A DNA stretch of 64,000 bases from Flavobacteriales bacterium (GCA_022361195.1 JAKSBJ010000244.1:1-64000); one strand, 5' to 3'. Shown: positions 1-64,000, counted from the first letter of the stretch. The notes: generated by a model not told the origin, from the sequence alone. Numbers and translations: made by a program.

Positions 1-1
1 C

Positions 2-3000
2 GCATGGGATATCACTACCGATCAAACAAACATTACCTGTTCGGGTTCTTGTGACGGAATTGCATCTGTGATTGTAAATGCGGGTAATAACCCTCCATAT
101 ACTTACCTATGGGATGATCCACTTATCCAAGTAACTCCTACCGCAACTAACCTTTGTGCAGGAACATGGAATGTTACCATTTCTGACGCAGGAACTTGTG
201 ATACAACTATTGCATTTACTATTATTGATAACAACCCTATTATTACCAATGCAACGATAACTGACGTTTTATGTTTTGGTGATTGTACAGGAGAAGTAAC
301 CGTTGCTCCTACTGGAGGAACCGGACCATATACCATTACCTGGTCTGATTTACAAGTAGGAAATACAGCAACTGGTTTATGTGCCGGAGATATCATTTGT
401 ACTATTACTGATGCCAACGGTTGTGTTATGGATACGACCATCACTATTACAGAATCTACTGAACTGACTTCAGTATCCACTTTCTCCAATAATGCAACTT
501 GTGGTGATTGTAACGGAAGTGCTACTGTGAATGTAACAGGTGGTGTTCCTCCATATACTTACGACTGGGATCCAGATCCAGCTGGTGGAGACGGAAGTAA
601 CTTTGCGAGCGGACTTTGTCCTGGAGTTATCACATGTACAGTTACCGATGACAACGGGTGTACAATGGTAGAATCTTTTGGTATTTCAGACATCAACGGA
701 GAAGATTTAACCGTTACATCAACTGACGCATCATGCTTTGGAGTTTGTGATGGAACTGCCGAAGTAACTTATGTTTGTAGTGATCCAGGTTGTACCAACG
801 AATGGTATGAAGCAGCCGGAGGAACTGCTATTGGAGAAACAACTACCACAGCCAGTGGATTATGTGCTGGAGATTATTTCGTTGAAGTAACGAATGCTTC
901 AGGATGTGTATCTGTAGAAACTGTCACAATTGATAGTCCATCTGAAATCATTCCGAATGAAACCATTACCCCAGTTGTTTGTAGTGGAGATGCCAACGGT
1001 GCTATTAGTTTAGCTCCAAGTGGAGGATCAGGCGGAGGTTATACCTATGTGTGGACACCAACCCCACCTGTAGGCGATGGAACTGCAAATGTATCTGGAC
1101 TTTCAGCTGGAACATGGTGTGTTGATATCACCGATTCCGATTTATGTACTGAATCTGTTTGCTTTGACCTCTTAGACCCTACTCCAATTGTAATTACACC
1201 TACCGCAACTGATGTTAGCTGTAATGGACTTTGTAATGGTATTATATCCGTCTCTGTGAGTGGAGGTGGAGGTGGATTCACTTATCAATGGTTAGATGGA
1301 ACAGGGACCCCTATTTTGGGAGAAACTGGTCCAATCATCACTAACTTATGTCCGGGGAATTATAATGTAGAAATTACCGACGCCAATGGTTGTGTGGTAA
1401 CGATGCCAACAGATGTTACCATTTCAGAACCAATTCCAATAACAGGACCAGTAACCAGTACAAATGTTACTTGTTTTGGGGATTGTGACGGAACTGCAAC
1501 TGTTACTCCAGGTGGAGGATTCCCTCCATACACTATCAACTGGTATGATAGTGGTGGGCTAATTGGTGCAACTACTACTACAGCAACCGACTTATGCCCT
1601 GAAGATTATTATGCCGTTATACAGGATGCGAATGGATGTAACTTCACTACAGCAACTGTAAGTATTACAGAACCTGATGAATTAACGGCAACTGTAGTTT
1701 CAAATGATGCAACTTGCTTTGGACTCTGTAACGGTGATGCGACTGTGACGGCTTCTGGAGGAACACCTGCTTATATCTATGAATGGTTAGACATTGGAGG
1801 ATCTCCAATTGTTGGAGGAACTGCACCTGGCGTTACAAATCTTTGTGAAGGAAACTATACCATTGAAGTGACGGATCAGAATGGATGTTCTACAGGATTG
1901 ATTCCAGTGGACATTAATGGATTCCCTGAAATCACTGCTTCAGTTTTCTCGAACGATGCAACATGTGGTGTTAATGATGGAAACGCAACGGTATTCCCAA
2001 TAGGTGGAAATCCACCTTATTCTTACCAGTGGTTTGATGGTGTAATGACTCCTTTGGCAGGAGAAACAAATAATGTTTTATTAGATCAGTTCGCCGGGAC
2101 TTACTTTGTAGAAGTAACAGATGGAAACGGATGTGTTGAAACATTTATGGCAAACATTTCAAACCTTGCTTCTACCAACTTAGTTTGGGATGCCGTAAAT
2201 CATCCTAGCTGTTTTGGTTCTGCCGATGGTAGTTTGGAAGTAACCGTGACTGGTTCAAACCCACCATTTACTTATACCTGGAATCCGGGTGGAATAGTAG
2301 CCGAAGATCCAACTGGATTAACAGCCGGTAATTGGATTTTAGAAGTAACGGATGCACTGGGTTGTATCAACTTCTACGACACTACATTGGTTGACCCTGC
2401 AGAAATTCTTATTCTCCCGATAGATATTACACCAACTGATTGTGGATTGTGTAATGGAGGAATTGAAATTTCAGTAAGTGGTGGAACAGGAGCTCTCGAT
2501 GTATTATGGAATACTGGTAGTCCTGATCTCACCATTACCGATCTTTGCGGTGGAATGTACGAAGCAATGGCCACAGATGCTAATGGCTGTACCGCAAGTG
2601 AAACCTTTAGCGTTCCAAATAGCAATGGCTTTACCGCCAGCGATTTGGTTTCAGCAATCACTTGTGCTGGAAGTTGCGACGGTTCCATTGTCGTAACACC
2701 TTCAGGAGGAACACCACCATACACCTTCTTATGGTTGGATGATGGTTCAACTTCTGATACCAGAACCGGACTTTGCGCAGGAACTTATTTCTGTGAAGTG
2801 ACAGACGCTGCTGGATGTACATTCACCCTAGAAACTGAAATGTTAGATCCAACTCCAATAACTGCAGAACCAAACGTTAATAACCCAAGTTGTGGTGCTT
2901 CGGATGGATCTATTACCGTGATAACATCTGGCGGAATTTTACCTCACACTTATTTATGGAGTACTACGGATGTAGGGACTTCCATTTCAGGTCAACCAGC

Positions 3001-4573
3001 CGGAACATATACTTTAACAGTTACTGATGCTGTTGGATGTACTATGGATTTTGTTTACGGACTTTCTAACACAGATGCTCCTACAGCCGAACTTACAGGA
3101 ACAGACCTAAGTTGTTTCGGCCTTTGTGATGGAACATTGGATACCCTAAGTCAAACTGGTGGAACACCTACTTTCACTTATCAATGGATGGATGGAACAG
3201 GAACTCCAATAAGTGGCGAAGTTAACCCAGCTTATACCGATGTTTGTGCTGGAGATTACCTATTAGAAATTACTGATGCCGTTGGCTGTATCTCCTATCA
3301 ATCATTCACAATAGAAGAACCAGATACCATCATTGGAAATCCATTATTCCTCAACGATCCAAACTGTTTTGGGGATTGTGATGGATCTATCGTTTCTAAT
3401 CCAATTGGAGGAACATTCCCTTTCTCTTTCAGTTGGGATGATCCATCTGCACAAACAACCCCTGATGCAATCGATCTTTGTGCTGGAACTTATTCCGTAA
3501 CCATAACAGACGCTAACGGATGTTCAATTACACAAGATGGAACATTAGTTGAGCCAGAAGAACTAACAATCACTGTTGACAGTACTTTTGACGCGAGTTG
3601 TGTTAATGCAGCAGACGGAGAAATCTACATTACCACTAATGGCGGTGTTGAACCTATCACTTATGAGTATGTTTCTGCAACTTTAACCGATACCTTTACA
3701 GTTGAAGATCCTACAGGTTTATTACCAATGGATTACTATTTAACCGTAACTGATGCCAACGGATGTCAAGCTTTTGATACCATCTCAATTGATACTTTAC
3801 TCATTGTTTTGGCTGATGCTGGATTGGATTCACTTATCTGTTTCAATGATTCACTCTACCTTGTTGGAACATCTAACACTCCAGGTGTTACTTATACCTG
3901 GACCGATACAGCAGGAAATGTACTTTCAACAGACTCACTTCTTACATCACTCGGCAATCCTGCGGGAACAACCGATTATATACTTCAAGTAGACTTTAAT
4001 GGTTGTACACACTCTGACACCGTTTCAATCACTGTCAATGATAGTTTAGTTGTAGAAGCAGGGCCAGATCAGGAACTTTATTCGCATCAGACCGTAACAA
4101 TTGGCGGGTCACCTACATCAATTATCGACGGAGATACCATAAGTTGGACACCTCCTGATTATTTGAATGACATCACTGCTGATAATCCAAATGTTATTCA
4201 ACCACAGATGTCTACAATGTACTACGTTGAATTGACTGACTCCAATGGTTGTAAAGCTTACGATTCAGTTTATGTAGAAGTGCTTCCGGATATTATCATT
4301 CCGGATGGAATTTCTCCAAATGGTGATGGATTAAACGATACCTGGATATTGGAGCTATTAGACCAATACCCTGGAGTTGAAATCTTCATTGGAGTTTACA
4401 ATCGTTGGGGAGATGAACTATACACCAGCGACGAAAATTATGGCGACGACTGGGACGGAACAAGCGAAAAGAATGGAAAACGATTACCAGCTGGAACGTA
4501 CTATTATGTGATAGATATTGATCATGAAGACTTCCCTGAACCGTTTACAGGACCAATAACAATAATGTGGTAA
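2..4573 (+). CDS. SprB-repeat T9SS type B cargo adhesin (5' end outside window)
   Basis: Very large cell-surface protein of the SprB type, cut by the left edge: the frame is open from base 2 with no start codon, and the first visible codons already belong to a repeat, so the GTG at 68 is internal. About 1,523 residues are visible. At least 16 SprB-type repeats of roughly 75-90 residues can be counted by the recurring C-F-G-x-C-D-G motif followed by GGTPPYTYxW and a closing D-A-N-G-C. Residues about 1405 to the end form a gliding-motility-associated C-terminal (CHU_C) domain, with SPNGDGLND and YNRWGDELY, the type B sorting signal of the type IX secretion system. Family knowledge: SprB is a mobile surface adhesin for gliding; related proteins need not confer motility. 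A PorP/SprF gene follows after 13 bases, as expected for a cognate partner. The total size and N-terminus are unknown. Confidence 0.93.
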   Translation, partial: AWDITTDQTNITCSGSCDGIASVIVNAGNNPPYTYLWDDPLIQVTPTATNLCAGTWNVTISDAGTCDTTIAFTIIDNNPIITNATITDVLCFGDCTGEVTVAPTGGTGPYTITWSDLQVGNTATGLCAGDIICTITDANGCVMDTTITITESTELTSVSTFSNNATCGDCNGSATVNVTGGVPPYTYDWDPDPAGGDGSNFASGLCPGVITCTVTDDNGCTMVESFGISDINGEDLTVTSTDASCFGVCDGTAEVTYVCSDPGCTNEWYEAAGGTAIGETTTTASGLCAGDYFVEVTNASGCVSVETVTIDSPSEIIPNETITPVVCSGDANGAISLAPSGGSGGGYTYVWTPTPPVGDGTANVSGLSAGTWCVDITDSDLCTESVCFDLLDPTPIVITPTATDVSCNGLCNGIISVSVSGGGGGFTYQWLDGTGTPILGETGPIITNLCPGNYNVEITDANGCVVTMPTDVTISEPIPITGPVTSTNVTCFGDCDGTATVTPGGGFPPYTINWYDSGGLIGATTTTATDLCPEDYYAVIQDANGCNFTTATVSITEPDELTATVVSNDATCFGLCNGDATVTASGGTPAYIYEWLDIGGSPIVGGTAPGVTNLCEGNYTIEVTDQNGCSTGLIPVDINGFPEITASVFSNDATCGVNDGNATVFPIGGNPPYSYQWFDGVMTPLAGETNNVLLDQFAGTYFVEVTDGNGCVETFMANISNLASTNLVWDAVNHPSCFGSADGSLEVTVTGSNPPFTYTWNPGGIVAEDPTGLTAGNWILEVTDALGCINFYDTTLVDPAEILILPIDITPTDCGLCNGGIEISVSGGTGALDVLWNTGSPDLTITDLCGGMYEAMATDANGCTASETFSVPNSNGFTASDLVSAITCAGSCDGSIVVTPSGGTPPYTFLWLDDGSTSDTRTGLCAGTYFCEVTDAAGCTFTLETEMLDPTPITAEPNVNNPSCGASDGSITVITSGGILPHTYLWSTTDVGTSISGQPAGTYTLTVTDAVGCTMDFVYGLSNTDAPTAELTGTDLSCFGLCDGTLDTLSQTGGTPTFTYQWMDGTGTPISGEVNPAYTDVCAGDYLLEITDAVGCISYQSFTIEEPDTIIGNPLFLNDPNCFGDCDGSIVSNPIGGTFPFSFSWDDPSAQTTPDAIDLCAGTYSVTITDANGCSITQDGTLVEPEELTITVDSTFDASCVNAADGEIYITTNGGVEPITYEYVSATLTDTFTVEDPTGLLPMDYYLTVTDANGCQAFDTISIDTLLIVLADAGLDSLICFNDSLYLVGTSNTPGVTYTWTDTAGNVLSTDSLLTSLGNPAGTTDYILQVDFNGCTHSDTVSITVNDSLVVEAGPDQELYSHQTVTIGGSPTSIIDGDTISWTPPDYLNDITADNPNVIQPQMSTMYYVELTDSNGCKAYDSVYVEVLPDIIIPDGISPNGDGLNDTWILELLDQYPGVEIFIGVYNRWGDELYTSDENYGDDWDGTSEKNGKRLPAGTYYYVIDIDHEDFPEPFTGPITIMW

Positions 4574-4586
4574 AAAGATTTTATAG

Positions 4587-5504
4587 ATGAGAAATTTGCT
4601 ACTTTCCATGACCATGTTATTGACGATTTCAGTATATGGTCAGCAACTTCCACAGTACACACAGTGGGTGTTTAACAAATATGCCTTTAATCCGGCTTAT
4701 GCCGGAACAAACCCCTATTGGGAAGCCGTCACCAATAACCGTTATCAGTGGGTTGGTATCACGGATGCCCCTCGAACATTTACATTGAGTGTACAAGGGC
4801 CTTTTAAGAAAGAAAACATGGCTATGGGGGCTTATGTTTATACAGATATTGTCGGACCAACAAGACGAATTGGTTTTCAGGCTTCTTACGCCTACCATGC
4901 TAAGTTGAGTGAAACCATCAAGTTATCTTTTGGTTTGTCGGTTGGGTTTAATGAATGGCTCTTAGATGCAGATAAAATTACAACCTACGATCCCAACGAT
5001 TTCTACTTTTCCAACGGACTTTTGAAATCGTTTGATCCAGACGGAAAGTTCGGTTTATATCTCTATCATCCGGATTGGTATTTTGGAGCATCAATAGGAC
5101 AGTTGTTTCATAACCGAGTTTCATTTTTATCCACTCAAACGGGATCTGAAACTTTTATGGAAGATCACTTTTACTTTATGGGTGGCTATACGTTTAGAAT
5201 TGGTGACGATTGGCAAATCGAACCTGGAGCTTTGTTGAAAATGGGATTGCCGGCACCACTGAAGTTAGACGTTAACCTTAAAGGAACTTTCCGAGATATG
5301 GTATGGTTAGGTGCGGGTTATCGAACGACAGATGCCTGGACCTTAATGGGTGGATTTAAATATAAAAACATGTTGAGCATCGGTTATGCCTATGACATCA
5401 CCCACACCAACCTTAAAAACTATAATTCTGGTACTCATGAGCTCATGATGGGAATCATTTTTGGAGGTAAGAAGCAAAAAGAAGAGGCCCCTTCATTGGA
5501 GTAA
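4587..5504 (+). CDS. PorP/SprF family type IX secretion system membrane protein
   Basis: A 305-residue outer-membrane barrel of the PorP/SprF family. A signal peptide covers about residues 1-18, followed by the family signature QLPQYTQWVFNKYAFNPAYAG near the mature N-terminus and alternating beta-strand segments to the end, where the protein closes with a short charged tail. PorP/SprF proteins act at the outer membrane in export or surface attachment of T9SS type B cargo. The start lies 13 bases after the adhesin stop, so the two are almost certainly co-transcribed and this is probably its dedicated partner. A second member of the family occurs at 16876-17904. Family assignment is firm; the cargo pairing is inferred from position. 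Confidence 0.93.
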   Translation: MRNLLLSMTMLLTISVYGQQLPQYTQWVFNKYAFNPAYAGTNPYWEAVTNNRYQWVGITDAPRTFTLSVQGPFKKENMAMGAYVYTDIVGPTRRIGFQASYAYHAKLSETIKLSFGLSVGFNEWLLDADKITTYDPNDFYFSNGLLKSFDPDGKFGLYLYHPDWYFGASIGQLFHNRVSFLSTQTGSETFMEDHFYFMGGYTFRIGDDWQIEPGALLKMGLPAPLKLDVNLKGTFRDMVWLGAGYRTTDAWTLMGGFKYKNMLSIGYAYDITHTNLKNYNSGTHELMMGIIFGGKKQKEEAPSLE

Positions 5505-5630
5505 TTTTGTATATTCAAGCAGAATTCTGAGACCCATGAACCTGCTGTAACCCACATTTTGCATTTGCGAAAATCACATATTTTAGAAACGTCTTTCTGA
5601 ATTCAATTATTTTTTAGGGTTTTGCGCTCC

Positions 5631-5638
5631 TAGTTTTG
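5631..5638 (+). promoter_or_regulatory. Putative -7 box of the TonB-dependent receptor
   Basis: TAGTTTTG matches the Bacteroidota -7 consensus TANNTTTG and lies 23 bases before the ATG at 5662. It also argues against the in-frame GTG at 5638, which would start inside the box. No clear -33 TTG is seen at the usual spacing. Confidence 0.5.
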
Positions 5639-5661
5639 TGCTAACCTCAAAAACAAAAACT

Positions 5662-8106
5662 ATGAAATCAGTTTTTACGTTACTGCTGGTCGTTAGTTCG
5701 GTCATCCTTTACGCACAACCCATTACCCAAAGGGTTCGGGGTACTGTTGTCGATTCAGAATCGCAATTTCCTTTAACCGGAGCCAAGGTTAAAATTCTTC
5801 GGGACTCAGGCCAAGCTGCACTTGGTGCTATTTGCGATGTCAACGGAAACTTTGTCATTTCTAATGTTCCGACCGGAAAGCATACACTTGAAATTACCTC
5901 TATTGGTTATTCGCGTCAAGCTAACACCATTATTGTTAATTCAGGAAAAGAAACCGTCGTCAACATTCTACTGGAAGAATCATCCATTGTTGGTACAGAA
6001 GTGGTAGTAACAGGTCGCAAAAAAGGTGAGGTTATCAATGAAATGGCTACTGTAAGTGCTCAATCCTTTTCAGTAGAAGAAACTAATCGATATGCAGGAA
6101 GTCGTGGAGACCCTGCTCGTATGATGGCCAATTATGCGGGCGCTCAAGGAACTGATGATTCTCGTAACGATATCGTTATTCGTGGAAACTCTCCCTTGGG
6201 AATTCTTTATCGAATTGAAGGGATTAGCATTCCCAACCCAAACCATTTTGGTATTGCAGGTTCAACTGGTGGACCCGTTTCTATCCTTAACAACAAATTC
6301 CTTGACAATTCTGACTTTTTCATGAGTGCCTTTCCTGCTGAATATGGAAACAGTACTGCCGGAGTATTTGATCTTCGATTGCGAAAAGGAAATGACCGAA
6401 TTCATGAGTTTACAGGCCAGTTTGGCTTTTTGGGGACCGAAGCCCTTGTTGAGGGGCCATTATCTCGTAAAAAAGGCTCTAGCTACCTTATTATGGGACG
6501 TTTCTCTACACTCACCATTATGGACAAAATTGGTTTGCAATACGGAACTGATGCTGTACCTGTTTATGGAGATGGTGCATTCAAATTCAATTTTCCACTT
6601 AAAAAGGGTGGACAGTTGTCTTTTTGGGGAATGGGTGGAGCCAGCTCTATCGACATCGTATTATCCGAACAAGAAGAACCCGAACAAGATGCTTTTGGAG
6701 AACAAGATCGTGATCAGTACTTCCGATCAAAAATGATCGTTAGCGGATTAACCTATAAAAAATCGCTCAATAAGAAAACACTCTTTAAAACCTCCATTTC
6801 TTATGCCCAGGAAAATCAAAATTCGCATCATGAATACATTCTAAGAACATTAGATTCTGCCACCAATAAGTGGATTTATGGACCTCCTCCGCACAATATG
6901 ATGGGTTATTCTTTTACCACTCATAATGTTGGACTTTACATGAGCTTAAACACCAAGCTTAACAAGAAAAATGTTCTTAAATACGGTATCAACGCCGACT
7001 CCTATAACTTTGACATGCTCGACTCTATTCGTCATGACATTACCAATCCTGACACTTCTTTCGTCATTCGTTGGGATTATAAATCCACTACTCCCGATTT
7101 TCTCATTCAGCCCTTCCTTCAATGGCGTTACAAACCATCCGAAAAATGGACTATAAATGCAGGTATCCATGCTCAATATTTCAGCTTGAGCAATTCATTT
7201 TCTTATGCCGAACCACGTTTGGGAATTCGATACGGAATCAACGATAAATCCAGCCTATCCATCGGAGGAGGAATGCATTCACAAAAACATCCAAATTACA
7301 TTTACCTCTACCATCAATTAGATTCGGACGGAAATAAAGTATACCACAATTTAGACATTGATTTTACACGTGCAGTGCACTCAGTGCTCAGTTATCAAAT
7401 CGTAGTAAAAAAGACTTTAATTAAAGCCGAAGCTTACTATCAACATCTCTATAATGTACCGGTAGAAGTTCAAGCGTCGTCATTCTCTATTCTTAACCAG
7501 GGAAGTGGTTTTTCCCGCTTTTTCCCGGATAGTCTCCAAAATACCGGAACGGGAAGAAATTACGGTTTAGACCTAACCCTTCAAAAATTCTTTGACAAAG
7601 ACTTCTTTTTCATGATTACCGGAAGTTTATATGACTCAAAATACACCGGAAGTGATGGTGTGGAGCGAAATACTGACTTTAACGGAAACTTCATTGTAAA
7701 CGGATTAGCTGGTAAAGAATTTAGTTTGGGAGAACAGAAGAAAAACCTCATTGGTTTGGGATTAAAAGTCACTTATGCAGGAGGAAAACGTTATGGATAT
7801 GTCGATACCGCTGCTTCCAATCTTCAAAAAGAGATCATCTTTCAAGATCAGGGATATAATGAACGACAATTTGACAACTATTTCCGATTAGATTTTAAAG
7901 TAAACTGGACATTAAATGCAAAAAAAGCCACACATGAAATTGGACTTGACCTTGTAAATGTTCTGAATACCAAAAACATTCTGGGTCTAACTTATTCTCC
8001 AAATGATATAAATCCAACCGAATCTTTTAAGCCTCGTTATCAACTCGGATTCCTTCCAATTTTTTACTATAAAATTGATTTTAAGCTGGCTGGATCAAAA
8101 GATTAA
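5662..8106 (+). CDS. TonB-dependent outer-membrane receptor with carboxypeptidase-like N-terminal domain
   Basis: An 814-residue outer-membrane receptor. I chose the ATG at 5662 because it begins a clean signal peptide (MKSVFTLLLVVSSVILYAQ), while the longer frame from GTG 5638 overlaps the probable -7 box. Domain order: signal peptide 1-19, carboxypeptidase D regulatory-like beta-sandwich about 25-110 (VRGTVVDSES, then GNFVISNVPTGKHTLEI), plug about 115-230, then a 22-strand-type barrel to the end. It resembles receptors annotated as TonB-dependent or carboxypeptidase-like regulatory domain proteins. There is no adjacent SusD-like lipoprotein, so it is not a standard SusC/D glycan-uptake pair, and nothing nearby indicates the substrate. 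Confidence 0.9.
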   Translation: MKSVFTLLLVVSSVILYAQPITQRVRGTVVDSESQFPLTGAKVKILRDSGQAALGAICDVNGNFVISNVPTGKHTLEITSIGYSRQANTIIVNSGKETVVNILLEESSIVGTEVVVTGRKKGEVINEMATVSAQSFSVEETNRYAGSRGDPARMMANYAGAQGTDDSRNDIVIRGNSPLGILYRIEGISIPNPNHFGIAGSTGGPVSILNNKFLDNSDFFMSAFPAEYGNSTAGVFDLRLRKGNDRIHEFTGQFGFLGTEALVEGPLSRKKGSSYLIMGRFSTLTIMDKIGLQYGTDAVPVYGDGAFKFNFPLKKGGQLSFWGMGGASSIDIVLSEQEEPEQDAFGEQDRDQYFRSKMIVSGLTYKKSLNKKTLFKTSISYAQENQNSHHEYILRTLDSATNKWIYGPPPHNMMGYSFTTHNVGLYMSLNTKLNKKNVLKYGINADSYNFDMLDSIRHDITNPDTSFVIRWDYKSTTPDFLIQPFLQWRYKPSEKWTINAGIHAQYFSLSNSFSYAEPRLGIRYGINDKSSLSIGGGMHSQKHPNYIYLYHQLDSDGNKVYHNLDIDFTRAVHSVLSYQIVVKKTLIKAEAYYQHLYNVPVEVQASSFSILNQGSGFSRFFPDSLQNTGTGRNYGLDLTLQKFFDKDFFFMITGSLYDSKYTGSDGVERNTDFNGNFIVNGLAGKEFSLGEQKKNLIGLGLKVTYAGGKRYGYVDTAASNLQKEIIFQDQGYNERQFDNYFRLDFKVNWTLNAKKATHEIGLDLVNVLNTKNILGLTYSPNDINPTESFKPRYQLGFLPIFYYKIDFKLAGSKD

Positions 8107-8179
8107 ATATAATCTCTGTAACACTTGCATTGTATTCATCGTAGACGTATATTGAAAAAGTTTTACAAACGTTTAGCCC

Positions 8180-8527
8180 ATGAATACATGTACAAATTGT
8201 CAAACACAATTCGAAGGACGTTCCAATCAAAAATTTTGCTCTTTAAGCTGTAAAAACAAATTTCATAACGACAAAAACCGAGAAAAAGAGTTAGTGGTTA
8301 CACAGGTAAATAAGATTTTACATAAAAACTGGACAACTCTTCATCGATTGTACGAAATCTACCGATCAGCACCCATTTCCATGGACATTGCAGAGGCTTA
8401 TGGTTATAATAAGCGATATTACACCCATATTCACAATAGTCCTCTGGGAGAAAAATACACCATGTCTTACGACGTCGGCTTCAAGAATCATATAGACAAT
8501 AAAATTCAAATTATTGTTTCCGATTAG
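8180..8527 (+). CDS. Small zinc-finger-like protein of unknown function
   Basis: A 115-residue protein beginning with a probable four-cysteine treble-clef zinc knuckle: Cys4 and Cys7 in CTNC, then Cys21 and Cys25 in CSLSC. A lysine-rich stretch follows, then a region of about 70 residues with no family I recognise (LHKNWTTLHRLYEIY, MDIAEAYGYNKRYYTHIH). No signal peptide or membrane segment is seen, so it should be cytoplasmic. The knuckle is typical of short Bacteroidota proteins that may bind nucleic acid or protein, but the function is not known. It lies alone between the TonB receptor and the peptidase, 72 bases after the former. Confidence 0.7.
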   Translation: MNTCTNCQTQFEGRSNQKFCSLSCKNKFHNDKNREKELVVTQVNKILHKNWTTLHRLYEIYRSAPISMDIAEAYGYNKRYYTHIHNSPLGEKYTMSYDVGFKNHIDNKIQIIVSD

Positions 8528-8594
8528 CACTTAGGCTTACTTGAATTAATAGGATTTAAATCATCGCAAAAAAGCAGTGGTATGGGATTCCTAT

Positions 8595-8602
8595 TATATT
8601 TG
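8595..8602 (+). promoter_or_regulatory. Putative -7 box of the S9 peptidase
   Basis: TATATTTG matches TANNTTTG exactly and is 55 bases upstream of the peptidase ATG, in the only gap before that gene. No convincing -33 element was found. Confidence 0.45.
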
Positions 8603-8657
8603 TGGTAATACCTTATCACTGAGGAATTAGCTGTCCTCACACCATAAATTAACCCCA

Positions 8658-11501
8658 ATGAAAAAATTACTAGGCCTTGCCTTTTGCTTACTATTTACAA
8701 CGGTTTTAACCGCTCAGGAAACAACCGCAAAAAAGAAAATTGATCATACGTTATACGACTCCTGGAACACCATTGGTTCTATTCTTCAGTCACAAAGCGG
8801 TGAACTAATCACCTATTCCATCAATCCTTCTCAGGGTGATGGAACATTTTTTATTGAAAAAATAGACGGAAGTCTTAAAAAGTCTTTTGAACGAGGAAAA
8901 AGACCCAACATTCATTTCAAAGAAAATTTTGTAGTCTTTCAAATTGCACCTCAATTCGATACTGTTCGCCAATTAAAACTAGATAAGGTTAAAAATGATA
9001 AGCTTCCTAAAGATTCGTTGGGAATATATTGGCCAGCTACTGATTCATTACGGACATTTGAAAAAATTAAATCTTATCAAATAAGCGAAGAAGGCGATTG
9101 GATTGCATACCTCAGCACAGAGGATTTAAGAGAAGATTGTCCTGAAGGAAAAAAGAAAAAAAAGAAGAAGAAGAAAAAAAAGAAGGACGACTGTACTAAA
9201 CCCAAAACTTCTGGTAAAACCCTTACTGTATACAATCCTGTTGACGGAAGAGAAAAAGTACTTCATGAAGTAGTAAGTTATGACTTGAACCGCAGTGGTA
9301 CCTCACTCGTTTATACAACAAGTTTAAAAGGAGATAAGGATACTTTAACCGTTCATATTTTGGATTTGGCTAGCTTTAGTTCAACTGCTTTGGCTGAAAA
9401 ACAACTTGCCGTTTCCAACCTTACCTTTGATTACCATGGAAAACAACTAGCTTTTTTAGCTACTCCAGACACGAACAAAAAGAAAAACTTCAATCTTCAT
9501 TTATGGTCAGGACAAGACAGCAAAGTAATCGTTGATTCTCTCACCTCAGGAATGCCAGAAGGTTGGACCGTTTCTGAATTTGGAAAACCACGATTTTCAC
9601 GTGATGGATCAAAACTCTTTTTAGGAACCAACGAAATTGTTCGTCAGGACCCGGAAGACACCCTATTAGACTCTGAGAAGGCCAAAGTAGATGTTTGGGG
9701 AGGAAATGATCCTCGAATTCAACCTGAACAGTTAAAACGCAAGAAACAGGACGAACGCCACAACTATTTGGCTGTATATCACATTACCTCATCTAAATTC
9801 GTTCAGTTAGAAAGTGAAAAGCTTGAATACGTTTATTTGTCACGTCATGCCAATAGCAATTTTGCGTTTGGTAGTACCGAACAACCTTATTTGAAAGAAC
9901 GTACCTGGACCTATCCGTGGCGAGAAGATTATTACTGGATTGATTTGGAATCGGGCATGAGTGGACTTTTAGCTAAAGCACTTTATAGTTCTGCTTCTCT
10001 TTCACCTTCAGGAGAGTATTTTGTATGGTACGATGTAACAGACTCCAGTTGGTACGGAAAACATATCAACGACCGTGAGGCTAAAAATTTAAGTGCCTCT
10101 ATTTCGGCAAAATTTGCTTCAGACAATAACGGTCAACCCTCATACAGTTGGTCGTATGGTTCGAATGGCTGGACCCAAATTGACGGACATGAATACATGA
10201 TCATTAATTCGGAATACGATGTTTGGGCAGTGAGTCCTGCCAACCCTAAAAAAGTGGTTGAAATAAGTGGTGCAACTGGTACTAAGGAAAATGTTCGTTA
10301 TCGCATTACGCGAAAAGAAAGAGACAGTGCTTACGTAGATTTAGAACAATGTTTATTACATGGCATTGATCAAAAAACGAAAGCTGAATCGTACAGTAAT
10401 TTCCAACTGGATGTGAAAGATCGTAAGTTTGTACGAACTGAACTCATTCGCAGCGATCACGAATTTGTTTACTTCAGCAAGGCAAAAAAGTCGGATCAGA
10501 TTTTATTCAGAAGAGCCAGTTTTACTGACTATCCTAACCTAGAATCGGCTACGGACAATTTCCAAAATCCGAAAACATTAACAGATGCCAATCCCCAGCA
10601 GGCAGATTATAATTGGGGTACTGTTGAATTTGTTGAGTGGAAGTCCTTTAAAGGATTAGATTTACGTGGGTTGTTATACAAACCAGAGGATTTTGATTCA
10701 ACCAAGTCTTATCCGATGATTGTTTACTACTACGAAAAGTACCAGAATCGTTTTCATACCTATTATCCACCGCGGGCTACCGCATCTATTATTTACCCAA
10801 CAGAGTATGTAAGTAATGGATACATCGTTTTTATTCCAGACATTTTATATGAACCTGGACATCCAGCTCAATCGGCTTATGACTGTATTGTAAGCGGAAC
10901 CGATTACTTGACGGAAAAATACGATTGGATTGACACCACTAAAATGGGACTTCAGGGGCAAAGTTGGGGTGGATACCAAACTGCTCAGTTAGTTACTATG
11001 ACCAATAAATACAGCGCTGCCATGGCCGGAGCACCAGTAAGTAATATGTTCTCTGCTTATGGTGGAATTAGATGGGGATCGGGACTTAGCCGCATGTTCC
11101 AGTATGAAAATACCCAAAGTCGTATTGGTCACACCATTTGGGAACGGCCTGATTTGTACATTGAAAACTCACCGGTATTCCATCTTCCAAATGTTGAAAC
11201 ACCACTCTTAATTATGCACAATGATGGTGATGGAGCAGTGCCTTGGTATCAGGGAATTGAATTGTTTATGGGATTAAGAAGGTTAGATCAACCCGTTTGG
11301 ATGCTCAATTATAATGGAGATGCTCATAACCTTACCAAATTGGCCAACAAGAAAGATTTGAGCATCAGAATGCGTCAATTCTTCGATTATTACCTCTTGG
11401 ATGCACCAGCGCCAAAATGGATGGAAGAGGGTGTACCTGCGACAGATAAGGGCAAAAACTATGGTTTGGAATTGATTAATTCGGATCAAAAAGCAGAATA
11501 A
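8658..11501 (+). CDS. S9 family (prolyl oligopeptidase-type) peptidase
   Basis: A 947-residue secreted or periplasmic serine peptidase. The signal peptide covers about residues 1-20 (ending LTAQ). An N-terminal beta-propeller region of about 620 residues precedes the alpha/beta-hydrolase domain. The catalytic triad can be read: Ser769 in GQSWGGYQ, Asp858 in NDGDGAVPW and His890 in NGDAHNL. The family removes oligopeptides or dipeptides from peptide termini. An unusual run of lysines, broken by nothing but ending in DD, sits near residues 167-178 in the propeller region; it is coded by an almost pure A/G stretch at about 9150-9186. That tract is slippage-prone and may be an exposed loop. Followed 36 bases later by a small T9SS-domain protein. 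Confidence 0.92.
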   Translation: MKKLLGLAFCLLFTTVLTAQETTAKKKIDHTLYDSWNTIGSILQSQSGELITYSINPSQGDGTFFIEKIDGSLKKSFERGKRPNIHFKENFVVFQIAPQFDTVRQLKLDKVKNDKLPKDSLGIYWPATDSLRTFEKIKSYQISEEGDWIAYLSTEDLREDCPEGKKKKKKKKKKKKDDCTKPKTSGKTLTVYNPVDGREKVLHEVVSYDLNRSGTSLVYTTSLKGDKDTLTVHILDLASFSSTALAEKQLAVSNLTFDYHGKQLAFLATPDTNKKKNFNLHLWSGQDSKVIVDSLTSGMPEGWTVSEFGKPRFSRDGSKLFLGTNEIVRQDPEDTLLDSEKAKVDVWGGNDPRIQPEQLKRKKQDERHNYLAVYHITSSKFVQLESEKLEYVYLSRHANSNFAFGSTEQPYLKERTWTYPWREDYYWIDLESGMSGLLAKALYSSASLSPSGEYFVWYDVTDSSWYGKHINDREAKNLSASISAKFASDNNGQPSYSWSYGSNGWTQIDGHEYMIINSEYDVWAVSPANPKKVVEISGATGTKENVRYRITRKERDSAYVDLEQCLLHGIDQKTKAESYSNFQLDVKDRKFVRTELIRSDHEFVYFSKAKKSDQILFRRASFTDYPNLESATDNFQNPKTLTDANPQQADYNWGTVEFVEWKSFKGLDLRGLLYKPEDFDSTKSYPMIVYYYEKYQNRFHTYYPPRATASIIYPTEYVSNGYIVFIPDILYEPGHPAQSAYDCIVSGTDYLTEKYDWIDTTKMGLQGQSWGGYQTAQLVTMTNKYSAAMAGAPVSNMFSAYGGIRWGSGLSRMFQYENTQSRIGHTIWERPDLYIENSPVFHLPNVETPLLIMHNDGDGAVPWYQGIELFMGLRRLDQPVWMLNYNGDAHNLTKLANKKDLSIRMRQFFDYYLLDAPAPKWMEEGVPATDKGKNYGLELINSDQKAE

Positions 11502-11537
11502 GTCTCCGTTTTTTTGTATTTTAAGCCTTTAAACAGG

Positions 11538-11879
11538 ATGCTGAAACGATTAATTGTCATACTATGTCTTCTGGCTGGTTCAGCTTCATACGGACAAACC
11601 TCTGTCCGTATTCCTAATGTTTTTACCCCAGGTGGAGATGGTATAAACGACGTTTTTACCATTCAAACAACAGGTTACGAAGAACTTACATGTAGCATTT
11701 TTAACCGACATGGTGAAGTGGTTTATCGCTTTTACGGCTTAAACGGTTCTTGGGATGGAACAACACATGGAGGTGTTAGAGTTAGCTCGGGAACTTATTT
11801 CATCTACCTGGAATTGTCTACCTCTGACGGTGAAAATGAAACACGACAAGGTACTCTTCAGGTACTTTGGGAATTCTAG
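11538..11879 (+). CDS. Mini-protein: signal peptide plus T9SS type B (CHU_C) domain
   Basis: A protein of 113 residues from the ATG at 11538, which opens a signal peptide (MLKRLIVILCLLAGSASYGQ); the track start TTG at 11514 adds eight implausible residues. The rest, about residues 22-113, is one gliding-motility-associated C-terminal domain: VFTPGGDGINDVF, then IFNRHGEVVY, SWDG and SSGTYF. Normally this domain is the export tag at the end of a large cargo, but here there is no cargo. It could be a remnant of a larger gene, or a freestanding secreted domain. It follows the S9 peptidase closely and could share its transcript. Identification of the domain is firm; the role is unknown. Confidence 0.85.
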   Translation: MLKRLIVILCLLAGSASYGQTSVRIPNVFTPGGDGINDVFTIQTTGYEELTCSIFNRHGEVVYRFYGLNGSWDGTTHGGVRVSSGTYFIYLELSTSDGENETRQGTLQVLWEF

Positions 11880-11881
11880 TT

Positions 11882-12109
11882 TTATTCAAAGATTATTTCT
11901 ATTTCGTCGTCTGACGATTCTGTATCGGTAGTCGCTTTTTCCTCAACCAGCTTTGAAAAGTAATACAGCAAGCCTAAAATTAAAACGGCCACAATTACTC
12001 TCCATAGCAGCCTCCAGGGAAATTTACGTTCATGCCTTTTAAATTGCCTCAGCTCCACTTTAATCTCTTCTTGCTCCATATTCTCCATCGACTCATCTGT
12101 CATCCTCAT
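11882..12109 (-). CDS. Small single-pass membrane protein, unknown function
   Basis: A 75-residue protein with a basic cytoplasmic-like N-terminal half (QFKRHERKFPWR), one membrane segment at about residues 36-52 (LLWRVIVAVLILGLLYYF), and an acidic tail (ESSDDEIEIIFE). An alternative start is the second ATG at 12103. It begins 9 bases after the stop of the TPR/SpoIIE phosphatase on the same strand, so it is probably translated from the same transcript and may be an accessory protein of it. No family is recognised. Its 3' end nearly abuts the convergent mini-protein at 11879. Confidence 0.65.
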   Translation of the reverse strand: MRMTDESMENMEQEEIKVELRQFKRHERKFPWRLLWRVIVAVLILGLLYYFSKLVEEKATTDTESSDDEIEIIFE

Positions 12110-12118
12110 GAAATCCTA

Positions 12119-14095
12119 TCAAATTTGAACACCCACTAAACAAACGTCATCAATCTGCTCCATTTCCCCTTTCCACTCAACAAATCGATCTACCAAAATT
12201 TTCTTTTGTTTAGCCATGGGCTTTGTATGAATGCTCAGTAATAGTTCTCTAAACTGTTTGTATTTGAATTTTTTACCTTTTGGTCCGCCAAATTGATCCA
12301 CATAACCATCCGAAAAGATATACACCTTATCACCTTTTTGAACCGGAAGACGATGATTAGTAAATGGTTTACTTCTTTCAGGCATATAACCAACCGGCTG
12401 CTTATCAGCCTTGATTTCCTGAATTTCATTTTCCCGAATCAAGTACAATGGATTGTTGGCACCGGCATATTCTAAAACCATTTCCTTTTCGTCCAAACTG
12501 CAAAGCGCCATGTCCATACCATCTTTACGCGCATCCCGCCTATTCAAAGCCTGAATAACCTTTTCTCTTAACTCATCTAAAATCTCGGACGGTTTAGTAA
12601 TGCCTCTTCCCTTAATAATTTCATGCAGGAAATTCGTTCCAATCATACTCATAAAGGCTCCCGGAACACCATGTCCGGTACAATCGACTGCGGTAAAAAT
12701 CTTTTTTCCATTATGCTGGGTATACCAAAAAAAATCGCCCGACACGATATCCTTAGGACGAAGTAAAAACAACGAATCATCGAACAAGGCAATGTTTTCT
12801 GTCGATGGTAATAATGCTTCTTGAATCTTTGAAGCATACTCTAAACTGGCCGTAATATCCTGATTCTTTTCATTGATAATTTGGTTGGCCTTGGTCAACT
12901 CTAAGTTGGTCTTAGCCTTTAAACGATTCCGCGCATAAAGTGAAAAAACCAACCCAATTAACAACAACACTCCCACTGCCGAAGACCACATGATGATTCT
13001 GGAATTGTTTAATCGTTCTCTGTTTTTGTCATTCTCTAATTTGGCAATTGAATTTTGTTGAGTTAAGATTTGATTCTCCTTTTTGGTCTCTTCCGATTCA
13101 TACTTCTCCATCATCTCAATGACCAACTGTTTATTAGCCCTTTCCGAAACAGTGTCTTTCCAGGCGGTGTACTGCTTATGAGCCGCCAGAGCCTTATTAT
13201 AAAATCCAAGAGCTTCATAAGAGGTAGATAGACCTATATACGATTCTTTCATCAACTCAGGTGAGTTAACATACTTTGCATATTTCAATCCTTCACTATC
13301 ATATTTCACGGCCATTTGATATTGGCCCTGAATTTGAAATGCACGCGCTAAATTCCGATAAGAAACAGATACATCACGATAATTACCCAAGGACTCATTT
13401 AACTCAATAGCTCGAAAAAAGAAATTTTCGGCCTCTCTTAAATCACTCTGTGCAGTGATTATTCCAAGATTTACATAGGCTCCTGCAATTCGTTCCTTGT
13501 CTCCAGTTTTTTCAGCTAGTTCCAATTCCAACTTTGAAAACACCTCAGCTGAATCCTGACGACCCAATTGCCAACATATACTTCCCAAATTATGATAGGA
13601 AACAATCGCTCCCTCCAAATCTCCTGAAGATCTTTCTATACGTGCTGATTTCTCAAAATAATACAACCCTCGCTCATAATCGCCAGTATTAAAATGGACA
13701 ACTCCCATGTTGTTGTACGCTTTAGCGATATAGGCCGAATCAGAATACTTTGCCGCCCGATCCAGGGTTTGTTGAGAATAATACATGGCCGAATCGAACT
13801 TTTCTACGTTGATATACGCGTAGGCCATTAAGTTTAATGCAAAAGTGATATCAGATTGTGAGCTGTTCAACGCAAGGTCGAGTGTACGTGTAGCTATCCC
13901 AAAAGACCGCTCCGGATCTTCATTTTCGTACAGACCAAAAAGATTAGAAAGCACTTCAATCTTATCGTGGCCCTCTTCATCAAATTCGTCAGGAAGATCA
14001 ACATAATCTACCTGAGCTCGGACACTCCATCCACAAATGATCATGATAATAACCCAACAGTATTTCACTTGTCCTGAGACCATTCGTAGCTCCAA
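12119..14095 (-). CDS. TPR-containing SpoIIE/PP2C-type serine phosphatase
   Basis: A 658-residue sensor phosphatase. Order: signal peptide or first membrane helix about 10-28 (start could also be the Met at 14083), tetratricopeptide repeats about 50-320 (YNNMGVVHFNTGDYERGLYYF and similar), coiled coil about 325-368, membrane helix about 370-388 (IMWSSAVGVLLLIGLVFSLYA), coiled linker, then a cytoplasmic SpoIIE domain about 410-658. Metal-binding aspartates are visible in VSGDFFW, VDCTGHGVPGAF, FSDGYVD and IDDVCLV. Such proteins dephosphorylate serine-phosphorylated anti-sigma antagonists or similar partners in response to periplasmic signals; the substrate here is not known. Same architecture as 48068-50176 and the same catalytic domain as 26266-28095. 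Confidence 0.9.
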   Translation of the reverse strand: MELRMVSGQVKYCWVIIMIICGWSVRAQVDYVDLPDEFDEEGHDKIEVLSNLFGLYENEDPERSFGIATRTLDLALNSSQSDITFALNLMAYAYINVEKFDSAMYYSQQTLDRAAKYSDSAYIAKAYNNMGVVHFNTGDYERGLYYFEKSARIERSSGDLEGAIVSYHNLGSICWQLGRQDSAEVFSKLELELAEKTGDKERIAGAYVNLGIITAQSDLREAENFFFRAIELNESLGNYRDVSVSYRNLARAFQIQGQYQMAVKYDSEGLKYAKYVNSPELMKESYIGLSTSYEALGFYNKALAAHKQYTAWKDTVSERANKQLVIEMMEKYESEETKKENQILTQQNSIAKLENDKNRERLNNSRIIMWSSAVGVLLLIGLVFSLYARNRLKAKTNLELTKANQIINEKNQDITASLEYASKIQEALLPSTENIALFDDSLFLLRPKDIVSGDFFWYTQHNGKKIFTAVDCTGHGVPGAFMSMIGTNFLHEIIKGRGITKPSEILDELREKVIQALNRRDARKDGMDMALCSLDEKEMVLEYAGANNPLYLIRENEIQEIKADKQPVGYMPERSKPFTNHRLPVQKGDKVYIFSDGYVDQFGGPKGKKFKYKQFRELLLSIHTKPMAKQKKILVDRFVEWKGEMEQIDDVCLVGVQI

Positions 14096-14144
14096 AATAA
14101 GAATAAATAGCTATATTAACTCTCCAAACTCAAAATTAAGAACT

Positions 14145-14465
14145 ATGGAAAATGATGATTTCATTGTAAGAACTAATATTGAAACCAACTTCCAATCCAA
14201 CCAGTCCGTTACACAAACCCTAACCAAAATGGGGTGTGACTGTTTTACTTCCAGAGCTTTAGGGAAGGTAAGGGTTGTTGTAGAATTGGAACAAGGACAT
14301 ATAACAAAAGAACGAATTAAATGGGTTGATCAAACTGATCCGAATTTTAAAGCCGTTCAGCAACAAAATGCAGAATTGCTGCTTCAGGAGATTACCTCCA
14401 TTGTCAGAGCACAAGGAAACGGAGGAGATGGAGAATTTAAGGTGGTAGTTGTCGCAAAAAAATAA
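14145..14465 (+). CDS. Conserved-looking small protein of unknown function
   Basis: A 106-residue soluble protein. I take the ATG at 14145 (MENDDFIVRTNIETNF) rather than the far upstream start, whose extra 36 residues overlap the divergent phosphatase gene and look non-coding. It contains a Cys pair (GCDCF) near residue 32, an amphipathic strand (KVRVVVELEQG) and a glutamine-rich helix. No signal peptide, membrane segment or recognised domain. It is followed by a strong terminator at 14491, so it is probably a single-gene transcript. Confidence 0.6.
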   Translation: MENDDFIVRTNIETNFQSNQSVTQTLTKMGCDCFTSRALGKVRVVVELEQGHITKERIKWVDQTDPNFKAVQQQNAELLLQEITSIVRAQGNGGDGEFKVVVVAKK

Positions 14466-14490
14466 TGCTAACTTACTCTGTTAGTCAAAG

Positions 14491-14521
14491 CCCTGCAACT
14501 CTTAAGAAGCAGGGTTTTTTT
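14491..14521 (+). terminator. Rho-independent terminator
   Basis: Perfect six-base stem CCCTGC/GCAGGG with a 12-base loop (itself containing CTTAAG) followed by seven T residues. It lies 26 bases after the stop of the 106-residue gene and ends its transcript. Confidence 0.85.
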
Positions 14522-14558
14522 ATTGCCAACTATTTATCGAAAAAAGTATCCTTTCCCT

Positions 14559-14566
14559 TACCTTTG
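14559..14566 (+). promoter_or_regulatory. Putative -7 box of the DUF5060 gene
   Basis: TACCTTTG matches TANNTTTG exactly, 38 bases before the ATG at 14605 and just after the preceding terminator. No clear -33 box is seen. Confidence 0.55.
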
Positions 14567-14604
14567 CAAACACCCTTTTTCCTGCAACTATAAACTACGT
14601 TATA

Positions 14605-16773
14605 ATGAGTCTTCATTCTAAAGTTATCTATCCACTATTTTTGTTTCTTGCGTTTTTCTGGACCCCGGAGCTATGGGGAAGTAATGCTACCATTCCGATT
14701 GAACCCACAAGTCCTGTTCCTCAAATGACCCGCATTTACCCGAAGGATGAGGCGGATAGTGTTGGACGTTACGAAAAGCTGGAACTAGGAATTAATTTAC
14801 CCTATGAAATTGATCGTAAGGTTCAGCAATTTTCACGTTATAACAAAGGTGGACTCAACCCTTTTGATCCTAAGGCCATTAGTATTAAAGCCGAATTCAC
14901 CCATGAAAGCAATCAGGCCGCAAACAAAAGTCGTTTTGCTTTTTATTATCTCGATTTTAAGCGGGATTTAAAACGCGATAGCTATTTACTCACCCATTCT
15001 CTATACGATTGGCGGATTCGATTTTCTCCATCACAAATAGGAAACTGGGAAGTTAAAGTATCCTTTTTTGTTGAAGGAAAAGAAGTTTACGAACCTCTTA
15101 CTTACTCTTTCTACTGCAAAGCATCCGATCATAAAGGATACGTTCAAAGAAGCTATACCGGAACGGAAAAAGACCGTTATTTCACCTATTCAGGAAACGG
15201 TAAAACCTTTCATCCCATTGGTCATAGTATTTCCTTACCAGCCAAGCAAAAAGCTCCTTTAAATAATCCTTCTACCCATTTAGAGTATCAGGAAGCATTT
15301 AAGGACATTGCTCAGTATGGTGCCAACTTTGCGCGAATAGAAATGGGTCGTACCAGCTGGCTTCCAAATTGGGATAGTTACAACAACTACAATTCCCGTA
15401 TGCACATTATGTGGGAGTTTGATAAACTCCTAGACCTATTCGCTGAACTGGAAATGTATTTCATGACCTACCGTCACCACATTGAAATTTGGGATGGTTA
15501 TCGCTGGGATGAGAATCCCTTTAAAACGGCATTAGGTATGACCAATCAAGATCAGTACTTTTCAGATAGTACAGCTTTGGAGTGGCAAAAAAATGCAAGT
15601 CGTTATATGTTTTCACGTTGGGGTTATAGCTCAAACTGGATGAGTTATAGTTATTCTGAAGTAGACAATTGGATTCAGGATTATGGTCCGGAAAAAGGGA
15701 ATTGGAATGATCCCCAAAGCGAAGATTGGGATTCGGTGATTACCGTTTTTAGGGATTGGATGCAGGATGAAAAAGACTATTATCAAAAAGAATTGGGTTA
15801 TGAGCACATTCTCTTTACAGCCACTTTCGGTAATGCAAATCATATTGACGGTAATGATGACCCCATTTTTGAAATATGCGACTTTACCGGAACGCATCAA
15901 TATGGAGAAACCAAAGGAACTAACTTTTTCACACGCTATGACACCGGGCAAGATATTTGGGAAAAACATCAAAAACCATACTTATTTGAAGAATTAGGCT
16001 ATAACGGAGGTGAAAATGATCGTTTTTTAAATGTTTATTGTTGTAATGGAATTGGATTTCACAATGAAATATGGTCCTGTTCATTTATGGGAAGCGCCGG
16101 AACCGGACTTAATTTTTGGTGGGATCGGGGATTACATCTGAATGAATATTACAAAGAATATGCTCCATTAGCGGCCTTTTTTGAAGGAGAGGACCCTGCT
16201 AAATGGGCTTTTACACCTCAGCGTTGGAAAGATGCAGTATTTTTCGATCGAGCCCATTTAGAAAATTATGCCCTTGTGAGTGAAAATAAGGAGTTTGCCA
16301 TGGGATGGGTACATAATGCTTCCTATTACTGGCGAAATATGGCAGAAATTGATCCTTGTATGAAAGAACTTATAGATTCGGCGAAAATTTCTGACCCCTG
16401 TACTTATCCTGATGGATGGCAACACAAAGGAACTCCTCATAAAAATGAATTTTTAGCGGAAGGTTATGAAGATGTTTTTACTAAATCAGGTGGAGCAAGA
16501 CCCATTGAAAACGAAATAGGCAGCTGGAAAAATCCAAAATTTAAGATTGATGGACTCAAAACTCATTTCTTTCGTTTTGTTCCTGGCAGCAAACGCCATT
16601 GGTATAAAGTAGAATTTTACAGCACCAAAACAGCTGAATTAGTCGAAACTCAAATATTAGCGACCAATGTTGAGGGAGAACTAAAGCCTTTTGTTCCCAA
16701 TCTCAATCATGAAAATCCAGACTATTCTTACAAGGTCTATTATTTAGGCTTTCAGCGTAAAATTCCTGATTAG
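14605..16773 (+). CDS. DUF5060-type putative glycoside hydrolase
   Basis: A 722-residue protein with a signal peptide about 1-25. Residues about 50-160 resemble the DUF5060 beta-sandwich (YEKLELGINLPYEI, NPFDP, FSPSQIGNWEVKV). Residues about 190-540 look like a TIM-barrel glycosidase: NFARIEMGRTSWLPNW near the start, WDGYRWDENPF mid-barrel, and PYLFEELGYNG, whose first Glu is a candidate catalytic nucleophile. The last 150 residues have no assigned domain and no T9SS tail is seen, so it probably acts in the periplasm or outer membrane. The substrate is unknown. It sits alone between terminators, with a -7 box just upstream. Confidence 0.72.
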   Translation: MSLHSKVIYPLFLFLAFFWTPELWGSNATIPIEPTSPVPQMTRIYPKDEADSVGRYEKLELGINLPYEIDRKVQQFSRYNKGGLNPFDPKAISIKAEFTHESNQAANKSRFAFYYLDFKRDLKRDSYLLTHSLYDWRIRFSPSQIGNWEVKVSFFVEGKEVYEPLTYSFYCKASDHKGYVQRSYTGTEKDRYFTYSGNGKTFHPIGHSISLPAKQKAPLNNPSTHLEYQEAFKDIAQYGANFARIEMGRTSWLPNWDSYNNYNSRMHIMWEFDKLLDLFAELEMYFMTYRHHIEIWDGYRWDENPFKTALGMTNQDQYFSDSTALEWQKNASRYMFSRWGYSSNWMSYSYSEVDNWIQDYGPEKGNWNDPQSEDWDSVITVFRDWMQDEKDYYQKELGYEHILFTATFGNANHIDGNDDPIFEICDFTGTHQYGETKGTNFFTRYDTGQDIWEKHQKPYLFEELGYNGGENDRFLNVYCCNGIGFHNEIWSCSFMGSAGTGLNFWWDRGLHLNEYYKEYAPLAAFFEGEDPAKWAFTPQRWKDAVFFDRAHLENYALVSENKEFAMGWVHNASYYWRNMAEIDPCMKELIDSAKISDPCTYPDGWQHKGTPHKNEFLAEGYEDVFTKSGGARPIENEIGSWKNPKFKIDGLKTHFFRFVPGSKRHWYKVEFYSTKTAELVETQILATNVEGELKPFVPNLNHENPDYSYKVYYLGFQRKIPD

Positions 16774-16832
16774 TCTGGATAAGATCAATTTTGCATTTAA
16801 TAAATTCATTTAAAGCGTGTATAAGAACAAAA

Positions 16833-16854
16833 AAGCCCTGCCGAGGCAGAGCTT
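16833..16854 (-). terminator. Hairpin terminator shared by convergent genes
   Basis: Inverted repeat with stem AAGC-x-CTGCC around a two-base loop, one mismatch. On the minus strand the hairpin runs straight into six T residues, so it ends the PorP/CotH transcript. It could also slow transcription from the glycosidase on the plus strand, where the following T run is less regular. Confidence 0.75.
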
Positions 16855-16875
16855 CTTAATTTCTTTTTTATCGCC

Positions 16876-17904
16876 TTAGAGCCTTCCTCTATGCTTGAAA
16901 AGAGCAAAATCGAGATTGGTGTACATGAGTGAGAACTCCAAGCCTCCACTTCGAGCCATATTTCCTAATTTGGAAATGGTCACATCATAAGACATTCCGA
17001 AGTTAAAGCTCCCAAGGTGAAAATAAACCATTGGTGCAATGGCATCATTGATTCGGTAAGCTGCTCCAAACTTCATATACATATCTCTGTTTAGTCCCGT
17101 AGTTTTACCTCCACTTGAGAGACGGTAACGATACATTGCTCCTAGCAAAGTTTCAATATGTGGTCCTTGCATAAACTGTGTTCCAAACACCTCAACTCCC
17201 GAACTTCCAGCAAAATCCTTTTGGAAATCGGCATGTATAACCACTTTACCGTAAAGCTTTTCTGTAAATCCAACACGGTAATTTAACTGAGGACGATTGA
17301 GGTGAAAATATGAAACTCCACAACGAAACTCCGTTTTGTCTTCGCGGTGAAACCCTGCATCATGTTTCCCATAACGATAAGAGACTCCCACACCCAAATC
17401 GGGATATACGAAACTTACCAAGTTATTATTCTCCATTGCATTAATATTAGGATCTAATTCATCCCCATTAAATTGATTAGAGAAGAGTAAATTTGTTAAG
17501 TCTCCCGTTCGTTGGGCTGCCCCAAATTGCAATCCGGCAGACAGTTCATGCCACTCCGATAAAGGCACAATTCCAGAAACATTTAGCGCAAACTGTTTTG
17601 TTCCAAATTTACTGTCACCTCCAATATCGTTGAAAAACTGTACACCTAATCCCATATGTGCACGATCTCCCCTCTTTGGTTTAAAGAAGTTAACATCTGC
17701 TGCAATGGAAGTGGTAAAGTATTTAGTACCGGCATTTACCCATTGGTTTTTATGATTGACACCTATTCTTTCCCAACCATCAAAAACCCCAGTAGAAGCA
17801 GGGTTGAGTAGCATTTCATTTTCATTGATTTGCGTAAAATGGATGTCCTGCGCCAAGGTAGAGTATGAAGCCAGTAATAGCCCTATTCCTATTAATTGTT
17901 TCAT
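16876..17904 (-). CDS. PorP/SprF family T9SS membrane protein
   Basis: A 342-residue outer-membrane barrel with a signal peptide about 1-18 and the family signature DIHFTQINENEMLLNPASTGVF just after it. Beta-strand segments continue to the end (SLMYTNLDFALF). It starts 12 bases after the stop of the CotH/lamin-tail protein, which ends in a type B T9SS sorting domain, so the two form a cargo-partner operon like that at 2-5504. It probably helps export or anchor that cargo. It is longer than the other PorP copy and clearly diverged from it. Confidence 0.92.
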   Translation of the reverse strand: MKQLIGIGLLLASYSTLAQDIHFTQINENEMLLNPASTGVFDGWERIGVNHKNQWVNAGTKYFTTSIAADVNFFKPKRGDRAHMGLGVQFFNDIGGDSKFGTKQFALNVSGIVPLSEWHELSAGLQFGAAQRTGDLTNLLFSNQFNGDELDPNINAMENNNLVSFVYPDLGVGVSYRYGKHDAGFHREDKTEFRCGVSYFHLNRPQLNYRVGFTEKLYGKVVIHADFQKDFAGSSGVEVFGTQFMQGPHIETLLGAMYRYRLSSGGKTTGLNRDMYMKFGAAYRINDAIAPMVYFHLGSFNFGMSYDVTISKLGNMARSGGLEFSLMYTNLDFALFKHRGRL

Positions 17905-17916
17905 ATTTCCCGGATT

Positions 17917-20430
17917 TTACCTGATTAATGTAATATTACCTGTCTCGGCCTTTGGACCGAGGTCGGTGAGTGTATAATCCAGGGTATAGGTATAGATTCC
18001 GGAATTCAACAATTTACCTTTATAATAGCCGTCCCAGTAGTTTCCGATACTTGAAGTTTCAAAAACCATATTCCCCCAACGATCAAAGATTTTTAAGTTA
18101 AAATTCTCCACATCATGTCCAGCAAAGAACTGTAACCAGTCATTGTTATTATCACCGTTTGGTGAAAAGGCATTTGGTAAATGGAATCCTGAATAAGTTG
18201 CTGGCGGTGGTGGGTCACCTGGAACCAACACTTCTTTAAAGTGAGCAATAATCGAATCAGACATTGTTAAATCCAAAGTATCCGATAAACTATCCGGATT
18301 TACAAAGGTGTGATTGGTAGACTCCCAATAATCAAAATCATATCCTGAAAAATCATTCGCCTGGAAAATCGTTGCAATTCCACCAAAGTAAGTCCCTGTC
18401 CACGGATAAGGAGATACCCATTCTGAATTCACCTTAACCTGTCCCGCTCCCGGAGGATCAACGTAAACCGTTAAGTCGTAAGGACCTTCCAAATCATAAC
18501 AATCGATCAACCCTTCAGCAATAGCTGCACATCGGTCGTCAATATAGGCTTTCAGGGAATTGACATTATCCATCCACCCAGCTGTAGTTCCTCCCCATGT
18601 GGTTACCTGGCCATCCATTTCTGGTGTCATTACTGTTACAAAACTATCCAGGTTAGCCTGCATTTGTTCACAAGAAAGAATTCCGTTGAACAAATCGATG
18701 TATCGTGTAATGTATTGTTGTTTGAACTCTTCGTTTTGAGAAAGTGCATTCAAAATTGGAACATGTCCTTCTCCTCCTGGATCTGGAAGTGACTCAGGAT
18801 TACATGGGTCAGCATCAGGATCAGTAGAAGGAATTCCTGTATAGTTGATATAGTGTCCCCAACTAGCATCATTATCCCACATAATGTAGCGCCACTTTTG
18901 TTTATCCCCTCCTAATTCTTCGGGAACATACCCGTGCCACCAACCTGTATTCCAGTTCAACCAGTCCGATGTCACTACATAGGAATTTAATACAACATAA
19001 TCAATTAAAGATCCTGTGTTGTAAACTGACTTTACATATTCATATTGAACCGGATCAGTCATATCACCTGTGATGATGTAATCTCTTAAAGCAATCCACT
19101 CTGCGTAAGTTGGATCCCCATACTCAGCCCAGGTTCCTCCCCAGGTTTTTAAGAATAGAATTTGATCTTCGGGCTGATTGTAATAATGCTCAGTAAAATC
19201 AGCGTCATCCACTTTTTCACGAATGTCATACAATCCCCAGTAAACTCCATCTACATAAACCACCACAAAACGGCTGGTTCGTTCATCCATTCGCATATCT
19301 CCCAATTGAGAAATAGTATGAATTAATGCATCTCTTAAATGAGCTCCATCTTCGAATGAATAGTTATCATTTGCCGCCGCTTTACACATGACACGTTGAA
19401 ATTCGTCTCTGTTTTTTTGCGGGAAAATTTGATGATCAATCGCATGATTATATCCATATTGATCCTTCATTACAAAATCAAATCCTCTTTGATCATAAGC
19501 CCAGGAATCATTTCCATGCTTATTGTAATATCCTTCCCCTTCTGCAGCTAAACTTCCATCCTTTTCGAAAAATTCAAAATGACCATCAAAGTTTGAAGTG
19601 AATGCTCCAGCAGCTACATCATTTAAAAAGTCCGTGATCTCATCTCCACAAGTTGAAACTACCGGAATGGTATGTGATTCGTTGATAAAATAGGTATTCG
19701 TTTCAACGAAACTTGAAGGGATATTTGGATCAGGATTAATAGCAATAGCCCTTAAAACTGAAGTTGCCGCAATGTTTACTGGTCCGGTATAAGCCGTACT
19801 TGCCGCTGTTGGAACAGTTCCGTCCAGCGTGTAATAAATTGTTGCGCCCGCATCAGCAGTAGTAATCGTAACGTTTTGTGCCGTTGTATAAAATCCGGCC
19901 GGAACGCTAAGTACTGGTTTCGCAGAATACCATTGAAGAACTCCGGTATTAGCAGCATTTGGAGTTGGAGTGGTACAAATTCCCCAGCTCGCTGCACCGT
20001 CAGAAGTTCGGGATACAGAATGATCCGCCTGTGTTCTGTTGACAATTTTTAAACTGTCAACCACAACTGAACCGTCTGTGAGAATGATCCATTCGTTTTT
20101 GCATTGCGTTAAAGCAAAATCTGGATGAATTTCAGCTCCACTAAGGGTATTTTCTTTTGAAAAACGAATCATGGAATAACCGCCAGCCGGCACAGAAGCT
20201 CCTGCCGGAATAGCCCATTTCGCCAATTCATCTTCATCATCCGAAAGGAAATAACCATCCAAAGAAAAGTCGGTAGCCCCTGGATTATATAGCTCTGCCC
20301 ACTTTGAATTATTGCCAAATCCATCCGTCGGGCCCGTCATATTGGAGGCCGAATATTCGTTAATCACAACCTGACCGTTTGTCGCCACAAACAGACACGT
20401 TACGAAAAACGTAAGGAGTAAGGTTTTCAT
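17917..20430 (-). CDS. CotH kinase-like protein with lamin-tail domain and T9SS type B sorting domain
   Basis: An 837-residue secreted protein. Order: signal peptide 1-19 (ending ATNGQ); lamin-tail domain about 20-150 (VVINEYSASN, WAELYNPG, FSLDGYFLSDD); chitobiase-type domain about 165-245 (ATIYYTLDGTVPT); CotH domain about 255-620, with RYIMWDNDASWG; a beta domain like the InlB B-repeat about 650-735; and a CHU_C domain about 755-837 (NAFSPNGDNNNDW, IFDRWGNMVFE). CotH proteins are atypical protein kinases that phosphorylate spore-coat proteins in Bacillus; in Bacteroidota their role is unsettled. Export by T9SS is strongly indicated, and PorP follows. A second CotH protein without a T9SS tail is at 52992-55334. 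Confidence 0.9.
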   Translation of the reverse strand: MKTLLLTFFVTCLFVATNGQVVINEYSASNMTGPTDGFGNNSKWAELYNPGATDFSLDGYFLSDDEDELAKWAIPAGASVPAGGYSMIRFSKENTLSGAEIHPDFALTQCKNEWIILTDGSVVVDSLKIVNRTQADHSVSRTSDGAASWGICTTPTPNAANTGVLQWYSAKPVLSVPAGFYTTAQNVTITTADAGATIYYTLDGTVPTAASTAYTGPVNIAATSVLRAIAINPDPNIPSSFVETNTYFINESHTIPVVSTCGDEITDFLNDVAAGAFTSNFDGHFEFFEKDGSLAAEGEGYYNKHGNDSWAYDQRGFDFVMKDQYGYNHAIDHQIFPQKNRDEFQRVMCKAAANDNYSFEDGAHLRDALIHTISQLGDMRMDERTSRFVVVYVDGVYWGLYDIREKVDDADFTEHYYNQPEDQILFLKTWGGTWAEYGDPTYAEWIALRDYIITGDMTDPVQYEYVKSVYNTGSLIDYVVLNSYVVTSDWLNWNTGWWHGYVPEELGGDKQKWRYIMWDNDASWGHYINYTGIPSTDPDADPCNPESLPDPGGEGHVPILNALSQNEEFKQQYITRYIDLFNGILSCEQMQANLDSFVTVMTPEMDGQVTTWGGTTAGWMDNVNSLKAYIDDRCAAIAEGLIDCYDLEGPYDLTVYVDPPGAGQVKVNSEWVSPYPWTGTYFGGIATIFQANDFSGYDFDYWESTNHTFVNPDSLSDTLDLTMSDSIIAHFKEVLVPGDPPPPATYSGFHLPNAFSPNGDNNNDWLQFFAGHDVENFNLKIFDRWGNMVFETSSIGNYWDGYYKGKLLNSGIYTYTLDYTLTDLGPKAETGNITLIR

Positions 20431-20702
20431 AAATAGTAGTAATTGAGGTGTTAGTGTGTCTAGTATTAACGGAATTTTAAGCGAAGGGTTGACTGAAAAG
20501 CCAATTTAGAACCTAACCAAAACATATTCCATCAACAACCTTTTCGAAAAATTCCACACTAAATGTACTGAAAATAATGGAATTGAGGGACTTTCATCGT
20601 CAAAAAATGCGTTTTGTTTGGAGAGCTAAATTCAATTTTGTGAAAACTATTTACCAAACAACCATTAATTTATTATTAAGTTTAGGTTTCTTTTTTGCGT
20701 TG
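20431..20702. other. AT-rich intergenic region between divergent genes
   Basis: The spacer between the CotH gene (minus) and the lipoprotein gene (plus) totals 325 bases. Its first 270 bases hold no gene I can support: the 74-codon frame at 20577-20801 overlaps the lipoprotein start and has no known features. The promoters of both neighbours must lie here. Only the plus-strand one, starting at 20703, is recognisable. Confidence 0.5.
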
Positions 20703-20732
20703 TTGTCAGCTCATTTTAGATCATTATTTTTG
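20703..20732 (+). promoter_or_regulatory. Bacteroidota-type promoter of the lipoprotein gene
   Basis: TTG at 20703-20705, then 19 bases, then TATTTTTG at 20725-20732, fitting TTG-N19-TANNTTTG. The ATG follows 23 bases later. This is the best complete promoter in the window. Confidence 0.7.
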
Positions 20733-20755
20733 TTTTACACTAAGTACAAACTAAA

Positions 20756-21154
20756 ATGTTTAAACACTACACTTTACTCTTATTTGGACTCGTTTTATTG
20801 ATGGCTTCTTGTGAAAAACCCGCTGGTGAAGGGGGAACTTCGGCCATTTACGGAAAAGCTTATGCCGAGGTATACAATGAAGCAGGTACCGAGATCGTTT
20901 CTCAGTATTATGCTGCCGACGAGGATGTTTTTATTATTTATGGTGGTGAAAATGGCACCTATGATGATAAATTTGCCACTAGCCATGACGGAAGCTTCCG
21001 ATTTGAAAACCTAACAATTGGAACTTACACCTTATTTATCTACTCACGTTGTTTGGATGGATGTGATTCTGGCTACGACATCGTTGAAAAGAAAATTGAA
21101 ATAACTGAAAACAAGTCCGAAAACAATATTGGGGACATTGTTTTTAATCGATAG
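20756..21154 (+). CDS. Lipoprotein with carboxypeptidase-regulatory-like fold
   Basis: A 132-residue lipoprotein: hydrophobic signal followed by the lipobox LMASC, with Cys19 as the lipidated residue. The mature part looks like a small beta-sandwich of the carboxypeptidase regulatory or SdrD_B type, judging by GTYDDKFATSHDGSFRFENL and the following LTIGTYTLFIYS, a frequent pattern in such domains. The gene ends 3 bases before the DUF2490 gene, so the two form an operon. Function is not known; an outer-membrane or periplasmic partner of the next protein is a reasonable guess. Confidence 0.8.
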   Translation: MFKHYTLLLFGLVLLMASCEKPAGEGGTSAIYGKAYAEVYNEAGTEIVSQYYAADEDVFIIYGGENGTYDDKFATSHDGSFRFENLTIGTYTLFIYSRCLDGCDSGYDIVEKKIEITENKSENNIGDIVFNR

Positions 21155-21157
21155 ATT

Positions 21158-21865
21158 ATGAAAAAGATACTTTTATTGTTGTTCTTGGGGTCATATTTAT
21201 CCTTTGCACAAGTTTCTGATGCCAATTTATGGACAGGCTTGGGTGTAAATGCAGATTTAAATGACCAATTCAGTTTGGCTTATGAAACGCAAACACGTTT
21301 CTTCAATAATTTTTCTCAATTGGGGAATTACTATAATGAATTGGGAGTAAAGTACAAGCCACTAAAAGATGTAAAAATCGCAGTAAAATATCGTTACGCC
21401 CGAAAATACCGCAGTACTTTCTGGGATTCGGAAAATCGTTTTAACATTGATGCTGCCTACCGTTACAAAATTAAGCCGGCCAAAATTAGCCTAACAGCCC
21501 GTGCTCGTTACCAGGTTTCTTTTAACCGCTTAGGTGTAATCAATGATGTTATCTACCCACGTATTAAACATACGGGACGATTGAAATTTACAGCAAAATA
21601 CAGAAACAAAGACCTTAAATTAATTCGTCCTTTTGTTTCAACAGAACTGTTTACCGCATTGAATCCTAAAAACCCTATTAGTGCTCTGGATGCTTACCGT
21701 TTTTCGGCAGGTGTTACCTTTAATTTGCCTAAAAAACTAGAATTAGATTTGGCTTACATTTTTGAAAGAGAAAATGGTTCAGTTTTGGAGAATGCGCACA
21801 TTTATATGATTCAGCTTAACTATTCCCTACCAAACAAACTCTTAGGTGGAGTAGAAGACAAATAG
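21158..21865 (+). CDS. DUF2490 family outer-membrane barrel protein
   Basis: A 235-residue protein with a signal peptide (ending LSFAQ) and a series of beta strands: WTGLGVNADLND, FSLAYETQTRFFNN, YYNELGVKYKPL, VKIAVKYRYARKYRS. This is the pattern of DUF2490 proteins, predicted small outer-membrane barrels in Bacteroidota. Co-transcribed with the lipoprotein just upstream (3-base gap). Function unknown. Confidence 0.83.
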   Translation: MKKILLLLFLGSYLSFAQVSDANLWTGLGVNADLNDQFSLAYETQTRFFNNFSQLGNYYNELGVKYKPLKDVKIAVKYRYARKYRSTFWDSENRFNIDAAYRYKIKPAKISLTARARYQVSFNRLGVINDVIYPRIKHTGRLKFTAKYRNKDLKLIRPFVSTELFTALNPKNPISALDAYRFSAGVTFNLPKKLELDLAYIFERENGSVLENAHIYMIQLNYSLPNKLLGGVEDK

Positions 21866-21869
21866 TGGT

Positions 21870-23993
21870 TTAAACCATTTCAAGATCGATTTGCTTTTTT
21901 GCAATGTTGACGTTGATTAGCTCAACTTCAACCACATCTCCCATATTAAATTGCTCCCCATTTCGACTACCAACTATGGTATAGTTACGTTCGTCAAAAT
22001 AATATCTGTCATCCTTCATTGACTTGAGTGAAACCATTCCTTCACAATGATTCTCTCGCATCTCAACATAAATACCCCATTCGGTTAAGCCCGTAATAAT
22101 TCCGTAATAAGTTTCCCCGATATTGTCTTTAAGGTATTGCGCCTGAAAATACTTTTGAGAAAGTCTCTCTGCTTCAATCGCCCGACGTTCAGTAATAGAG
22201 ATATGCTTTGCTGTTTCTCTTAAAGATGGATAATGTTTTCTTCTACTTTCTAACTCATGGAGTAAAATACGATGCACCATTAAATCGGCATATCGGCGAA
22301 TAGGAGATGTAAAGTGAACATAATACCTAAAACCAAGTCCGTAATGGCCTATGTTCTCCGTATCATACACTGCCTTAGCCATTGATTTTATGGCCATTTG
22401 CTGGACCATTGGAAACTCTGGTTCATCTTTCATTTCAGCAAAAAGCTTATTCATTTCAATGGCAATATCTTGATCACCCTTTACCTTAAAGTTCTTTCCA
22501 AACTTAGAAACGAAAACAGCAAATTGCTCAATTCTATCCCGATCGGGTTTATCATGCACCCGGTAAATGAATGGAATGGTGATTTTACGATTTGTATCCC
22601 CAATAAACTGGCCAACTCTACGATTGGCCAAAAGCATGAACTCTTCAATTAATTTATTAGCATCTTTCGCAACCTTTTTATAAGCTCTCAATGGATTTCC
22701 TTTGGCATCCAGTTCAAATCGTAATTCCGAACTCTCAATCTCCAGAGCACCTTTTTTCATTCGCTTTTTCCGCATGGCCTTCGCCAAACGATCCAAGGTT
22801 GTTATTTCATCAGCCAATTCTCCCACTCCTTTTTCAATCACCTCCTGAGCATCTTCATAGGCAAATCGTTTGTCCGATCGAATAACTGTTTTACCAAACC
22901 ATTCGTCCTCTATCTCTGCATTTTCATTTAGTTCAAAAACAGCAGAAAAAGTAAATTTTTCCTCTTCAGGGCGTAAAGAACAAACTCCATTTGAAAGATG
23001 TTCGGGTAACATTGGAACCACTCTATCAACCAAATAAACTGAATTCCCGCGATCATAAGCTTCTTTATCCAAAGCAGAATCTTCTATGATATAATGACCT
23101 ACATCCGCGATGTGAACCCCAACTCTTACATTTCCATTTTCCAATCGCTCAAATGAAAGGGCATCATCAAAATCCTTTGCGTCATGGGGATCAATAGTGA
23201 AGGTCAAAATATCCCTAAAATCTCTCCGTTTCTTAATTTCTTCCTGATCTAAACTTATTGGAATACGATTTGCCTCATCCAAAACATTTTGAGGAAACTC
23301 ATGTCGAATACCATGTGTAATCAAAATTGATTTCATTTCCACATCATGCGATTCGGCATTGCCGAGCACCTCCATAATCTCTCCAAAAGGATTTTTTGCC
23401 GTCTCTGGCCAATCTGTAATTCGACCCACCACTTTCGTTCCAGACTCCAAGTCCTTCACCTTTTCCACTGGAATAAAAATATCGATATCAATCCGAGGAT
23501 CTTCTGGAATCAAAAAGGCAAATTTTCGGGAAATTTCAATGGTTCCAACAAAGCTTCTCTCCCCTTGTCCTTTCACCTCAACTACAATCGCCTCAATCTT
23601 ACCTCGGCCCTTTTGTCTTAACTCAACAACCACATGGTCTCCATGAATAACTCTATTCAAATATTTGCGATCAACAAAGAGGTCTTCAGCCAAATTTTCG
23701 GCGACTAAATAACCATGTCCTTTTCGATTCAAATGAATGGTTCCCTCAATCGTTTCAAATGATCGTCCTTTTTTAAATTTTCCACGCTCCGTTTCTTTCA
23801 AAACACCCTCGGCAGAAAGTTCTTTTAAGAGCTCATAAACTAACTTTCTGTGCTCAGCTTCGGACACTTCCAAAAGAGAAGAAACCTGTTTGTAATTGAG
23901 TTGTCTGTTGGGATTCTTGTTAAACAAATCCGAAATATTTTTCCGTAATGTCTTGCTTAATTTTTCTCCCCTTCTCTTTTGTTTGTTCTTCAT
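21870..23993 (-). CDS. rnr: Ribonuclease R
   Basis: A 707-residue 3'-5' exoribonuclease of the RNB family, the usual length. Order: N-terminal basic stretch and winged-helix region about 1-65, two cold-shock-like domains about 75-220, RNB catalytic domain about 245-580 with the metal-binding run TIDPHDAKDFDDALSF, and a C-terminal S1 domain about 620-705 (GIITGLTEWGIYVEM). It degrades structured RNA and helps with RNA quality control. No basic tail beyond the S1 domain is seen. Its stop lies 4 bases from the convergent DUF2490 stop. Clear housekeeping gene. Confidence 0.97.
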   Translation of the reverse strand: MKNKQKRRGEKLSKTLRKNISDLFNKNPNRQLNYKQVSSLLEVSEAEHRKLVYELLKELSAEGVLKETERGKFKKGRSFETIEGTIHLNRKGHGYLVAENLAEDLFVDRKYLNRVIHGDHVVVELRQKGRGKIEAIVVEVKGQGERSFVGTIEISRKFAFLIPEDPRIDIDIFIPVEKVKDLESGTKVVGRITDWPETAKNPFGEIMEVLGNAESHDVEMKSILITHGIRHEFPQNVLDEANRIPISLDQEEIKKRRDFRDILTFTIDPHDAKDFDDALSFERLENGNVRVGVHIADVGHYIIEDSALDKEAYDRGNSVYLVDRVVPMLPEHLSNGVCSLRPEEEKFTFSAVFELNENAEIEDEWFGKTVIRSDKRFAYEDAQEVIEKGVGELADEITTLDRLAKAMRKKRMKKGALEIESSELRFELDAKGNPLRAYKKVAKDANKLIEEFMLLANRRVGQFIGDTNRKITIPFIYRVHDKPDRDRIEQFAVFVSKFGKNFKVKGDQDIAIEMNKLFAEMKDEPEFPMVQQMAIKSMAKAVYDTENIGHYGLGFRYYVHFTSPIRRYADLMVHRILLHELESRRKHYPSLRETAKHISITERRAIEAERLSQKYFQAQYLKDNIGETYYGIITGLTEWGIYVEMRENHCEGMVSLKSMKDDRYYFDERNYTIVGSRNGEQFNMGDVVEVELINVNIAKKQIDLEMV

Positions 23994-24094
23994 TATCTTC
24001 CAAATTCAAGCTAAAATTATGAATTAAATGCCGCTATTAAGGCAATAAATTAATTTTTTGGACTATTTTTATCGTTTTATATTTTAAGCACATT

Positions 24095-24604
24095 GTGAAT
24101 TCGAAAGTTGAAGAAATATTGAATCGTCAGATTGCGGCAGAAGCATCTTCGTCGCAACTGTACCTGTCCATGGCTTCATGGGCTGAGTGTCATGGGATAA
24201 ACGGAACTGCAAAATTTTTGTACTTGCATTCCGACGAAGAAAGAGAGCATATGCTCAAACTGGTTCGTTTTGTGAATGAAAGAGGGGGAACGGCAATTAT
24301 TCCAGCAATCGATAGTCCAAAGAGTGACTTTGATTCGCTTCGTCAACTTTTTGTGTTGTTGTTAGAGCACGAAATTAAAGTGACAGAAATGATCAACGAA
24401 GTGGTTCATGTGTGCCTGCAAGAAAAAGATTACACAACACACAATTTCATGCAGTGGTTTGTTGCGGAGCAGTTGGAAGAGGAAGCTTTAGCCAGAGAAA
24501 TTGTGGACAAACTGAATATGATTGGTGACGATAAAGGAGGATTATACCTCTTTGACCGTGACATTGAAATGATGCAAACAAGTGCAAATGCTCCTCAAAA
24601 CTAA
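24095..24604 (+). CDS. ftnA: Ferritin
   Basis: A 169-residue non-haem ferritin. The di-iron site is visible: Glu in QIAAEASSSQLYLSMASW, EEREHM (Glu and His ligands), and the acidic run AEQLEEEAL near residue 130. It stores iron as ferric oxide in the cytosol. The only sensible start is the GTG at 24095, since family members begin at this point. That start is close behind a weak promoter-like pair (TTG at 24058, TATATTTT at 24078), which would leave almost no leader; the promoter is therefore uncertain. Confidence 0.95.
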   Translation: MNSKVEEILNRQIAAEASSSQLYLSMASWAECHGINGTAKFLYLHSDEEREHMLKLVRFVNERGGTAIIPAIDSPKSDFDSLRQLFVLLLEHEIKVTEMINEVVHVCLQEKDYTTHNFMQWFVAEQLEEEALAREIVDKLNMIGDDKGGLYLFDRDIEMMQTSANAPQN

Positions 24605-24672
24605 GGTTGGTGCATTTGGCATGCTTTTAGCTATTACCGATTTAGGAAAACAAAACTGAACAACAGGAAAAA

Positions 24673-25212
24673 TTGAGTAAAAGAATTTATATAGCGATCA
24701 TCTCTTTAGCTCTAATTAGCTTTAATTCCTCTCGTCTGAATGTAAGTCAGATTAAGGATACACGCTCTGTTGTGAAAGCTTTGTACATCTACACCTTTGC
24801 AACTCTTATAGATTGGCCTGCGGATCAACGAAAAGGAGATTTTGTAATTGGGGTACTTGGGTCGGAGGATGCCGTTTATGACGAATTGAATAAAAAGTAT
24901 TCCGGAAAGGACATCGGAAAGCAGGAAATTCAAGTAAAACGATATTTAAGCAAGTCAGAAATAAACAAAGTTCACATTTTATACGTAACAGAGGATGAGA
25001 GCAATCAAATGGGCTCCCTTTCTACCCAGTTTAAGTCAAAATCGACACTCTTGGTTACTGAAAAAGCGGGCTATTTGGACAAAGGCTCTGTTATCAACTT
25101 TGTTGTAGAAGGAAATAAACAGAAATACGAGATAAATAAACGAAACGCAAAAAAGCATAATCTAACCATTGCTGATAAACTAGCGGGGCTGGCGGTAAGA
25201 GTGATTGAATAA
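24673..25212 (+). CDS. YfiR/DUF4154 family periplasmic protein
   Basis: A 179-residue protein with a TTG start, a short signal peptide about 1-19, and the YfiR (DUF4154) pattern: KALYIYTFATLIDWP, then GDFVIGVLGSEDAVYDEL, KVHILYV and a closing KLAGLAVRVIE. In Pseudomonas, YfiR is a periplasmic repressor of the membrane diguanylate cyclase YfiN. No GGDEF protein is present here; instead the following genes code for a TPR protein, a HAMP/SpoIIE phosphatase and a cyclase receptor. Its stop TAA overlaps the next ATG (TAATG), which suggests translational coupling. The role as a periplasmic regulator of the neighbouring sensors is inference. Confidence 0.85.
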   Translation: MSKRIYIAIISLALISFNSSRLNVSQIKDTRSVVKALYIYTFATLIDWPADQRKGDFVIGVLGSEDAVYDELNKKYSGKDIGKQEIQVKRYLSKSEINKVHILYVTEDESNQMGSLSTQFKSKSTLLVTEKAGYLDKGSVINFVVEGNKQKYEINKRNAKKHNLTIADKLAGLAVRVIE

Positions 25213-26230
25213 TGAGAGGGTTTATTAAAATATCGATGTTTGTGATAGCCATGGGTGCTTGTAAAAGCATGATGGCTCAGCAGCTGACTGCTAAGGCATA
25301 CGATTGCTATAAGCAAAAGGATTATGCCTGTGCTCAAAACTGGATTGACTCGGCTATTGTTTCCAACGAAAGAAGCAATTCGCAAACATGGCAATTGAGA
25401 GGTGTGGTTTATCGTAATCTTGAAACTCCTCAAAGTAAGATTATCGCAGTATTGCTATTGAATCTTTCGTTCAGGCCAGGAATCTGGACAAAGACAATGC
25501 TGATAAAGAAAAAATCGATAATTATCTCAAAAATACTATCATCCGTTATTACAACGATGCCGTGACTGCTCTTGAAGCAAATGATCTTAAAGAGTCTGAG
25601 AAGTCTTACGAATTATACAAAAGCAAGCAAGTTCAGTATGTTAATCCTTCGCAGGATTTTCACCAGTCAGATATTGATTTTTACAACGCTTTGGGTGGTC
25701 AGTACATGAACAATATGAGCATTTTGCCAGAGGGAGCTCAACGCGACGAAATCCGAGCAAAAGGAATTGCTTTCTTTGAAAAAGTACTTGAGTTGGATGC
25801 TGAAAACTTCCAAGCCAACTTTAATGTAGGATTAATTCACTACAATGAAGGTGTTGACATTACAATGGCCATGAGTGGTTCTACCGATCTTTCTATCGAA
25901 ATGATTATTGAAAACACTGGCCGATCAGAGGAACTTTTCTTTACTGCTTTACCATATTTGCATAAAGCAGAGAAAATGGACCCGAAAAGTGAAGAAACAA
26001 TTGAAGGTATTACCGGATGTTATTATGGGCTTCACGATGACGAGAATTATAATAAATACCGTAAAATTCTGGATGAGATGATCATTGATGATCTTTTAAA
26101 ATCTTACGATGCTAATCCTAATGATTTGGATGTCGTAAAAGAACTCTGCAGAATTTACTCAACAACGATTAAAAACCAACAAGAATACGATAAATTCAAG
26201 GCTGTGTATGATAAGTTGAGAGAGAATTAA
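25212..26230 (+). pseudogene. TPR protein interrupted by a one-base frameshift
   Basis: Two frames together make one TPR protein of about 339 residues. The 5' part (from ATG 25212, signal peptide ending MMAQ) reads correctly to NLETPQSK near 25437. It then turns into an unlikely sequence and ends at 25565. In the +2 frame the natural continuation DYRSIAIESFVQARNLDKDN begins at 25439 and runs to the stop at 26230. The join lies in the run AGTAAGATT at 25434-25442. One extra A would restore the frame. Repeats of the tetratricopeptide type are visible in both halves (AYDCYKQKDYACAQNWIDSA; AENFQANFNVGLIHYNEG). It may be a true loss or a sequencing error; the 3' half is not decayed. It sits in the YfiR-phosphatase-cyclase operon. 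Confidence 0.8.
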
Positions 26231-26265
26231 GAGGAGATTGAGCGTATAGCCCCTCAACAGTATCC

Positions 26266-28095
26266 ATGAGTTTTAGATTTACAATAGGAAAGAAAATAGG
26301 TACCGGATTTGGGGTACTTATTTTGTTTATTATTATCGTGTTTGGGGCGACCTTCTTTGCGGTTAATAATGGTATTGAAACGTTTAAGAAAAACGACAGT
26401 ACTTCTAATGAGTTGATTGAGAACATCACACCATCCAAAGAAAAGGTAATGCAACTAAAAGCCTCTTTGGGTGAAGCCAAAAGATTGGCTATTCAATGGG
26501 TAGTTGTTCAATCCCGAAACGATACTCCGGACAAAGTTCGTTTGAATGTTTTGATTGATAAGAACATTCCAAAAATAAAGAGTGAAGTAGCACACCTATC
26601 ACAAGGATGGAACAATCAAGAAGATGTTGACCTTTTTAACCGGGCAGAAGGTAAAATAGACACCTTATTTGATTACTACCGCCAGGTAATGGATTTGCTT
26701 CCGGACAATGCAAGTTATGATGATGGCTTTGGACGATTTACGGCTGAATTTATTGTGGGGCAAAATGGTGATGCCACCTATGCTTATGAAGTAATTGATC
26801 AAAATTTATTGACGCTTCAAAACAGTCTTGAAAAACAAGAGAAAGACGCCCTTGATCTGGTTAAAAAATCTTCGGAAGAGGCTAAAGCCAAATTCCAGGC
26901 ATTGACACTCTACTGGATTCTAGGTGCCATTTTGATTATTGTTGCAATTCTTATTGCCATTTTCACCACCCGTACCATTGTAAAACCAATTCGTTCCCTC
27001 AAGCACGTCTTAGTTTCATTGGGCCGTGGAATTTTCCCTAAAGAGCGAATCGCTGTTACTAACGATGAAATAGGAGACATGTCCACCGCTATGATTGGCT
27101 TAGTTGATGGACTAAAGAAAACCACTGATTTTGCAAAAGAAGTAGGACAAAGTAACTTTAGCTCTCCTTACCAACCTCTGAGTAATGAAGATGTTTTAGG
27201 ACACGCATTGCTTAAGATGCGAGATGAATTAGCTGAAACGGAAAGAATTCTCGAACAAAAAGTGAAAGAAAGAACTGAAGAGGTTGTTCGTCAACGCGAT
27301 GAAAATGAGCGTCAGCGTCTTAAGTTAGAAGATCTTTATAAAGATGTAACCGATAGTATCCGTTACGCCAAACGACTACAATATTCTATTCTTCCTCCTA
27401 CCGAACGTATTGCGGAAGTTTGTCCTGATTCATTTGTTCTTTTTAAACCAAAAGACATCGTTTCTGGAGACTTCTACTGGTTCGACAAAATTGGAGGAAA
27501 ATCATTCTGTGCATCAGTAGACTGTACTGGACATGGAGTTCCTGGAGCATTCATGAGTTTGGTTGGAGCTAACGGACTTAACGCTGCTGTTAAAGAACAT
27601 AACACGATCGATCCGGGTGATGTACTGAACGAATTGAACAAATTTGTTTCAGATTCATTGAACAAGGGAAGTGAAGACAATGGAGTGAGAGACGGAATGG
27701 ATCTTTCATTGTGTACTATTGATTATGAAAAGATGGAATTGCAGTACGCAGGTGCCAACAATCCACTTTACTTAATTCGTAACAACGAATTCACCATTAT
27801 TAAAGCCGATAAGTTTGCCATTGGTTCGTTTGAACCAGGAACAAAACATTATACCAGCCATACCGTGGCACTTGAAAAAGGAGATATTATTTATTTGTTT
27901 AGTGATGGTTATGCCGACCAATTTGGAGGAGACAAGGGAAAAAAATTCCTTTACAAGCATTTCCGCGATGAACTAATGGCCATTCATAAGGAACCTGTGG
28001 CAGTTCAAAAGACCCGTCTTGACGATACCATTAAAAAATGGCAGGGTTCATACGAACAAGTTGATGATATTCTCGTAATAGGAGTGAGAATATAG
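26266..28095 (+). CDS. HAMP-domain SpoIIE/PP2C-type sensor phosphatase
   Basis: A 609-residue membrane phosphatase. Order: TM1 about 10-32, periplasmic helical sensor about 33-210 (four-helix-bundle type), TM2 about 216-238 (YWILGAILIIVAILIAIF), HAMP about 238-292 (RTIVKPIRSLKHVLVSLGRG), coiled coil about 325-360, and SpoIIE phosphatase about 365-609. Metal-binding aspartates are visible in VSGDFYW, VDCTGHGVPGAF, FSDGYAD and VDDILVI. It would remove phosphate from a serine-phosphorylated partner in response to a periplasmic signal. It starts 35 bases after the TPR gene and its TAG stop is followed immediately by the ATG of the cyclase. The likely input is the YfiR-like protein; this is inference. 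Confidence 0.92.
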   Translation: MSFRFTIGKKIGTGFGVLILFIIIVFGATFFAVNNGIETFKKNDSTSNELIENITPSKEKVMQLKASLGEAKRLAIQWVVVQSRNDTPDKVRLNVLIDKNIPKIKSEVAHLSQGWNNQEDVDLFNRAEGKIDTLFDYYRQVMDLLPDNASYDDGFGRFTAEFIVGQNGDATYAYEVIDQNLLTLQNSLEKQEKDALDLVKKSSEEAKAKFQALTLYWILGAILIIVAILIAIFTTRTIVKPIRSLKHVLVSLGRGIFPKERIAVTNDEIGDMSTAMIGLVDGLKKTTDFAKEVGQSNFSSPYQPLSNEDVLGHALLKMRDELAETERILEQKVKERTEEVVRQRDENERQRLKLEDLYKDVTDSIRYAKRLQYSILPPTERIAEVCPDSFVLFKPKDIVSGDFYWFDKIGGKSFCASVDCTGHGVPGAFMSLVGANGLNAAVKEHNTIDPGDVLNELNKFVSDSLNKGSEDNGVRDGMDLSLCTIDYEKMELQYAGANNPLYLIRNNEFTIIKADKFAIGSFEPGTKHYTSHTVALEKGDIIYLFSDGYADQFGGDKGKKFLYKHFRDELMAIHKEPVAVQKTRLDDTIKKWQGSYEQVDDILVIGVRI

Positions 28096-31000
28096 ATGTC
28101 ATATATGCTGCGCATAGCACCTTTAATACTTCTTTCCTTTCTTTTGTTTTCAACGGCTAGTTTAAGCCAGCAAAAGAGTATTAAGTTTGACAAGCTTTCT
28201 ATTGAAGATGGTTTATCACAAAGCTCAGTTTCTGCTATTCTTCAAGATCGTTATGGTTTTATTTGGATTGCCACGCAAGATGGTCTAAACCGGTATGATG
28301 GTTACGAATTTAAAACCTTTAAAAACGATCCTAATAATCTCAATTCAATACCTAACAACTATATCCACAACCTGCTTGAGGATAAGGAAGGAAATTTGTG
28401 GTTTGGAACCAATCGCGGGATTGGAAAGTTAAATCCACTCACCCATCGCATTGAAAAAGTCAACAGAGGCACTTTTCCCGCTCTTAGAGGCTATGTTTTT
28501 ATTGATTTAGCCTTCGACTCCCAAGGACATTTATTAGCCCTCTCAGACAAGCATGGGATCAATAAGATTAATCTTAAGACCAAAAAAGTTGACATTATTA
28601 AGTCAATCAAAGGAAACTTTGAGTTTTCTGCCCTTCATATTGATGCCAATGGCGAATTGTGGGTAGGAACAAAGACGGGACACGTATATCACGCTCCACC
28701 ACCATATGAGCACTTTCAACACATTAATTACAACGATATATTTAGCGTTTCAGCCATCAACAAAATTTCTACCGGAGGTAACGGCTATATTCTGGTCTCT
28801 TCAGAAAATGGACTGTACACCATTGATGAAAATTATCGCTTAAATACCATCTCCATGCATCCCTATTTAAGGGTGAACAATATCCGTTGCGCTTATGTTG
28901 AAGATAGTGCTCATACCTGGATTGGAACAGCAGAACATGGTTTACTATTACTACAGAAAAATAAAAAGGGAAAAGAAAGTGTTTACCAATACAAGAAGAA
29001 CCCCTACGATGCTTCCAGCATCACTGATGACGAAGTAAAAACAATTTACGAAGACCAAAGCGGTGTATTTTGGCTCGGTACGGGTAAAGGAATTTCCAAA
29101 TTCGACAAATACAAACAAGGATTTACTACTGTTTCACTGAATAACGATCCTAAAAAAGGGCTAATTGATTACAGTGTATGGTCTTTTGCTGAAGATAGCT
29201 TAGGCAATATTTATGTTGGAACTCAAAAAGACTTAACCATCTACGACCCACGCAGGAAGCGTTTTCATCATATCTTCCGTGATCGAAATGAACAAAGTAG
29301 ATTACTCAAAATCCACATTGAAAATCCACGACGTATTTGGTTAGGGTACGAAGACGGCCTTTATCTACTAACAATTCGTGACCTTATTAACGAAGATTAT
29401 TCTTTCGAAAAAATTCCATTTTTGGGTGAAGAAAACGATCGAAAAGTAATTGTTTACCAAATTGAACCTGCCGAAGACAATAATCTTTGGATTGGATCAA
29501 AGGCCGGCCTATCCATCCTCAATAAAAACACACTCGAATGCACTTTCTATAAAGCTTCTGATGGAGGACATCAAAGCATTGGTGAGGGTTCTGTTAAGAA
29601 TATTTATCGCGATTTAAGTGGAAAAGTTTGGATCGTTACCTCCGACCAAGGACTCTACAACATTATTGAAAAAGTAGACGGAACTTTCTATTTCCGTCAT
29701 ATACCTATTATCAACCATACCGAATCCAACAGCCACATTACCTGCATTCTGCAAACCGAAAAGAACAACCTTTGGCTGGGTACTTATGGTGAAGGCATCA
29801 AACTCCTCAATCTGCGATCTAAACGAACCATCAATTACACTGAAACAGAGGGTTTATCCAACAATGTTGTTTATGGACTTTTAGAAGATAGTGAAGGAAA
29901 TATTTGGGCCAGTACCAATAAAGGAATCTCCAAATTCAACCCAAAAACCGAACGTTTTACGACTTATGGGGTTCGCGATGGACTTCAAAGCAATGAATTC
30001 AACACCAACGCCTATATGAAATCCCGCTCGGGTAAATTATATTTTGGTGGAATTAACGGTTATAACATCTTTAATCCTAAAGAAATTAACATCAACCCTC
30101 ACCCTCCTAATGTAATCATTTCCAGTGTTGTGTTGACACCTAAAGGTTTAGGCGAAAAAGAGATTATCATAAGCAATGTATATGATTCAGTCTCTCTGGA
30201 TTTAAACTACGATCAAAATGACCTTTCTTTTGAGTTTTTCGCGACCAACTTTTCCAACCCTGGTAAAAACAGGTTCAAATTTATTCTTAAAGGACATGAA
30301 GAAAACTATACCTATGTAGAGAACGAAAACAAGGTTCACTACATTCTTCCACACGGTAATTATATTTTCGAGATTTATGCGCAAAGTGCTGACGGTGTTT
30401 GGTCTAAGCGACCAGCAATTGTCACTGTCAACATCAATCCCCCATTTTGGTTAACCTGGTGGTTCAGAATTGTCGCCATCGTTTTGTTAACTGCCGCTAG
30501 CTTGTTCATTTACAGACGGCGAGTAGATACTATTCGTCGCCAAAAAGTACGTTTGGAAATTGAAGTAGTTAAACGAACGCGTCAGGTCACCGAGCAAAAC
30601 AAAAAAATCCAAGATCAAAAACAAAAGGTTGAGATCCAAAAAGCCAAAATTGAACACCAAAAGGAACTTCTTGAGAACGAAAAAGAAAAAGTAGAACAGC
30701 TCCTATTGAACATTCTTCCTGAAGGAACTGCGGAGGAACTCAAAAATAAAGGTCGTTCAAAGGCAAGATACTACCGCAATGTTTCCGTCCTGTTTACAGA
30801 CTTTGTTGGTTTTTCTAAGATTGCAGAGGACATGAAACCTCAGGAATTGGTTCAGCAACTCGATGGTTATTTCTCAAAATTTGATGAGATCATAGAGAAA
30901 TACGATCTGGAAAAAATTAAGACCATTGGTGACTCTTATATGTGTGCCGGAGGTGTTCCAATCCGAAACAAAAGTAACGCCATTGAGGTAACACTTGCCG

Positions 31001-31998
31001 CCCTGGAAATCAAGAATTATATGCTTGAACGGGAGCAGGAAGACAAGGAGAAAGGCAAAAACAGTTGGAAGATTCGTATTGGAATTAACACCGGAGAAGT
31101 GATTGCCGGAGTAATTGGTTTGAAACGATTTGCCTACGATATTTGGGGTGCTACTGTGAATCAAGCACAACGAATGGAAATGCACGGCCAGCCAGGAACT
31201 GTAAACGTATCCGGAAATACTTACGAATACATTGCTCCCTATTTTGAATGTACCTATCGTGGTAAAATTCAGACCAAGCATAAGGGAATGCTAGACATGT
31301 TTTATGTCAAAGGAATTAAACCTGAACTTTCCGAAAATGGTGAAGGAAAAATACCGAATCCAAAATTCTGGAAAATTGTTGATCTCCATCTCTACTCTGC
31401 TATTAATTACATGAAAGCAGAGCGTCACATTATGAAAATTCTGGAGACTCAACTCTCACCAAAATTATTGTATCATAGTATTAACCATACCATTGACGTA
31501 ACCAAGGCCGTTGAACGTCTTGCCATAATGGAAGGAATTACCGATGAGGATCTTTTCCTCCTAAAATCTGCAGCGACCTATCATGACGCAGGATTCATTG
31601 AAAAATATGATAAAAATGAAGAAATAGGGATGCGTTTAGCTCGCGAAATTCTCCCTAAATATGGCTACACCCAAGAGCAAATTGATGTAATTGACGGTCT
31701 AATAAAAGCCACTGAAATTCCGCAAAGTCCGAAAACACATTTACAAGAAATTATGTGTGATGCCGACCTGGATTACCTTGGTAGAGATGATTTCCATGAT
31801 ATTGCCAGCTTGTTACGACGTGAGTTAAGAGAACATGGCAAATTGGACAGCGATAAGGCCTGGGATGAAATTCAGCTAAAATTCCTTAATCAACATACCT
31901 ACTTCACCAAATCAGCCATAAAATTACGACAAGAGAAGAAAGAAAAGCACATTAAGGAAATTGAAGAAAAGTTAAATACCTATCAATACAAAGATTAG
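28096..31998 (+). CDS. Propeller-Y_Y_Y receptor fused to adenylate cyclase and HD domain
   Basis: A 1300-residue receptor. Order: signal peptide about 1-25; two-component-type propeller repeats about 30-690 (FIWIATQDGLNRYDG, LWLGTYGEGIKLLN); Y_Y_Y domain about 700-775; TM about 785-806; coiled coil 812-872; class III cyclase about 890-1085; HD domain about 1125-1265. The cyclase has the metal-site Asp in VLFTDFVGF, KTIGDSYM with the lysine of adenylate cyclases, and DIWGATVNQAQRM with the aspartate of the same group, so the product is probably cAMP. The HD domain carries the HINHT-type His, YHDAG and CDADLDYLG. Usually such propeller receptors end in a histidine kinase. No gap separates it from the phosphatase gene. 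Known as domain families; this order is unusual to me. Confidence 0.93.
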   Translation: MSYMLRIAPLILLSFLLFSTASLSQQKSIKFDKLSIEDGLSQSSVSAILQDRYGFIWIATQDGLNRYDGYEFKTFKNDPNNLNSIPNNYIHNLLEDKEGNLWFGTNRGIGKLNPLTHRIEKVNRGTFPALRGYVFIDLAFDSQGHLLALSDKHGINKINLKTKKVDIIKSIKGNFEFSALHIDANGELWVGTKTGHVYHAPPPYEHFQHINYNDIFSVSAINKISTGGNGYILVSSENGLYTIDENYRLNTISMHPYLRVNNIRCAYVEDSAHTWIGTAEHGLLLLQKNKKGKESVYQYKKNPYDASSITDDEVKTIYEDQSGVFWLGTGKGISKFDKYKQGFTTVSLNNDPKKGLIDYSVWSFAEDSLGNIYVGTQKDLTIYDPRRKRFHHIFRDRNEQSRLLKIHIENPRRIWLGYEDGLYLLTIRDLINEDYSFEKIPFLGEENDRKVIVYQIEPAEDNNLWIGSKAGLSILNKNTLECTFYKASDGGHQSIGEGSVKNIYRDLSGKVWIVTSDQGLYNIIEKVDGTFYFRHIPIINHTESNSHITCILQTEKNNLWLGTYGEGIKLLNLRSKRTINYTETEGLSNNVVYGLLEDSEGNIWASTNKGISKFNPKTERFTTYGVRDGLQSNEFNTNAYMKSRSGKLYFGGINGYNIFNPKEININPHPPNVIISSVVLTPKGLGEKEIIISNVYDSVSLDLNYDQNDLSFEFFATNFSNPGKNRFKFILKGHEENYTYVENENKVHYILPHGNYIFEIYAQSADGVWSKRPAIVTVNINPPFWLTWWFRIVAIVLLTAASLFIYRRRVDTIRRQKVRLEIEVVKRTRQVTEQNKKIQDQKQKVEIQKAKIEHQKELLENEKEKVEQLLLNILPEGTAEELKNKGRSKARYYRNVSVLFTDFVGFSKIAEDMKPQELVQQLDGYFSKFDEIIEKYDLEKIKTIGDSYMCAGGVPIRNKSNAIEVTLAALEIKNYMLEREQEDKEKGKNSWKIRIGINTGEVIAGVIGLKRFAYDIWGATVNQAQRMEMHGQPGTVNVSGNTYEYIAPYFECTYRGKIQTKHKGMLDMFYVKGIKPELSENGEGKIPNPKFWKIVDLHLYSAINYMKAERHIMKILETQLSPKLLYHSINHTIDVTKAVERLAIMEGITDEDLFLLKSAATYHDAGFIEKYDKNEEIGMRLAREILPKYGYTQEQIDVIDGLIKATEIPQSPKTHLQEIMCDADLDYLGRDDFHDIASLLRRELREHGKLDSDKAWDEIQLKFLNQHTYFTKSAIKLRQEKKEKHIKEIEEKLNTYQYKD

Positions 31999-32384
31999 TC
32001 TTCCAATTTATCCAATAACACATCAGGTTGCCCATTTTTTCCTTGCACCATAATGGTTTGTTTCTTCGTGTTGAGTACAAACTCCATCTCGTAAGAGACT
32101 GTTTTTCCATTACTGAAGCTAGCTTTAATCAGGAACTCATTTTTTCCTTCTTTTATCGCTTCATAGGTTCCGGTCATTTTAATGGTTCCGCTCGAGTATT
32201 TTATGTCCTCTTCATTTAAAACCAAGGTTACTTCATGCTTGTCGATTTCCATTTCGACATCATTTTTCAGCAGGGTATAAGCTTCCATTTCACCGGCATA
32301 TTCACCACAAGATGATTTTGGTATTTCTTCGGAAAGGGCAAAAATTGAAACAGAGAGGAATAGGGTTAGTAACAAAGTTTTCAT
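31995..32384 (-). CDS. Small secreted protein, unknown function
   Basis: A 129-residue secreted protein. The ATG at 32384 gives a signal peptide (MKTLLLTLFLSVSIFALSEE); the longer start at 32468 adds 28 residues that look non-coding. The mature part is a small beta-rich domain with one conserved-looking Cys in KSSCGEYAGEM and alternating strands (VTLVLNEEDIKYSSGTIKMTG, TVSYEMEFVL), like a lipocalin-type barrel. No family is recognised. Its stop overlaps the end of the cyclase receptor by four bases, in the opposite direction. Confidence 0.6.
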   Translation of the reverse strand: MKTLLLTLFLSVSIFALSEEIPKSSCGEYAGEMEAYTLLKNDVEMEIDKHEVTLVLNEEDIKYSSGTIKMTGTYEAIKEGKNEFLIKASFSNGKTVSYEMEFVLNTKKQTIMVQGKNGQPDVLLDKLED

Positions 32385-32532
32385 ACGGGTTTTGTAAGGT
32401 TGAAGTCCTATAAATGTAAGGGTACAATGAAACCAATGCAAGTTTTTTGTTGATAAAAAACAAAGCATTGTTTAAATATTGGAGATGCAAAATCCGCTCC
32501 AAACCTCCGAAAGCCGTAATTTTATCATTTGT

Positions 32533-32551
32533 TGTTCTGTCCTACAGAACA
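32533..32551. promoter_or_regulatory. Palindrome upstream of thyA
   Basis: Perfect inverted repeat TGTTCTGT-CCT-ACAGAACA with 8-base arms, 31 bases before the thyA start. It may be an operator or a hairpin in the 5' leader. It lies in the divergent spacer shared with 31995-32384. No known regulator is assigned. Confidence 0.45.
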
Positions 32552-32582
32552 GCTTAAAAACCGACTATCAAGTAGCAAACGA

Positions 32583-33407
32583 ATGAAACAATATCTGGAT
32601 CTTTTAGAACTGATTAAGACCAAAGGAGTTGAAAAAGGTGACCGTACCGGAACCGGTACGCGAAGTATTTTTGGTCATCAAATGCGATTCGACCTTTCCG
32701 AAGGTTTTCCGATGGTGACAACCAAAAAACTACATCTCAAGTCCATTATCCATGAGCTTTTATGGTTCATTAAGGGAGATACCAATATTGGTTATCTCAA
32801 CGAAAATGGGGTAAAAATTTGGGATGCCTGGGCAAACGAAGAAGGTGATTTAGGTCCTGTTTACGGTTCGCAATGGCGAAATTGGAATGGAGAAGGAATA
32901 GATCAGATTCAAATGGTGATTGATGAGATAAAAAACAATCCCAACAATCGTCGTATTATGGTTTCGGCCTGGAATCCATCCGTAATGCCTGACACGTCAA
33001 AATCATTTTCGGAAAATGTGGCGAATGGTAAAGCTGCTCTTCCTCCATGTCATGCATTTTTTCAGTTTTGGGTAGCCGACGGAAAGCTATCTTGTCAGCT
33101 TTACCAACGCAGCGCGGATGTCTTTTTAGGCGTTCCTTTTAACATTGCATCTTACGCCCTATTCACCATGATGATTGCACAGGTTTGTGGTTTAGAAGCA
33201 GGAGACTTTGTTCATACCTTTGGTGACGTTCACCTTTATAACAATCATCTTGAACAAGCCGAATTACAATTGAGTAGAGAACCAAAACCTCTTCCTCAAA
33301 TGAAAATTAATCCAGAAATCACCTCAATTTTCGATTTCACTTATGATGATTTTGAATTGGTGAATTATGAATATCATCCACACATTAAAGGAGCTGTTTC
33401 GGTATAA
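32583..33407 (+). CDS. thyA: Thymidylate synthase
   Basis: A 274-residue enzyme that methylates dUMP to dTMP using methylene-tetrahydrofolate. The ATG at 32583 begins the canonical N-terminus ([11 protein letters not shown]); the earlier start at 32529 lies over the palindrome. Catalytic Cys156 is in [11 protein letters not shown], the phosphate-binding arginine lies in [10 protein letters not shown], and [16 protein letters not shown] and [11 protein letters not shown] are the family signatures. First gene of the thyA-folA-topB operon: folA starts 3 bases after its stop. The pairing with DHFR is common because thyA consumes the reduced folate that DHFR restores. Confidence 0.98.
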
Positions 33408-33410
33408 AGA

Positions 33411-33914
33411 ATGACAAAATTAATTGTAGCAAAGGCACAAAATAACGAGATCGGAAAAGACAACGATCTAATTTGGAAATTGTCCCGTGATATGAAATTT
33501 TTCACCGATACGACTAAAGGTACTGTGGTGATCATGGGACGAAAAAACTGGGATTCTATTCCTTTAAAATATCGCCCTCTCTCGCATCGTGTTAATGTAG
33601 TTGTTAGTCGCGACTCATCGTTCCAACATGCTGATTGCGAAAGCTTTACAAAAATAGAGGATGCTATTGCGCATTTCAAAAATCAGTCTGACAAAGATAT
33701 TTTCATCATTGGTGGAGGTCAAATCTATCGCTATTGTCTGGAGAATGATCTTATTGATGAAATGTATATTACCGAAGTAAAAGCTACTTTGGATGCAGAC
33801 ACTTTCTTTCCCGAATTTAACGAAGCGAATTGGTCAAAATCACTCCTTTTTTCCCATTCTGCAGATGAGAAAAACGAATACGATTTTGATGTCTATCACT
33901 ATTGTAAAAAATGA
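33411..33914 (+). CDS. folA: Dihydrofolate reductase
   Basis: A 167-residue NADPH-dependent enzyme that regenerates tetrahydrofolate after thymidylate synthesis. Visible family motifs: N-terminal strand ending in the AKAQNNEIGKDNDLIWKL loop, with Trp before the active-site acid region; TVVIMGRKNWDSIP for cofactor binding; and IIGGGQIYRYCLEND. It follows thyA after 3 bases, and its stop overlaps the topB start (ATGA). Confidence 0.97.
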   Translation: MTKLIVAKAQNNEIGKDNDLIWKLSRDMKFFTDTTKGTVVIMGRKNWDSIPLKYRPLSHRVNVVVSRDSSFQHADCESFTKIEDAIAHFKNQSDKDIFIIGGGQIYRYCLENDLIDEMYITEVKATLDADTFFPEFNEANWSKSLLFSHSADEKNEYDFDVYHYCKK

Positions 33915-36043
33915 AGTTGTGTATTGCCGAGAAACCAAGTGTTGCGAAAGAAATAGCAACAATCTTAGGGGCTAACCTTAAGAAAGACGGCTATTTTGAA
34001 GGTAATGGATACTGGGTTTCCTGGACGTTTGGGCATCTTTGTACACTCAAAGAACCACATGACTACACTTCTCTCTGGAAGTGGTGGAATTTGGCAACAC
34101 TGCCGATGATTCCTTCTCGCTTTAGTATTAAAGTGATGGAAGATCAAGGCGTTCAGAAGCAGTTTAGAACAATTGAAAGTTTAGTTGAACGTTGTGAAGA
34201 AGTAATAAACTGCGGGGATGCCGGCCAGGAAGGAGAGCTTATTCAGCGCTGGGTTTTACTCAAGGCCAACAACAAAAAACCGGTGAAGCGACTATGGATT
34301 TCTTCTTTGACGGAAGAAGCTATTCGCGAAGGCTTTGACTCCTTACGGGAAGGTCAAGACTTCAAGAATCTTTATGCCGCCGGAAGTTCAAGGGCCATTG
34401 GAGATTGGCTTTTGGGAATGAATGCTACCCGTTTATACACACTCAAATACGGTAAAAACAAACAGGTATTATCTATTGGACGTGTTCAAACACCAACATT
34501 GGCCATGATCGTGGAGCGTCAAAAGACCATTCTAAACTTTAAAGCTCAGAAATACTGGGAGTTAAAGACAAACTACCGCGATGTTTTATTCTCTTCAACC
34601 GTTGGAAAAATCAACGATAAAGAACGTGCTGAAAAAGCTCTTGAATACGTAAAGGACAAAGATTTTGAGGTAAAATCATATGAACAAAAAGAAGGGAAAG
34701 AGCAACCACCGCGGCTGTTTGATCTCACCTCTTTGCAGGTAGAAGCCAATAACAAATTCTCTTTTTCAGCGGATCATACCCTAAAGTTGATTCAGAATCT
34801 TTACGAGAAAAAGTTAGTTACTTATCCTAGAGTTGATACTACTTTCTTATCTGAAGATATTTATCCTAAGGTTCCGAAAATTATGTCGGGGTTGAAATAT
34901 TTTTCAAAACTCACCGAACCCTTAATGGGTAAGCCCTTTCGTAAGTCGAAAAAGGTTTTTAACGACAAAAAGGTTACCGATCACCACGCGATTATTCCAA
35001 CCGGAATTAGTCCCTCAGGAATTAGTCCGGATGAGCAAAAAATCTACAACACTGTTACGCTGAGGTTTATATCTGTTTTTTATCCTGATTGTACTGTTTC
35101 CAATACCACCGTTATGGGCGCTGTGGAGAAAGTAGAGTTTAAAGCTACCGGAAAACAAATCATTGAGCCAGGCTGGAGAGTTGTTTATGATCAACAAAAG
35201 GCCGAACAGAAGGCAACACCTCAAGAAGCCCAAAAAGATGCCTCAGAACAGTCTAAAAAGGACAATACCGAGAATATAATGCCGCACTTTGAAGAAGGTG
35301 AAAAAGGTCCGCACAAAGCCGAAATTCAAGAAAAAGAGACTCGACCTCCTAAATACTATACCGAAGCCACCTTACTTAGGGCTATGGAAACAGCAGGTAA
35401 AAATGTTGATGATGAGGAACTTAGGGAGGCAATGAAAGAAAATGGAATAGGTCGTCCATCTACTCGAGCCAATATCATTGAAACCTTATTTCGTCGGAGA
35501 TATATTGAAAAGAAAAAGAAAAATATTCATGCTACAGTCACCGGTGTTGGCCTCATTGATACCATTCAATCAGATCTACTTAAGTCAGCTGAATTAACTG
35601 GACAATGGGAACATAAATTGCGGCTTATTGAAAAAGGTGAATACGAAGTTTCCACCTTTAAAAAAGAGCTTATCGACATGGTTGTTGATATTACAAATGG
35701 TGTAAAATCTTCAAAAGGTCAAAGCATTCAATTAGCAGATGAAGCTCCTAAAAAAGACCCAAAATCAGTAGCGGGAAAAGACTGTCCAAAATGCCAAAAA
35801 GGAAAGCTTTTAAAAGGAAAATCTGCCTATGGTTGTTCTGAATATAAAAACGGCTGCTCCTTTGTTTTACCATTTGTAGTGATGGGCAAAAAACTAAGTG
35901 ACAAGAACCATTTAGATCTTGTAACCAATGGAAAAACCACCAAGCTAAAAGGGTTTAAAATGCAGATTTCCGGTGGTGATGGAATAGAAAAACGCGACGG
36001 AAAACTTGTCCTTACCGAAGACTTTAATTTGGAGCTGGAATGA
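33911..36043 (+). CDS. topB: DNA topoisomerase III (type IA)
   Basis: A 710-residue type IA topoisomerase that passes single strands and separates linked DNA. The Toprim domain spans about 1-140 (CIAEKPSVAKEIA; GDAGQEGELIQRWV). The catalytic Tyr305 is in TYPRVDTTFLS. The GIGRPSTRANIIETL motif lies near residue 510. A C-terminal C4 zinc finger, CPKC followed by CSEYKNGC, closes the protein near 650. A charged insert of about 60 residues around 430-490 (rich in Gln, Glu and Lys) separates core segments. Overlaps folA and the next gene by 4 bases each, so strongly coupled, though the reason for pairing with folate genes is unclear. Confidence 0.96.
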   Translation: MKLCIAEKPSVAKEIATILGANLKKDGYFEGNGYWVSWTFGHLCTLKEPHDYTSLWKWWNLATLPMIPSRFSIKVMEDQGVQKQFRTIESLVERCEEVINCGDAGQEGELIQRWVLLKANNKKPVKRLWISSLTEEAIREGFDSLREGQDFKNLYAAGSSRAIGDWLLGMNATRLYTLKYGKNKQVLSIGRVQTPTLAMIVERQKTILNFKAQKYWELKTNYRDVLFSSTVGKINDKERAEKALEYVKDKDFEVKSYEQKEGKEQPPRLFDLTSLQVEANNKFSFSADHTLKLIQNLYEKKLVTYPRVDTTFLSEDIYPKVPKIMSGLKYFSKLTEPLMGKPFRKSKKVFNDKKVTDHHAIIPTGISPSGISPDEQKIYNTVTLRFISVFYPDCTVSNTTVMGAVEKVEFKATGKQIIEPGWRVVYDQQKAEQKATPQEAQKDASEQSKKDNTENIMPHFEEGEKGPHKAEIQEKETRPPKYYTEATLLRAMETAGKNVDDEELREAMKENGIGRPSTRANIIETLFRRRYIEKKKKNIHATVTGVGLIDTIQSDLLKSAELTGQWEHKLRLIEKGEYEVSTFKKELIDMVVDITNGVKSSKGQSIQLADEAPKKDPKSVAGKDCPKCQKGKLLKGKSAYGCSEYKNGCSFVLPFVVMGKKLSDKNHLDLVTNGKTTKLKGFKMQISGGDGIEKRDGKLVLTEDFNLELE

Positions 36044-36747
36044 TACAAAAGGCAGGCATTATAGGGTTCTTTTTTGTGCTTTTTTCCGTTTGTTCTTTCT
36101 CTCAAAACATCGACTCTGCCAACGATACCATTCGCAATTGGTTTCCTCAAAAACTGGGAAAGGCTGAGTGGAAACCCATGATTGGTTTAGACGCCCGACG
36201 ATCCTGGTACGATGGGAATCCAATTAAAATAAATGGTCTTAGAATAGGCGCCACTTATAAAGGTATTCATCGTTTTGGAGGTGGATATTATTTCCTAAAA
36301 CGAAACAATCTATTTGATAATATAGCGGTAGACGATCCCGGAGCAACAGACACTTCTCTGGTTCGTTTTAGAATTAATTCCTTTGCCTTATTTTACCAAC
36401 GGACCGTTTACAAATCAGATCGGTGGGACGTGGCCATTCCGTTGATGTTCAGTTTTGGAAGCATTCGCGGTTTTTACGAAAACAATGCGGGGACCTTTGT
36501 TGAATACTTTCACGATCCTTATTCAGCTATGAATACTGGAGTAGATGCCAAATTTTTTGTTTTGCCCTGGTTAGCTCCAAGATTGCACCTTGGGTATCGC
36601 TTTACATTTAATACAACCAAATCGGTAAAAAAAGCATTTGACCGAATGTATTACGCCTGGGGAGTTTCTGTTTTACCCTTCGAATTAAAAAAATGGATTG
36701 AACAGCGAAAAGCTGAAGGAAGGAGTATTTTTGATCCTAGACCTTGA
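36040..36747 (+). CDS. Secreted beta-barrel-like protein of unknown function
   Basis: A 235-residue protein with a signal peptide about 1-21 (ending SVCSFSQ) followed by probable beta strands (KPMIGLDARRSWYDG, INGLRIGATYKGIHRFGGGYYFL, FRINSFALFYQRTVY, HLGYRFTFNTTKSVKK). This pattern suggests an outer-membrane barrel, but no named family is recognised. It overlaps topB by 4 bases and is the last gene of the thyA operon. Confidence 0.75.
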   Translation: MIQKAGIIGFFFVLFSVCSFSQNIDSANDTIRNWFPQKLGKAEWKPMIGLDARRSWYDGNPIKINGLRIGATYKGIHRFGGGYYFLKRNNLFDNIAVDDPGATDTSLVRFRINSFALFYQRTVYKSDRWDVAIPLMFSFGSIRGFYENNAGTFVEYFHDPYSAMNTGVDAKFFVLPWLAPRLHLGYRFTFNTTKSVKKAFDRMYYAWGVSVLPFELKKWIEQRKAEGRSIFDPRP

Positions 36748-36763
36748 AAAAAAGTCTTCAAGT

Positions 36764-36803
36764 CCGTTTTTTGAAAATTTTCACTTTTTCGCTTAAAAAA
36801 CGG
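36764..36803. repeat. Inverted repeat in the topB-mnmG spacer
   Basis: CCGTTTTTT at 36764-36772 and AAAAAACGG at 36795-36803 form a 9-base inverted repeat with a 22-base AT-rich loop. No clean T run follows on either strand, so it is a weak terminator at best. It lies between the end of the barrel gene (36747) and the end of mnmG (36919). Confidence 0.35.
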
Positions 36804-36860
36804 CTTTCAGAAGTCCGCGCTCTTAAACGATCGCCTTATAAGCAATATGATTTGACGTAA

Positions 36861-36879
36861 AAGGGGCTAAAACACCCTT
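36861..36879 (-). terminator. Weak terminator after mnmG
   Basis: Five-base stem AAGGG/CCCTT with a 9-base loop; on the minus strand it continues into TTTTACG. It begins 40 bases after the mnmG stop. The short stem makes it a tentative call. Confidence 0.35.
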
Positions 36880-36918
36880 AAATCGCTTTAAAATGAAAAT
36901 TTGATTCCGATTTTGACC

Positions 36919-38793
36919 TTAACGCCCTAAATGAACCAATAACACGGAAACATCCGATGGAGACACTCCACTTACGCGACTTGCTTGCCCAATTGTCTTT
37001 GGTTGGATTGCTTTTAATTTTTCAACCGCCTCAGCAGAAAGTGAAGGCAATTTTGAATAATCAGTATGCGCTGGAATTTTTACATTTTCCAATCGACTCA
37101 ACTTTTCAGCATTTTCTTCTTCACGTAAAATATATCCTGCATACTTAATTTGAATCTCAGCTTGAACCAAAACATCCACCCTCAAATTTTCAATGGATTC
37201 AATTTTACCTTTTAAGAAAGTTGAAATTTCCATTAAGTCATTTAAACCAATGTGTGGACGTTGCAATAACATTCCTGCTTTCATCTTCTGTTTAATTCGA
37301 GCAGAATTTCTTTCTTCCAAAAGCTCATTGATTTCATCCGGAGCAATGGATGTTTTGCTCAGTATCTTTTTAACCTCTTCTGTTTGTTCTATTTTTTCCT
37401 CTACCTTTTTCAAGGCATCATCAGAAGCTAGACCCAAATCGTATCCAATCTTGGTCAATCTTAAATCCGCATTATCTTGTCGGAGTAAAATTCTGAACTC
37501 AGCACGAGAGGTAAACATACGATAAGGCTCTTTTGTTCCTTTCGTAATTAGGTCGTCAATTAATACACCTATGTACGCTTCAGATCTTTTTAAGATGAAT
37601 TCCTCTTTACTATTTAATTTATTGTGCGCATTTATTCCTGCCATTAAACCTTGAGAAGCTGCTTCCTCATATCCGGTGGTTCCATTAATCTGTCCTGCGA
37701 AATATAAATTATCAACCAACTTTGTTTCTAAGGTGTGCTTTAATTGTGTTGGTGGAAAATAATCATACTCGATGGCATAGCCCGGACGAAACATTTTCAC
37801 GTTTTCAAAACCAGGAATGGTTTTCATTGCTTCCAGTTGAACCTCTTCAGGCAAAGATGTGCTGAATCCGTTGACATAAATCTCAACCGTATTCCAACCC
37901 TCAGGCTCTACAAAAATTTGATGACGATCTCTTTCCGAGAAACGATTGATTTTATCTTCAATAGAAGGACAGTATCTCGGCCCAACCGATTGAATGGATC
38001 CATTGAACATTGGAGATCGATCAAATCCACCTCTCAAAATTTCATGTGTCGTTGGATTCGTGTAAGTGATATAACAGCTTCTTTGTTTCTCCAAATGATT
38101 TGTTTCATTCGAAAAAGAAAACTTTGATGGATTTTCATCACCTGGTTGTTCTTCCATTTTAGAGTAGTCCAACGACCTTCCATCCACGCGAGGTGGTGTT
38201 CCCGTTTTCATTCTACCCGATTCAAAGCCCAAATCTTCTAACTGCTCCGTGATACCATAACTTGCACTTTCACCTGAACGACCCCCCTTGAAATTTTTCT
38301 CACCTAAATGAATCAATCCATTCAAAAAAGTTCCGTTCGTCAAAACAACAGCTTTGGATTTTATTTCCTGACCCATAACCGTTCTTACCCCCTTCAGCTT
38401 TCCATCTTCCACCAACAAGCCATTGACCATGTCTTGCCAAAAGTGGACATTTTCTGTTTGCTCCAAGAGCAATCTCCACTCCTCAGCAAAACGCATTCTA
38501 TCGTTTTGAGTTCGTGGCGACCACATTGCAGGACCCTTTGACAAGTTCAACATCTTGAATTGAATGGCCGACTTGTCGGTCACCATTCCCGAACCTCCAC
38601 CCAAGGCATCCACCTCCCGAACTATTTGTCCTTTTGCCACACCACCCATTGCAGGGTTACATGACATTTGTGCAATGGTTGCCAAATTCATTGTCACCAA
38701 CAAAACATTGGAACCCATCTTCGCAGCAGAATAGGCCGCCTCACATCCGGCATGACCTCCGCCCACAACTATAATATCGTACTCTGGTAACAT
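36919..38793 (-). CDS. mnmG: tRNA uridine-5-carboxymethylaminomethyl(34) synthesis protein MnmG
   Basis: A 624-residue FAD enzyme that, with MnmE, modifies the wobble uridine of certain tRNAs. The N-terminal dinucleotide motif [18 protein letters not shown] is at about 7-24, followed by [24 protein letters not shown] family motif, [11 protein letters not shown]-like, appears as [15 protein letters not shown] near 280, and the C-terminal [18 protein letters not shown] is present. Length matches the family. It starts 12 bases from a perfect parS site. mnmG lies near the replication origin in many bacteria. Confidence 0.97.
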
Positions 38794-38804
38794 TATTTCA
38801 AAAA

Positions 38805-38820
38805 TGTTTCACGTGAAACA
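38805..38820. promoter_or_regulatory. parS: parS site 1 (ParB-binding palindrome)
   Basis: TGTTTCACGTGAAACA is a perfect 16-base palindrome and matches the bacterial parS consensus TGTTNCACGTGAAACA. ParB binds it to load the chromosome partition complex. It lies in the 41-base gap between ybeY and mnmG. Confidence 0.88.
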
Positions 38821-38830
38821 AAACTAAGAA

Positions 38831-38846
38831 TGTTTCACGTGAAACC
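38831..38846. promoter_or_regulatory. parS: parS site 2, overlapping the ybeY stop
   Basis: TGTTTCACGTGAAACC, identical to site 1 except for the last base; the central GTTTCACGTGAAAC is intact. It starts 26 bases from the start of site 1 and includes the last codons and stop of ybeY (reading GFT-stop). Confidence 0.82.
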
Positions 38847-39266
38847 ATTTCTTAATTTCAAACTCATCTCTTCTTTTTTTCTCATCAACTCTGACTCCTC
38901 CTCCGTTTTATCTTTATACCCTATAAGGTGCAACAAACCATGGACCATTACTCGACACAACTCATCATAAACTGACCCATTCCCAAACTTTACTGCATTA
39001 TCCTTAACACGATCATAACTAATAAAAACCTCTCCATTCAAACTAACACCTTCGTTATAGCCAAAAGTAATCACATCGGTAAAATAATCATGATCCAAAT
39101 AATCCTTATTCATCTCCTTCAAATCTTCATCCGAACAAAACACATAACCCAAAAATTCAATTTCTGAACCCTCCTGTCGAGCCACTTCGTTTAGCCATAA
39201 ACTAAAAAATTCCGAACCAAAGTCCGGAATTTCCATATCAATAAAATCGTATGTAATATTATCCAT
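38835..39266 (-). CDS. ybeY: Endoribonuclease YbeY
   Basis: A 143-residue metal-dependent RNase that matures 16S rRNA and acts in ribosome quality control. The metal site is HGLLHLIGYKD: two histidines are present, and the third ligand is Asp in KDK instead of the His of the E. coli GYDH motif. I believe the Bacteroidota proteins commonly have this form. The start overlaps the RsbW-like gene by 8 bases. The stop lies inside parS site 2. Confidence 0.95.
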   Translation of the reverse strand: MDNITYDFIDMEIPDFGSEFFSLWLNEVARQEGSEIEFLGYVFCSDEDLKEMNKDYLDHDYFTDVITFGYNEGVSLNGEVFISYDRVKDNAVKFGNGSVYDELCRVMVHGLLHLIGYKDKTEEESELMRKKEEMSLKLRNGFT

Positions 39267-39660
39267 TATTCATTGCAAAGGTAATACTTACTTTTGAACC
39301 ACTCTCATCGAACTCCACTCCGTCGGACAAACTCTTCATTAAAAAGATTCCTCGGCCGTTTAATTTTTCCAAATTCTCCGGTGCAGTTGGATCAGGCAAG
39401 TTCTCAAAGTCGAACCCCTCTCCTTCATCGTGAACGGTAAACACAACCTTCTTTTCATTTTGTTCTACCGAAACTACAACCCGCTTTTCGGGCAAACTAT
39501 GGTTCCCATGAACTATGGCGTTATTTACCGCCTCCGTAACCGCGATGAGGACGTTTCCATAACTATCCTCATTTAAGCTGAGCTCTTCGCAAACCGAATC
39601 AATCATTGATTCTACCTCAGCTATCTTATCCAAGCTAGATGCAATCTCAATACTTTGCAT
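39259..39660 (-). CDS. RsbW/SpoIIAB-like serine kinase ATPase
   Basis: A 133-residue GHKL-type ATPase of the anti-sigma-factor kinase group. The N box is visible in AVTEAVNNAIVHGNH, then DEGEGFDF (G1 box) and GRGIFLMKSLSDGVEF (G2 box). In Gram-positive systems such proteins phosphorylate STAS antagonists and hold sigma factors, and SpoIIE phosphatases reverse them. The three SpoIIE proteins in this window are possible counterparts, but they are not adjacent. It starts 3 bases after DUF4175 and overlaps ybeY by 8, so it is part of that operon. Confidence 0.88.
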   Translation of the reverse strand: MQSIEIASSLDKIAEVESMIDSVCEELSLNEDSYGNVLIAVTEAVNNAIVHGNHSLPEKRVVVSVEQNEKKVVFTVHDEGEGFDFENLPDPTAPENLEKLNGRGIFLMKSLSDGVEFDESGSKVSITFAMNNG

Positions 39661-39663
39661 TAA

Positions 39664-42600
39664 TTATTCATTTACAGAATTAAAATACTCATTCACTAAG
39701 GCCTTATAATAGACTCTCAGTTCCACCGGAAGTGAGCGTAAAAACTCCACTTCGGCTTTTTTCTTTCTATTATACTCTGTAAATTCAATTAAGTTACCTT
39801 CTTCCTTATTTTTTCCTTCTTCGGATTCTCTTTCTTCACTATAACCCCTTTCTCTTAAAGCCTTTTCGCTTTCTAAAAGTCGTGTTAAAATATCTTCCTG
39901 TCTTTTCACAAAATCATTTCCAATCTTCCCATTTAGTAAATCCTCCTCCATTTGATCAAGGTCCTCAATTAAATCATTTAAGCTGTTTCCGTTTCCACTT
40001 CCATCCTTATTTAGTTCCTGTCGCATCTTTTTTAACGACTCTCGAATTTGTCCTTGCTGTGCCGCCATTTTTGCAACCTCTTTTGGTGACAAGCCAGGAA
40101 TACTTCCCATTCCTCCACTTCCACCAGGTTTGTTTCCTTGCTCGTTTTGCCCATCTTCTCCACCTGGTTTTTTACCACCTTTCATTTTACCAATCTGATC
40201 TTTTAATGCATCCTTCATCTGTTGCATGCTCATTTGACCACCCTTTGATTTTGATTGTCCCTGTCCTTGACCGCCCGGATTGTTGCATGAGCCTCCTCCC
40301 GATTGTTGTGAAGCAGCCTGTTGTTGCATTTGATTTAAAACCTCCGACAACATTAAAGCAAGATCATTATATCCGGTCATGGTATATTGTTGATGCTGTT
40401 TTAGAACACCCGTATTTCGCTCCTCAGAATAGATTAAAGATTTATTGAGGTTATATTCCAATTCCGACAATTCCTCATTAATAAAAGTAGAAAGTTGGAA
40501 TACTCTTTTACTTAAGGCCACCAAAGAATCATTGACAATTTCTGTATTTCTATCAATGTCCAATTGCTTTCTATTCAACTCCAAATAATACGGGTCGGAT
40601 GTCTTTGTAACCTCATATTCATTCATCAGGTTTTCCTGATCATGCGATAACATAACCAAATTCTCAAGCAGATAACGCAAGGCATCCATATCCTCAGCTT
40701 GCTGCTGAGCTTGCATTTGTGATTGCATCTGACTCGCCCTCTCAGCCATCTCTTTCATCCCATCAGAAGCGTCCTTTTGACTTTCCGATGATTTTTTCTT
40801 CTTATCATCACCCAACTTCTCCTCTGCATCATGCAGGTTTTCCTCCACCTCTTTTTCCAACTCCTCGTCAAACTCCATATCACGAGGATTCTCCAAGTCC
40901 TCATTTTTTTCTTGAATCTCATCAATGTCTTCCTTGATTTCTTCAAACTTTTCATTGATCTTTTCTTGCTCCTTCTTTAACTCTTCCGAATCTGAATTCT
41001 TGTCCTGAGTTTGTTCGTTTAACTCATCCTGCTGTTTTGCTAAGTCCTCTAATTGCTCCTGTAAATTTTCCAACTTCTGATCCAACTCCATGTTCTTGAA
41101 CAGTTCCAAAGTCCGATCCAATTCCTCCTCCATGTTCTCCGTCTCCATTTCCATTTGCTCCATCTTCTCTAACAGTTCGTCTTTGTTCATCTCTTCCATC
41201 AACTCCTGAAGCTCCTCTAACAACTCCTTCATCTCATCATCCAGTAATTCCTCTAACAACTTTTCTAATTGTTCCTGTTTCTCTTTCAATTCTTCAGAAT
41301 TTTCGAGGAAATTATCCTTCTCCGTCTGGTTCTTATCAAACTCCTTTTTTAGGTCCTCAATCTTTTTGGTTAAGTCTTTTTGAAGGTTTAAAAGATTCTC
41401 CAAACTTTGTTTATCCTTCCAATCCAAATTGGCCTTATTGACCATATTACTTTTAATGTCCTTTATCTTTTTCTTCAACTCACTAGCATCCGATAAAGCT
41501 TCGTCCATTTCCTTTTTTATCTGATCATCTTTTTCGCTCAATAAATTATCCAACTCATCGAGTTCAGGAACCGCGAAAATTTGTTTCGAAGAAGAAGTAG
41601 ATTTAAATCCATTCAGCTCATCATTGTCAGTAACAACAAAAGAATATTCCAACCGGTCTCCCGGGGACAAATCAAAATTCTCAAGATTGATGTAATATGA
41701 AAACAACTGTTGTGTAACATTACCTTTTACACTTAGCGGTTTTATTCTTGAATAAGAAGTATCCTTACCTATTACCTTGATAACTGCCGCCAAACTTCTG
41801 AAGCCATAATCATCTCCTATAGTTCCCTCAACAAAACGTTTCAAATTATTGGTAGAGTCAATTTCCTCCTTAATTGTAATAGTAGGATATTCGTCTTTTA
41901 TAACACCCACATTATACTTTAGCGAATCTGCATTTTCAATTTCATCCGAGCTAAGTGTCAATAAATACTCCTGAGAACTGAAAAATTTATGCCTAAAACT
42001 ATATCCATTAGACACTGAGTTTTTCAAGCTAATCGTGGTATCGTTAAACACAGCGTTTAGGGCTGATAAGTTGCTCGCTTCAATATTCCACTCTATTGTT
42101 GATCCTTCAGGCACCGTGATATCGCCCGTGTTATTAAATTTTTCATTCGCCCTTCCAGTATGCTTTGGATAAACCACCGATAAATCAATTGATTCGATAA
42201 TTGGTTTCTTCAATACGCTTACCGTAAATTTCTCTGACTTAAAACCATTCGCTTCACAGACAAACTCCAAATCCTCATTTAGATTATTGAATTTGTATTC
42301 AAACTTAATCTTGGATGACTGACGTAAATTATACGTTCCTAAATTAGATTCAATCTTTAACTCATTTGGAATCTCCTCTCCAACCAACTTCATCTCTAAA
42401 AGATAATCTTCTCCTTCCTTGGTTTCGGTATTACTTAAGAGAACAAAATCAAAAGGAGCTTCCTCCTCAAACTCCTCGGCAAAATACACCACTCGCTCCG
42501 TACCATCAAGAAATAAATCGGGCTTTGCAATTCCGATAATACTCATTACCAAAATGATTGGTAAAAGATATTTTAGGTAACGTTTATTTTCCCGAATATC

Positions 42601-43044
42601 AATTCCGGTTGAAAAAGGAACCACCGAAAGTTTTGCTGCCCTCTGCTCAATGCTTGCATTAACCAACTCCATATTTAAAGTTGTATCTCCTTTATTTTCA
42701 TGCAGTTGCAATGTGTTTTTCAGCTTATCTTCAATGTCAGGAAAAATTCCGCCAATCATCTCAGATGCCTCCATCAAACTAAGGTGTTTACCTAATTTAT
42801 TGAGCTTAAACAGTGGTATAATTAAAAAGCGAATCAATAAAACAGTATTGATTCCGATAAAACTCAACAAAAGAAAGAGCCTCATTCCCGAGCCAAAACG
42901 TCCCATATATTCAAGCGTTGCGATAACAGCATAGCTCAATAACAAAATCACCAAAAAGAGAATACCCCCTTTTACCATTTGGTTGGTGTAGTACTTTTTT
43001 ATAAAAAGCTCTATTTGATTTATGACCTTTTGAAAGTTATTCAA
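39664..43044 (-). CDS. DUF4175 family membrane protein with long acidic coiled coil
   Basis: A 1126-residue protein. TM helices at about 23-45 and 52-75 (GGILFLVILLLSYAVIATL; RLFLLLSFIGINTVLLI) and another near 160 (LPIILVMSIIGI). The region to about 480 resembles beta domains of DUF4175. Then about 500-760 is a Glu/Lys/Leu-rich coiled coil with repeated LEELLDDEMKELLEEL-type heptads. About 900-1010 is Gln/Gly/Ser rich with QQQAASQQSGGGS. A Glu-rich C-terminus ends with a folded 30 residues. DUF4175 proteins are common in Bacteroidota; the role is unknown. Starts the operon with the RsbW-like ATPase, ybeY and mnmG. Confidence 0.87.
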   Translation of the reverse strand: MNNFQKVINQIELFIKKYYTNQMVKGGILFLVILLLSYAVIATLEYMGRFGSGMRLFLLLSFIGINTVLLIRFLIIPLFKLNKLGKHLSLMEASEMIGGIFPDIEDKLKNTLQLHENKGDTTLNMELVNASIEQRAAKLSVVPFSTGIDIRENKRYLKYLLPIILVMSIIGIAKPDLFLDGTERVVYFAEEFEEEAPFDFVLLSNTETKEGEDYLLEMKLVGEEIPNELKIESNLGTYNLRQSSKIKFEYKFNNLNEDLEFVCEANGFKSEKFTVSVLKKPIIESIDLSVVYPKHTGRANEKFNNTGDITVPEGSTIEWNIEASNLSALNAVFNDTTISLKNSVSNGYSFRHKFFSSQEYLLTLSSDEIENADSLKYNVGVIKDEYPTITIKEEIDSTNNLKRFVEGTIGDDYGFRSLAAVIKVIGKDTSYSRIKPLSVKGNVTQQLFSYYINLENFDLSPGDRLEYSFVVTDNDELNGFKSTSSSKQIFAVPELDELDNLLSEKDDQIKKEMDEALSDASELKKKIKDIKSNMVNKANLDWKDKQSLENLLNLQKDLTKKIEDLKKEFDKNQTEKDNFLENSEELKEKQEQLEKLLEELLDDEMKELLEELQELMEEMNKDELLEKMEQMEMETENMEEELDRTLELFKNMELDQKLENLQEQLEDLAKQQDELNEQTQDKNSDSEELKKEQEKINEKFEEIKEDIDEIQEKNEDLENPRDMEFDEELEKEVEENLHDAEEKLGDDKKKKSSESQKDASDGMKEMAERASQMQSQMQAQQQAEDMDALRYLLENLVMLSHDQENLMNEYEVTKTSDPYYLELNRKQLDIDRNTEIVNDSLVALSKRVFQLSTFINEELSELEYNLNKSLIYSEERNTGVLKQHQQYTMTGYNDLALMLSEVLNQMQQQAASQQSGGGSCNNPGGQGQGQSKSKGGQMSMQQMKDALKDQIGKMKGGKKPGGEDGQNEQGNKPGGSGGMGSIPGLSPKEVAKMAAQQGQIRESLKKMRQELNKDGSGNGNSLNDLIEDLDQMEEDLLNGKIGNDFVKRQEDILTRLLESEKALRERGYSEERESEEGKNKEEGNLIEFTEYNRKKKAEVEFLRSLPVELRVYYKALVNEYFNSVNE

Positions 43045-43183
43045 GACGTTCTAATTTTTTGAAGAAGCTATTAAAGATAAGCCTTTCCTCTATACCATAC
43101 AATAATCATGCTAAGAAGTTCAATTATTTAACGTTTTTAAACCTAATATCTTACCCTGTAAGCATTTTATTAGCTTATTCTAT

Positions 43184-43191
43184 ATCTTTGC
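43184..43191 (+). promoter_or_regulatory. -7 box of gltX
   Basis: TATCTTTG matches TANNTTTG, 17 bases before the gltX ATG. It shows that the long upstream in-frame extension (from 43059) is not coding. Confidence 0.65.
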
Positions 43192-43208
43192 CGCCAAAAC
43201 GAAAAAAG

Positions 43209-44741
43209 ATGTCTGAAAAAGTACGTGTTCGCTTTGCTCCTAGTCCAACAGGGCCCCTTCATATGGGTGGAGTTAGAACTGCTCTCTATAATTACCTCTT
43301 TGCTAAAAGTAAGGGAGGTGACTTTATTCTACGAATTGAGGATACCGACGAGAAACGTTTCGTACCTGGTGCGCAGCAATACATCATTGATTCTTTAAAA
43401 TGGTGTGGCATTGAGCCCAACGAAGGTGCTTCTTATGGTGGAGAAAAGGGTCCTTATGTTCAATCAGAACGGAAAGACATCTATAAACAATACGCTGATC
43501 AACTCATTGAGAGCGGAAACGCTTATTATGCTTTTGACACGGCTGATGATTTAGACAATATGCGTAAACAAGCTCAAGAAATGGGCTTGGCCAATTGGCA
43601 ATATAATGGCGTGACACGATCATCCATGAAAAATTCTATTTCTCTTTCCAAAGAGGAAGTGGAAAAACGAATTGCCAATGGGGATCCTTACACCATCCGT
43701 TTTAAAATGCCACGAAATGTAGATGTTAAGTTCGAGGATGAGATCCGTGGATGGGTAACTGTAAACACGAATAACCTTGACGATAAGGTTTTGTATAAAG
43801 AAACTGGTATGCCTACCTATCATATGGCCAACATCATCGATGACCATTTGATGGAAATTTCGCACGTAATTCGTGGAGAAGAATGGCTGCCTTCTGCACC
43901 TTTACATGTTCTACTTTATCAGGCAATGGGATGGGAAGCTCCAAAATTTGCTCACCTTCCGTTAATTCTTCGCCCAGATGGTAATGGGAAATTAAGTAAA
44001 CGAGATGGTGATCGATTAGGATTTCCAGTATTTCCTTTAAACTGGACAACAGCTGAGGGAGAACTTTATTCCGGTTATAAAGAGGCTGGTTATTTCAATG
44101 AAGCTTTTGTCAATATGTTAGCTTTCTTAGGATGGAATCCTGGAACGAATGATGAAATTTTTAGTCTTCAAGAATTGGTTGATAGCTTTAGCCTAGAACG
44201 CGTTGGTAAATCAGGCGCTCGATTTGATCCGGACAAAACCAAATGGTTTAACCAGGTTTATTTACGTTCCAAATCTAACGAAGAGTTAGCTGATCTTATT
44301 CAACCATTAGTTGAGGGAGACTTTGATTCTACATACCTTGCTGGGGTTTGTGAATTAATGAAAGAACGTGCTTCTTTCCCTGTGGATATTTTAAATGATG
44401 GAGATTATTTCTTCAACGAAATTTCGGATTACGATCAAAAAACCATTCGTAAAAAATGGAAAGAGGATAGTCCAACAATCATGAATGACTTAATCAACGA
44501 GTTTAAGGCATTAGATTCTTTCACTGCTGCTGACATTGAGCGTGTATTCTCCGAATATTTGACCAAAAACGAATATGGTTTTGGTAAAGTTGGACCATCA
44601 TTCCGTTTATTAGTAACCGGAAAAGGAATGGGACCGTCAATGTTTGATATTTGTGCTCTATTAGGAAAAGACAAAGTACTGGACAGAATGGTTGAAGGAA
44701 TTGAAAAAGTTGAAGCTCTTAAAAACGCTGCTGCTGAATGA
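43209..44741 (+). CDS. gltX: Glutamyl-tRNA synthetase
   Basis: A 510-residue class I synthetase that charges tRNA-Glu. The ATG at 43209 begins the standard N-terminus MSEKVRVRFAPSPTG; a 50-residue longer frame contains the promoter. The HIGH-like motif is PTGPLHMGGVRTALYNY and the KMSKS-like motif is KLSKRDGDR. The C-terminal anticodon-binding domain follows after about residue 340. Length and order fit the family. The stop overlaps folB by 4 bases. Confidence 0.98.
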   Translation: MSEKVRVRFAPSPTGPLHMGGVRTALYNYLFAKSKGGDFILRIEDTDEKRFVPGAQQYIIDSLKWCGIEPNEGASYGGEKGPYVQSERKDIYKQYADQLIESGNAYYAFDTADDLDNMRKQAQEMGLANWQYNGVTRSSMKNSISLSKEEVEKRIANGDPYTIRFKMPRNVDVKFEDEIRGWVTVNTNNLDDKVLYKETGMPTYHMANIIDDHLMEISHVIRGEEWLPSAPLHVLLYQAMGWEAPKFAHLPLILRPDGNGKLSKRDGDRLGFPVFPLNWTTAEGELYSGYKEAGYFNEAFVNMLAFLGWNPGTNDEIFSLQELVDSFSLERVGKSGARFDPDKTKWFNQVYLRSKSNEELADLIQPLVEGDFDSTYLAGVCELMKERASFPVDILNDGDYFFNEISDYDQKTIRKKWKEDSPTIMNDLINEFKALDSFTAADIERVFSEYLTKNEYGFGKVGPSFRLLVTGKGMGPSMFDICALLGKDKVLDRMVEGIEKVEALKNAAAE

Positions 44742-45091
44742 AACATTTAATTGAAGTTAGTGGAATAGAAGTTTTTGCCTACCATGGTTGTATGGAAGAA
44801 GAGAGCCGGCTGGGAGGTAAGTACATTGTTGACATTCAGTTGGAAACCAATTTTCAAAAAGCGGCCGAAACAGATGAGTTGATTGATACAATTGATTACG
44901 TTGAAATTCGCCAAATTGTCGTAGAAGAAATGGCTATTCGTTCTAAACTAATTGAACATGTAGGTCATCGTATTCTTCAACGTTTCCAAAAAGCTTTTCC
45001 TGTACTTCACCGTTCAAGAATAAAAGTGCGGAAATTAAATCCTCCAATTGAGGGTGTTGTAAAAGAAGTGGCAATTGTAATCGAAGCATAG
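44738..45091 (+). CDS. folB: Dihydroneopterin aldolase
   Basis: A 117-residue enzyme of folate synthesis that converts dihydroneopterin to hydroxymethyl-dihydropterin and glycolaldehyde. The signature GIEVFAYHGCMEEE near the N-terminus, DTIDYVEIRQIV in the middle, and RIKVRKLNPPIEG with the active lysine are visible. It overlaps gltX by ATGA. Followed by tRNA-Cys after 86 bases. Confidence 0.94.
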   Translation: MKHLIEVSGIEVFAYHGCMEEESRLGGKYIVDIQLETNFQKAAETDELIDTIDYVEIRQIVVEEMAIRSKLIEHVGHRILQRFQKAFPVLHRSRIKVRKLNPPIEGVVKEVAIVIEA

Positions 45092-45115
45092 GGCTGTTTC
45101 ATTTGAAATTTTTCC

Positions 45116-45123
45116 TATCTTTG
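45116..45123 (+). promoter_or_regulatory. -7 box of tRNA-Cys
   Basis: TATCTTTG is identical to the gltX box and lies 54 bases before the tRNA. It implies separate transcription of the tRNA. Confidence 0.5.
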
Positions 45124-45177
45124 CCCCACTTCAACGGAAGGCATTAAGGTATTTTTTGGTAAAACCTCTTTATTCAA

Positions 45178-45248
45178 GGTCCTGTGGCCGAGTGGCTAGG
45201 CAGTGGTCTGCAAAACCATCTACAGCGGTTCGAATCCGCTCGGGACCT
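45178..45248 (+). tRNA. tRNA-Cys (GCA)
   Basis: A 71-base cloverleaf: acceptor GGTCCTG/CGGGACC with one G-T pair, D arm GCC/GGC, anticodon arm GTGGT-CTGCAAA-ACCAT giving anticodon GCA, T arm AGCGG-TTCGAAT-CCGCT, and discriminator T, as expected for tRNA-Cys. CCA is not encoded. It follows folB and its own -7 box, and is closely followed by a terminator. Confidence 0.97.
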
Positions 45249-45251
45249 CAG

Positions 45252-45284
45252 AAAACCCCATTAGCAAAAGCTAATGGGGTTTTT
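45252..45284 (+). terminator. Terminator after tRNA-Cys
   Basis: Perfect hairpin: arms AACCCCATTAGC and GCTAATGGGGTT, AAAA loop, then further T residues. It begins four bases after the tRNA. Confidence 0.9.
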
Positions 45285-45398
45285 ATTTGGACTTAACGAA
45301 TCAAGCTTGCTTGAATGAGTTAGGGACAAATAAAAAAGCTGCTGTGCAACAGCAAAGGTTTTTCTGGTGTTGATTTAACCCTCATAGGATCATAAAAT

Positions 45399-45415
45399 AA
45401 TCCGCTCGGGACCTC
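45399..45415 (+). repeat. 17-base copy of the tRNA-Cys 3' end
   Basis: AATCCGCTCGGGACCTC is identical to 45233-45249, covering the 3' T arm, the 3' acceptor strand and the base after it. The two copies are 166 bases apart in direct orientation. The second has no 5' tRNA part, so it is either a broken tandem tRNA-Cys or an attachment-site-like repeat. It lies directly before a terminator, as the intact copy does. Confidence 0.8.
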
Positions 45416-45422
45416 CAGTAAC

Positions 45423-45448
45423 CTCCAGCATTTGTTGGAGTTTTTTTT
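45423..45448 (+). terminator. Terminator after the tRNA-Cys fragment
   Basis: Stem CTCCA/TGGAG with an 8-base loop followed by eight T residues. It is unrelated in sequence to the terminator after the intact tRNA. Confidence 0.75.
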
Positions 45449-45495
45449 ATGTTTGATTGTTCGTTGCAATAGTCATCCGAACCATTAATGAGTTT

Positions 45496-46299
45496 CTATT
45501 TAATTCCACTGTACACCTCAAAATACCTTCTTCCCAATTCTCTCACCCCTTTTGCATCGTAATGAATCGGTTCCTCTGGATCGGCTTGAATGGTGAAAGG
45601 ATTAGTAGGATCTACGTAATAGGTGTTTTCAAGCCGTTTAGGCGTGTTTTTAATAATTTCCTGAATCTTGATACCCTCTTCACTATTATTAGCCCAAGAA
45701 GGCACCATTCCACCTAAAATAAAAGGAACATCTGGTTCCTGAATGTCTTCTCGGAAATCCCGGATAAATTGATCCAGGTTTTGCTGATAATTTTCATTTT
45801 CCTCATTCGCATCCGATTCTCCCTGATGCCATAAAATGGTGCTGAGTTCACTGGAAGGAAATTGGGTCATGCACCATTGTAATCTTTCGACAGCATCATC
45901 ATAGTATTCATCTCCCCTATTCCAATCACCCGAAGCAAAAGAGCTTCCCGCAACTGCAGCCGGAACAATTAATACTTTCTTATCTTCCTCTAAAAACCGA
46001 TTGGCAAACAACTTGGCAAAAGTTAAGGCAATACCTACCCTATTCTCCAACTTAGTACGATGTTCTAAAGGCTCTTTAGCCTCAATAATTTTCATGTCGT
46101 TTCTATCAAAACGACCCAACTGTTTAATTCGATCATCGGGAGCATCCAGTATTGGATCGTAACCTTGGCCGTAATGGGTATTTGACTGACCCATTACTAA
46201 AATAATTTGATAGCTTTCTTCAAAAGCCTCGTCCTTTCTGGTACAAGCTGTGGAAAGCATTAACAATGACCCTAAAAAGAGCAAAGATTTGGGTTTCAT
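45496..46299 (-). CDS. Sialate O-acetylesterase-like (SASA) lipoprotein
   Basis: A lipoprotein of 267 residues from ATG 46299 (a start at 46308 is equally possible). The lipobox is LMLSTAC. The mature part is an SGNH-type carbohydrate esterase: GQSNTHYG with the nucleophile Ser, WHQGESDANEEN, and HYDAKGVRELG with the His. Such enzymes remove acetyl groups from carbohydrates. The target sugar is unknown. It is alone on its transcript, 80 bases from the end of the T9SS type A gene upstream. Confidence 0.87.
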   Translation of the reverse strand: MKPKSLLFLGSLLMLSTACTRKDEAFEESYQIILVMGQSNTHYGQGYDPILDAPDDRIKQLGRFDRNDMKIIEAKEPLEHRTKLENRVGIALTFAKLFANRFLEEDKKVLIVPAAVAGSSFASGDWNRGDEYYDDAVERLQWCMTQFPSSELSTILWHQGESDANEENENYQQNLDQFIRDFREDIQEPDVPFILGGMVPSWANNSEEGIKIQEIIKNTPKRLENTYYVDPTNPFTIQADPEEPIHYDAKGVRELGRRYFEVYSGIK

Positions 46300-46334
46300 G
46301 CCATACAAACGGCTATTTCCTTTTTTTTATTGCA

Positions 46335-46366
46335 TAAAAAAACCCCCATCGTTTCCGATGAGGGTT
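46335..46366 (-). terminator. Terminator after the T9SS type A protein
   Basis: On the minus strand the arms AACCCTCATCG and CGATGGGGGTT (one G-T type mismatch) enclose a four-base loop and run into seven T residues. It starts 22 bases after the stop. Confidence 0.88.
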
Positions 46367-46387
46367 CTCAATTCTATTTCTTAGTAA

Positions 46388-47782
46388 TTATTGCTTAACT
46401 ACTTTGATTGTTTGCTCTGAGTCTCCCTGTGTCAAGTTTACAAAGTAAGTTCCAGCTGGTAATTCTACCATATCCATTACTTCTTTGTTTACCGCATATC
46501 CAGAGAATACTCTTTCTCCAACCAAGTTGTACAATGTGTAACCAAACTCTCCGTCTAACTCAATTACGAAGTTTCCGTTTGTTGGATTTGGATAAGCCTC
46601 AAAAGACAATGACTCATCTTCGATTCCTACTTGTGAGTTGATTGTTGCTGAATCAGTATATGTACATCCACCAGGCGCCATAATTGTTACTGTATAAGTT
46701 CCAGCAGGTACATTCAATAAGTTTTGATCATCATCAAAATCTCCTGTTCCATCATTATCCCAGTCAAATGTTAATGGGAATGCTCCTCCTGTGATTGTTA
46801 AATAAACAGACCCCATTCCAGCGATTAACTCATCATCAGTTGATAAAGTAGCTGCTGGTTGAGCGTTTACTACTACAGTTACAGTATCTTCCGCGATACA
46901 AGCTGATCCTGTTGCATCATCAACAATGTACTCATAGGTTCCAACAGAAGGAACGAATTCAACACTATCCGTAACTCCTAAGTTCCAGTCGTACCCTGAA
47001 GCTCCACCTGATCCGTAAAGTAATAAAGTATCACCTTCACAAAGCTCAGTAGCTGAAGCATTTGCTTCTACTGCTCCTACAGGCAATGCCATGTTCAAGA
47101 ATGCATCTGCAATTGACTCTGTTGTAGCATTGTCAATGAATCCTCCTCCTGATGAAGAGTAAAGCAAATAGTAAATTCTGTCAGTTGAACCAAGGTTAAG
47201 AATGTTGTGCTGATCATCATTCGTGTTGGTAGCCCAAGTGTGTGATACACTAGCATCCTCAGGAATAATCATCATGTGGTTAATTGATGGGTCAAAAGCT
47301 GAGTGAACTCGTTTTACGAAAACATCATAGTTTGTACCCAAAACAGTTGTAGAAAACACATGCTCATCAGCAGTTCCACTTCCGTCTGCTCCGTTATTTC
47401 CAGTAATGTAGAAATCAGTAACAGCATCTAAATCAGCAACCATTACAAACAATCCTGGTAAGTGTCTTGTGAAGTACTCTCCAGTAGTTCCAAAAGAAGC
47501 ACTAGCCATAATTGCATCATCCGAATAAGGAATATTTGTAGCAAAGTTGGTGTTTAGACGGTTACCACCATCGTACATATCTCCTCCACCGTCACCGATG
47601 TCTCCAATTCCACCATCATAAGCAAATACATACATAGATGGTACCAAGTCTGTAACATCTTCGTAGTCTGCATTTACATTACATAATACCGCATCCAAAG
47701 GCGGTTCTTGTGCGAATAATCCACCACTTACTGCAACAGCAGCGGCTAAAAACCCGTTTCTCAAAGAGTAAAGTTTAGTCAT
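46388..47782 (-). CDS. T9SS type A sorting domain-containing secreted protein
   Basis: A 464-residue secreted protein. The signal peptide is about 1-24 (ending GGLFAQ). Residues 25-235 form an unrecognised beta-rich domain with YDGGIGDIGDGGGDMYDGG, possibly a calcium or Gly/Asp-rich loop. Two Ig-like segments follow (about 240-305 and 310-385: LCEGDTLLLYGSGG; AFPLTFDWDNDGTGDF). Residues about 395-464 are the type A sorting domain: AYPNPTNGNFVIEL, ending in PAGTYFVNLT and KVVKQ. This signal sends the protein through the T9SS and is usually removed. Function of the main domain is unknown. Upstream is TAAGTTTG as a -7 box (47809-47816, minus). Confidence 0.9.
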   Translation of the reverse strand: MTKLYSLRNGFLAAAVAVSGGLFAQEPPLDAVLCNVNADYEDVTDLVPSMYVFAYDGGIGDIGDGGGDMYDGGNRLNTNFATNIPYSDDAIMASASFGTTGEYFTRHLPGLFVMVADLDAVTDFYITGNNGADGSGTADEHVFSTTVLGTNYDVFVKRVHSAFDPSINHMMIIPEDASVSHTWATNTNDDQHNILNLGSTDRIYYLLYSSSGGGFIDNATTESIADAFLNMALPVGAVEANASATELCEGDTLLLYGSGGASGYDWNLGVTDSVEFVPSVGTYEYIVDDATGSACIAEDTVTVVVNAQPAATLSTDDELIAGMGSVYLTITGGAFPLTFDWDNDGTGDFDDDQNLLNVPAGTYTVTIMAPGGCTYTDSATINSQVGIEDESLSFEAYPNPTNGNFVIELDGEFGYTLYNLVGERVFSGYAVNKEVMDMVELPAGTYFVNLTQGDSEQTIKVVKQ

Positions 47783-47808
47783 AATTTTAATTTTAAATTA
47801 AAGCTCTA

Positions 47809-47816
47809 CAAACTTA
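47809..47816 (-). promoter_or_regulatory. -7 box of the T9SS type A gene
   Basis: TAAGTTTG on the minus strand matches TANNTTTG and lies 26 bases before the start codon. Confidence 0.5.
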
Positions 47817-48067
47817 GTCGATTTATTACACTTTTAAAAATAAATTTACCGCTGGCAATCAACAATATAGTTTTCATAATAATCATTTAACATCCATTTC
47901 GATGTCTAAACACTTATTATCTTTGTTAATATATCTTTGACAGTTGTCATTTTTGTACATACCTCACTTTTAGATAATCACACAACCAAACCTTCGGATA
48001 AAGTTCTTTTTTCCCTATAACTTTACTCTAAAGTGAACAAATTGTCTTTTTTTTGTTAGACAAACCC

Positions 48068-50176
48068 ATGTATTGCTACTTATCTAAACCGCTTTTTGCA
48101 TTAAGTTTTTTAATGCTGGTGCTGAGTCCATTTACTCATCAGGCAAAAGCCAACACCCTTGATTCTCTTCAAAAGGTGCAGAAGTCTCAGGTAGATCGTA
48201 AAGAGCGATTTGAAACTCAATTCCAAATAGGAACTTATTATCTCCAGGAAAATAAGTTTGATTCGGCCATTTTTGCTTACAAGCGATCATTGGAAATTTC
48301 ACCCAAAAATGACTTCGCCTTACAGGCTAAAGCCTTAGATGCAATTGCTGATGCAAATATGTATAATGAACAAATTCTTGAGGCTGCCACTTATTATGAT
48401 TTAGCCATAATAGCTTATAAAAAAGCGGATAGTGATCCAGCTGCTCTTGCCGATTGTTATATGCATTACGGGCGATCTTATTATGGTCAGGCTCAATACG
48501 ATTCGGCCATGACCTACTATATGGAGGCGAAAAAGATATTTGATCAGGAAGAAATAAAAACCCCACAATACGGCTATCTACTCCATTACATTGGTTCTGT
48601 ATTTAAGCGACAAAAGCAGATGCAAGAAGCTTGCGAATACTACCATCTTGAAATTGAATTTGGAAAAGAAAATGAATATGATGAAGTATATGCCGAAGGA
48701 CTTTATTTGGCGGCAGATTGTATAGACGATCCTAAAGAACAACTAGCTCAAAATATTAAAGCATTCCGCATTTACGAACAAAAAGGCAATGAACGTATGA
48801 TGGGTCTAATGTATGGCAATGTCGCTTTGTCTTATCAGGATTACGGAATGTTGGATAGCGCCTTTGTTTGGCAAAAGAAAGCACTTGAACTTAAGCGTAA
48901 AGCAGGGTCTCAAAGCTCTATTTCCGGTTCTTTAACCCAAATAGGAAACCTGTTGGTGGTCATGAAAAACTATTCGGCTGCTATTCCCTATTTCCGTGAA
49001 GCTGAAGAACTGGCACAACAGGTTGAACTAAAACGATACATTCGATTAGAAGAGGTTTATTTTGGCTTTTACAACCTCCATTATCAAACTAAAAATTACC
49101 GCGAAGCCTGCGAATACCTTCAACTTCATTATTTATACAAAGACTCATCTCAATCCTTAAATCATCAAAATGAAATTAGGGAGATGGAGTTAGCCTATCA
49201 AACTGAAAAAAACGAAGCTGAAATTGAGTTATTGAAACGCGACAATAGCCTTAAGGAAAAAGAAAAGAAAGTGGCCGAGATGGAGGCGAACAGTGAGTCC
49301 AGAGCTAAAAAACTCTTTTTAATTGCCGGAATTGTTGTTTTGCTACTTGGAATTTTGGCCTTGTTTAAGTTCCTAGAATCTCAAAAGCGTAAAAAGATCA
49401 TTGAGTACCAAAAAGTAGTAGTTGAAGAGAAAAACAAGGACATTACCGACTCTATTGTTTACGCCAGTACCATTCAGCAAGCCATTATCCGTTCGCAGGA
49501 TAATATTCGAGAGATGTTTAAAGACTTCTTTGTTTTTTACAAAGCAAGAGACATCGTTTCGGGTGATTTTTATTGGGCTCATGAGACTGAAGATGGAAAA
49601 AAACTGGTGGTGGTTGCTGACTGCACGGGACATGGAGTTCCAGGTGCAATGATGAGTATGTTAGGCTCTGCTTTTTTGAACGAGATTGTCATTGAACGAA
49701 AAGAGCGGGCACCAGATCAAATTTTGAATCGCATGCGCGAGCAGGTAAAACGGGCATTGGATAAGGAAGGTACTAATGATGGTATGGACATGGCTGTCTG
49801 TTGCATTGAAGGAGATACAATGACTTTTGCTGGAGCAAACTTGCCGCTTTATGTACTTCGCGAAAATGAGATTCATGTTTTAAAAGGAAATAAGCAACCG
49901 GTTGGTAACTTTGCCTCTGAAGAAAAACCTTTTGAATCTCAAGAAATGGTTGTACAAAAAGGGGACTTGGTTTATTTATTCTCAGATGGATTTGCCGATC
50001 AGTTTGGAGGCCCTAAAGGCAAAAAATATAAATATCAAACTTTACGTAAGAAGCTACTTGATATTTGCTCTAATTCCCTAAGTGACCAAGGTAAATTGTT
50101 ACGTTCTGAGTTTGAAATGTGGAAAGGAGATATGGAGCAGGTAGATGATGTTTGTATGCTTGGTTTTAAGGTATAA
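48068..50176 (+). CDS. TPR-containing SpoIIE/PP2C-type serine phosphatase
   Basis: A 702-residue sensor phosphatase from ATG 48068 (a TTG at 48053 is in frame). Order: signal peptide about 1-29 (FTHQAKA), TPR repeats about 35-350 (ALDAIADANMYNEQILEAATYY), coiled coil about 365-415, TM about 420-440 (LFLIAGIVVLLLGILALF), coiled linker, SpoIIE domain about 460-702 with VSGDFYW, ADCTGHGVPGAM, FSDGFAD and VDDVCML. Same architecture as 12119-14095. A periplasmic TPR sensor controlling a cytoplasmic phosphatase is inferred. The gene is monocistronic as far as seen; its stop lies 2 bases from the convergent glycosyltransferase. Confidence 0.92.
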   Translation: MYCYLSKPLFALSFLMLVLSPFTHQAKANTLDSLQKVQKSQVDRKERFETQFQIGTYYLQENKFDSAIFAYKRSLEISPKNDFALQAKALDAIADANMYNEQILEAATYYDLAIIAYKKADSDPAALADCYMHYGRSYYGQAQYDSAMTYYMEAKKIFDQEEIKTPQYGYLLHYIGSVFKRQKQMQEACEYYHLEIEFGKENEYDEVYAEGLYLAADCIDDPKEQLAQNIKAFRIYEQKGNERMMGLMYGNVALSYQDYGMLDSAFVWQKKALELKRKAGSQSSISGSLTQIGNLLVVMKNYSAAIPYFREAEELAQQVELKRYIRLEEVYFGFYNLHYQTKNYREACEYLQLHYLYKDSSQSLNHQNEIREMELAYQTEKNEAEIELLKRDNSLKEKEKKVAEMEANSESRAKKLFLIAGIVVLLLGILALFKFLESQKRKKIIEYQKVVVEEKNKDITDSIVYASTIQQAIIRSQDNIREMFKDFFVFYKARDIVSGDFYWAHETEDGKKLVVVADCTGHGVPGAMMSMLGSAFLNEIVIERKERAPDQILNRMREQVKRALDKEGTNDGMDMAVCCIEGDTMTFAGANLPLYVLRENEIHVLKGNKQPVGNFASEEKPFESQEMVVQKGDLVYLFSDGFADQFGGPKGKKYKYQTLRKKLLDICSNSLSDQGKLLRSEFEMWKGDMEQVDDVCMLGFKV

Positions 50177-50178
50177 GC

Positions 50179-51330
50179 TTACTTCCTTTTCTTCTCTAAT
50201 TCCTCGTGAATAACATTCTCTATTGCTTCACATTCGGCATAATGATCATAACGTTCGCGGGCTACTTTTGCCGCATTTTTTGCTTTTTGCTCAGCTCGTT
50301 GCTCATCAATCATAAGGGTTTCATATGCCTGGCAGAACTCTCTTATTTTTCCAGGAGTATAAAGTTCACCATACTCGCCCCAATCCAATAACTCCGGCGT
50401 TCCAGATGTATTGGTTCCAATAATTTTGCAACCAAAGAGCATTGCTTCAATGGTTACCATTCCAAAAGTTTCTCCTTCCGAAGCCATCACAAAAACATCT
50501 ACAGCCTTATAAAAGGTTCCTACATTAGCCATAAACGGACGAATGTGCACAGCCTTAGATAAACCATAACGTTCAATGGTCTTTTGCAAATCATCAAAAT
50601 ATTCTTCTGCTTCACCTTTTGTCTTCTCTCCTACCAATAATAACTGCAAGTTTGGAAATTTCTTTCTCAACTCCAGGAGTGCATTTACGACAAACATTTG
50701 CCCTTTTAATGGATCAAATCGACCGATAATTCCAAGCATAGGAACATCAGTGTCCAAATCCAATTCAAAACGCGCCTGGGTTTGCGGAATGGACTGATAA
50801 AGCAATTTTTGAACATCTAATCCCAGAGGAATTATATGCACCCTTTCTGAAGGAAACCGAGTCTTGTCTGCCACCTGATCTGCTAAAAACTTTAAGGGAG
50901 AGATCCAAATATCGATTTTAGAATATCTGCGGGTATGAATAAAGTCTTTCTTGTTCACACCAAGCTGCATGGCCTGTTGATAAAGCAATACAATGTTTCG
51001 TTTTTTGAGATAACGTTTACAAATACCTGTGACACTCATATCACGATTATCCCTAATCCATAGAACATCCAGCTCGTGTTTCTCAACTTTCTCAGCTAGT
51101 TTACGTGCATTTTTTCGATCACCGTATTTCTTATTACGAACAACCCTATCCACACGCATATGCACATTTTTACTTTCGTGATATAAGGGACTGTCGTTGA
51201 CGCAAAATAAAACAACCTCAGAACCTCTTTCTTTCATCCAACCTGCATGGCGAAGGACATTCATTTCCAATCCTCCCCAACTTGTTGAACTACAATAAAA
51301 TCCTATTCTAAGTTGTTTCCTTTGATTCAT
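50179..51330 (-). CDS. GT4-type glycosyltransferase
   Basis: A 383-residue GT-B glycosyltransferase. I place the start at ATG 51330 (MNQRKQLRIGFYCSSTSWGG); the longer frame from 51372 is coded by the terminator of the upstream protease gene. The nucleotide-sugar domain shows GRFDPLKGQ, the EX7E motif in EGETFGMVTIE, and ends SGTPELL. It could build surface or envelope glycan; no sugar cluster surrounds it, so the acceptor is unknown. Confidence 0.9.
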   Translation of the reverse strand: MNQRKQLRIGFYCSSTSWGGLEMNVLRHAGWMKERGSEVVLFCVNDSPLYHESKNVHMRVDRVVRNKKYGDRKNARKLAEKVEKHELDVLWIRDNRDMSVTGICKRYLKKRNIVLLYQQAMQLGVNKKDFIHTRRYSKIDIWISPLKFLADQVADKTRFPSERVHIIPLGLDVQKLLYQSIPQTQARFELDLDTDVPMLGIIGRFDPLKGQMFVVNALLELRKKFPNLQLLLVGEKTKGEAEEYFDDLQKTIERYGLSKAVHIRPFMANVGTFYKAVDVFVMASEGETFGMVTIEAMLFGCKIIGTNTSGTPELLDWGEYGELYTPGKIREFCQAYETLMIDEQRAEQKAKNAAKVARERYDHYAECEAIENVIHEELEKKRK

Positions 51331-51337
51331 AAGCAGC

Positions 51338-51363
51338 AAAAAACCCCGACAAAAGCCGGGGTT
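51338..51363 (-). terminator. Terminator after the M48 protease
   Basis: Perfect stem AACCCCG/CGGGGTT with an 8-base loop, followed on the minus strand by a run of T residues. It lies 24 bases after the protease stop and 8 bases before the glycosyltransferase start. Confidence 0.9.
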
Positions 51364-51387
51364 AAATTTCATGAATATTCTATTGAT

Positions 51388-52314
51388 TTACAATTGTTCT
51401 AAGAATTCTATTCTTTTTTCAATTGGTGGATGTGTTGCAAAGATTCCCGATAAGCCCGAAAAAGCCGAACCTTTTTCTTTAGGGTTGTTCTCAATAAACA
51501 TCGATTTTACGTCATTGCTTTTAACATCCTCAACGGTTGATCGTCCGGAAATTTTACGCAAAGCATTCGCCAAAGCATCAGGACGTTTCGTCATCTCAGC
51601 CGCAGCTGCATCAGCTAAATACTCTCTTTTTCGTGAAAGTGCAAAACGGAAAACGATGGTCAACAAATAAACCAAAGCACTCACCGCCAAAATAATCAGC
51701 ATAACTCGTGCGTCTTGCTTTTTACGCCCTCTACCTCCCCAAATTAACGAACGGAACATAACCTGTACCACAAAACCTAAAATTCCAACAAAAATGATGG
51801 AGATAATAAGCAGTTTTACATCTCTATTGATAATATGAGCCAACTCATGCGCGATAACACCTTCTAATTCGGCATCATCCAATTTTTCAATGATACCCCG
51901 AGTTAGTGTAATTGTATACGTCTTCTCATTTAATCCACTGGCAAAAGCGTTCAACGCATCCGTTTCCATAATTTGGATTTGAGGCATTGTGATACCCTGC
52001 GACATGCAAAGATTCTCCACCAAGTTGTACACCCTCATGTTCGATTTTCTATCGAGTGTATGAGACTGCGTGGAGTATTGAATCATTTTTGCATTGAAGA
52101 AATAAGCTATTACGAACCAAATTCCAATAGCCCCCAAAACGATGGGTACTACTCTCATAAAGTCGTACATCATATACTCATCCCAAACACCATTGTTTAA
52201 AATAAACAAAATGAGAAAAAGACCACCTAATATAACAGTAGGAAAGCCGATCAATAATAAGATCGACTTTATATTATTGGACTGAATTTGTCCGTGTAAT
52301 CCTTTGTAAGCCAC
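51388..52314 (-). CDS. M48 family metallopeptidase (HtpX-like)
   Basis: A 308-residue membrane protease. TM helices about 18-38 and 50-72, and two further ones near 170-185 and 205-225 (LLIISIIFVGILGFVVQVMF; VMLIILAVSALVYLLTIVF). The zinc motif is HELAH in GVIAHELAHIINRD near residue 155, with a downstream REYLADAAAAE Glu. The active site faces the cytoplasm in HtpX; it degrades damaged membrane proteins. It starts 11 bases after the LemA gene, a common pairing in Bacteroidota. Confidence 0.94.
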   Translation of the reverse strand: MAYKGLHGQIQSNNIKSILLLIGFPTVILGGLFLILFILNNGVWDEYMMYDFMRVVPIVLGAIGIWFVIAYFFNAKMIQYSTQSHTLDRKSNMRVYNLVENLCMSQGITMPQIQIMETDALNAFASGLNEKTYTITLTRGIIEKLDDAELEGVIAHELAHIINRDVKLLIISIIFVGILGFVVQVMFRSLIWGGRGRKKQDARVMLIILAVSALVYLLTIVFRFALSRKREYLADAAAAEMTKRPDALANALRKISGRSTVEDVKSNDVKSMFIENNPKEKGSAFSGLSGIFATHPPIEKRIEFLEQL

Positions 52315-52325
52315 TGTTTAAATTC

Positions 52326-52889
52326 TTAAAATTCAACTTTTGGAGCCTGATCTAGTTCTTCTCTTTGAACTACACCTAAATCAAAATAAGGCTCTTCAGA
52401 AAACTTGAACATTCCAGCAATAATGTTGCTTGGGAATTTTTGAACTTTCGTATTTAACTCTCTAGTTGTTGAGTTAAAAAAGCGTCTCACAGCAGCAAGC
52501 TTATTCTCAATGTCAGACATTTCATTTTGCAACTGCATAAAGTTTTGGTTTGACTTTAAATCCGGATAAGCCTCCATTTGCATTGAAAATTGTGACATTG
52601 CACCAGATAAAGCAACCTCAGCAGCAATTTTATCATTTACCGTTCCAGCTGACATGGCTCTATTACGAGCTTGTGTTACCTGTGTAAGAACACTTTCTTC
52701 CTGCTTAGCATATCCTTTAACAGATGCTACTAATTGTGGAATTAAATCGTGTCTTTGTTTTAATTGAACGTCAATGTCTGCGAAAGCTTTATCACGATTG
52801 TTTTTTAAGCTTACCAAACCGTTATACATGGCTACAAACCATATAAGAAGGAGTACAACTACTCCAATGGCTACCCATAATCCTATCAT
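52326..52889 (-). CDS. LemA family protein
   Basis: A 187-residue membrane-anchored protein: one N-terminal TM (VAIGVVVLLLIWFVAMY), then the LemA helical domain: YNGLVSLKNNRDKAFADIDVQLKQRHDLIPQLV, FNSTTRELNTKVQKFPSNIIAGMF and the C-terminal EPYFDLG region. LemA family members are found in many bacteria; their role is not settled. Precedes the M48 protease by 11 bases, so the two are co-expressed and may act together. Confidence 0.95.
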   Translation of the reverse strand: MIGLWVAIGVVVLLLIWFVAMYNGLVSLKNNRDKAFADIDVQLKQRHDLIPQLVASVKGYAKQEESVLTQVTQARNRAMSAGTVNDKIAAEVALSGAMSQFSMQMEAYPDLKSNQNFMQLQNEMSDIENKLAAVRRFFNSTTRELNTKVQKFPSNIIAGMFKFSEEPYFDLGVVQREELDQAPKVEF

Positions 52890-52991
52890 CTTTGTTTTTG
52901 TTAGTCGTTTGTAAGATTAAATATAGCTAAAAAAGCGGAATAGAGTCAAGATTTAAACTAAAAAAATTAGCAAAATGTTAATTTAGTTTGA

Positions 52992-55334
52992 TTATCTTTT
53001 CTTCTTTCTTTTATAGTAGCGGAAGAATAACAGACCAGCGACCAAGGTAAAAAAAAAGCTTCCACCTCCTATGTAGTAAATTCGTGTCCAGTATCTTTTA
53101 TTCTCCTCATCAATCAAATATTGCGCATAAGCCTTACTCTTATTTCCCGGTCCGGGACTCTCCTTTATCCAATTACTTTGTATGGCCCTACTGGAGTCGG
53201 GGTGGACAAGGCTATAACTGAAAGCCGAATCTATTGATTCTTCAACACTAAAATGATATGTCAGCGAGTCCACAATAAAACCATCCTTATCATATAGTTT
53301 GAGGTGCTCACTTTCTCTTGATAAACCAAAGGAAAAATCACCAATAACCTGAACGGTGTCTATATTGTATTTTACACTATAGTCTGCCAAATTCTCTGAC
53401 AAAATTAAATAAGCTCCAGCCTCCAATTTTACTCCTTCAGCTATAGTAAATCGCTTTTGATATGATTTTTGTGTGAAGCCCCAGCCACTCAAATCAATTG
53501 ACTTTGATGAGTTATTATACAGTTCAACCCAATCTTGTGAAGTATCACTCTCAGTTTGACAAATCATCAACTCATTAAAGATGATACTATCCGTAAACAC
53601 ACTTCGTTTTTTAGGTTCAAACATTGGTTCTAAAACCACATCTTCTTCTAAATTAAACGTAATGCTCATCTCTTTCTCCGAACGACCTTTCCAACCTACA
53701 AAATCATAATCATGTTTAGGTTTAACCGTTGCCGTAACTGGAACACCATCAAAATAAACACCTTTAAAATCACGGTTTATTTTGAGGCTATTAAATTGCA
53801 TTGCTGCCACATCTTTTCCAGGATAGACAATGCTTACATAAGAAGTATCCTGCAATTCAAACTTTGTCATAATGTGTTTACGAATCCAATAAGGACGAAC
53901 ACTTGCAAAATGCCGCATAATTTGAACATGATGTTCCCAGTTTTTATATGATGTTCCCCATCTTTTAACATGGAACTTCATTTCTTCCTTCACCACATCC
54001 TGCATTTTATTTAACAAGGTAACTGCAGTATCGGGATGGTAAACTGTATTTAACTGGTCAGCAAAAGTATTGATGTATTGTTGCTCTACCTTTTTGTTTT
54101 CCAGTAGCTTTCTAATAATAAAGGTTGACCAAGGCGGATCTGGCCAGGCTTCATTGTTAACAGATGTAAATTTTTGAAGTGTATTTCTTTTATATCCTTT
54201 TGGTGTATTGTTCCCCAACCCTAAGTCCAAGTCATACAATACCCATCGCCATTTTGAAGAATCAGTTCGTTCTCTCCAATACCGGATATTCCCTCCAGCA
54301 TCACGATTATCTGAATAAACCTCGGCAATGTTATAACGAATGTAGTCCTCTACATCCATAAATACTCTTAACTCTTCAACCGTTTCATCTTGCGTCATGT
54401 CTCTATTCCGCAAAAAAGCCAGAAGCTTTTTGTAATTCTTTGATGTACCATGACGCGCAACACCATTGTGGCGTAAAATATCCACATTTTCTTTATCAAC
54501 TCCGTAGTTTGATTTGAGGTAATGCTCACTGATTTTTTCTCGCAAGTTTTGAATTCCCCAGTACTGTCCGTTAATGTATACAACAACTGGTCGATAAGCC
54601 TGAATGGCAACTCCCGTTGGTTTTGCCAATTGTGTCATGAAGGCATCTCTGAAGTGCGTTCGCTTAAAATCACCACCCGAATTACGAATTACAAATGATT
54701 TATACTTTTTAATATCTCGTTCGGGAAAAATAGGATATTCAATTCGACTTTTTCCATACTTACTTCGTGCAAAAATGGCTATTGATTTTTGAGGTAACCA
54801 ACGACTGAATCCACCAAAAATGTTGATTCCCACTTCTTGATTAAAACAAGAATCACCATTTGGTAAATACATCTCGATATTAGCCCGGTACTCCCAATCT
54901 TTCCAAAAATTAGCTCCTAAATAAGGTTCAACCGTATCGGCACAACAACCTTTAACATAAATTCCACGATCAAAATCAAATAAATTATCGGGATGAGTTG
55001 CTAATGAAACAATTGGTAAACTGTATGATCTGTCACAAAAGTAAGACTGAGTTTGTACCTGACTTCGACGGCCATTTAAATATGCAACCGCTCTAATTAC
55101 ACTTACATCTTTAACCTCAATAGGTCCACGGTACATTTTTGCTCCTGATGAAGGGGAGGAGCCATCTGTTGTGTAATAAATACGCGCTCCATCGGCACTT
55201 TGCAATTTTACACTCACTCCTCCTTCATAAATTCCACCAATGGGACTAAAGCTTAATTCTACCGCTTCTTGTCCCCAAATTGAAAAAGAAAACAGCAGGA
55301 AAAGGAATAAAATATATGATTGCTTGTGGTGCAC
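52992..55334 (-). CDS. Membrane-anchored CotH kinase-like protein
   Basis: A 780-residue protein. Order: signal peptide 1-21 (ending SIWGQ); chitobiase-type domain about 25-100 (RIYYTTDGSSPSSGAKMYRGP); CotH domain about 105-480, with RWVLYDLDLGLGNN; a beta domain like the InlB B-repeat about 490-555 (YDFVGWKGRSEKEM); lamin-tail domain about 565-690 (SIIFNELM, WVELYNNS, SIDLSGWGF); and a C-terminal TM about 748-768 with a basic tail KKKR. This fixes it in a membrane with the enzyme outside the cytoplasm. It shares most domains with 17917-20430 but in a different order and without a T9SS tail. Function not known in this group. Confidence 0.88.
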   Translation of the reverse strand: MHHKQSYILFLFLLFSFSIWGQEAVELSFSPIGGIYEGGVSVKLQSADGARIYYTTDGSSPSSGAKMYRGPIEVKDVSVIRAVAYLNGRRSQVQTQSYFCDRSYSLPIVSLATHPDNLFDFDRGIYVKGCCADTVEPYLGANFWKDWEYRANIEMYLPNGDSCFNQEVGINIFGGFSRWLPQKSIAIFARSKYGKSRIEYPIFPERDIKKYKSFVIRNSGGDFKRTHFRDAFMTQLAKPTGVAIQAYRPVVVYINGQYWGIQNLREKISEHYLKSNYGVDKENVDILRHNGVARHGTSKNYKKLLAFLRNRDMTQDETVEELRVFMDVEDYIRYNIAEVYSDNRDAGGNIRYWRERTDSSKWRWVLYDLDLGLGNNTPKGYKRNTLQKFTSVNNEAWPDPPWSTFIIRKLLENKKVEQQYINTFADQLNTVYHPDTAVTLLNKMQDVVKEEMKFHVKRWGTSYKNWEHHVQIMRHFASVRPYWIRKHIMTKFELQDTSYVSIVYPGKDVAAMQFNSLKINRDFKGVYFDGVPVTATVKPKHDYDFVGWKGRSEKEMSITFNLEEDVVLEPMFEPKKRSVFTDSIIFNELMICQTESDTSQDWVELYNNSSKSIDLSGWGFTQKSYQKRFTIAEGVKLEAGAYLILSENLADYSVKYNIDTVQVIGDFSFGLSRESEHLKLYDKDGFIVDSLTYHFSVEESIDSAFSYSLVHPDSSRAIQSNWIKESPGPGNKSKAYAQYLIDEENKRYWTRIYYIGGGSFFFTLVAGLLFFRYYKRKKKR

Positions 55335-55456
55335 TGACCAAATTTAAACATTCATTTGGATTGCCTTATGTGAGATTTAAAAGTTTTATTTTTCGTTTAA
55401 ACAACTTGATTATTTGCATTAATTAATTCACTAGCTTTAATCAATATTGCTGTTAT

Positions 55457-55699
55457 ATGAATCAAGAACTCTTGGGTATAGCTTTGACTGAATGGATTGG
55501 ATACATTGCATCTGCAGTGGTTTTAATCTCTTTTTTGATGAAGAAAATACGATCATTACGAATTGTTAACAGTATTGGTTGTACACTCTTTGTTTTTTAT
55601 GGGTTTGCACTCAACATTTCTTGGCCATTGGTCATAACCAACCTTGTAATTATCCTCATCAATTTCTATTATTTGTTCATTAAAAAGCAAAGCAATTAG
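55457..55699 (+). CDS. YgjV-like small membrane protein
   Basis: An 80-residue membrane protein with three TM segments about 10-27, 34-51 and 55-74 (WIGYIASAVVLISFLM; NSIGCTLFVFYGFAL; WPLVITNLVIILINFYYLF). It resembles the small YgjV family of inner-membrane proteins; related entries are sometimes given enzyme names that do not fit. No function known. It has a short upstream spacer and is followed by the CapA-like gene after 56 bases. Confidence 0.75.
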   Translation: MNQELLGIALTEWIGYIASAVVLISFLMKKIRSLRIVNSIGCTLFVFYGFALNISWPLVITNLVIILINFYYLFIKKQSN

Positions 55700-55755
55700 A
55701 TAGAAAAGAACAATTTGGCTCGCATTTCGTATGCCTTAGTATCAAAACAGGCTTT

Positions 55756-56904
55756 ATGCGACTTTTAACTTCTATTTTTCTTTTAGCGCTTTCTTTGAAT
55801 TTATGGAGCCAGTCAACCATTGACTCATCTAAAATTAAGGACGAAATAACCTTTTTGTTTTTGGGAGATATCATGGGGCATGGACCTCAAATTACCTCTG
55901 CTTTAAACAAAGAAAGTGGTGAATACGATTATTCTTCCTGCTTTAAATACATTACCGAAGAATTATCAGATGCCGATTATACCTTAGGAAATTTAGAAGT
56001 TACTTTAGCCGGTCCTCCTTTTAAAGGGTATCCACAATTTAGTTCACCCGATAATTTGGCACTTTCTTGTAAAAATGCTGGTGTAGATATTTTAGTAACC
56101 TCCAATAACCACAGTTGTGATAGGGGAGGAGATGGTATTATTAGAACAGTTAATACTTTAGACACCCTCGACATTATGCATACCGGAACCTTTTTAGATT
56201 CTGTAGACAGAAGAGAAGATCATCCACTAATTATTGACGATGGTTGTTTTAGAATAGCCATTCTAAACTACACTTACGGTACCAATGGTTTACCTTATCC
56301 CGAACCTACTATTGTCAACATGTTGGATAAGGATTTGATAAAAAAAGACATGGAAATTGCCAAATCTAAAAAGGTCGATAAAATTATTGTGGTAACTCAT
56401 TGGGGAAGTGAATACAAACTACAACCGACTCAAGAACAAGTGGATTGGGGGGAATATATTTTTGAACAGGGAGCAGATATGATTATTGGTGGACATCCGC
56501 ATGTTATTGAAAAAATGGTGTGGACTAAAGGCAATGAAGACCTTTCGGAAAATGAGAAGTTGATTGTTTATTCTTTGGGGAACTTCGTTTCCAATCAACG
56601 TAAACGTTATACCGATGGAGGAACCTTGTTTAAAGTAACCTTAAAACGTGAAGGAGATAAAATCTTCATTAAAAACGCTGGTTACCTTCTAACCTGGGTT
56701 TATACTCCTATTGAAGATGGAGTGAAAAAATACTATATCCTACCTGCTTCTAAATACGAAGAAAATGAAGACTTTTTTGATACTAAAGAAAGTTACGATA
56801 AAATGATGTTATTCCTGAACGATTCCAGGGAGCTTTACGGAAATGAGAATTTAAATGTTCCGGAGATAAAGTATCAAAATAAAAAATGGGTTTTAACTGA
56901 ATAA
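55756..56904 (+). CDS. CapA family phosphoesterase-like protein
   Basis: A 382-residue secreted protein (signal peptide about 1-18) of the CapA/PGA_cap metallophosphoesterase family. Metal-site motifs: FLGDIMGHG, LGNLEVTLAG, SNNHSCDRGGDG, VTHWGSEY and IGGHPHVIE followed by YSLGNF. In Bacillus CapA helps build poly-gamma-glutamate; most bacterial copies have no such cluster and unknown role, as here. Its stop overlaps a hairpin that ends the convergent gene. Confidence 0.9.
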   Translation: MRLLTSIFLLALSLNLWSQSTIDSSKIKDEITFLFLGDIMGHGPQITSALNKESGEYDYSSCFKYITEELSDADYTLGNLEVTLAGPPFKGYPQFSSPDNLALSCKNAGVDILVTSNNHSCDRGGDGIIRTVNTLDTLDIMHTGTFLDSVDRREDHPLIIDDGCFRIAILNYTYGTNGLPYPEPTIVNMLDKDLIKKDMEIAKSKKVDKIIVVTHWGSEYKLQPTQEQVDWGEYIFEQGADMIIGGHPHVIEKMVWTKGNEDLSENEKLIVYSLGNFVSNQRKRYTDGGTLFKVTLKREGDKIFIKNAGYLLTWVYTPIEDGVKKYYILPASKYEENEDFFDTKESYDKMMLFLNDSRELYGNENLNVPEIKYQNKKWVLTE

Positions 56905-56913
56905 AACCCATTT
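56884..56913 (-). terminator. Terminator of the sigma/anti-sigma operon
   Basis: Perfect 11-base stem AAATGGGTTTT/AAAACCCATTT with an 8-base loop. On the minus strand it is followed by T residues. It overlaps the last codons and stop of the CapA-like gene, which is read in the opposite direction. Confidence 0.8.
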
Positions 56914-56946
56914 GCGCATTATACCCTATAAGAACAAAAACACAGC

Positions 56947-57939
56947 CTATTCAACATAGACAGTGCCTTGCATTACAAGCTCTTTTCCATTGTTACGTTT
57001 TGCAACAATTACATAAGTATAGGTACCATCTTCAACTCTTTCGCCAAAGCGATTAGTACCATCCCATTTAAAATCTTTATCTGTACTGGTGAATACTGTT
57101 TCTCCATTTCTATCAACAACCTGAATAACAAATGTTTTAATGTCCTTTGTTTTAACAAACCAATAGTCGTTTAAACCATCATTTCCTGGCGTAAACACAT
57201 CAATTTCGTTATCGATGCATTCTTCATCACTTATGTATTCCGTATCAGTACTTTCAGTTGCATAATCAACAGAACTCATTTCAGCATCATTCTCTTCGTG
57301 ACTATCCACTTCCACAACCTCTACCGCGGCTGAATTTTCTTCTTGTGAATTATTAACTTGAGTGTTATTTGTTTCCTCAGTCGTTTCAGATCCTTCAGCC
57401 ACAATATTATTTTGTGAGTTGATAGGATTTTCCTGACTTCCTTCAGCTATTCGTTCAAAAATGAAAATCTCATCATTTTGATCTTCCGCATCAAAGAGTA
57501 TTTCCTCAACAATACCCTGAGGTACTGTAAGTTCTGGAATATGATTTTCCTGAATAGCATCATTGATGTTTACTCTATTATTTTCAATAGCCGAATCACC
57601 TGGATCCTGTACATGAATGCTATTTATAACTTCATTCTCTGTTTGTGGTTGATTTTCCTCAACCATTTCAACTGTATTATCCTGTGCAATTTCTGGTTTT
57701 TGTTGTTCGTCATTGTCCATTAAATAAAAACCAGTAGCACCAGCCACAATAACACCTCCAGAGATAATTGCAACTTTAGCAAAAGTAGATAAGCCAGCTT
57801 TTGCAGCAGCGGCTGTAGTAGCAGTTGTTTGGGCCCCAATTCCTTTTGCAATGTTTGCCCATGCATCCGGACTAACATTACTCTCGAAACCTTCAAACTT
57901 TTGTTTGAACAACTCTTCTATATTAATATTATCTTTCAC
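56947..57939 (-). CDS. Transmembrane anti-sigma-like protein with CHU_C-like C-terminal domain
   Basis: A 330-residue protein. N-terminal 45 residues are cytoplasmic and helical (EELFKQKFEGFESNVSPDAWANI), TM about 50-74 (KVAIISGGVIVAGATGFYLM), then about 160 Glu/Asn/Thr-rich residues of low complexity. About residues 240-330 form a gliding-motility-associated C-terminal-like domain: DVFTPGNDGLNDYW, VDRNGETVF, WDGTNRFGERVEDGTYTYVI. The first 11 bases overlap the ECF sigma gene. Such a gene pair usually codes for a sigma and its anti-sigma; the sorting-domain end is unusual on it. The likely role is to sense something in the periplasm or at the T9SS; this is inference. Confidence 0.82.
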   Translation of the reverse strand: MKDNINIEELFKQKFEGFESNVSPDAWANIAKGIGAQTTATTAAAAKAGLSTFAKVAIISGGVIVAGATGFYLMDNDEQQKPEIAQDNTVEMVEENQPQTENEVINSIHVQDPGDSAIENNRVNINDAIQENHIPELTVPQGIVEEILFDAEDQNDEIFIFERIAEGSQENPINSQNNIVAEGSETTEETNNTQVNNSQEENSAAVEVVEVDSHEENDAEMSSVDYATESTDTEYISDEECIDNEIDVFTPGNDGLNDYWFVKTKDIKTFVIQVVDRNGETVFTSTDKDFKWDGTNRFGERVEDGTYTYVIVAKRNNGKELVMQGTVYVE

Positions 57940-58477
57940 TTCTTTCTACAATTTTCCTGTCTATCAACATTTTTCGCAATAACTTTTTGGCTCGGGAATA
58001 TTGTGATTTGGAAGTACTTTCTGTTACTCCCAGTCGTTCGGCAATTTCTTTGTGCGAATAACCTTCAATCGCAAATAAGTTAAACACTATTCTGTATCCT
58101 TCAGGAATGGTATGAATCAATTTTAAAAGATCTTCAGCATTGATTGACTCAATAATAAAATCCTTTTGTTCTAACATAAATCCTACCGTATCCACATCCA
58201 CATCATTCATGTGTTTTTTGTTTTTACGATACTGATCTAATGCTGTGTTTACCATGATCCGGCGCACCCAACCTTCCAACGAACCTTTATTTTCAAAATC
58301 AGGGAGTTTTTTAAATACTTTGATGAAACCATCTTGTAAAACATCTTGTGCTTCGTCATGATTATTAATATAACGTAAGCACACCCCCATCATCTTCTTT
58401 GCAAATAAGTCATAGAACTTTCTCTGAGCAATTGCGTTGCCAGCTACACATTCTTTAATTAGCTGCTCATCCGTCAT
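57929..58477 (-). CDS. RNA polymerase sigma factor, ECF type
   Basis: A 182-residue ECF sigma factor. Region 2 is at about 20-85 (FYDLFAKKMMGVCLRYINNHDEAQDVLQDGFIKVF), region 4 at about 120-175, with helix-turn-helix AIEGYSHKEIAERLGVTESTSKSQYSRAKKLL. It directs RNA polymerase to a specific promoter set, probably held by the overlapping membrane protein. The overlap (11 bases) suggests translational coupling. Target genes are unknown. Confidence 0.95.
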   Translation of the reverse strand: MTDEQLIKECVAGNAIAQRKFYDLFAKKMMGVCLRYINNHDEAQDVLQDGFIKVFKKLPDFENKGSLEGWVRRIMVNTALDQYRKNKKHMNDVDVDTVGFMLEQKDFIIESINAEDLLKLIHTIPEGYRIVFNLFAIEGYSHKEIAERLGVTESTSKSQYSRAKKLLRKMLIDRKIVERSER

Positions 58478-58616
58478 AATTACTCCTTCATTTTACAAGA
58501 CTTGGTCTATTGTTAAAAAGTTGCATCAATCGGCAAATAATGTAATAATTCCTATATTTAGCCACCCCAAAGTTTTAGATTTTTTTCTAAAGAACTACTA
58601 GTTAACTACTTATTGC

Positions 58617-59861
58617 ATGCCTAAATTTTTTGCTTTGTTTTTGTGCCTCCTGTCACTGTCTTATCATGCACAGGCAAAGCATTCTAAAGTAAAGCCGGGT
58701 TATTGGCATGGCGAGTTTATACTCAATGCCAACCAAACTCTTCCTTTCACTTTTGAAATTGAAAAAGAAAAACAGCTTTCACGCCTTTATATAATCAACG
58801 CAGATGAACGAATAGAATTGCGTGACATTAGCAGTAAAGGTGATTCGCTTTTTATTTCTTTTTCCGCTTTTGCATCTGAATTTAAGGCCAAGATTATTGA
58901 CAAAAAACACATTCAGGGTGAATGGTATAATTATGCCAAAAAGAATAATTATAAAATTCCTTTTACCTCTGAACGAAAAAATGTTTCCCGATTCCAAAAA
59001 ACCACCACACCATCTTTTGATGTTAATGGAAAGTGGGAAGTAACCTTTGGATATTTATCAGATGATCCTTATAAATCAATTGGAATTTTCGGTCCTATGA
59101 CCAATCGCAATTTATCTACTGACGATGAAAATACCATTAAAGGTACCTTCTTAACTGAAACCGGCGATTATCGTTTTTTAGAAGGGGTTTCGTCTGCAGA
59201 CAGTCTTTATTTGTCCACTTTTGATGGATCCCATGCTTTCTTATTTACAGCTAAATATGAAAATGATACCCTATGGGGTGATTTTTACTCAGGGACTCAT
59301 TATCATGACCAGTGGTTTGCGGTAAAAAACCACAATTTTCAATTAACCAATCCCGATTCATTGACATATGTCGTAAACGATTCGGCCCTGACCTTTTCAT
59401 TACCTGATTTAAATAATCAAGTTTACAATTACCCAAATAAGAATACCATGGGTAAAGTAACCCTCATTCAAATTATGGGAACCTGGTGTCCTAATTGTTT
59501 GGACGAAAGCACTTACTTAAAAGATCTCCACGAAAAATTTAAGGACGATTTAAACATTATTGCAATCACCTTTGAAACTCAAAAAACACAAGACGAAAAA
59601 ATTAAAAAGGTAAAACGTTTCAAAGAGCATTTAGGACTAGAATATACTTTTTTAATGGGCGGTGATGCTTGTAAGAAATGTGCCAAAGATATGTTCCCAA
59701 TGGTGAATAATATCATCTCTTTTCCAACCTTAATATTTGTGGATAAGAAAGGAATGATCCGTAAAATACACACCGGATTCAATGGTCCTGGAACAGGAGG
59801 CTATTACACCGAATTTATGATAGAAACTGATAAGTACGTTGAGGCACTTATTAAGGAATAA
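58617..59861 (+). CDS. TlpA-like thioredoxin-fold secreted protein
   Basis: A 414-residue protein with a signal peptide about 1-20 (ending YHAQA). Residues about 20-260 are a beta-rich domain without a family I recognise. Residues about 270-410 are a TlpA-type thioredoxin domain with the active site GTWCPNC (Cys291 and Cys294) and a second pair CKKC near 351. The C-terminus PTLIFVDKKG is typical. It would act as a disulfide reductase in the periplasm. Its promoter region is divergent from the ECF sigma gene. Confidence 0.88.
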   Translation: MPKFFALFLCLLSLSYHAQAKHSKVKPGYWHGEFILNANQTLPFTFEIEKEKQLSRLYIINADERIELRDISSKGDSLFISFSAFASEFKAKIIDKKHIQGEWYNYAKKNNYKIPFTSERKNVSRFQKTTTPSFDVNGKWEVTFGYLSDDPYKSIGIFGPMTNRNLSTDDENTIKGTFLTETGDYRFLEGVSSADSLYLSTFDGSHAFLFTAKYENDTLWGDFYSGTHYHDQWFAVKNHNFQLTNPDSLTYVVNDSALTFSLPDLNNQVYNYPNKNTMGKVTLIQIMGTWCPNCLDESTYLKDLHEKFKDDLNIIAITFETQKTQDEKIKKVKRFKEHLGLEYTFLMGGDACKKCAKDMFPMVNNIISFPTLIFVDKKGMIRKIHTGFNGPGTGGYYTEFMIETDKYVEALIKE

Positions 59862-59869
59862 GCTATTTC

Positions 59870-60298
59870 TTAGCCACAAGGAATCTTATTGACTCTTCTT
59901 TCATGCCTTCCTCCCTCAAATTCTGTATTCATAAAGATATCAACCATCTCAATGGCTAATTCTTTTGAAATGAATCGAGCTGGTAAAGCAATAATATTCG
60001 CATCATTATGCTCACGAGATAAAGATGCTATTTCTGAACACCAGCATAGTGCAGAACGCACTCCCTGATGTTTATTAACCGTCATGTTAATACCATTTCC
60101 ACTTCCACAAATGACAATTCCTAACCCTCCATTTTGTTCAACGTGGTTTGCGACAGGATGTCCAAAATCAGGATAGTCAATTGACTCTTCTGAATAACAT
60201 CCATAATCTTCTACTTCAAACCCTTTTTCATTCAGGTATTTAATCAATTCGTTTTTTAGTTGATAACCAGCGTGATCGCAGCCAATAGGAATAATCAT
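59870..60298 (-). CDS. rpiB: Ribose 5-phosphate isomerase B
   Basis: A 142-residue enzyme of the pentose phosphate pathway (ribulose 5-phosphate to ribose 5-phosphate). Motifs: GCDHAGYQLK at the N-terminus, DYPDFGHPVA, and CGSGNGINMTVNK with the active-site Cys, and GGRHERRVNKI near the end. The -7-like box TAATTTTG lies 25 bases upstream (60323-60330, minus). Confidence 0.95.
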   Translation of the reverse strand: MIIPIGCDHAGYQLKNELIKYLNEKGFEVEDYGCYSEESIDYPDFGHPVANHVEQNGGLGIVICGSGNGINMTVNKHQGVRSALCWCSEIASLSREHNDANIIALPARFISKELAIEMVDIFMNTEFEGGRHERRVNKIPCG

Positions 60299-60766
60299 AG
60301 TGTTTAATCAATAGTATAACCACAAAATTAAAGTTTATTCACGCATCCCCTAAAACTCATTGTTCATAATTATTAACATCTTTTTGCAGGTTATATTTAA
60401 AACCATCATAAACAAGCTTTTGAAGATATCTCACTCATCAACAATGTTTCTTTACATTATGTTAATATGAGTTAATAATTCCATAACGAAAAGTGAATAG
60501 AATATTTGGTTTTTAAATTTTAATTTCCTGATTGAACTTTTAAAGAGAAGACCAAATAATTTAGCATCTTTTTTCCCGGGCATTTATACACAGAAAATGT
60601 TCTGTCCACAAACAAATCTTTTCAACAAAAAAAAGAATCGTTAAATTGTTAAAAAGATTCCTAAAACTCAATATTTAAGGGTTTTAGAAGTTAATTAGTT
60701 GTTAGTAGGATATTAAAAAAAAACGTAAATTAGATTTCCAAATTTTTTCTAAGCGGTTATTAACAA
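60299..60766. other. AT-rich spacer of 468 bases
   Basis: Divergent spacer between rpiB and the MORN-repeat gene. No ORF, RNA cloverleaf, tandem repeat or clear hairpin was found. A -7 box for rpiB (TAATTTTG, minus strand) is at 60323-60330. On the plus strand only weak promoter-like matches are seen before 60767. Composition is more AT-rich than the neighbouring genes. Confidence 0.45.
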
Positions 60767-62326
60767 ATGAACAGCCCTAATAATAATATATCATTCTCCT
60801 TTCTTTCAAAAAAAAATATTGTTGTTTATATAATTCTGTTGGTTTGGAATTTTTCGGGATGGACGCAAAAAATTGATCCGGATGGCTATAATGTTTTTTA
60901 CTATGATAATGGAGAAATTGCTAGTGAAGGATATTTTAAAAAAGGAAAACCTGAAGGTATTTGGAAATCGTATCACCCGGGCAAAATTTTAAAATCTGTC
61001 GGAAATAAAAAAAATGGGCTCTCAGATAGCTTGTGGACTTTTTATGATGAAAAAGGAAGAAAGAAGTGGGAATATGATTATTGGAACGACAAAAAAAATG
61101 GTTGCGCCACTTTATATGATTCGGTTGGCAATGTTATAGAAGAGCGTTTTTATGAAGACAATATACTGCAGGATGAAGTTGTTGCTTTTTATTCGACTGG
61201 AGAGCTGAGAAAAAAAATCAGTTATGAAGATGGAAAAGAAGTAGGAGTAGCTCACGAATTTTCAAAAGAGGGTAGGGTAATTACTGAAGAGGTATATGAC
61301 AATGGCTTTTTAAAAAATAAGGAAGAATATAACCGCTACGATAAGGATGGTAGAAAGACAGGAATTTGGAGAGAGTACTTTCCGGATGGTAGTATTAAGT
61401 CGGAAGGTGTTTATAAGGAAGGTGAAAAAAATGGCGTTTTTAAAGAGTACAACAAAAAAGGAAAATTAGTTGACATCAAAAAAATGAAAGATGACACAAC
61501 TTCTATGAATCCTGAGGATATTGTGTTGATTAAGCTTTATAAAGAGTATTATCGCGATGGAAAAGTGAAATTAATAGGTGGTTATTCCAACGGAATGAAG
61601 TCAGGAATTTTCAGAGAATATTCTCAAGCTGGTGAGCTGATCAATGGATATTTGTACGAAAAAGATACCATGGTAGCTGAAGGAATTGTGAGATTTGATG
61701 GTAACTATGAAGGAGAGTGGAAACACTATTACAAAAGTGGAGAGTTAAAGGCTAGTGGAATTTATGAGGATGGTGTTAAAAGCGGTAAGTGGACTTATTA
61801 TTACAAAAATGGTAAAAAGGAGCAGGAAGGAAAGTTTAAGGAAAATCAGCTTTACGGAGAGTGGATATGGTATTATGCCAGCGGACAAAGAAGGAGAACT
61901 GAGTATTATAACCGAAAAGAGAAATTAGAAGGAACTGTGACCGAGTGGGATTCTTTAGGTAATGAAATTAGCCGTGGAGATTATTACAATGGATTGAGAG
62001 AAGGATCCTGGTTTTACCATGTTGGAGATTATAAAGAAGTAGGAGAGTACACCATAGGTCTTCAAAATGGAAATTGGAGGTACTTTTACAAAAGTGGAAA
62101 GTTAGCCTTTAGTGGTAATTTTAATGAAGGAGAGCCTAAAGGAAAACATATTTACTATCATGAAAATGGTATCAAAAAGCAAGTGGGTAAATACCTGGGA
62201 GGTGAAAAAAATGGCGTTTGGAGAACGTACAATCAAAGGGGAGAAGAAATAGAGACAATTCATTACAAAAGAGGTGAAATATTCAAGATTAACGGCTTTA
62301 GAGTAGAGCCTTTCGAAGACGAATAA
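60767..62326 (+). CDS. Secreted MORN/YwqK-repeat protein
   Basis: A 519-residue secreted protein. A signal peptide, about 15-34, follows a polar head (IVVYIILLVWNFSGWTQ). The rest is made of some 18-20 MORN/YwqK-type beta-hairpin repeats of about 23 residues, with the pattern YYxxGxxxxxGxxxxGxxxGxW (for example SYEDGKEVG, GEWKHYYKSGELKASGIYEDG). Proteins of this type are often called YwqK antitoxin-like, but that name rests on repeats alone. The last A of its TAA stop is the first base of the next ATG, so it is coupled to the PAS sensor. Confidence 0.87.
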   Translation: MNSPNNNISFSFLSKKNIVVYIILLVWNFSGWTQKIDPDGYNVFYYDNGEIASEGYFKKGKPEGIWKSYHPGKILKSVGNKKNGLSDSLWTFYDEKGRKKWEYDYWNDKKNGCATLYDSVGNVIEERFYEDNILQDEVVAFYSTGELRKKISYEDGKEVGVAHEFSKEGRVITEEVYDNGFLKNKEEYNRYDKDGRKTGIWREYFPDGSIKSEGVYKEGEKNGVFKEYNKKGKLVDIKKMKDDTTSMNPEDIVLIKLYKEYYRDGKVKLIGGYSNGMKSGIFREYSQAGELINGYLYEKDTMVAEGIVRFDGNYEGEWKHYYKSGELKASGIYEDGVKSGKWTYYYKNGKKEQEGKFKENQLYGEWIWYYASGQRRRTEYYNRKEKLEGTVTEWDSLGNEISRGDYYNGLREGSWFYHVGDYKEVGEYTIGLQNGNWRYFYKSGKLAFSGNFNEGEPKGKHIYYHENGIKKQVGKYLGGEKNGVWRTYNQRGEEIETIHYKRGEIFKINGFRVEPFEDE

Positions 62327-64000
62327 TGGCAAGCTCTGAAACAAAAGAAATAAACGATAATCGTGAAGGCGGTTGGTCTTATCTTTTCAACTATCTCTAC
62401 TTTGAGGGGAAGGTAAGAGATATTTTTTACCAGTCTGGAGAGGTAGAAAAAATCTTTGGTATTTCACGTGAAGAATTCGAGGAGCTTTTATTAAACAACA
62501 AGGTTTGGGAGACTTTCATGATAGAGGATGTCAGGGAAGTTGAAAAGAAACTGGATAGAATTATTAAAAGCGGGAAACCAGGAGAGCTACGTTATCGAAT
62601 TAATAAAGGAGGTGAAATTCGTTGGATTGAGGAAAAATTATTTCCTAATACTGAGGTAAAAGACGGGTATCTCCTATCAGGTATTGTCCATGATATTACA
62701 GATAAATTAAGAGCCGAGCAGGAGATAGCCATTTCCGAACAAAAGTTCCGCCGTTTGTTTGAACGAAATATGGCTGGGGTTTATGTGACTCATCTCGATG
62801 GTAGAATTTTAAACTGTAATCCTGCATTTGCAAGAATTTTGGGTTATGATAGTCCCGAAGAAATTCTCAGTAAAAAGGTTTATGATCTCTATTTTGATTC
62901 TGACGAACGGAAAAAATACCTGTCCGATTTAAGAGAAAAAGGGAGTCTCAACAACTACATTACTGTTCTTAAACGAAAAGACGGCCGAAGATTGGTACTG
63001 GACAATAATGTGAGTATTAATGAGGATGAAAATGGTGAATTAAACATTATTGAAGGAACCTTTATTGATGTAACAGATTTAAAAGAGACTACCGAAAAAC
63101 TAAAAATAGGGGAACATAAGTATCGCACCCTTTTTGAGGAAGCCAATAATGCCATTCTACTCATTAATTCATCTGAAGAAGGGAATTATATCATTGATTG
63201 TAATGAAAAGGCTCTTGCTACTTTTCGTTGCAAGGAGAATGAAATTATAGGTATTGAATTTGTTGATATCTGCTGTTCAGATAGTTTAAAAGAGAAAAAA
63301 GTAGATTGTTATGCCATTTTAGATTCGGAACGAAGCCAGTTAGAGTGGCAATTTATTCGTTTGGATGGAGAAGTATTTGATGCTGAAATATGGCTTTCTA
63401 AGATTTCAATGGGAACCGAAACCATCAATCAAATTGTAATTAGTGATGTAAGTTCTCGTAAACAAAAAGAAAAAGAACTTTTGCAAAGTCGGCAATCGTT
63501 CAAAAATATTGTTGATAGTTCATTAGCTGCAATTTTTATCTTTACTCAGGAAAAATTGGTTTACTTAAATCCTATTGGTAATCAATTATTTAGGAGTTTA
63601 TTGAATACTGATTCGGACAATTTATTTGAGATTTTTCCTAAGCAATACACCCCTTTATTTACGCAATTGCTAAGTGAAGCCGAAAATGATATTCATTCCT
63701 ATACTGAGCTTACTTTAGGAGAAGATAATAACTCAAAAAACTACAGCATTAATGTGGTTGAAATCATTCATAATAATGAAAAATCACAGCTGGTTATTTT
63801 GAGAGATATTACCCTTCAAAATGAATACAACTTTCAAAAACATCGGGCCGAGATTGCTGAAATTGCGAATGAAAAACTCCAGGAGGAAATAGAACGTCAC
63901 AAAAAAACGCAAGAGGAGCTTTTAGAAAAAACTTCAAAACTGAGAGCCTTTAATGAAAGTGCTCACAGCCTTTTTGCTTTGACTATTGATCGTGATTATC
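62326..64000 (+). CDS. Multi-PAS sensor protein (3' end outside window)
   Basis: Open frame from ATG 62326 to the right edge with 558 codons and no stop. It has no signal peptide or TM in the visible part. At least four PAS domains are seen: about 15-115 (KIFGISREEFEE; YLLSGIVHDITDK), about 130-250 (RRLFERNMAGVYVTHLDG; GTFIDVTDL), about 260-375 (YRTLFEEANNAILLIN; VISDVSS), and about 385-510 (FKNIVDSSLAAIFIF; ILRDIT). A coiled coil follows (EEIERHKKTQEELL), and a fifth PAS seems to start. The output (kinase, cyclase or phosphatase) lies beyond the edge. Coupled to the MORN gene by TAATG. Confidence 0.85.
   Translation, partial: MASSETKEINDNREGGWSYLFNYLYFEGKVRDIFYQSGEVEKIFGISREEFEELLLNNKVWETFMIEDVREVEKKLDRIIKSGKPGELRYRINKGGEIRWIEEKLFPNTEVKDGYLLSGIVHDITDKLRAEQEIAISEQKFRRLFERNMAGVYVTHLDGRILNCNPAFARILGYDSPEEILSKKVYDLYFDSDERKKYLSDLREKGSLNNYITVLKRKDGRRLVLDNNVSINEDENGELNIIEGTFIDVTDLKETTEKLKIGEHKYRTLFEEANNAILLINSSEEGNYIIDCNEKALATFRCKENEIIGIEFVDICCSDSLKEKKVDCYAILDSERSQLEWQFIRLDGEVFDAEIWLSKISMGTETINQIVISDVSSRKQKEKELLQSRQSFKNIVDSSLAAIFIFTQEKLVYLNPIGNQLFRSLLNTDSDNLFEIFPKQYTPLFTQLLSEAENDIHSYTELTLGEDNNSKNYSINVVEIIHNNEKSQLVILRDITLQNEYNFQKHRAEIAEIANEKLQEEIERHKKTQEELLEKTSKLRAFNESAHSLFALTIDRDY

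Follow-up and report, generated by a model that had tools for sequence, protein, structure and literature searches.

A conserved YfiR, TPR and membrane phosphatase gene module in Flavobacteriales as a candidate cross-envelope relay

The locus and its encoded proteins

We analyzed a 64,000-nucleotide stretch of DNA from a Flavobacteriales bacterium, referred to here as the window. Open reading frames (ORFs) and Pfam matches revealed five genes that run head to tail, encoding a ferritin, a YfiR-like protein, a TPR protein, a two-TM (transmembrane)/HAMP/SpoIIE phosphatase, and a cyclase-HD protein:

24095..24604, + strand: ferritin (PF00210, E 3.2e-39)
24673..25212, + strand: YfiR/HmsC-like periplasmic protein, 179 aa, TTG start (PF13689, E 1.7e-32)
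25212..25565, + strand: N-terminal part of the TPR protein (signal peptide plus start), an ORF cut by a frameshift
25562..26230, + strand: C-terminal part of the TPR protein, in the other frame (weak TPR matches, E 0.008)
26266..28095, + strand: membrane SpoIIE phosphatase, 609 aa (PF07228, E 1.5e-21; HAMP, 2.4e-4, and 4HB_MCP_1, 3.7e-4, both under their cut-offs)
28096..31998, + strand: propeller-Y_Y_Y-TM-class III adenylyl cyclase-HD protein (Reg_prop, 2e-41; Y_Y_Y, 1.8e-7; Guanylate_cyc, 9e-51; HD, 7e-5)

An earlier note on this DNA had described the last four genes as a head-to-tail operon coupled by a TAATG and by a stop directly followed by an ATG. ORFs, Pfam and the raw sequence bear out the order, except that the TPR gene occupies two frames because of a frameshift in the window. 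Both junctions are present in the raw sequence: the YfiR stop and TPR start share the TAATG (TAA at 25210-25212, ATG at 25212), and the SpoIIE stop ends at 28095 with the cyclase ATG at 28096, leaving no gap. An alignment with four orthologues, in all of which the TPR gene is intact, placed the lesion near 25443-25448, where the window copy is one base short; this may be a real lesion or an assembly error. TPR domains are clearer in the orthologues (TPR_19, E 6e-6), and by inspection the intact proteins carry N-terminal signal peptides. A plasmid search returned no record covering 80% of the query.

YfiR is known for restraining a diguanylate cyclase from the periplasm. The protein encoded here scored 113 bits against the YfiR Pfam profile PF13689, well above the curated cut-off of 24.9. 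Its AF2 model (pLDDT 89.7) gave Pseudomonas aeruginosa YfiR chains as the best Foldseek matches (TMt 0.68-0.77), and ranks 1-15 were all YfiR chains or YfiR complexes (E 1e-6 to 2e-5). When these YfiR proteins were compared with solved structures by sequence profile, there was no match, and the likeness is by fold only. P. aeruginosa YfiR has two cysteine pairs and connects a partner in the outer membrane to the periplasmic domain of an effector with HAMP (PMC4655355). The 179-aa protein here contains zero cysteines, and both pairs are absent; we note that the pairs are a trait of the P. aeruginosa protein and are not demanded by the PF13689 profile.

The phosphatase comprises a first TM segment (15-33), a periplasmic four-helix bundle, a second TM segment (215-233; both from a TM scan), HAMP, a coiled-coil linker, and a PP2C/SpoIIE domain of the SiaA type. 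Its AF2 model (mean pLDDT 82, pTM 0.44) contains long helices between the membrane segments, and its best Foldseek fold match is 6k4e (TMt 0.89). When a profile of 54 orthologues was compared with solved structures, the sole phosphatase matched was the SiaA PP2C domain (6k4e, E 7e-58), and the N-terminal half matched one chemoreceptor (PDB 6s18, E 7e-5). The NCBIfam SiaA model (NF038263) gave 222.8 bits, aligned to profile positions 337-657 of 658 only and below the equivalog cut-off of 700 bits. We class the protein, from sequence and predicted structure, as SiaA type by its PP2C domain. The metal-binding aspartates D402, D419, D547, D600 and D601 are invariant in the 54 sequences, as are P56 and W78 in the periplasmic domain; conservation is also strong in the linker that follows HAMP. 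A CHASE8-type periplasmic domain, as in YfiN, was considered and rejected: Pfam gave no CHASE8 match, and the 4HB profile and 6s18 were matched instead. The protein has no GGDEF match, its domains being 4HB-HAMP-PP2C. The genome encodes 40 SpoIIE proteins, yet the sensor domain of this type occurs in one only, the one beside YfiR. Two further SpoIIE phosphatases lie in the window, as open frames at 12122 (663 aa) and 48032 (714 aa).

Conservation of YfiR, TPR and phosphatase genes

We surveyed gene neighborhoods from three baits. A SpoIIE alignment searched against 84,980 species genomes yielded 80 loci. YfiR was present at every one of those with enough upstream sequence (73/73), and the gene table places TPR between YfiR and SpoIIE; seven seeming TPR absences were an effect of the distance cut-off. 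At these loci, the TPR start usually lies a few bases inside the end of YfiR. Because this first bait was the phosphatase itself, two more surveys, each of 120 genomes of the order, took YfiR and the periplasmic sensor domain as separate baits. Of 84 YfiR matches, 71 lay within 4 kb of a sensor domain; YfiR was upstream on the same strand in 70 of these, and the gap fits one TPR gene in all but one. Conversely, 71 of 77 sensor-domain matches adjoin YfiR. The six that do not comprise two at contig ends (G082 and G033:C9), one with an internal stop (G025), two weak matches (E about 1e-4 to 1e-3), and G028:C71. Counted by genome, 71 have both YfiR and sensor, 8 YfiR only, 1 sensor only, and 40 neither.

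The loci belong to Crocinitomicaceae, Cryomorphaceae, other Flavobacteriales, and unclassified Bacteroidota. Looking for the same order outside this strain had been put forward as a check in the earlier note, and the order proved to be conserved across many genera and families. After YfiR and TPR, the neighbor families were ferritin (43/80 loci), antisense shadow frames (33), and others at 25 or fewer. Chance adjacency of YfiR and phosphatase is ruled out by the reciprocal anchoring and these next-neighbor frequencies. Hence, as judged from gene order, the conserved unit is one of three genes (YfiR, TPR and phosphatase), widely kept in Flavobacteriales and related bacteria. Distance matrices compared with that of the four-helix domain and corrected for PP2C gave a partial r of 0.41 for YfiR and 0.67 for TPR, values that saturation and shared ancestry could also produce; they agree weakly with co-evolution with the four-helix domain.

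Ferritin precedes YfiR in most loci of the order as well, and the order ferritin-YfiR-TPR-SpoIIE extends over several families. Ferritin is a conserved upstream neighbor that probably lies outside the signaling module. We also observed that ferritin, at 24095-24604 in the window, is the upstream neighbor of the cyclase in relatives without the module.

Thirteen of the 84 YfiR matches had no sensor domain nearby, and four of these are YfiR-SpoIIE fusions. Such single proteins, in which YfiR is followed by a TM helix, a coiled coil and SpoIIE, are encoded in three other genomic loci (L169, L170 and L171) and in the genome under study:

L041:9641-11245, contig C373, - strand: YfiR-SpoIIE fusion, 534 aa

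One of the remaining matches is a YfiR-histidine kinase fusion (L168); three (L174, L177 and L194) adjoin CHASE8-HAMP-histidine kinase genes, with a TonB receptor upstream at the two such loci checked; one sits at a contig end with TPR adjoining (G082); one is a second YfiR copy with no evident partner (G025); and three are weak matches in one genus. In the wider phylum, YfiR was found in 29 of 247 genomes; most of the loci examined have it beside CHASE8-HAMP-histidine kinases, and others carry it as a histidine kinase fusion. In five other Bacteroidota loci (L271, L272, L273, L274 and L275), YfiR is joined to histidine kinases via a coiled coil and TM. At a locus from another group of the class (L276:5044-7578), the gene after YfiR encodes a four-helix/HAMP-like protein that has GAF and PAS domains and lacks a phosphatase. 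Because YfiR also stands beside or fused to histidine kinases, it appears to pair with receptors whatever their output. We read YfiR as a periplasmic input tied to varied outputs, which in this order are mostly the phosphatase.

The adjoining cyclase and candidate phosphatase substrates

The cyclase gene is distributed differently. Its product carries the motifs FTDFVGFS at 900, KIKTIGDSYM at 940, and FAYDIWGATVNQAQRM at 1012, and alignment to AC5 and AC8 showed that the two metal-binding Asp residues, the adenine-recognizing Lys and Asp, and the Asn/Arg pair are present. With metal, adenine-recognition and transition-state residues in place, the cyclase looks competent to make cAMP. The HD part retains its H...HD...D motif (YHSINHT, YHDAGF, DADLDYLG).

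The cyclase lies downstream in 25 of 58 testable module loci and is absent from the other 33. In nine relatives (L023, L025, L026, L030, L032, L034, L035, L037 and L038) it directly follows ferritin without YfiR, TPR or SpoIIE; since the ferritin-YfiR-TPR-SpoIIE order spans several families, the simplest reading is that an old module was lost from these relatives and the cyclase kept. The place after SpoIIE is taken by an HD-only protein in L176 and L188 and by a cyclase-HD protein without propeller in L181, L183, L187 and L218. At L029:1547-3678, L031:6306-8649 and L058, an NfeD-like gene and a flotillin (Band_7) intervene between phosphatase and cyclase. The HD-only proteins (L176:5923-6522 and its L188 counterpart) occur in one family, are 196-200 aa long and match the HD region at the C terminus of the cyclase protein; the NfeD-like protein of L031 has no Pfam match. 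We therefore rejected the reading of all four genes as a single unit, and cAMP signaling finds no support as the identity of the operon. The downstream cyclase-HD gene is a lineage-specific accessory, co-transcribed at best.

The earlier note suggested that YfiR may act on either the phosphatase or the cyclase. The phosphatase half of that proposal is favored by synteny, reciprocal co-occurrence and the YfiR-SpoIIE fusions. The other half, with YfiR acting directly on the periplasmic propeller-Y_Y_Y region of the cyclase and the phosphatase a mere neighbor, draws on adjacency in this lineage, and we regard it as very improbable: YfiR keeps the phosphatase as neighbor at loci that lack the cyclase, the cyclase is present in genomes without YfiR, and every fusion seen joins YfiR to SpoIIE or histidine kinase, never to the cyclase.

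What the phosphatase acts on is less firmly indicated. The Pseudomonas phosphatase SiaA removes the phosphate from SiaC, for which SiaB is the kinase (PMC7647112). Neither SiaB nor SiaC is encoded at the YfiR locus; both occur elsewhere in the genome. Nine SiaC proteins are present, and at two places SiaC adjoins DUF6272 (SiaB-like) genes, one of which has a SpoIIE protein facing. We take DUF6272 to be SiaB-type. Simulations put R652 and F612 of SiaA at SiaC (PMC7647112), and these positions correspond to V599 and K559 in the phosphatase here. In the SpoIIE protein of this genome that faces SiaC/SiaB, the V is also present and the loop differs. Because of these replacements, and of the same V with a different loop in the SiaC-facing protein, SiaC as substrate is a good guess and not a result; we give roughly even chances to its being the substrate on top of YfiR control of the phosphatase.

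STAS and RsbW-like proteins are alternative partners. The phosphatase could feed a STAS/RsbW-type partner switch, with an anti-sigma or other target in place of SiaC and with YfiR control unchanged. The genome has a STAS-STAS-HATPase cluster, two single STAS proteins and RsbW-like kinases, one RsbW-like ATPase being encoded in the same window. This alternative is the less likely of the two, at perhaps one chance in a few, as the PP2C domain is closest to SiaA and not to RsbU/SpoIIE by sequence and structure, and the nine SiaC proteins provide the matching substrate class. The RsbW-like protein is a small HATPase on the opposite strand (39280-39642, - strand; PF13581, E 6e-27).

A further possibility is that the relay is coupled onward to cAMP. 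Here the phosphatase would answer to YfiR and TPR, and the downstream adenylyl cyclase would be activated by a SiaC-like protein in its dephosphorylated form, as SiaD is by SiaABC; in Pseudomonas SiaABCD, the SiaA-type phosphatase controls the diguanylate cyclase SiaD (PMC7647112, PMC8457831). The cyclase directly follows the module in many Crocinitomicaceae and sister families, its adenylyl cyclase residues are intact, and the genome encodes 18 cNMP-binding proteins. Against this stand the majority of module loci without a downstream cyclase, the nine relatives that keep it beside ferritin without the module, the SiaC neighborhoods fetched, none of which holds a cyclase of this family, and the propeller sensor that the cyclase carries itself. 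We judge this pathway unlikely. More doubtful still is the full envelope-to-cAMP cascade, in which TPR/YfiR would act through the phosphatase and a dephosphorylated SiaC-type protein on the adjacent cyclase, and the fused HD would limit the signal; if true, it would be a SiaABCD analogue with cAMP output and YfiR-type input. Of the "cAMP or phospho-protein response" proposed earlier, the phospho-protein part is thus favored by the SiaA-type domain and the SiaC/SiaB homologues, while the cAMP part falters as the identity of the operon with a cyclase that is often absent.

A proposed relay and its relation to known systems

The reading that we prefer is that YfiR controls the membrane phosphatase through its periplasmic domain, which the comparative sequence evidence makes probable. 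We envisage a three-gene cross-envelope relay in which YfiR, with the secreted TPR protein, would set phosphatase activity, on or off: (i) TPR may release or hold YfiR, in place of YfiB; (ii) YfiR would act on the periplasmic four-helix bundle of the phosphatase, possibly by direct contact and with either sign; (iii) the signal would pass through HAMP and the coiled-coil linker to the SiaA-type PP2C/SpoIIE domain; and (iv) this domain would dephosphorylate a STAS-like phosphoprotein, most likely of the SiaC family. Because the TPR family carries signal peptides, YfiR, TPR and the four-helix domain are expected to meet in the periplasm. For RsbU, activation by a coiled-coil linker that dimerizes the PP2C catalytic domains is established, and the mechanism has been put forward as general, HAMP-linked phosphatases included (PMC12143880). 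The relay would be YfiBNR-like, with dephosphorylation replacing c-di-GMP synthesis. Against it counts the broken TPR frame in the genome studied here.

Within the open-access literature (subscription papers lay outside the scope), our searches found no paper with both YfiR and SpoIIE and, among the papers listed, no description of YfiR in Bacteroidota; the only paper with both YfiR and CHASE8 and the one listed for YfiR and Bacteroidetes each name YfiR a single time. The wiring of YfiR to a membrane phosphatase appears to be new against the literature searched. It gives a testable explanation of how envelope signals reach some of the many SpoIIE phosphatases that Bacteroidota encode, of which this genome has 40. 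The operon is present in the cultured Crocinitomix algicola and is therefore open to experimental testing.

The module resembles YfiBNR (TpbB) of P. aeruginosa in the YfiR fold, in an effector with two TMs, a periplasmic domain and HAMP, and in a third secreted partner encoded alongside. The two differ in effector output (GGDEF in YfiBNR, a PP2C phosphatase here), in the effector's periplasmic domain (PAS/CHASE8 as opposed to a four-helix bundle), and in the third partner, which in YfiBNR is the OmpA-like outer-membrane lipoprotein YfiB and here is a TPR protein with a signal peptide. P. aeruginosa YfiR also has cysteines, whereas the protein here has none, and it binds the periplasmic domain of its effector, whereas here the tie consists of gene linkage and fusions only. 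With SiaA and SiaABCD of P. aeruginosa the module shares the two-TM/HAMP/PP2C layout, the closest PP2C domain by sequence and structure, and SiaB and SiaC homologues in the genome. However, SiaABCD has no YfiR or TPR, and it holds siaB, siaC and the cyclase in one operon, whereas SiaB and SiaC lie away from the locus here; the proposed SiaC-contact residues differ, and the cyclase, where present, is adenylyl. Because it departs from the defining features of both systems, we regard the module as a variant of the YfiR-type relay, not a member of YfiBNR or SiaABCD.

RsbU and other sensor-linked PPM phosphatases likewise combine a sensor, a helical linker and a PP2C dimer, and linker-based activation has been described for them; RsbU differs in being cytoplasmic, switched by RsbT, and without a periplasmic regulator. 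The YfiR/CHASE8-HAMP-histidine kinase loci of other Bacteroidota are similar in that a YfiR gene adjoins a HAMP receptor gene, and differ in their histidine kinase output, CHASE8 sensor, and upstream TonB receptor in the two loci checked. YfiR is tied to a serine/threonine phosphatase in tens of genomes and by fusion, and elsewhere in Bacteroidota to histidine kinases; we therefore suggest that YfiR serves as a general input from the periplasm, combinable with different outputs.
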